A stretch of 64,000 bases of DNA, taken from contig JAQGDQ010000009.1 in the NCBI GenBank assembly GCA_030141605.1, positions 961,001 through 1,025,000 on the forward strand, read 5' to 3'. Source of the stretch: Tubiluchus corallicola (lineage: Eukaryota > Priapulida > Priapulimorpha > Priapulimorphida > Tubiluchidae). This document shows, piece by piece, positions 1-64,000 of the stretch. Under the pieces are notes generated by a model, which was not told the DNA's origin, made no database searches, and saw only the letters and a program-made list of their open reading frames with translations. Numbering within the stretch: the first letter of the stretch is position 1; every line of letters starts with the position of its first letter. The translations under genes and the position numbers were made by a program.

Positions 1-3000
1 TGATCTTTTATTTGTAAGATGCATTTGATCATCGCGTAAAATGCATTAAAAAGTTTCAATAAATTATTAATTATTGTTATATGCATTGCGATTAAGCATT
101 AATTATTCTTGTTAATGTTAGGTTTGATCATAGATAGTCCTACTGCATTAACTATAATCTAATAATGACCTGATCATTGACACCACCTATTGGTAAAAAT
201 GTAAAATCATGAAACGTATATACATACGTATACGTATTAGTTGTATGTGCTTTTCAGGTATTTGCCAAATAGTTTGCTTGATATTTGTTCAAGCAACTTT
301 TTGTTTTAGAATTTTCATTATTCCAACTTATTTTTTATCTGCCATGAGCATCTATGACTTAAATATTTGACTCTGCGCAAAGTGGTTGTAATTTTACCTT
401 ATTTGGTACAGCTGTCAGCTGTATTTCCACAGAGTGTATAATTTTTGAACCTGTTAAATTTTTTTAGACATTTCTGGTTCATCTGAAACCCAACAACCAG
501 CTTAAATGCACATAAATGTATTTACAGTTCAAGTTGCCGAAACACTCACACAGCACAATTTATCTTTTACATAAAGTCAAACGAGATGCTCATGCACTTT
601 GAACACTACACCTTGTATTATCACATTATTCTACTGTTTTACACTTACTACAACCTTTACTGCTGCTGCTTTTTTCAAGAACAATTATTAGGGTTGTGAA
701 CATGCTTTCTGTTACTCTCCCTAACAAATTGTCATGATGGAGTATAATGTGGAGAATGTTGTGTGACCGCTTATCCATTCAACAGTGTCCGAACAATGCA
801 CATTAAGCCACTATTGTATTAACTTTTTGCTAGTCTCTATCTCTAAAACAAACAAATAAAAGCAATTTTTTTCTGATAAGATTCCTGTGTTGTTCACAAA
901 ACTTACAGTTCACTTGCACAAAACATGTACATAACAACAGCTTGGAACATTGTTTCAACATTATAGTATGAACTTAGATAATGTAGTTAAATTAGGGAAC
1001 TGATACTGAAACAGACTGACCAAAGCAACCCAAAAGTTGTTAGTTTATGACATCACCTATTAGCATTGCGAGAGTCCCAAAGTATAGCAATCAGTTAACA
1101 AGCACTTTGGCGCATTTTTTATTAGCCACATTCTGTTAAAAACCATATACCTGATTCACCTTCAATGTCACACAGTTAACATTCAGCCAAGTGTGTGGCT
1201 CACCTTACCGGAAGATAAATTTATAGGAAAAACTCGTGTAGCTCATACAACTCTATATATATTATAAACTTGGGTGAGAAATTGACAAGAAAAAAATAAA
1301 GTTAGACTATCAAAACAGGTTAAATCTTATCTACAAAAGCAAACAATCTAAGCATTAACAATTACAGTCATTAACTTACCGTATTTATATAAATTTACAA
1401 TTTAGTAATCTGCACATCTAGAAACTACAATAAAACAATTTGATTTCTATGTTATTAAATGTTAAAGATCAACTCTCCTGTTACTTTAACAGACCTGCCT
1501 GTAGATGGCATCACTGTATTACACAATTTACAACTTTGATTTAAAGTACAGAATAACATGAAAGTTCAGAATAGCGCAGTTACTGTGTTGTAACAAATAT
1601 TATATTACATAGCTGTGCAGTGCCAGAGTCGCAGAAAAGACGAATAAAAAATAGTATCCATAATAATTTTAATATCACCTTGTTGTAAATGGCTTCATGC
1701 TATTACAGGTTAACAATAATTTTTGGTCTTGAACCGATTCTACACCACAGAAGCCAAGAAACCTTATTTACATCATTACGAATAACGGTGCAGAATTCGG
1801 TGTACTCCGCCAAACACAACAAAAGAGTGAAAATTTTATAGCCGATTACGACATTTGTGAAACCATTTTAGATTCATAGTCTTAAATGTTAAATGCTGCA
1901 AGGAAGTGTAGCAGTGTTTTGTATTATACAGATGAGCAGGAAATTCATTTTAACGTACAAAAGTACATAGCACAGCTATTAGAAAGTGAACGGCATGCTC
2001 ATAATTATAAAAAATCACACAAAGCTAGAACTGCAGAAACTCATTGCATTTAAAGTGCAATATTAGAAAAATATTCTCAGCAATTAGATAACAATGTAAC
2101 ATCAAACACGAAGGCAGCTGCCCAATTACAAGCTTAATGAAAGAGAACAATCATTTAGTTTTACATACGTATTCTGTTAGAATGAATTATTGCAAATTTG
2201 ACACTTTGTGTGTCAACATTTCACGATACCAAACAAATTCTGCAAATTAAAACTACATTTACAATCGGTTGTCATAAAAAAGCATTTATTTAAGTTAAAG
2301 AAACATTTCCTCCAACTTTATCGAGTCACTACTGCAGCTGCCACAGACATTTTCCCATTTTGTATTATAAAAATTACTTTAATGCATTCACTGAAGGGAC
2401 CCGTGAACAATAATTTCCCCCTGGATTATTTAACGTGATGTTTCACATGCAGCGAAACATTTCACAAGTGAAATTATGTGACGTGACTATTTATGTATTG
2501 ATAGCTTTACTTTTATTTCCGTGTCTATTATTAAACAGCTGCACAAGATAACTTAATAGCTTCACATTATGAGAAACAGTAATGATCACATAAGAATAAC
2601 ATGTCCGCTTACGTACAAATATGCCGCGTCACTTGTCAGTTGCAATAACTTACAGGACATTTCCAAAATGAAAAACAACTAACATTAAATTGTAAAGTGT
2701 ACGTTTAGTTATGAGCAACAAAGCAATTTGGAAACAATACTTAAAATAAGAAAGCTTAAATGGCAACGTAACTTAGTGCGCACTCATTATTAAAGGGATA
2801 AAATAACGCTTGGGACTGGGGTTAAGTATTATACGATATATACAACATTTCACCATTGACTGTATAATAACGATTTGCACATACTTCACAAACAACAACA
2901 TTTCTGCTAAGCCAAGGTTCTCACAAAGCACATGTGGTCATAAAACACCTTTGTTGTTTTGTATACAGCAACAATGTTCTGTTCATCGTGTAGAGCTGCT

Positions 3001-3780
3001 CAAAACACAAATGATCACCTCTGCAGCAAAAAAATGCTGCATTATTATACTTCATCCCATCAGCTTATGGGCTGAATAGCTCCACAGTTCCGTGTCTTGT
3101 AGTTGCACATATCACTTTGTAATTGCACCGTAACTCATTTGTAACTTACGATTTTAAATGAACCCTGCAAAACACAATGTAACACATTAGAAAACAACTC
3201 ACTGAACTTATCTATTGTCAAGTGATGTAGCAGGAAAATGCATATTCATTTCATCAACACGGCAAGTCGACTTGTTTATTTTTGGATGTGTATAAAATAT
3301 ATGTATGTATTTATTGCTGTTCAGTTAAATTTTTATGCCTTGTTGACTTGTAATTTTTAAAGAAAGTGGGGGTAATGTTTTTCTGGATGATACTATAGAA
3401 ATTTGTAGTGGCTACTTAGTGCAAATTGATTTGTATACTTATTTAAATCTATAAGTAAATGATACCGAGTAAATAAATAAGCACTGCAGTTATTATAAAA
3501 AATAAAACAAAGCCTAAATGATTTTCATCATATTTGCTGACATGACAAAGTAAAAAAAGTTTAACCAGTGCTTTCATGCACATAAATCATATCCTACAGT
3601 AATTATTTCTAATTTAGCTTATTTACTCAGCTCCCTTTACAGACAATTTCATCTCACCATCAGTTAGAAGAAAAATGGTGAATAAGCTATACTCTTGCAA
3701 AAGAACAAAAGGGCTAAAGATAAGCTAATGAGGGATAGAGTAAGAACCTGTTTAGTCCTTGGCTACAACTGAGAGAGCCA
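1..3780. other. AT-rich stretch without a recognisable gene
   Basis: I found no conserved coding sequence on either strand. The few open frames here (for example 2208-2438 and 2810-3079, plus) have no recognisable domain and an AT-rich composition like non-coding DNA. The unassigned last exon and 3' UTR of the minus-strand kinase gene must lie left of 5421 and may be here. Confidence 0.6.
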
Positions 3781-3990
3781 ATGTGCAAGATGGCTGCTAT
3801 AAAACTAATGCTGGTTCTTTTTTTGTGCAGTGTGCAATTGACTTTGGCAGCTTACAAAGTTAGCACTCTGCAAATTATAGACAAGAATGTTCAGTGCAGA
3901 AGAAATTCTATGGCAATGACTTTCAGGTTTAACAATCCTTCCTCTGGAGTAATCTTTGCCGAACATTACAGCTGGAGTAATGAATGCAAG
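3781..3990 (+). CDS. ZP-N protein exon 1: signal peptide and first half of ZP-N
   Basis: Encodes residues 1-70. There are two in-frame start codons, Met1 and Met4. The second lies in CAAGATGGCTGC, which is close to the TISU/YY1 initiator element. Cys39 and Cys69 are the first two ZP-N cysteines. The donor is AAG|GTAGGA. Confidence 0.72.
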
Positions 3991-5245
3991 GTAGGACATT
4001 CAATGTACATATAGAATGTTTACACATCATACTTTAAATGTAATAAGACTTTATTAAAAATGAAAAGTTAAGAACAAAAGTAGTGAATATTAAGTAATCT
4101 TGTGAATGATAAGTTTATGGGATTATAAGTGAATGTGAATCAGAAATAAATGATAACCTACGGATAATTTTAAAGGAGCAGTTTCTGCAAAGCAAAAACT
4201 CATTTTGGATCCTAAGAACAAAATACAAGAACTTGTAATCATCAAAAATTAAACTGCTGCAATATTAGTGTACTAATTGTACTAAGCATTAATGTACGAA
4301 CTTTACTGAGTTATTTAATACTTTTATGGTATACAACAGTAAAATGGAAATTGTGCATTTTCTGCTAGGTTGATTAGTTTAGATTATTAAAAGGTGATAT
4401 TTAGAAGATAAATGGATTTAAGAAAGAATAAACAACATATGAATGTTAATTCGATTAGATAGAATTGTTTGCAAGAACAAGAATTGATGTATTGCATCTT
4501 GGTATAACTTTTTACTGGTTTTTAGTCAATACAGCTACAAGATCTAATCTAATGTAAGCATTGTAGGTGTGTGTGGTGTGCGGTAGTTTCTTTGAAAAAA
4601 TCTTTTTCACAGGCTCAGCTTCTTTTTGACGTGATAAGTACAGTCTATTAATGAAAAATTTTAATTGTTGGTGTCTATTCACGTAATGCATTGTGTATTT
4701 ACAGTCAATAAATGATTAACTATTTAACTAACTGCAAAATCCATTATCAAAGCTTCAGCCTTGCAGGCACACCAACAATACTTTTTTCTATGCCTTCAAA
4801 TTTTCATTTTCTGTTATTTAAAATTTTACTTAACAATATGGCACCGTCGTGACTCTGAGAGAAGAAAAGAAAAATTAAACTTTTGTCAAACAATAGTTTA
4901 TATCATGACCTTTTTAACGGCAAACAAATTTTGCAGATTTATGGACAGCTCAGACAGGCAGCAACAATCGATATCAAACTTGGAACTTGTGGCATGCAAC
5001 AGGAGCTTGGCACTTATGGGATAACCATTGTCCTTTCACAGATACCAGGGATAGTAACAAGAGATGACAAAAAGTACAGAATTCAATGCCGCTATGACCT
5101 CTACCAACAATACCCAATACTTTACACACAGTTTGTTGCAACAAGACACAAACCAAAAAGAAGAAAAATTAGGCGCAAACTAGTAAACCGTCATTTCTCA
5201 CTACCTAGAAGTCCTAGAGTTCGAAGAGCTTCACTTCTCATATAA
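3781..5245 (+). CDS. Small secreted ZP-N domain protein, two exons
   Basis: Join of 3781-3990 and 4937-5245, giving 172 residues. Exon 1 ends at AAG|GTAGGA and exon 2 follows TTTGCAG; both junctions are phase 0. Residues about 5-23 form a hydrophobic signal peptide, probably cleaved near LAA|YKV. Cysteines 39, 69, 88 and 121 have ZP-N-like spacing (C1-C4 and C2-C3 pairs in known ZP-N folds). They sit in family-like contexts: SSGVIFAEHYSW before C69, GTCG around C88, and a DDKKYRIQCRY ending. After the module there is no ZP-C domain or transmembrane anchor, only a Lys/Arg-rich tail (KPKRRKIRRK, then SPRVRR) ending at TAA. Such a protein would be secreted and may polymerise in extracellular coats or act in gamete binding; that role is inferred. 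The neighbour is the minus-strand kinase, whose exon at 5421 lies 175 bp away. Further exons made by alternative splicing cannot be excluded. Confidence 0.72.
3786..3797 (+). promoter_or_regulatory. TISU/YY1-like start element
   Basis: CAAGATGGCTGC matches the published TISU consensus SAASATGGCGGC at 11 of 12 positions and overlaps the second ATG of the ZP-N gene. In other animals TISU serves both as a YY1-bound core promoter element and as a start site on mRNAs with very short 5' UTRs. Its role here is inferred, and one such match can arise by chance. Confidence 0.35.
4937..5245 (+). CDS. ZP-N protein exon 2: second half of ZP-N and basic tail
   Basis: Encodes residues 71-172. It holds Cys88 and Cys121 and the DDKKYRIQCRY strand that closes the ZP-N fold. 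The last 35 residues are rich in Arg and Lys. The stop TAA is at 5243-5245. The preceding intron is 946 bp. Confidence 0.72.
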   Translation: MYGQLRQAATIDIKLGTCGMQQELGTYGITIVLSQIPGIVTRDDKKYRIQCRYDLYQQYPILYTQFVATRHKPKRRKIRRKLVNRHFSLPRSPRVRRASLLI

Positions 5246-5420
5246 ATAACACAAGCTCCATTTCAAGCAGTTTACATCCAAGCTACACAAAGATATAATT
5301 AAGCTTAGTTCTCTGTACGATTTTACTTTGAAAAAAATGCACAGAAAAAATACTGAGATTACTTTTGAATCGTTTTTTAAACGTAATCGTATTAAGAGTA
5401 AATAGATCATTATTACATAC

Positions 5421-31358
<25,938 letters not shown>

Positions 31359-33510
31359 GTTCTACATACGTACTGTCACAAGTATAGACACCTAATGGCA
31401 CCACCGACAATAAGTAGGATATGTTCTTATTGAAGTTTTTCAACTTTTTAACTCAGTTTTGTTCAGTTCACAAAAATTTTTGACAAATCCAATTTAAAGC
31501 GTCCTAGTGCAATTTCGTCATACCATAACATACTGAAACCACAATAAGCCGCACTTTATTTTCATACCTAGTCATCCATTAAGGCTATTTCATACTACAA
31601 AACAAGAGATTTCACTTTCCACTGTGCACATTCAGAAGAGAAAGGATGCGAAAAATTAAGTCAAACGACCTGGTCTAGATGTCACAGCCTATTTGTGGCT
31701 CCTTCAAACCACCGGAATGTGTCTGTTACAGCTGTTGCACAAACACAACGTGTGTGATATAATTGGGAACACTGACACACTATGAAGAGTTGGTTTTCAA
31801 GCTCATTTGCTGTATAAAATAATGACATGTGAATCGTGGACGTTTTAGTAAACCCTCAACAATTTGAATACACAGACAATATACTAAAGAAAAAGATATG
31901 AGACACAACCAGATCAGAGAAACACACACTAGATACACCCAATTGAAGTGTTGACAAAAACAGCCAAACAAAAAGGAATTTAAGCAAATTTAAAGTCCAG
32001 TTGGAAATCTTTATCTACACTGGCCAAAATGTGTAAAGAGTATGAAAACAAAGATAGGTCAAAAAAGAAAGATTCTTCTCTTAACGAAAGACAAAGAAAA
32101 AATAAATGAATTTGCAATAGTTTGTATAACTACTGCAGCAAACACTTGTGATTTATCATCAGCATTGCCTTTCTTCATGTCTGCTGCATAAAGGTCCTTT
32201 CGTTTTTAAAAAAAGATCATCATTAAGAAGGCTTTATATAAGCCATAATGAGAGGACCTAAGTGTTTTCCTGTGCCCAAGTACTCTCAATATGTGAAAGT
32301 ACTCTGTCTGTTCAATAGCTACGGATAACCACACGTTTCCTGCCAGTTACAAACAAGTCTTGAAAGATGCCAGCTTTTTTCACTCACAATGCAGCCATTG
32401 TGGCTTGGATAATAATCGACAAAGTCAACAAATTCACTTGACTTCCTTACTACTACTAGTGTTTATCTGACCTATAGCCTGGTGGTAATGATAACCGTTA
32501 AATAATGAACTAGTAACAAGTGATAATTGTGTTTATTTGTGCTTAACTGTAATGTAATTTCAGATGAAACAACACGTAAACATTTGAAAGAGTGACTTTT
32601 GTCCCTTCTGTGTAAAACTTTTAAGACTATGAAATCATTAATGCTCACCTCCCTAATTTTAGTAACTTACAATGCATATAAAATTAAATACTTTATTCTA
32701 ATGAAAAGTCATGTGATGTCAAAAGCATTCTAAATTTTTCCTCGCCAAAACTAACTGCATTACCTTTCTATTGTTAGGTAAAAATTCTTATACACTGAAG
32801 ATAAGAAAATATTAAAAAATACAAAAAAGAAAAATATATAACAAAGAATCTGCCGATTATTTGCTGAATCAAAGAATTTGCAAATCTTAAATTAATAAAA
32901 AATTTCAAAAATTTTACAGAAAGTAATATTTTTTAAATTTTTACTGAGAAACATTTTACAAACAAAATTCCTCTATTTACCTCTAGTATAAAAGATTAAA
33001 CAATTTCCACAGGTTATGAAGTTTTCCAGCATATACACACTAACAATGATCAGATGAATCCCTAAAACTAGAAGTAGTAAAAAATATCCAAAAAACGAAT
33101 CCTTATACGTAATGATTTTGTGAAGTCAGCAAAATTTAAATTAAAACAAAACTACTATGGAGCCTAACAATGAAACAACAAAAAATTGTTAACTCTTGCC
33201 ATAATTAATATTGACAGTGCAGACGAGTCAACGAACTCTTTACAAATACCAATCAACGCAGATATCGATCAATAGCATCATAACACCAATCATCAATTCT
33301 ATGTACTACGCCTATTGCAGCCGTTATAAATACAGACAGCATTAATCTCACAGTATGAACTCCGAGTGACATAAGCCACGTTAACAAAAACACAATACCA
33401 ATATGGCAACGCCCAGGTAACGCAACGACAGAATGTGCACCATTAAAAGTGATATTTAACAAGTCAGTGTTTGTGCATCGTACAGGTAACTATCGCACCA
33501 TCATTGCCTG
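31359..33510. other. Region upstream of kinase exon A, no gene seen
   Basis: AT-rich, no conserved frame on either strand. On the minus strand TTGTGACAG directly before exon A could serve as an acceptor for an upstream leader exon. Confidence 0.45.
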
Positions 33511-33720
33511 CTTTCATCACATACCTGTACACACGCGGGCTGGCACAATGGAAACGAGTACAAGCAATGGCTGCCACCATAATGAGATGAAATATTTATG
33601 CGGCGGGCAGGAGAGGGAGAACTGCTCTGTCTCTCTCTACGCACGCCTCAGAAACAGCGACAAGTCATTCATGCACAGCAGCGGCTGCTCTCGTACAGCA
33701 ACACGCGCAGGTAAGAGAGG
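33511..33720. promoter_or_regulatory. GC-richer block with outward-facing donors, candidate bidirectional promoter
   Basis: This 0.2-kb block has more GC and CpG than its surroundings. On the minus strand a donor ACAG|GTATGT falls after 33525; on the plus strand CAG|GTAAGA falls after 33710. A TATA-like CATAAATAT lies on the minus strand near 33592-33600. The minus transcript would run toward the kinase gene and could be its leader. Short frames exist (minus ATG at 33579, plus ATG at 33549), but neither is recognisable. Confidence 0.3.
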
Positions 33721-36635
33721 AAATCAATTATGAAAGCACACCTGTTCGTTGCTCATTCATGAATGCAATTATGCACGTTACCGGTAGGAAGTAAAAGAGT
33801 TCAACACTAACCATCAACGCAATCAGTGCCCAAGCACTGAGAAGGAAAGTAGCTTTAGGCGTCTCTTCGGCAGTAAACAATAACAGATCGGTCACCGAAA
33901 TATCTTAGCAGCAATTATATATACCTGCAAATCTTGTCATCTGAATGTAAAAAAGTCAAACCGTCGTCAGGAATAATCAATCACGGCACGAACTGAATGA
34001 ACCCTTCGCGATTCGTTACGAAATATGTGCTATCTGTGTCCAAATTTTCTGAGAAACCAAATGTATGTATAAAAACACCAAACAACAAGTAAAACTTTAA
34101 CTATTTCAGTAATTACACGGTAAAAAAACAAAATCGTCAACTATTAGTGCGCAAATTCTACAAAAGTAATCTTTGAGTATGCCACTAAAAACGAAATAGC
34201 TCGATGATGATCAGAAGACAAGTGTGATAAAATTACAAAAGCAGGCAAATAAAATCATGGAATCTGAAAATCATAAAAGAATGAATTTGTCATACAGCGA
34301 TGTGCATTTTACGATACACAATAATTCAGAAATGCAAACCAAAGAATTTAAAGTCAGTTAAGCAAGAAAACATAACCTTCAATTTCATCAGAGCTAGACG
34401 AAATCTCCTTAGAACTTGACACATTTATGGTTTGACCCACCTTCAAAAAACGCAGAGGAAATAAAATCTGCTGTACCAATTTGCTAGACAAACACAAAAA
34501 ACACAAAATTGAGAGCACTAATACGCGTTTGTTACAATTTGCTGTTTTTTTGGCATAAAAGGTAAAAATCAGCTAGATGGCCAAAAGTTATTTTTGGGCA
34601 GGCCACAATAGCAACAACTCGACAAAGGCAATTAATCGCACAAAATAAAAAAAAGTAAACATTGCTTTGACACAAAAGGAGTAATAATGTAGTTTTAAAA
34701 AGCGGTAAAATCAAAAGCTGACAAAAAATTAAGCTGGGGGGTTATGTGACCAATTTCTAATTTTGAAAGTGTCGAAGTCGTATTTCCAAATGGACAGTGA
34801 CAAATTAACTACGCAGAATTTTGGAAACTAGTGTCGCATTTTCAAGGATACAGTTATCTGTGTCTCATACAGATTTCTGTGTCACATTTCCAAGGAGACA
34901 AGAGAAATTCCTGCACGTCAAAATCGTACTCAAGGATCTTGATTAGAGAAACTTACTGTCACAGATACTCAAGGTAAACTGTTTGTTATGTCACAGTTAT
35001 TTAAAGTGATTTGTTGCTACAAGACTACAACGCACTAGTTAGAAGCGGTTTTAACGCCAGTGTGACAGTCTACTAGAGCAAAAAGAAAATTCAAAACTCA
35101 ATGTCGGATTCTGTATCTTCTTGTCACTACACAAAACGGCCTATAGATGGCCTGCAGATTTGTTATACAATACATGCCCAAAGTTGCTCCTACGAAGTGG
35201 ATAACTATATAATTGTTAACTCGGTCTGTATGTCTGTCTGTCGCCAGTCTTACAGCAGTATGAAAGTTGATACTGAATCAAGGGATGGATATGCATGTGG
35301 TAATGGTTGCAGCTTATTTATTCTTGGGTCAACTGGTGCAGAATCAATTATTTGAAATTTTTAAAGAGTCGCGTTAATTTCCAAGGTTATAAAAAAATCA
35401 AAAGCGCCCATTGTACGCCGGTACAACGAAGTTTTCCACTTTTGCTTGAATATTATCGCTCAGAACTAGTGCTGACAATCCATTAGCATGACGGTATCTA
35501 GATTTTTGCTGGATTACTACTGCAGTTACCAGTCTTGAGGACAGATTTCTTTTAACTGCCTGCCCAATATCAATCACAAACGTAATAGACATATTGTCAG
35601 TGAATATGTTTAGAGTCATTGGAAGGTTCAAGAATCAAAATCGAAAATTAGAAATATTGTGATATTTCGAATACTACGACATATAGATATCAGGGTAACT
35701 ATGCCCCTCTACTGGTGCCACTTCAAATTGTTCAAGCACTGTTTCTAAAATGTCTACAGTCTACGTTTTCTTGTTCGTTAATATACTTCTGTGCCAAAAG
35801 CTTGCTTGTGTAATTAACTGTTTTGTCACCTTTTCTAAGTGTCAGTTAACTCTGTTATTGTTGTTTGTGACTAGACCAAAGCTTCCGGCCTTTTTAAAAA
35901 CGAAATCTAGGTCAGTGCAAAATAACGCTAGCCAATGACCAGTCACAATCAGAACAAAACAGCCGCCATTCATAGAGACAAGCGGCGTATTTTCTGTGAA
36001 ATGATTCAGAGTAATCAACAGGTCGGCGCAGCGATGCAACAAATATCACGTATATAATACTCCATTTCCTTTTCATTCACTCAATTAACGCGTCCGCTTT
36101 AAATTGAGCGATTTTTAGGAATGTCTGCTAATGATAAAAGCGTTTATGTGTAATTTACACAGGACAATAAACTTTCACTGTGCAGGCACGCCTTTAAATA
36201 CAAAACTTACTCATGCCGCCATGTGGATTAATAATACAGTAAGCAGCATAGTTAAAAAAATCAGCATTGGTAGAAAACGGGTTATTTGAAACCATAATTG
36301 TGACAACAAGAAGACTTCTTAAATTTGCAATAAAAGCTCTATTATTGTAATTTTCTAAGTATTTGTTCACTGTCTATGATGTCTATGAGGCCATTTTATT
36401 TGTACATGCAGCCGGCATAGACAAGAAAATGTTTTTACTTCCTCGAGCAGCCTACAAAAAATTTTTGCACAAACGAATCGGTCGCTTGTTTGTAGTAAAA
36501 AATACTTTGTTAAAAATTATTTCTAATTAACGATATCAAAAAAATTAAGGAAATATCTCTTCTTTGACTAAAAAACATAGATTGACAATGCCATGCATTC
36601 GTCACTTTTCGTGACTTTTACCTGATATAGTGCTG

Positions 36636-36649
36636 CCATCTATAGATGG
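36636..36649. repeat. Perfect 14-bp palindrome
   Basis: CCATCTATAGATGG reads the same on both strands. The core CTATAGATGG also occurs at 23041-23050 and near 35141. Confidence 0.8.
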
Positions 36650-37563
36650 AAAATTTACTGCTATAAAATTACGCTGAGGTTTTTCGGAAGTGTGTAGCCA
36701 ATACTTACGTAATGATAAGATGTATAATAATGTGTATAAATTATAGTACAAGTACAGTATAAGAGATAGTATAACAGTATTTCAGGTTGCGGTAATTTTA
36801 TTCTTTGAACTAGTAATATATTATGACAATACAAATGAAACTGAACATATACATTGTATTTTCCATTAATCTGCGACTGGCTAATGGTATAAAATGGAAA
36901 TACAAACAACACGTGGCACAACAGAAAAGCAAGCATATTAAGTGCTTTTTTTGTGCCACGTTTATTCATACTTATAAATACGATGGTTATTTTATCAAAC
37001 GTGTGTATATGAAATCGCTCAGAGCACCCAGCAATTAACCTGTAATTTAACGCATTCATTATAACTTTAATATGCAGCAATAAAAAGATAATTTACAACA
37101 TTATTCAGATAAATTTCCAGCGCTTGGTAATTAATGTTTCCACGCATTTCTTAATGATAATAACGTTATACATATAATAAACATATTTAGAAATGCTTGC
37201 TTGCAACGAAATGCATTCCTTATAGCATTAATATAAAATCTAAAAATTCAATTTTGTTGAAAGTAATTATTTGAACTTACATGATACATCACAGTAGTTA
37301 TGAAGAGCGTACACCATTCACAAATCTGACCAGGGTTTGACCCACTGATGTGGTTTGACCTTAGCAAAGTATAAGTATGCCGTTTTTAAAACATGGTTAA
37401 ACCTCGTGGGACATGGGAAAGAAAACTTCCGCCTACAAATAACTGTGTATACACACATGACTGTATATAATCATAACTTTGATTGACCAGCTTAATGTAA
37501 TGGACCCAAGGATCCAGACAATTTGCAGATAAAGCATCAAAGCAATATTCTTGTTATGATATT

Positions 37564-37609
37564 GAGAGAGAGAGAGAGGGAGGGAGGGAGGGAGGGAGGG
37601 AGAGAGAGA

Positions 37610-37648
<39 letters not shown>

Positions 37649-37655
37649 AGGGAGG

Positions 37656-37701
<46 letters not shown>
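37564..37701. repeat. Compound (GA)n / (GGGA)n microsatellite
   Basis: About 138 bp of pure purine on the plus strand, alternating GA runs and GGGA runs in two similar blocks. It gives artificial long frames on both strands (RERE/GREGG and SLSL/PPSLP), which are not genes. Such polypurine tracts can form triplex DNA. Confidence 0.97.
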
Positions 37702-37702
<1 letters not shown>

Positions 37703-40259
37703 GACAAAAGTCCAAAGAGTCTGATGAAAAGTGCTAAACATATGAACATTGGTGAACGATGAAAGGTACTAAACATGCAAACATTGCGGAAATGTTTTTT
37801 CTTGACATCAATGAAAATGTGGCGGGAAATGTGTGAGCAAAAGAAGGCTTGCCGCTATCGTCTATTAGCTCAATAATAATTTTTAGCAAGTGGCAATATC
37901 AGTGTTGTACACCGCCGATAGGAGTACATTATGCATAAAATTTCAAGCATGGTCACATGGTGACAGATGATATTCGCCCTTTAAGGTTTTACCGTCCTTA
38001 CGTTTTCAGGATGTTTTATTTTATAAATGCTGTAAAAACACTTGTTGTCGCGAGGATGAGTATTAAAGCAAAGATGGAAAACCACACAAAAATCAAGTGA
38101 CAAAAGACATTTGCATCTACAAAACTTACCCCTGTAATAAAAACATATTCTTTATTTATGTACAAAGTTACTTTTCTTCTTCTGAATATACATTTTCATC
38201 AATTACGTGTTACAAGCAGCAACCATGTCTTTAGTTAAGAAAACAGGAACAATTTTCTAGCATATCCCACTAAATGATTTTGAAGTACGTTAAAAGTACA
38301 CATTTTAGTTTCTATATAATAACGGCAAAGTGTTCCTGATAATTAAATAACAGGTGAAAAATAATAACGGCGAAGTTTTCCTGATAAAAGATCACAACTG
38401 AGCATAATATTCAAGAGCACAAACAGTCCACGAGCGTGTTGCACGTGTCTGCTAAAGCGAAAATTGAAGTACGGTACATACATGTAGTGTACAATATTCA
38501 GTGTTTTACAGACTAACTCGGCAAATTCTAAGTTTAAAAAATTTAAATTCCAAGTTAACTGCTGTGCTGACGCATGAACTCTCGAACATGGGCGCTACAT
38601 CACAACTAAACAACATGTGAACTGAAAGGTACAGCACCTGTTTTTTGTGTAATGCAGTTCCGAGATGAGTTCGCTAGTGCCTATCGAACTAGCAAATGAC
38701 GAAATTACCGGCGAAGCCATAATAATTGTTTCCCGCACGTCATTCTTTAAAAATAGTAGGTTTACTTTCGATAATTTTATAAAGTTTTTATAAAGTTATT
38801 TTTCAGTTTAAGACTGGGTCCAGTTTTCCTTTAAATGTCTCGCATTTCTCTCAACCATTCGAGAGGTTATTCGGATTGACAGCTGGCACGCAGGAGGTCA
38901 CGGAAATTCACACCAAGCGTGGCCGAATAAACGAAGAGATGAACCGCCCTTGAACTGCCGTGCCGTTTGCTGATGGGGTGACCCTCTCAAATATGTGCAC
39001 AACCACACACGGTGTGCTTTTTTAGACCTTTAGCGACTCTCGTTGAAAAAGTCACAGTCAAAACGAGTTCTTGGATTTCAAAAACGGACAAAAGATTAAC
39101 GGACATAATGCGACTCGGATCACACATCATCAAAGGCTTGACAGTTTCGGATGAATTTCAATGCAGATCATTAAAAATGGCTTGTACGTGATACGTCTTT
39201 AAAATAAAAATATGTTTAAAGTAAAAAACTATTTACACAGAGATAAATTAGAATTTGAGGAGTAACTTTGGTATCTCACTATGAATAACACACACATAAG
39301 TATAAAATAATTTCTGGTAATTAATTTACTCCACAGTGACTTGTCGAATAAGCTCGAACCGGCATTCAAATTTTATTTGTACAGGCCAAAATTAAGACCA
39401 AGTTTGAATGAACTCTGTATCGTCGTGCCTATAAACGCACCACAGCTACGTCACCTACAGCGGCAATGCATTGAAAGGCCAACTCGTCCAAACTAGGTAA
39501 ATGCTTATCAAACAGTTAGTGGTAATTTAGTAATTTTAAGTTCATACGGGAGTAATTAGATTCGTCAACAAAGTGACAGTCTAATTTGTTTGCCTTACCT
39601 AGAAACTTGAAAACCCACTATGACCATCATCCATTCCACAATTATATTAATTATATAAGTATTCAATGTATAGGTTAAAAGTCACTGTCACTCGTGGAAG
39701 CGCTAATTTTAAACGAAGTTTAAACTGCGTACTAATATATTTTCATAATTGGTTCAACCAACTATATAAAGATATGTAACCTTTTGCATCTTTGCTGTTT
39801 ATCCTTTGACACTTCGCTTGCAGAGTATTTTGCAAATCTCTTCTATTTTCCCTTGTCTCGTTAGCCTATTCAGTATTCATTCGTTCTCCCCTTTACTTCG
39901 CCTTCGCTCTGTTTATTTCCTCCCAACTCACTCATTATTCCATTTGCTTCCTTCCCCTTCTATTATCTTCTTTCCATACACTAACTCGCTCTTTCCTTTA
40001 CTCCATCTTGGTTTCTCAATCACGCTATGTAGTAATCAGTGAAGATTCTCTGTGTGTCAAGCAGACATCAAACGCGTGACATTTCTAAACCCTCATCAGC
40101 GGTTGCCCTTTCGGCAAAATCTGCACATGTAAACGTAATTTATCTTACATCTTAAATCTTAACTACGTTAAATGCAGGGAAAGCGACAGAAAAATGGTCT
40201 TTTAACTAGATAAGTTCGACCATTTAAGCAAAACCTGCCTAGACATTCCATTGGTACCA

Positions 40260-40300
40260 AATGATACCACAGGCATGTCAAATGTTTCATCCTAGATGTA
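40260..40300 (+). repeat. Dispersed direct repeat, copy 1
   Basis: A 41-bp block that includes GTCAAATGTTTCATCCTAGA recurs at 41284-41324 with two mismatches. Weaker similarity (AGATTACGC versus AGATCACGC about 100 bp on) suggests both belong to a longer diverged interspersed repeat. Confidence 0.75.
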
Positions 40301-41283
40301 GTTAATTTCAACCGTTAACCCTTCATGCGTACAACATATAAATGTGGTGCCATCTGGACGCAGCCCAAGAAATTACAAATAAACGTGATAGAACTAGATT
40401 ACGCAAAAAAGTTATATTACCTAAACATAAACCAGCAATTGGCCAAACGTATATGTGATAAACGTTTTTTTATTTTTATAAACTTCTATGGTAGATAAGA
40501 CTTACCAAACAGACACACTTGCACACATGAAATGTACTCTATATAGAGTTTCATCTCACCTAGGCTAATTCATTTATTCATTCAACTTTGTCTTACTTGT
40601 GCGATTATTAATTCTTTTTCTCAAACTGATATTGAAATTTAATATCAACTTATTGCATGCAAATTACAATCTTTGCACCATTTATTATGTAATCTAATCA
40701 TGTCACTCAATAACAACGATGATTTACAAGAATCAAGAATAGTTTGATTCTGATAATTTGATTTTATTTCTTATAATAGTTGACATGTGAAATATGCATA
40801 CAGTGAATTTGCTGGGAATCTGAAATCTTAGTTAATGACAAACACCAGTCAGGCTGTATTTTTAGACGCCTGATCTCTAATTTTTGTAGACGATGTCACT
40901 TTATTTTTATTGCAGACAATAAAACATTTTATTACATAAGGCACGAATTAATATGAAATTATTGCCTAATGGGTGGAAGAGAATATAAGAAATTAGTTGT
41001 TATAAAATGAATGCAACACAATCCACAGTAGGGGGAGAGAGAGAAAGAGAGATGGAGAAACAGAGAAAATCAGAGAAATAGACAGAGAATGTGCACTTGG
41101 ATGGATTACTGTAATTGTGTTAGACCGCATTAAATAACTAGCAGACAATGGGCAATAATTAGAAAACTAGATGTGAAAGAGAATGTGCAAAGTTAAAAAA
41201 TGTTTTAGTTTATTACGACTGTACCAAGACAATGAATCTGTTGAAATGTTGCAAAAAAACGTATCAATGTATAATGCATACCT

Positions 41284-41324
41284 AATGATACCAAAGGCAA
41301 GTCAAATGTTTCATCCTAGATGTA
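41284..41324 (+). repeat. Dispersed direct repeat, copy 2
   Basis: Partner of the block at 40260-40300, in the same orientation about 1 kb away, with two mismatches. It is followed by an AT run. Confidence 0.75.
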
Positions 41325-42838
41325 TATAATATATATATAGTGCAAAAAAGCGCAAACCAATTTTCACCGAGTTAAACTTCAGCTGGACACGTCATGGGTG
41401 ACATTGCGTTCCTCATAAATATGGAATAATTAGATCACGCCAAAGAAATTCACGAAGCGTAAGGAATGGTCGTAAAATATTCGCCGCCCTCATGAAAATA
41501 TGATTACGCCTTTAGATGTACTGTTTTTACAGAAAACTGAAAGCAGCAAAAAGTAAAGTAAACCCAAAGAAGGGCGTGCATATCTAAATCTGCGATGTAA
41601 ATAATCAATGACGCTAAGAATCTGGCACAGTGCCAACGCAAATTTGATGACGTCATTAGTTCAACAAAGTTAAAATGTATAGTTACAGCATTTTGTTGAA
41701 CGATGATGAATTAGCCATCTGTTACAAGGAGCCAGTTAATTTAAGTTAACTTACTGAATTAATACGACTACTAAGCATTTCATTGAAACAGTAAACTTAA
41801 ATATGAAGAAAGATCACCTTGGAAATAAACACCAAGTTATCTAAGATGTTATCCCCGTACTATGTCCTAAACGAAATTATTCTTATTTTCATTGCACTTG
41901 CATATAATCATGGAATTGTAATTTTATCATAATTAAATCTTGCGCATCAAATGATTTATTTTTTCTTTTCATGTTGGCAAATCACAATCTTTATTTGCTG
42001 TGTGTGAAGTGTACATAGTGTACGCCCTATGTCAATGAAAACACCTTAGTCTTTCACATTGACAGTGAAGAATTTTTGATTTTCAGAATCCATAATGCTT
42101 CCTAAACGCAGCAATCCCATTTATCCACATTATAAATTTCTGCTTGGACTACCCTCGTCCTGTACCTAGCTATTACACTATTTTGCGCTGTAGCGAACTC
42201 CATTAATTTCTCGATTTCTAAACGTGCCGCCAACAAGTCTCAGCAAGTTCAAGCTCCACAAGCCAAACACACAGAGAAAACTAATGAACAGAGAAACGCA
42301 GAATAAACACACAGCCTTCACAGAGTTACAAATCTGTTAGTAATTGCTGTCTAAAACATCACACTGCTTTCCCTTCAAATTAGCTACATCAATTACCCTG
42401 TGTCTGTCTTCGAGTGTCTTCAACAGATGGCAATGCTTTCCAAAAAACGCATTATTTAGCCACACAGTAAATGAGCCCTTAGTCTAAGCCAAAACACAAA
42501 CTCGTTCAACAATGTCCCTTCCCAAGTCTTTTTAGTACGAGAGGAACTAAATTTTGTCAATTTCACATGCAGAAGTCTTTCACAAATTTTCAGGGTGCAC
42601 CGGATCAAGAAAATTACGTTATTAACGTGCAAATCTGATCAAATCATCGGCTCAGCTGATACGCTTGAACCAGAGCAGCCAAATGAAGAAGAGTGAGTGA
42701 GAAGATAAGAGAGAAAATCAAGTTACGAGTGCCGCCAAAGTTGCTTCTGTTTTTCTGCTGGACATTTGTCAGTCCAATACTAATCAATGAAAATATTCGG
42801 CTAGGGTGACAAAAGGGCAACAGGAACCAATTGGCAAA

Positions 42839-42994
42839 TACGAAGTAGCAGCCTCAGGCTTAAAAGCGATGAAAGGGTTAACAAACCTCCCCCACGATTC
42901 TGAATGAAAGGATTGATACGAAGTAGAAGCCTCAGGCTTAAAAGCGACGAAAGGGTTAACAAACCTCCCCCACGATTCTGAATGAAAGGATTGA
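42839..42994. repeat. Tandem duplication, 2 x 78 bp
   Basis: Two adjacent units starting TACGAAGTAG, at 42839 and 42917, with two differences. 78 is a multiple of three, so a minus-strand frame repeats NPFIQNRGGGLLTLSSLL-like text twice. I see nothing else to support a protein. Confidence 0.92.
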
Positions 42995-43231
42995 ATCCTT
43001 TGCTTATTGGATTTAGTTGCGCGATGCGGCTTCTACAGCAGGGCAAGTCGCTATTTTAAAATCAATTCTTCCACTCTCTTCAAACCACAGGAAATTTTTG
43101 GACTGAAAGCAAATGCAAATAACAAAAATTTCCATTCAAGGAATGATGACGAGTAGATTCGTAATTAGTTTACCGATCCATCTTTATCCAATAACACAAT
43201 GCAGACATGTTTTACAAACAGGATGAGAGGT

Positions 43232-43260
43232 TAACAGGATAAACTTCATTTATCCTGTTA
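43232..43260. repeat. Perfect hairpin, 12-bp arms
   Basis: TAACAGGATAAA, a 5-nt loop CTTCA, then TTTATCCTGTTA. There is no T-run or gene context that would make it a terminator. Confidence 0.85.
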
Positions 43261-45077
43261 TCCAGAATTAAAAAAACAGAGATATTTACAAAGATAAATC
43301 TTTCTCAGTGCATTTTATTAAAAATTCCATCTCAATTACGGCAGTAAATGTATGTAAACTAGTTGCCCCTATTAAAGAAACAATGTTCAGTGTATTCGTT
43401 CGCGATGTCAGAAAATGTACACTTTTATATGGTGAAATATAGCTGTACGATGTATGCAAGTCGTGTTAATATTAGTTGCAGTTTAATGGATGAGCACAGT
43501 GTCACACGTGTATCAGCTACTTAAAAACATTACATTATGTGCAAACAAACAATTGTGCGCAACTTACAGAACTTACTTGACCTTCTGAAACACCAACTAA
43601 TGTTCCATACGATATCAGTTTCTTTGGCTAGCTAAACTTACTTAACAGAAAGCGTCAAAATTTCCAAATTTCACTACGTTCGCACGAATAAAAAAATTAA
43701 TTGGACGCCTTGGAACCAACCCTGAGGAATTATGAGAACACCATTTAAACTAAATTAAGTTTGCCGAGTGCGACAGTTAAATAAACTTAGCTAGTCAGCC
43801 CATTATCAAATCACAAAAAGACACTGTTTTAAGTGCTTGACCAAAGATATGGAAATGGTGTTTACACTACAACTGTTCTGTATCACAGAACCTACTTTTG
43901 TTACCTGCTGAGTTCGAAAACCAGCAGCTAATCCTTTGCGTAAGCAGACAGTTTTTTACTTTTTTTCCAGCTTTGCAAGCATAACAGAAAAATGTACAGT
44001 TTATTTTCACAGGTCCCTACAATATTAATGAAACATATGTTTGGGGGCTCTCAAGCTGAGAGAAAGGAAAACAGCACTGTACATTAATGTGCTACATAAC
44101 TACAATTAAAATAATACCAACAATATAAAAAGACAGCATTTGTCATTTTGGGGATCGGTGCATAAAAAAAGCTACAACAGCTTATCTGCCTTGCGATAGA
44201 TTAAGGAGTGGGCATAAGAACTTGTACATTTTGTTTCACTTTTCAGGCTTCACAGACGGTAAGTTAGTAGTACTACACCCAACCACGCAATTGCAAATAC
44301 ACTAGTAACTGCATTGCTAAAAACAACAATGTCGAAAGACTAGCCTTACATGTTAGTCTGATGTAGATACATCAGATGTAGATGAAGCAAATAAAAATAT
44401 TCATTAGACGATAAACTACAGCAGGCACACTTTTTAAATTGTGAGGATCATGCGAAACTAATCAAGGTCAATTTTAAAAACTAGACTTCTTATTTGCCAA
44501 TATGTCACATCCGAGTGAAAAGTATAAAGCATAGAAACAATAATAAACAGAATTTACTGCAGCACAACATAAATAGCCATACTTGAATGCTGGTAAAAAA
44601 CAATGTAAGTAACAAATTTTAATTGGTAAACAAAACAGTGCACAAATGCTTAACCACAACTGAAAATTTTTATGCCACACTTTTCCACTGTGTTTCTCGT
44701 ATTTTTTGAGGTGTGCACAATCTAAACCTTTCTACAGATTTCTACTGCTAAAAAAGCTGTTGTGACAAGTGACAAGGATGATAGCAAACTAAGATATCAG
44801 GAAAAGTGAGAAAAAAACAGAAAAGAAAACATATTGTTGCATTGGAAAAGTTGCCGGCTAATGCAGTATGTAATGTGGTATGGACTTTGGGGTAAACTGA
44901 TTCAGCAAAAAGTGCAAGTGCATACTTGGAAACACTAACAAACACGGAAATGAAAGAGAAAGTGTAGCTAACACAATTCAGTTGAATCAGTTCCGAGTCT
45001 CTTCAAAAAGGCAAAAGAAAAAGTAGTAAAAAACCAAAACTTTTGCTTTTTACGGCATTGTAGGGTAGTTGTATACT

Positions 45078-45613
45078 GTCTCGTCCAGTTGTTCCCAACC
45101 TTTTGTTGACAGCAACCCCTTTTCAAAACCCTGCATCATATCGCGACCCCACAAAGAACATAATCACATGTTACACTATTAAACATCATTATCGTTTGCA
45201 TTTATTAATTTTAACTTACTATTCGACAAATTATTGAACAATGAGTGATTGTTTCATTAATTTATTAATGTGATGGTTGCACCTGTTTCTGTAAGTGATG
45301 CAGGTGACCAGTAATGCAACAGCAATAGGTATCCAAGGTTAAATGAATAACGACACGCTTTCAGGCAGTGTACGGCATGGAACAATGTGCATTTTCATTT
45401 TCCCGGAAAATCAAGCACTGGTATGCTGCATTCACAGGGGGAAAGCCCAGTTTCACTTTCCTGAACAAAATGTTGTAATGAGAGACTGAGAAAACAAGAC
45501 CTACTTGCATACTTTTCATAAAAACAGCATTTTTAAAAAATAGTTTTTGGACTAGCCTGCGACCCCTCGAAAAGTGCTTCGCGACACGAAGGTTGGGAAC
45601 TCATGGTCTAATC
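45078..45613. mobile_element. Old hAT-like non-autonomous element, 520 bp
   Basis: The element spans 45086-45605. It starts CAGTTGTTCCCAACCTT and ends with the reverse complement of CATGAGTTCCCAACCTT. The 8-bp flanks GTCTCGTC and GTCTAATC agree at 6 of 8 positions, as expected for a decayed hAT target duplication. Sub-terminal GCGACCCC motifs occur at both sides. There is no transposase. Confidence 0.7.
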
Positions 45614-47723
45614 AATAAACGTTGGTACTTAGTAATAGGAATAGTTTAAATATTTAACAATAAATTTTTATTTGACATTGCAAAGCAATAGATACGGTAA
45701 TGCTTAACTCACTGCTTACAGTAATAGGACAAACACACATACATACTTAATAAAACTCGATACCGGGTTAAGTTTAATTCAAGTTCACTGATGCCATAAC
45801 AAAGTAGAAAACCAAGGTGACATCATCTGACATAAAATGCAGGCCTGGCAGCTATTATGCATTGAATGGAGCTTTAAGAAAATCTTGAATGCTTAATGAA
45901 AAGCTGTTGTAGTCTAAGACAAATAGATACATTATGCTACGTTGGCTAGCAGGTGGTTTTGGCTTTACATAAAGAAAATATGCTGGTACTTATAGATCCA
46001 TTACCAGCACTTGCTGTTTTGAAACTATACAAAAACCAATATTTTTTGCTAATGGTATTAAGGTACACAAGAGTACTATCGAACTGAAGTAAAACAACCC
46101 TATAAGCATAGGTGAAGCCAAATTAATAACTACAGCAGGCATATAGCATTAGTCCCAATTTTCAGCAATCTCAGACTAGCTTAATAAATCACCTTAATCT
46201 TACATTAATGCAGTACACCATAATTAATGTTTGCTCACCTGTGGATTGATGAATGCCATCATTAATTATCTTATCCGGCTCCTTGTAGGACTAGCATAGA
46301 ATAGGCACTGATTGGGCAGCTGCGTTAGTCACTATGGACTTTGCACTCTGCAAACGTCACTGCTTTATGGCCTATAAAATATGTTTAGTAATATCAGCCA
46401 CAAACATCAGCGAGTTCCGTCAGAAGATTTAAAACTAGGCTATTAAAATCAAGAACATGTTTGAATAACTAATAAATTATTTGCATCAAATCGTTAAGAC
46501 TCTGCAGTTTTTCTAGGCATTTACCCTCATTATAATATGAGCTTTTATGACCTGAAATTCTACTCTAATTACGAATGTTCCATTTATTTTATTATAAACT
46601 TACTGTAAAACTTGCTTATTTTCATTGTTTATCACTTCGTTGTCAGAGGTATTAGATTTGGTACTGCCGTTTTTCAGCGAGATATAAGTGACATAATGAA
46701 TAAAGTCACAAAGTCACCAATGATTGGTAACAAACATCATTAACCAAAGAAGCTTTCCGCACCAGGCATGTCATTCTTCCGCACCAAAGATGACAAACAT
46801 GGTGATCTTTACAGTAATGAACGTGTTCGAGTTTTTTTTGTGTAAAAATAACTATGAATTATTTGTCTGATGATAATAATGTGTTAGAAAAACCTCTATT
46901 AGGGTTTTATAGGTTTTTAAGTAGGTAATTTGCAATGGAAAACAGGTGATTCGCATTAATGGTTCTGCATTTTAACTTAGTTAGCAAATTTAACTAAAGT
47001 ATTAAGTTTTTGAAAAACCAACTCTAAATTTTAAAAGTCTGTTTGAATTGTGCCCTTAAAACCCTTAACAGTCTTAATGTCAGTCTGTATAGTAAAATTT
47101 TATAAAATCTCAATTACGTAACTGTAACACATCTCTCTGCTTTCACAACCTATAGAATACATAAATAATTAGAATCAACGTCTAAAAACACGAATCATAC
47201 AATCAATTACGTCTTCTACTACTTTTCAATGGTGCTGCCAATCTTACAAAAAATTAAAAAAGAAATTTTACCGTAGTAGCTCCTGTATCATTTTGTTTTT
47301 GATGCAATAACAAGCTAGCATTGTGCATTCACACAAACTAAATATTAATTATTAAATTTGCCTTGCCATTGCGGCGCAGCAGTCTAGATAGTTTACGGCA
47401 ATCCTCGAGATCTTAGCAGCTTATCCTCGAGATCTTCAAAACTATTAATCACATCACAAAGCCCTTGATTTTTTCAACTTGCCATCTAAACAATGCCTGT
47501 CTTCTTTAATATATTAATAATGTTTTGGTTGTCTACTACAATCAAAATCATTTTGGATTCTCCAGCAAAGTTATTTGCTTCCACGAATCTGCTTTTCAAA
47601 ACTACACAAACTGCAATTGACTCTTGAAAATCTGTGAACTGTGAGTTAGAACTACTAATTCAGACTCATTTACTTAGCAACTGAGAATGGAAATCCAAAT
47701 GCATGAAATTATTTTATTTATTT

Positions 47724-47759
47724 TATTTTGTGTAAAATCCATATATTTTACACAAAATA
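47724..47759. repeat. Perfect hairpin, 15-bp arms
   Basis: TATTTTGTGTAAAAT, a 6-nt loop CCATAT, then its exact reverse complement. It is AT-rich and may be the remains of a small inverted-repeat element. Confidence 0.85.
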
Positions 47760-48504
47760 TATGTTACTTCTCATAGCCACTAGCTCTTATGATGCCCAGA
47801 GAGGCATTTGAATGATGAATGAAAAAATCCCTCCCCCAATGAAAAACATTACAAGGCAACATCCTAGTGATTTTAGGTATTAGATTTGTAAAATTTGGCG
47901 GATGTATTGCACTCAAGCACTGCTGAAACAATTTGTTTATGTTTGTGATGAAATGTATGCTTCAAAAGCTACAATAAACCCACTCAAATGCATCTTCTAA
48001 TGTTAACCCAGGAGAGAGGGTGATTATAAATGTACTTCACAGTTAAATCGAGACGTGTACTGCACAGAAACTTTGAATTTAACAAAAGAAACTACCCTAA
48101 CTACCTAAATAATACAAAGATTACTAATTATCATCTTCCCTCATATCTTCATCGCAAACTTTCGGCAGAAGGCACTTTAAGCGGCATTTTTATACTTCTA
48201 CTATTCCAACAGATTTTTGTGTATTTGGTGAAAGTGCCACCCGCGACAAACTGCCACCTCTGCTCCCTTTAGCTATACCACTACTAAGTAACGTACAAGA
48301 TAAATTTGCTACCTGATGAGCTAGGCGCTGATAATATTTATTTCTTAAAATATTTCTCGAATTTTGCCTAGAAAGTGTGCTGAGTGCTTCAATAAACATG
48401 CCCAAACAAAAACTGCTAATTGCACTACCTGTACTCAGTTTATTTAATCTTGTCCCAATCTTAGTAAAAAACATATAAAACATAGAAAGCAGCTTTTTAC
48501 TACA

Positions 48505-48680
48505 GTGTCAGAGGCTTGGGATGGGATTATGGTTGGGTTGGGATTACTGATTCGGGACACTAAATGAGTTCAAGATCGGGATTTTTCGAGGTTTGGGATA
48601 AAGTGATTTGGGTCGTAAAGTGGGTAGGGGTCGGGTTGGGACCAAAGATTTGGACAATCGGGATTCCTGACCCAGAACCT
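48505..48680. repeat. G-rich degenerate GGGAT/TTGGG tract
   Basis: Strand-biased block of repeated TTGGGAT, CGGGAT and TGGGT words (for example GGTTGGGTTGGGATTACTG). It could form G-quadruplexes on the plus strand. A related GGGATCGGGACG occurs near 49600. Confidence 0.6.
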
Positions 48681-49540
48681 TTATAAATAATCACCAACAA
48701 ATAGAAATAAGAATTTCAGTCAGACTTTAATTATAAGTGGGTGGAATCCAAGATGAAAAAATGTAGTCTAGACTAACTCTACCTGGCAGGGAACCAGGTA
48801 AAAATGCATTAATTACCCTGCCATTCGGTGAATGATAAAACAGTTGTTTGCCATCAAGTAGTAGAAATTTCTTTTATTATTTATTTGGTACTGCTATATA
48901 TACCCAAGAAACATGCTTTAACAGTGAAGGCATACAAGGCAGAGCAATAAATGTATTCCCCCACTTCCCCTTGATGTCTGCACAATCAAAACTTATACCT
49001 GTATAATTCACTATGCAAAGTAAATGTAATGGTACTCTGTTTGCTATAAATTTAAATATTTGTTGAAAAGAATAATAATGGATACTGACTGAGCAGTATT
49101 AAGTGATTGGGCAAACTTTACATAGGAAGATACTCGTAGCAATGAGAAAAAAACACACAAAATATTTTTCGTATGACTGTGTCATTCTTTTATATATTTT
49201 TCAAAAATTGTTCCAACATCATTGGCCAAGCACACATCACCAAAATACTTAGTCACTTTTACAGACGCTTGAATGCACTATCTTTGTATGTGCCATGAAA
49301 AGATAATCAAGCTAAAACTTTAAACTACTTGTAAGACGTTTTACATTAAATAGCGGTTGACAGTCACTGCATGCAGGTGTGGTTAACAAAATGTCAGTAC
49401 AAAATGTTTTCATGAAATTTAAGCGATGAATAACTTGACAAATGGCCCATTTTGCTCTACATGCCTTAAAAATCTGAAAAAATGTCGTTTTTTGAAATGT
49501 TATAGACTTTAAAATTAGTTTACAATTCGCACAATTTAAA

Positions 49541-49584
49541 TACCCTAACCCTAACGCCAGCCTTAACCCTAACCCCAACTCTAA
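49541..49584. repeat. Interstitial telomere-like repeats
   Basis: Several CCCTAA units, some altered (TACCCTAACCCTAACG, CCTTAACCCTAACCCC, then AACTCTAAT). It is the C-rich strand of the animal telomere repeat TTAGGG, short and degenerate, so it is not a chromosome end. Confidence 0.8.
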
Positions 49585-50429
49585 TCTGCTTCACGAACGG
49601 GATCGGGACGAAACTGAATGTTCAGGAACTGAAGGTTAATAATCCTACAAATGATTCCATGTATATTTTTTATAATTCAAAAACAACTTATGGTGACTTA
49701 TCAGGCTAAAACAAGCAAACTGACAGGTCTGAGGATCTCTACTTATTGCACTGCTTGTGTACGAAAATTTTATTTAGTTACATGTCAAAATATTGTGAAC
49801 AAAAATACTGTGTATCTGAAATCCTACATACTTCTTTTGAGGCACACAGATTTGCATTCCTAAATGCGGCTCGCAGTGCAGTCGTGAACTCCTAAACCTA
49901 AGGCAGTGCCTTTAGGGATACGGATTTTCTTAAACAGTAGGGATCCGTACTCCTAATCACCGGTACTGCCACTGTCTAGCTACTTTGGTTTTTAAAGAAA
50001 AAAATCACTGGCCTCAACGCAAAGTGCAATAACTACCATGCTTACACGCTAATGTGCAAAAAAGCACTGAACAGTTTTACTTTAGGAGACCCAGGCATTA
50101 TTCCGACTTATTGAAATATTCTATCATGTGAAAGCACGCATAGATGTAATTAAACTCACTTATAAGTAAAAGAACACCACTATGAGTACACGCGTACCAA
50201 AACAAACCTAATCGTTAACTTCGCCATCTTGAAATTGACTTTGAACAGCTCATGGTGTTATTCTGCCGCATTCCAGCCTTTACAGAAAATAGTTCTGCCA
50301 AATGCAGAAACTAAAAGCAAAGTACATCGATATAAATTTTTATTGTTTACACCGCGTAGTATGACAAACCATAATAACTAATTAATTAAACTTTCGTATC
50401 AAAGTTGAAAAATGGAATTTGGAATGCAG

Positions 50430-50500
50430 TCTGGGTTTGAACCGTACATCTTCAGCTTACATTACAGATACACACCTTAGACCACTTAGCACAGTATTCC
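50430..50500 (-). pseudogene. tRNA-like relic (Leu/Ser type) or SINE head
   Basis: The minus strand has an A-box-like GCTAAGTGGTCTAAGGTG and, about 50 nt on, a perfect B box GGTTCAAACCC. The A-box segment AGTGGTCTAAGG is identical to that of class II (Leu) tRNAs. The T stem does not pair well, so this is not a working tRNA gene. A tRNA-derived SINE fragment is the likeliest source. Confidence 0.45.
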
Positions 50501-52147
50501 TCAACGCTCAATGCAGTTCTCAACTTTTGAAAGTTAAGCAGCAGAAAGAAATTGACACCTTTCAAAGATGTCACTAAAGGAAACTAATAGTAACTAAATG
50601 GCATGCACTAAGATTACCTCAAGAGTCTCCTCTTCTTATCGCATTATGTAAAACTTCTGAAAGACCAAAAAAGCAGAGAGGGGGTCAGCTACTGACAAAT
50701 ATATATAAATACACTGCAAACATGTTTAGCAGATACTACTCTAGATTTGAGGGATGATGCATCGCAGCATCGGAGGTGGTGGCAGCAGGACAGGAATGCA
50801 TGGCATCAACAGGGACTTGCCTTGTTTTTTTAGAATTTGGCAGCACCGAAATGAGAATGCAGCCAAGGTTCATGCTTTAAAATAATTGGCCAATGTTAGA
50901 TCGCTCATATGTACTATGGAGTGATTCTTACTCATTAGATTGATTTTTTTATTTAGATTAATTTCAGGTTCAGAATTAAGGTGAAATCTGTTAAAATTTC
51001 TAGGCCATTCAGTTTGGACTGCTTCAGTATTGCCCCTCAAGATGTAGACTGTATGAGATACATGCATGAGGCTTCGATTCACCCAAGAAATATGTACGAC
51101 AATCTCAGGACATAAAGGTTAGGTTTTCTGTTGTCTCAGCAAGAATTTTATGTAATAAATTGTTCTGTGCAACAACTCATTCATTTTTGTACCCCTGGCA
51201 AGAAAAGTTATGTTAATTATCATCCTAGTCTTTTGCACTTTGTTACATCCTCATTAATTTAATTCTTGGATTGAGCTTGAAGTGTGTGGTTGGGATCCTT
51301 AAAGAGAAAGTTTCTCTATCTAATTATACGAATTTTCTATCAGGCGTTTGAATCGAGAAAAATAATTAAGAAAAACTCAAACACTAATTGATTGTTTTTA
51401 GTTGTGATGCTTTCAAAGCATCTGTAAGATTATAATTTAAACAAGGATTACAAGTTATCAAGCCTTCATATTAGTTGTCTCACAGAGATATTATGAAATA
51501 TGTCAAATGCTCGTCAGTGTGTCAGTTTGTTGAATTTTACTGATGTACGGGTGTGCGCTAGACCAGTCGACTGGACATGATGATAATTCTAGTTAATTCT
51601 GTGCTTTTGAATGGCTGCTGTATAGTATAGTAACTGACTATGTATTAAATAGAAATAAAGAAAATATGTATGTTTTTTAAATATTTTGCTTTTAGTTGGC
51701 CTTTTCCTTGATACTTTTTCTTAGTACACTCTTATGAGAGGAGGGGAGGACTGATTACAACAAGATATAATTTATGCTGCTATGTATTACAGAACATGTG
51801 TGGTCACTTTAAGAACTTTTACGGTGCATTCTTTTTCTCGGAAGTCAGTAATTTTGTTTTGGTGTCTGTGGAACTTGGAAGTTTGTGTAAGCTTTAATTT
51901 TTACTTTCAATTACTAGGCTTATGTACAAACATTACACTTCCTTTTCGTCTAACTATTATTGGGCTTAACTTAGAATTTTCGTCTGCGTATCTGTTGTGA
52001 GTTGTAGGAATTAGTGTTGGAATATCTTGGTGCTAATAGACGTGCGAAATTCATTTTACGTGAAAACAATTTTGGCATACTTGGCATTTAAATAAAGGTT
52101 ATTAATGAAACTGATTTTATGAATGATTCGAAAGCAGACTGCAATAG

Positions 52148-52690
52148 TTGACCAAGACGGATAGTATTTTGAGACAAGTAATAAATGTACTTATGATGTC
52201 AAAACTAGAGTATGGAAGCAGTATTTGTAGGCGGTCCCAGGTAGTCTCAGAGAATGTATACTGGAATATAGTGAACCCTGTCGAAGCTGTCCAAATGAGA
52301 GCATTGAATTTGTTACTGGAGCTAAAGAACTTACCACATGAAAATCTGTTAAAAAGAATTGGCTTAACTGTATTAGCTTTTAGGTCATTACATAGTCATT
52401 TAATTGATAATGTATACAAATACGTATCTGGATTATATAGGCATGATGATGATTGGCCTGCACAGCAAGATTAGGTCCTATTTTTCATAAATCAAGAATG
52501 GCACAAAAATTGGTAAATTAAGAATTTTTCTCTTGTACAATGGCAGTGACCTGGAATAGATTACCCTATGTGAGACTGAATGTGAGAATAGCAACCTCTG
52601 TAAATTCGTTTGAACTGTAGCTGGATGAACACTATCGTCTGTATCCACTAAAATTTAGTCACTGTGCTAGCTGGAATATGCTTATATCAA
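52148..52690 (+). pseudogene. Decayed non-LTR retrotransposon: reverse transcriptase C-terminus
   Basis: The first frame (52148-52474) reads SKLEYGSSI, VEAVQMRALNLL, ELKNLPHENLLKRIGLTVL and YKYVSGLY, which follow the thumb region of CR1/L2-like reverse transcriptases. After a frame change the following bases read FFSCTMAVTWNRLP and SVNSFEL, then a stop, then LDEHY, the usual end of these proteins. Only the 3' end remains, with a frame break and an internal stop, as expected for a dead 5'-truncated copy. Confidence 0.7.
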
Positions 52691-53459
52691 GGGTGTTGGT
52701 TTACATATTATAATGAAAAAACCTGCCTGTAGAGCCACCTATGTGTTGACAATAATCTAATGTGGAATTTGTCATAATTACAATGGAAGAACTATTTATC
52801 TCAAAAGTTGTATTTTTAACTGCTGGAGGTGTATACTCTTGCTACTTCTACTACTACTAGGGGAAAGGAAACATTGGTAGTGCGAGTAATTGATGAGGGG
52901 AGTAAGCTATCTGACAATATAGTTCAAGGCTTCCACTCTGTCCATTTTAATCTCATCTTGACAGACATTGGAAACGAAAATATATTGACCCCAGATTACC
53001 TGAATGGCAACTGTATGTTATGACCACAGTGTAGCCACACATGATTTTTATATTAAATAAAATACACAGCAAATATTGGCGATGTTTACAAACTATTATC
53101 CTCCATTCGTTGATAATAATGTTATGTGGAAATAACTTCTAAGCTGGAACTACAGACAAAAACTCTGAAGCCACTGGTGCCATACTTTGTTTACAGATGC
53201 ACTAATTGCACTCTAACAAAATTTACAAATGAATAAGGAAGCTAAAACCTTTAACAGGGCTGCCACTAAACCTGTTTACAATTTTGATCCATAATGGCAG
53301 CTATCCCAATTATGCAGTTAACTAATGAGCTGTAGCTTTGCACTTAGCAACTTAAATGTTGTATCTTTTCTAGTTGCACTCTTTTTGTGCTCATTTTAGT
53401 GCTTACTTTGACTAACCTTGTTTTAAAAATGTCTTTTACTAAATTTTTACTATTTTGCA

Positions 53460-53741
53460 TTGTATTTTTTATCCCTGCCTGAGTCTGCTTCTGTGGAAGA
53501 TGTTCTCTGGCTATTTCCTCATTGGTTCCAAAATACTGACAGGTTGTTTGTAGTATTCACTTTTCTGCTGATTCTCATAGGCGTACTCTTCACATTCCTA
53601 CATGTAAAACAATTACTTATAGAACCATTGTTCTTCCTTGTTGTTGCTTATCTGTGGAATACTGTACTAGAAAACCGTTTCACTGAAAACTGCAGCTTCA
53701 CACTATTTAAGAAGAATATCATCAGATTGCTTCTATCCTAG
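53460..53741 (+). pseudogene. Possible second retroelement-end relic
   Basis: The end of this frame (VVAYLWNTVLENRFTENCS, then FKKN) resembles the WN.LP..... SF K final segment of non-LTR reverse transcriptases. The beginning is hydrophobic and unrecognised. The match is short, and it could be a chance frame. Confidence 0.3.
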
Positions 53742-54320
53742 CAAGTTAGTTATATGAATTCTATTTCCCTACATATGTACTAAGTACTCATATCTTCACC
53801 TGCTTACTGTAACACCTTATCTTGTGTAGACATTGGCTTTGTATAGGATGATTTGTATTTAAAACTGTTTAGTCATTTGGTCAAGTTTTCATTGTTTGCT
53901 ACTCAATGTATCAATGAATTTTAAAACACATGTTATACATTTGCAGTTATGTTAAGTACTGTTACAAACAGTTTGTGTGTAGAGCATGATTTTTAATGGT
54001 TTGTAGTGCTTGTATCTTAGACTATTACTATCACTCTAGTTGTAGACTGTACTTACTATATAGTTTTACTTAGATACCATGTTTTTAACAACCATATAAT
54101 CTAATTTTGCAGTATATTATCAATAAATAGTCAGTAACTAAATACAAGCAATGTGGCCAAACTGGCAATTATATGATTTATATCTTTTGTTTCTCCCTGC
54201 TATTAGTACAATTCTATGTTCAGTTAAGTTACTTATAACCATTTTCTTATTTTCTCTCATTTAATTCTGGAATATGGTCTCTTTAATTCATTGTTTTTAA
54301 TTCCAGTGTAACCCTCATTC

Positions 54321-54368
54321 ATGGATGAAAGTTTACATCAGCAAGCTTTCAATGACTCAACAGATCAG
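54321..54368 (+). CDS. USP exon 1 (start codon)
   Basis: Encodes MDESLHQQAFNDSTDQ and ends CAG|GTAACG in phase 0. TTCCAG at 54301-54306 may be the acceptor of this exon, with an untranslated leader exon upstream. Confidence 0.75.
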
Positions 54369-57300
54369 GTAACGCATACCAAACAAATTTTACTTAATTC
54401 AGTACCGTACGTAATTAGTACGTACCTCGAGAAATTCACAGATCTGTCTGTACATTGAGATTTGATTCATGTTAGCTGATCTAGCACTTGAATTGTATCT
54501 ATCAGTGATGTGAATTGGGAAAATTAAGTGCTCTAATTTTGTCACAACTAAAAAATAAAAACCATTGATCTGAAAAATAGCACGTCAGGTGGGTTCCTGA
54601 CCATTTTGACAAGTTTGGCATTAGTGTCAAAGCCAGACCATTTTCTAGGTTTCTCAGAGCTTTCGAACCCGAGAATTTAAAATGATTTCTGTTTGTTGCT
54701 GATGACTGATAAGTAGCTTATAAATTGCACACATTTTAATATGTAAAACCTATTAGCTTGTCTGAGATAATTCCTGTAAAATTAAATTCGAGAGATTTCA
54801 ATTACTTTGTTTTAGAGAAGCTCGGCAGTTGGCGGATCTCTTTCTGTCTCCGACCAAAGCTTTGGCGATTGCCATTCTGCAAGCTGGAAGGAAGGCAAGG
54901 AGAGCAAAATTGCGAATTTGGAACTGGATCTGCATACAGTGCCAGATTTGACTTTTGATTCAATAGGACAAACAGGTGCAGAAATTTCTTGCAACTTTTG
55001 TTTTTAAAAGTAAAATATCACCCGGTTTTCTAATGTAGTAGGAAAATAAATTGGCAGAATTAGAGTTCTACTTGACTTTAATTTTCTTATTTTAGCTCGG
55101 TGTAACAGTCCAGTGTTGGGTCATTTGTTTGATGATGATTCCTTACATGATGAGAAGCAGCAATTGAAAACAGGTATTGCCAATTTAAAAGTTCAAACAT
55201 TATTATTCTTTCCACAATGGCAGAATTGCATTGTTGATTTTCAATCTGACCCACTTTCGTTAATATGTACAGGAACCTAGTGCTTGTCAACCATTTTTCT
55301 GTATTTTCTTTTTCATTTCTTTAGAAGTCCCTTGCTTATGCTTGCTTGTTTATAACGCCCCATCAAAGCAGTATTTTCATCCTTGTCTTCTAGGGCTTAT
55401 CTGGTCGTAGAAGAGGCCCGTCCTGTAGGAGGCCTCTGTCCTATCTTTTTCTGGATTTTTACATGCCATTTTGGGATTTTGTTTTATAGTTTATAGTTTA
55501 AATAGAATGCTGACTGAATATCGAATTTTAAAGTGTTTTTCTGTGCATTGTTGAAACTACGTGGTACCAAGAAGAGCATTTAAAGCCCGTAAATTTTGTA
55601 AAATTATAGAATTTCATTATCATGTTAAAAGTTACCAGCATAATTTCGTTTTTCATTTTGAATTCAGCCTGCTGTAATTGTTGTTATCTTTTCTAGATCA
55701 GAATGCTGTAGCTGGGTTGTGTGGTTTGCGAAATTTAGGAAACACTTGCTTTATGAATTCTGGTCTACAATGTCTGTTTAGTTCTATTCAACTGGGCAGC
55801 TATTTCTTAGAGAAGTTTGAAATGGATTCTGTTACTAAAAATTCACTTACTGGTATGAATTTAATTTGATTAGTTATAGTGGCAGCAGCTGCAGCCTTTT
55901 ATTTTAAACTGGCTTTCATGTCACCATATAATGTTAACTGGAGAATTTGTATTTCCGATTAAGTATAACAAATTTGACCTATAAAACGGCGAATATATAA
56001 TATATCTGTGCATTTTGTAAGGTAGTCGTGTGCTTGGCCCAGTAAAAAACACCAATTCTACCATCTGTGCCAAGTCTTTAATTAAAACAATATTTTAATT
56101 TAAACAAAACATAATCACATATACATTACTAATAAATAATAATTACTGAAATATTGATTGGCTAACAGGAAAAACCTATATTAAAATTTTTCAGAGTGTT
56201 AACATATCACTTATACAAATTCCATAGATAATCGATCTCAAAAAAATTGTTAGTTATTCAGTTAAGAATGAAAGTAAAATTTTTGTGCAACTTGTTGCTT
56301 CAAAGTCTTTGGGTGAAGAGCTAAGCTGATGACCACCTCCATGGAAAGCAAGTGCTCATCTGACCAGGCTATTTTGCAGATGGTGACAGACTTATTCAAT
56401 AGTGATGATTTATGGATTGAAATTTAAATAAAAATGATAGTCTCTTGCAGTTTAAAAAAACGGATTTCATAAAATCGACAAAATACAAATATTGGACTCA
56501 TTGGCCTATTGTTATTCAACTTGATTGTATTGTATGCTTAAGTGCATTTTGTTTTCTAGTGCTTTGCTTTGCTCAGTACAAAATGTATTTTATAGCTTTA
56601 TGTAACTGCCTTGCTCCGATTTTTGTTACATAATGTCACTGTTTCAGGAAATCTTGCCAAACTTGTGGCAAAAGTATGGAGTGGAAAATATAATTGTCTG
56701 AGTCCATCTGAGTTTAAGCAGTGTCTTGGTGATGCTTTTCCTCAGTTTACAGGTTTTAGGCAGGCAAGTGTATACACAAATTTTTACGACTTTAAATATT
56801 TGCTCTGAAATTCAATTTTTGACACCTTTTGTCATAGTTTCTTAAATGATTAGGAACTGGATTTTTACGTTAAGCTGTGTATAGCCATGATAAGCCATGT
56901 TACACAAAATTTTTATTGTTTAATTGGTCAATGTTTATAATTTTAAAAACCGTTTTTTGTTATTTTATCTGGTATTATTTATTTCAGCACGATTCTCAAG
57001 AATTTCTGGCCTTGCTGTTAGATTCTCTTCATGAAGAACTAAACAATTCATCGGGAAAGTTCAGTTCTTCACCATCATTGTGTGGCTCAGACATTGCAGT
57101 CGATGAGAGAATCGACGAAGAAGTAAACGACGCACAACTACTACTGGAGAAGCAACTTAATAAACAAGTTGAAGATGAGAGTAATCTATCATCTGTTTCC
57201 TTGCAGAGCTCAGACGCCATGTTGTCAGTTGCCGTTACGAATCTGGAGCTGAAACATAGTAATTCTTCAAACCTGAGTCTTTCCACTTGCAATTCTGAAC

Positions 57301-60300
57301 ATACTTTACCACTGCTGAACTCAGGCATAGAAAATAACGGAGCTATTCTAGAAACGGAAAAACTTACAGAAAAGTTGATGCACATATCCCCGAGAAGTCC
57401 GGAAAAAAATGAGCTTGCCACAAGAAAAAATGCTGAGAATATTTTACCTGCTGGCTTAGAAGAATTTTACTTAAAAGACAGTAAAGTAGCAAATACAAAT
57501 GTACTTATAATGGATCACGGGGATGATATATGCAATATCCACAGTAGTAAATTTTCTAAGTTGCCTGCTCCTACTCCGCTGACATTTGACAATCTTCATG
57601 GCACTACGCCCTGTTCCGTTTGCAAGAATATGCCACACTCAGCTACTAAACTTAAGGACACGAACTTGCATGTGAAAATTGATACCTGCCCACAGGATGT
57701 AGATGCCGAGATCGCTAGTCAGCTATCATCTTCGAACTTGAGTGAAAATTTTGCTATAAATAATTGCAAACGAGATCGTCTTGAGGACGATGAGAAACCA
57801 ATGATCCTTCAAAAGAAATTCAAAAATTCTCCTATGCCTGTAGAAGAAGATTTAAAGGGCAGTAAGATTGGCAATTTAAAGGGCATCACCTCCGAACCAA
57901 CTGTCTTTTTTGCTGAAACAAGATTGCATGATCCAGGAAACACTCTTGCTACTTTTGACCTTGAAATGTCAGAATGTGAAGCATCTAATAATGCAAAGAT
58001 GTCAATTTACACTTCATTGGCTTCTGGCAGCAAAGACTTTGGGTCGAAAGAAGAATCTCGTTTGTGTTCTTTGGACAGCATGGCAAGCACATCTTATGAT
58101 TGTCAGGATCCCGTGAGGTTAGATCTGGAAATGGAAGAAGCTGATAAAGCTTGGTGCTCATATTTATCTAGGAACAAGTCAGTGGTCGTTGACACATTTC
58201 AGGGTCAGTTTAAAAGCACTGTAAGTAATAGTTATATTTTTTGCATATATTGGACAAATATTATAGATATGAAAGTCTATAAGTACAAATATCTATATAT
58301 GTCTGCATTATATATCTATAATAAATATAGAAAAAACATACAGATTAGTAGTTTGATGTCTAATATTTTTGTGTTTAGGTAATTTGCTCAAAATGTGGTC
58401 ATGTGTCAAAAACTTTTGAACCATTTATGTATCTTTCGCTACCTTTGCCACGTGCAATGGAATATCAAATAGGTAAGATCACTTATGTGATGCTACTTTA
58501 CAGAAATTTGTGTTAAGTTTGCTTAATGAATGATATTTTGTGTGAAAATTATGTGCAAACACTTTCACTTGTTATTATTTGTCATTTACTTTTGACACGT
58601 TTACCAAGTTTTACAGCGGTTGGGATTTTATTTTTTAGAATAGAACAGTTTAGAGAAGACTTACTGAAATTACAAATTGGCTAGCTGATAGTGATTCGAT
58701 ATCTCAGTAGTGGACGGACTGACAAGCAAACAGACAGAAATTCTGAACTTTGGCCCAGACATCTTTTACTATCCCAGCAGTTTTGGAGGAAGCAGGTTTT
58801 GAAACCAAAAAAATGTCAGTTTTGAAAGTTTTTCCACCATTACTAAGCAACTGTGGTTTTCATGACAGCCAATTTTTTTACTGCACAACTGGAACTCAAG
58901 TCCCATGAACTGCAGTTGGAATTGGTTTGGCACTTTCTGAAAAATGGGGTTAACAGACAGATAGACAGGACAGACAGACGAAGACGAAGAGACAGATGAG
59001 AATAAGGGTCGACTAAGTTGAGTTGTCAAACCAGTTGTGTATAATGACAAACAATTACATTGATACTATTACGTTTTTTTGTACAGCTGTGATATTTATA
59101 CGTTGTGATGGGAGCCAGCCAATGAGATATTTGCTGACCCTGCATAGAACTCAGAGTGTGTCTCACTTGAAAGAGGCATTGCTTGAAATCACCGAACAAC
59201 AGTGTGAAATTTATATTGCCGAAGTTGTAGACAATCATGTGTCAAGATTTCTTGTAAGCTGCAAAATATTCTTGCTTATTTTCGTTTTGTCAATTACATA
59301 AAGCAAAGCAGAGCATACATCTTCAGATGTCACAGTGTATCTTGTTCACAAACATAATACATTTTTCTTGTCTATTAATCAAACTTCCTTGCAATGTACA
59401 GCAAGTCCTTGCTTAACGACTCTCCATTTAGTGATGTTTTGTTTTAACGTCGCTGAACACGTGACCCTTTTTTCAGTTAACGATACACTGTTTCATTTTA
59501 ACGACGATTTTTTGCTTTACTTGAATCCAATTATAGTTTATCAAAAACTTTTTTACCTGATTTGCCCATTGTACCTTTTTTACCCATTAAAACAGTACAT
59601 ATTGCATTATTCTATTCTGAAAATGCACTAGTAACATAAACAGTGCAATTCTTAAATAAGTACACATTTTTGCTTTCTGATTGACCACCTAATTCTAGCT
59701 GTTTTTTTATGCAAACTTTATGCAAGATATTTTTCTGTAGCCTGTTGCTATAGTAACCAGATTAGATAAAATTCCCAAGGTCTGGCTTTGACTCTGCTGC
59801 AGTGTTTATTGTTTAACCACTGCCTACACTTAAATTTTAATGAAAGACAACCCGCTAGCTAGGTAAGTAAGATATATAGGTGATTTCAAACAAGTAGAAA
59901 GAAATTAATCAGTAGAAATGTGACTAAAACTCGTATTAAAATGTTTAATTTATATGATTCAAGCAGGATTGATTTTTGCCTCTGGAACGTATCTCTATTT
60001 CTGTTACATTACTTTCTGTGGAAGTCTTGGTTTAATTTAATGGCGTTTCGCTTAGTGTCGCATTTTGTTGGAATGCATTAACGTCATTAAGCGATGACTT
60101 ATTGTATGCCAATATTTTCAAGGAAAATACGTATCTTTTCTGTTACAGTTAAGGGACACAAGCTTTGCAGAATGATTTTTCATGTTGCAATCTTTGACTT
60201 TTATATAGTATTTTACTTGTTATTATGTTTTTTTTGGAATTGAAGTTCTGAAAAAACAATTTTGCTAAAATATTATGATATTTGTCTTACATTTATATTG

Positions 60301-63300
60301 AATTTTTCAATTGTAATTTTGACTACGAGACGAGAACTATCTGTATGTGTTAATGTATGTTCACTTTATTAATTTAATTTTACTCATGCTTACAGGAAGA
60401 AAATCTGCTACTACGTCTGATTAATGATACTAATCACACAGTGTATGCTTTTGAGATACAACTTCCTGTCACTGGACATGGCTTGAATCTTACTACTGCA
60501 TCCACTGAAGATGTGACAATAGCCTGTGGTGGTACACAGGCTGCAGTGGGTCCACCTAGTGGTCAATGGAAGAGTTGTTCGATATGTCTAGAAGAGATGA
60601 TGGATGCTGAATTGTTCGTGCACCCTGAGTGTGGATGCACGCTGTGCCAAGTTTGTATTAATGTAAGCAAAAAATGTGTAATTATTAACGATTTTAATAC
60701 ATCATTTAAATATCAGTACATAAAGGGTTGCTATATCTTGCTAGTACAAAATGAGAACGTATTTTTCCATTTTTTAGATGTCCTACAAACATTATGGAGG
60801 CGATACTATACCATGTCCAGTAAGTATATTGGGAACGTTTTATTTGTAATTAAACCTTTATTTACAATTTATCAATTGATTTTGTGATTTGGCAGTGTAG
60901 CTTAATATGTAGTGTGTCCTGTTCCTACATCTGATTTAATATAACTATATTATTTATTTAATTGGGAAGAAAATTGAATTTGAAGCATATCCCAGAAAAA
61001 GTTATAGGCAAAATTGCATTACTTAGCATTACCTGTATGAAAGACTTATGTAATTGGAACAGAAAATTCTTAATAATTTAAAACATTCATTGGCACCTAG
61101 TATAACAGCACTACATCGCTATTCCAGTCTGCATCACTTATTCTCCAAAAAATGTTTTGTTGATCTTATTGACAATAAAAAGTAATTTCTACTTCTGCTT
61201 AGTTAATGAAGTGTGTCCGACGAATGCTCTGATTATTTTTTCAAAGGTTGGTAATGTTTCAAACGAAGTACTGTTATAATGGCTGCATTTATCTGTCATC
61301 ACAGGAGTTTGAGTTGACAATTTTTATACAGCGTTACTACTAACGCAAGCCCTGTATGCAATAAGAGAGCAAGAGCATGTGAACGATATAAAATTTCAAT
61401 ACAAATTTGTTAAGCTTTACTTATGAAAAGTTTTCATTTGGTTAACTTCATTTGTGCTTTTAGGTATGTAATGAAAATGTTGGTCCTGATGTTTTTATAC
61501 CCATTGAAAGACTGTCGGACTACCAACCAAAGATAAGGTATTTAGTACATTTACATAAAATTGTAGAAGCATGTTTGCCATGTGTATTCAAAACTTATGT
61601 CTTTTGAGGTCAAGATTACACCGATTACCACTACACCAGGACATGGGTTTTAACCATTTTATTTAAGATAATATATATATATATATATAAATGGCAGAGA
61701 AATTTTAGTTGTGCCACCAGTAACGATTTTTAATATGTGGGACATATTACATTTTTAACCACTGAGCATTGTATGTGATGGTATGCCATGTTATACCTGT
61801 TCATCCATTTATGATGGACGATGGCAAAAGTTTTCGTGAAGTCCATTTCAAGTGTGTATCCTTATAAGGCCTAATAGCAGTAAATGATGATTATTGCCAT
61901 CTTTTTGGGTACACACAATCAAAGCCTGTCTGCATTAACAAATAAATAGTTACTATTTATGGTACATCAGATCTTATTCACAGTATGATTGAAAATTGTG
62001 TTCCTGAGGCGGTTTTTCGAAAATATCTAAATTGGGGTTATACATTTTAAAGTTCATTAATTATCGCAAGAAGATTTCCTGTAATGAAATGCAGCACTTG
62101 TGTGTTTTTACAAAATGTAATGTTAAAAAATTCTGTTTTTTTGTCACGGGGTCCTGGTGTACCAGTTTTAACTATCTTGATTTGAAAAAAAGATTCTGAT
62201 CATAAAAAGTTTTATGTTTAAGACAGTTATTTAAAATGGTTTATGTGATTAATCCAGGTGGCTACTTGGATATGGTTGGTTGTACATGAGTTTATGCTGA
62301 CAGTTACATATATACTAATGTGATGTCAAATTTTTGACATTATTATCTGGTCTTATACTGATGTATGATGTATTATGATAAAGGACAGTCCATCATGTAC
62401 TTTTCACAAATGCATTTTGCAGCAACAGTATTTTACATTCCAGGATCTACTGCTTTGCAATGTATAATGAGAAATCTCTCTTACGCTGTACAACTTGTAC
62501 AGCAAATGCTTTTCAATTTTCAGTAAGCCTTTCAAAGTTGCAGTAGGTCAATGTTGTTTGTACTCTTAGCCTGATACCCACCAATCTTGTGAGCAAAATG
62601 GTAGTGTACCAGGCCAACTATGACAATAAAGTGATCACACATGGAAATGCTGTTGAAATTTCAACCGTACAACACATACACGAGTTTTGCATATGGAATT
62701 TAATAATTGTTAGTATCATATAAGCTAATAACTAAATTATTAAATCATTTGATAATAGACATGTAAATCTTATGTCACACTCTTTTCAGAATAGCATATC
62801 TAATCCTTCAACCAGAACACGTCAATAACAACAACAACAGTGGTGCACAAATCAGTTGTTAATGTTGCTGGGCACAGATAACCTTTGACCTTTTCACGAT
62901 CATCCCCAATCCCTGGAATTCTGAAAGGCTTATTGAATAGGAAGTTGCTCTGTGTTTTAACAGTGGGAGTCTATATAAATTAGACATATGTCACTTTTTT
63001 GTTACAACATGTGAATTCCGTTTGTCTGTTTCTCTTGTAAAGCAATTCTGATTATTGTTGAAAGTGATGCCTCATCAGTATTTTTGGGCATCTTAAGTTA
63101 ATTATTTTGATTATCTAAGATAATTAAACATGTTTAAATAGTGGGTTTTACTTGTGGTCGTGCACTGATACAGCATGTATCATTATGTGCCAAATGAGAG
63201 GCTTGAAATTGAAGCTGAAGCAGCATCTAGGATGCTCAGAATTATCTCACTTAGATTTTTCTTTTTTTATCTGCTTTTTCATACTCCATTTGTATCTTCT

Positions 63301-63494
63301 CAATATATTTCAGAACTCTGCCAGTCAGCATAGTCTTTAGGCATTTAGAGAAAGACGGTGAGAAGGCTATGAGATTTGGCCATCCCAGGGTCGCATGCCT
63401 TCCCAGGAGGATCATGCCTCATGTCTTGTACGAGTTTGTACAGAAAATGTTGTATGATGGAGAAAACTATACCATTGCTCTTACAGATGCACAG
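54321..63494 (+). CDS. USP-family deubiquitinase with embedded RING-like finger (3' end outside window)
   Basis: Exons: 54321-54368, 54816-54975, 55096-55173, 55697-55852, 56648-56763, 56988-58220, 58379-58472, 59087-59253, 60396-60662, 60778-60819, 61464-61537, 63314-63494. They join in consistent phases to 872 codons and continue past the window. An in-frame TAA lies just before the ATG. The Cys box GLRNLGNTCFMN has Asn108 and catalytic Cys113; the QHDSQEFLALLLDSLHEEL box starts at 186; NKSVVVDTFQGQFKST and CSKCGHVSKTFEPFMYLSL hold the zinc-ribbon pair Cys600/603. Residues about 206-570 are a Ser-rich, probably disordered insertion. Residues 745-789 form an eight-Cys RING-like finger. The His box should follow beyond 64000. 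USPs (peptidase C19) cleave ubiquitin from proteins. The nearest relatives by eye are USP4/11/15/32, but there is no N-terminal DUSP domain. Substrate unknown. Confidence 0.93.
54816..54975 (+). CDS. USP exon 2 (polar N-terminal region)
   Basis: Residues 17-70, Ser-rich and without a known domain. It follows TTTTAG and ends in phase 1 at ACAG|GTGCAG. The antisense frame is also open but is a shadow. Confidence 0.75.
55096..55173 (+). CDS. USP exon 3
   Basis: 78 bp, phase 1 to phase 1, reading ARCNSPVLGHLFDDDSLHDE. An acidic linker before the catalytic domain. Confidence 0.75.
55697..55852 (+). CDS. USP exon 4: catalytic Cys box
   Basis: Residues 96-148. AGLCGLRNLGNTCFMNSGLQ contains the oxyanion Asn108 and nucleophile Cys113. 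It ends in phase 1 at ACTG|GTATGA. Confidence 0.95.
56648..56763 (+). CDS. USP exon 5: WSG...FTGFRQ, GC donor
   Basis: Residues 148-186, with AKLVAKVWSGKYN and FPQFTGFRQ, the usual USP segment before the Q.DSQE box. It ends CAG|GCAAGT, a GC donor. Confidence 0.93.
56764..56769 (+). other. Non-canonical GC-AG splice donor
   Basis: The intron starts GCAAGT after CAG. Only this junction keeps GFRQ|HDSQE in frame. The next GT, four bases on, would break the frame. GC-AG introns are a small minority in animals and usually have a strong flanking consensus, as here. Confidence 0.85.
56988..58220 (+). CDS. USP exon 6: QHDSQE box and large insertion
   Basis: 411 codons in one exon. The start HDSQEFLALLLDSLHEEL and the end RNKSVVVDTFQGQFKST are core USP. 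The about 360 residues between are rich in Ser, Asn, Asp and Glu and do not resemble a fold. They contain CSVCKNMPHSATK and basic patches (CKRDR, LQKKFK). Family members normally have a much shorter spacer here. Confidence 0.93.
58379..58472 (+). CDS. USP exon 7: first zinc-ribbon CxxC
   Basis: Residues 598-629. CSKCGHVSKTFEPFMYLSLP matches the LVCPEC..VS.TFDPF.YL.LPLP segment of USP4/15. The second CxxC of the ribbon is expected beyond the window. Confidence 0.95.
58953..58999 (+). repeat. GACA-rich simple repeat
   Basis: Runs of CAGACAGATAGACAGGACAG in the intron between USP exons 7 and 8. A GACA-like stretch also occurs near 58713-58740, so the segment between may be an interspersed repeat with two simple-repeat ends. 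Confidence 0.75.
59087..59253 (+). CDS. USP exon 8: ubiquitin-like segment
   Basis: Residues 629-684, including IRCDGSQPMRYLLTLHRTQS and IYIAEVVDNHVSRFL. It aligns by eye with the UBL-like insert of USP4/15/32 (RY.L.........L...L...L..AEV). Phase 1 to 0. Confidence 0.85.
59397..60106. mobile_element. Non-autonomous DNA transposon in USP intron 8
   Basis: The left end CAGCAAGTCCTTGCTTAACGAC and the reverse complement of the right end, CAATAAGTCATCGCTTAATG, are diverged inverted repeats about 706 bp apart (59399-60104). TA flanks both sides, which fits a TA-target superfamily such as Tc1/mariner, although similar termini also occur in other families. No transposase is present. Confidence 0.6.
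60396..60662 (+). CDS. USP exon 9: UBL end and start of RING-like finger
   Basis: Residues 685-773. After VYAFEIQLP it reaches CSICLEEMMD (Cys745, Cys748) and HPECGCTLCQVC (Cys763, 765, 768, 771), the first six ligands of a RING-like finger. Confidence 0.9.
60778..60819 (+). CDS. USP exon 10: 14-codon microexon
   Basis: MSYKHYGGDTIPCP, in phase 0 at both ends, bounded by TTTTTAG and CCA|GTAAGT. It supplies Cys786 of the finger. Skipping it would keep the frame but destroy the last zinc site. Confidence 0.85.
61464..61537 (+). CDS. USP exon 11: last cysteine of the finger
   Basis: Starts VCNENVGPDVFIPIERL. Joined to exon 10 it completes CPVC (Cys786, Cys789). It ends in phase 2. Confidence 0.88.
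61671..61690. repeat. (TA)n microsatellite
   Basis: About ten TA units in the intron after USP exon 11. Confidence 0.9.
63314..63494 (+). CDS. USP exon 12 (last exon seen)
   Basis: Residues 812-872, RTLPVSIVFRHLEKDGEKAM to YTIALTDAQ, ending CAG|GTTAGT in phase 0. It probably matches the V.FRE...... P....... LY..V segment that follows the UBL in USP4/15. The following exons lie outside the window. Confidence 0.88.
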
Positions 63495-63559
63495 GTTAGT
63501 TGTTCACTGTTTAATGTTCAATGATATCGCAGCATTGTTGCATGATTGTACATCAAATT

Positions 63560-63790
63560 TTAATTTTAACCAACTGACTTACTAATCAACTTACTAATCA
63601 AAAAAATAAATAAACAAAGTGTCCACAGTATCAACTCTGTCAGCAGATTGACTATTAACTAATAGACTAAGAGGTTGATTAACTAATTGGCTTGGTTATT
63701 GCCTATGTGGCTGACTTAATTTGTTAATAAACCAATCGATAAGTCAGCCGGCTAGTCAACCAAACAGCTGGTTAACTAACCAACCTGACA
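63560..63790 (+). repeat. Low-complexity CTAA/GACT-rich tract
   Basis: Degenerate words such as ACTTACTAATCAACTTACTA, GATTAACTAATTGGC and CAGCTGGTTAACTAACCAAC over about 230 bp. It looks like a decayed tetranucleotide repeat in the USP intron. Confidence 0.6.
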
Positions 63791-64000
63791 AGTGATATGT
63801 TTATATGTGTTAATTCAGCTGTTTAAATATAGAATTGCCCATTTTGGGAAACCTGTACTTCACAACTGGGAGTTCACAGTAAATTTAATACTTTTTTATT
63901 TAGAACATATATTTAAGCTGTCCATTTTTGAGATTTGACACTGATCATCACAGTAAGATAATCACATTACATTCTATTTACACTTGTCAGGGAATGAATT

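Follow-up and report, generated by a model that had tools for sequence, protein, structure and literature searches.

The window, the whole 64,000-nucleotide stretch of Tubiluchus corallicola DNA that was analysed, contains a ubiquitin-specific protease (USP) gene that runs past its end. The gene model, whose exons are predicted, was assembled manually by joining open frames at splice sites and was then translated. It comprises 17 coding exons and 1241 codons on one contig, with GT-AG introns throughout save intron 5 (GC-AG). Most of exon 13 and exons 14-17 lie past window position 64000, and their sequence was taken from the same contig. Three further features lie around the gene: a minus-strand frame at 8005-8277, which we take to resemble the C-terminal portion of a kinase of the STK24/25/26 type; a plus-strand open frame at 52148-52471, presumably like a decayed reverse-transcriptase end; and, downstream of the USP gene, what we assume to be fibronectin type III-like repeat frames (L010 6900-8400, or about 78-79.4 kb if window numbering is carried on).

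Table 1. Coding exons of the predicted USP gene and position of its RING finger (window coordinates).
Feature	Coordinates	Strand	Basis
Coding exon 1, ATG at 54321	54321..54368	+	gene model; start codon inferred
Coding exon 2	54816..54975	+	gene model
Coding exon 3	55096..55173	+	gene model
Coding exon 4, USP Cys box (NTCFMNS, C113)	55697..55852	+	gene model; aligns with USP15, USP4
Coding exon 5, USP core, GC donor	56648..56763	+	gene model; PDB sequence comparison
Coding exon 6, QHDSQEF motif, long insertion, start of next USP block	56988..58220	+	gene model, Pfam
Coding exon 7, first half of USP zinc ribbon (C600, C603)	58379..58472	+	gene model
Coding exon 8, UBL-like segment	59087..59253	+	gene model; position and USP32-like likeness
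Coding exon 9, end of UBL-like segment, linker, RING ligands 1-6 (C745-C771)	60396..60662	+	
Coding exon 10 (42 nt), RING ligand 7 (C786)	60778..60819	+	gene model
Coding exon 11, RING ligand 8 (C789), linchpin position N790, linker	61464..61537	+	
RING finger C745-C789, including two introns	60576..61469	+	codon positions of gene model
Coding exon 12	63314..63494	+	gene model
Coding exon 13, first bases (C876-x2-C879-x5-C885-x2-C888)	63991..64000, continuing past window	+	

The predicted 1241-aa protein matches Pfam UCH with an E value of 8.7e-62. It carries the features by which USP deubiquitinases are recognized, namely the Cys and His boxes, the catalytic triad and the zinc ribbon: the triad positions are occupied by C113, H1042 and N1059, and C600/C603 and C960/C963 supply the two pairs of the zinc ribbon. 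Asn occurs as the third triad residue in some USPs. The PDB entries closest to the core are USP15, USP4, USP11 and USP8. Between the USP blocks lie, in order, a long insertion, a UBL-like segment, the RING finger and the element C876-x2-C879-x5-C885-x2-C888. The finger thus follows the UBL-like segment inside a split USP domain in the gene model, where the first-pass annotation had placed it. The long insertion (residues about 206-567) has no Pfam match. The UBL-like segment has no significant one, and it is named from its position and its likeness to a USP32-like gene. No EF-hand or DUSP was found in the predicted protein by Pfam up to an E value of 10, and the protein ends in DYDTL, with no CAAX-like end. 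Its sequence places the gene product among the USPs in which a UBL-containing insert interrupts the catalytic domain (USP4/11/15, USP32 and USP19), and the enzyme looks active. The long insertion in the USP core, encoded within exon 6 at 57040-58120, is Ser/Asp/Glu-rich, runs to about 360 residues and has a single CxxC pair (C395, C398).

Exons 9-11 join in frame to give C745-x2-C748-x14-C763-x-C765-x2-C768-x2-C771-x14-C786-x2-C789, exactly at the coordinates and residue numbers first proposed, and the fourth ligand is Cys (C765) rather than His, again as proposed for a finger of C4C4 type. It is therefore not a C3HC4 RING, in which ligand 4 is His. The eight ligands have RING order and spacing. 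A general RING pattern occurs once among the 46 cysteines of the predicted protein, at 745, and never appears when the whole protein or residues 685-872 are shuffled, 20000 times each. Profile scores fell on both sides of the cut-off: residues 721-815 (95 aa) by themselves match zf-RING_UBOX with 29.5 bits (E 7.6e-7), above the Pfam cut-off of 25.2, while the whole-protein search gives 21.3 bits (E 2.7e-4), under that cut-off. With the remaining Pfam RING models the finger scores under their own cut-offs. The zf-MYND model does not match it, either isolated or in the whole protein. When the stretch was shuffled with its cysteines fixed, none of nine shuffles exceeded 12.0 bits with any RING model (the best, one of the nine, reached 12.0 bits with zf_RING-like), and so the non-Cys residues carry RING signal.

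The PDB matches of the finger are led by RNF4 (4ap4, E 1.9e-5, a sum over two tandem copies; 6.4e-4 for the single-copy 4ppe), together with TRIM5 (E 1.6e-4), TRIM39 (6.7e-4) and TRIM21 (9.9e-4). The same RINGs lead with a 330-residue query (TRIM5, E 3.9e-4). An NCBIfam search returned a lone match, MAT1 at 6.0 bits, which is noise. AlphaFold2, run on the single sequence of exon 9 alone, which holds six of the eight ligands and neither ligand 7 nor ligand 8, gave a mean pLDDT of 37.6, too low to inform on the fold. The likeness of the finger to RINGs is solid and extends well past its cysteines; it would presumably hold two zinc ions in a cross-brace. Cys is the fourth ligand in C4C4 RINGs and in the RING1 of RBR proteins (CNOT4 and RNF144, respectively), and the RNF144 RING1 has the same spacing, C-x14-C-x-C-x2-C-x2-C. 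NOT4 (5aie, E 0.58) and RNF31 (7v8f, E 4.0) are weak PDB matches of the finger, and RNF144 is not among the matches. The window protein differs from RBR RING1 proteins in having neither IBR nor RING2: Pfam finds no IBR match in it, and the IBR and RING2 that follow RING1 in RBR E3s are not found.

We then compared the gene with 28 translated stretches of the same genome (343.5 Mb, 2344 contigs) that have USP matches. Some of these overlap, and they form part of 61 USP matches, with C147, C810, C70, C1084, C112, C2327 and others left out. From the human sequences, we take L024/L025 to be a USP32-like gene, L028/L029 a USP19-like gene and L022/L023 a USP31/43-like gene; L030 is USP4/15-like, by eye against the USP4 sequence. 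The USP32-like gene aligns with the window gene at 29% identity over 147 positions (74.7 bits), and the alignment includes a CxxCx5CxxC element common to both, before the last block. By eye, the USP32-like gene has a Ser/Thr-rich linker and no RING between LLRAYQIPPAE and SLFGYPLIIPC, where the window gene has its RING between VYAFEIQLP and MRFGHPRVACLP; this correspondence was read by eye, and the MAFFT alignment matches these blocks poorly. In the USP19-like gene, a MYND finger (zf-MYND, 35.5 bits) lies near the place that corresponds to the RING. By eye, the USP19 MYND presumably follows one strand further along the insert than the RING of the window gene, and the two fingers therefore look like separate gains. 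MYND in USP19 and RING here point to repeated uptake of zinc fingers by the UBL insert in this class of USPs.

No second copy of the finger was found. Residues 574-989 (416 aa) gave 22 matches in the whole genome among the best 25 candidates, nine of them the window gene itself, and none of the 13 others covers the finger, which rules against a paralogous copy among these candidates. The finger alone gave nothing at E <= 0.01 by tblastn against the 28 USP loci. When the open frames of these loci (25 aa or longer) were scanned for RING ligands 1-6, just one low-complexity Cys-rich frame, in L012, came up; such a scan could miss a finger split otherwise among exons. Outside the genome, in collections without animals, no relatives of the finger were found in viral contigs, and none of 13 pattern matches in prokaryote genome contigs was confirmed. 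Among invertebrates it could well be common.

Among named systems, USP32 (and USP6) resembles the window gene in that an insert with a UBL divides the USP core. The window protein differs from USP32/USP6 in having no CAAX-like end and a RING in place of the disordered linker. USP32 also has EF-hand and DUSP domains (excerpts of PMC10485055), both lacking from the window protein by Pfam. The window gene was rejected as a USP32 orthologue on the absence of these domains (up to E 10) and the presence of a separate USP32-like gene. USP4, USP11 and USP15 are the closest USPs in the PDB, and their D1-UBL-disordered-D2 layout is likened to that of the window protein (excerpts of PMC12718135). The window protein differs from them in showing no N-terminal DUSP and in having the RING and the CxxCx5CxxC element, and a separate USP4/15-like gene (L030) is present in the same genome. 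USP19 likewise has an insert with a UBL and a zinc finger, although its finger is a MYND (excerpts of PMC9133600). CYLD, which is not a close relative, has a cross-brace zinc domain within its USP domain, as here, but it is a B-box at another place with truncated fingers (excerpts of PMC5135002).

The first-pass annotation had pointed out that the human USP4/11/15/32 relatives are not known to have such a finger at this place. Searches of the open-licence literature, as distinct from sequence searches, likewise turned up no USP whose USP domain contains a RING. The idea is less isolated than that annotation made it, given the B-box of CYLD and the MYND of USP19. Zinc fingers inserted in USPs are already known, and in the open-licence literature a RING at this place appears to be new.

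What might a RING do inside a protease? I747 lies between ligands 1 and 2 and P787 follows ligand 7, positions that we take to be those that meet E2s in RINGs. The linchpin position, one residue after the last ligand, is Asn (N790) and not Arg. These three residues look RING-like and would be compatible with an E2-facing surface. Rbx1 also has an Asn linchpin, which outperforms Arg when the E2 is Cdc34 or Ubc12 but falls short of it with UbcH5 (excerpts of PMC7667886). In USP11, UBL2 of the insert steers the enzyme to K48 chains (excerpts of PMC12718135). The most likely role, to which we give even chances, is that the insert RING of this active-looking USP serves as a docking platform. The RING would dock ubiquitylation machinery, be it an E2, an E2~Ub or another RING E3 as partner, and would bring the protease to sites of ubiquitin attachment, where it would trim or edit chains during their assembly. 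Such docking would need no E3 activity of its own, though this is possible. We favour it on the RING-like I747, P787 and N790 together with the Asn linchpin of Rbx1, as excerpts of PMC7667886 describe it. Further points in its favour are the isolated score (29.5 against 25.2 bits), the nine Cys-fixed shuffles, the RNF4 and TRIM matches, the intact USP core and the precedent of the USP11 UBL2 acting on chain choice. Against it count the whole-protein score of 21.3 bits, below 25.2, the Cys at ligand 4 and the non-Arg linchpin. E3s and deubiquitinases frequently work in pairs, each as a protein of its own. With a RING lodged in its catalytic insert, a USP would amount to such a pair in one chain, a natural arrangement that would allow a direct test of how the placement of an E2-docking module steers the protease.

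The main rival to docking is that the finger is a zinc cross-brace with no role in E2 binding, structural or chain-selecting like the USP11 UBL2 or the CYLD B-box. Inserted zinc domains and UBLs are known in USPs (excerpts of PMC12718135, PMC5135002 and PMC9133600), the linchpin is not Arg, and the finger may mostly shape the insert because the segments that flank it resemble those of USP32. However, a purely structural brace would need neither I747 nor P787, and both are kept; the best PDB matches are E3 RINGs. We consider such a brace possible but the less probable role.

A bifunctional enzyme, with a RING that works as an E3 and a USP core that takes off or edits the ubiquitin thus added, seems quite improbable to us. 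The Pfam and PDB likeness to RINGs speaks for it, and Asn linchpins can function (excerpts of PMC7667886), but Cys at ligand 4 and the Asn linchpin leave ligase activity putative, and a RING by itself does not make a ligase. As a somewhat broader conjecture, still unlikely, one polypeptide, formed when the RING entered the split catalytic domain, would combine a working RING E3 with a working USP and both write and edit chains at one site, and in-frame skipping of exon 10 could switch the ligase off.

The predicted splicing bears on whether the finger reaches the protein. Junctions 9/10 and 10/11 are in phase 0, and the phase at the end of exon 11 is 2. In-frame skipping of exon 10 is conceivable and would cost ligand 7, while skipping exons 9-11 together (383 nt) shifts the frame. 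Because exon 9 also encodes the end of the UBL-like segment, the exons do not delimit the finger as a tidy cassette. The zf-RING_UBOX score is 29.5 bits with exon 10, 22.3 without it and 23.0 with intron 9 retained, and in the latter two cases the match stops early in the profile. Among the predicted exons, exon 10 therefore most likely belongs. That the finger is present in the DNA yet mostly absent from the protein, through skipping of exon 10, retention of intron 9 or misjoined exons, is very improbable: exon 10 has just 42 nt, intron 9 (115 nt) is open in the frame of exon 9 and the exons are known here from the gene model alone, but the splice sites are clean, the full RING match returns with exon 10 and the joint skip breaks the frame. 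Elsewhere in the gene, splicing at the GC donor of intron 5 (56764-56769, GCAAGT) rebuilds the conserved FRQ-HDSQEF motif.
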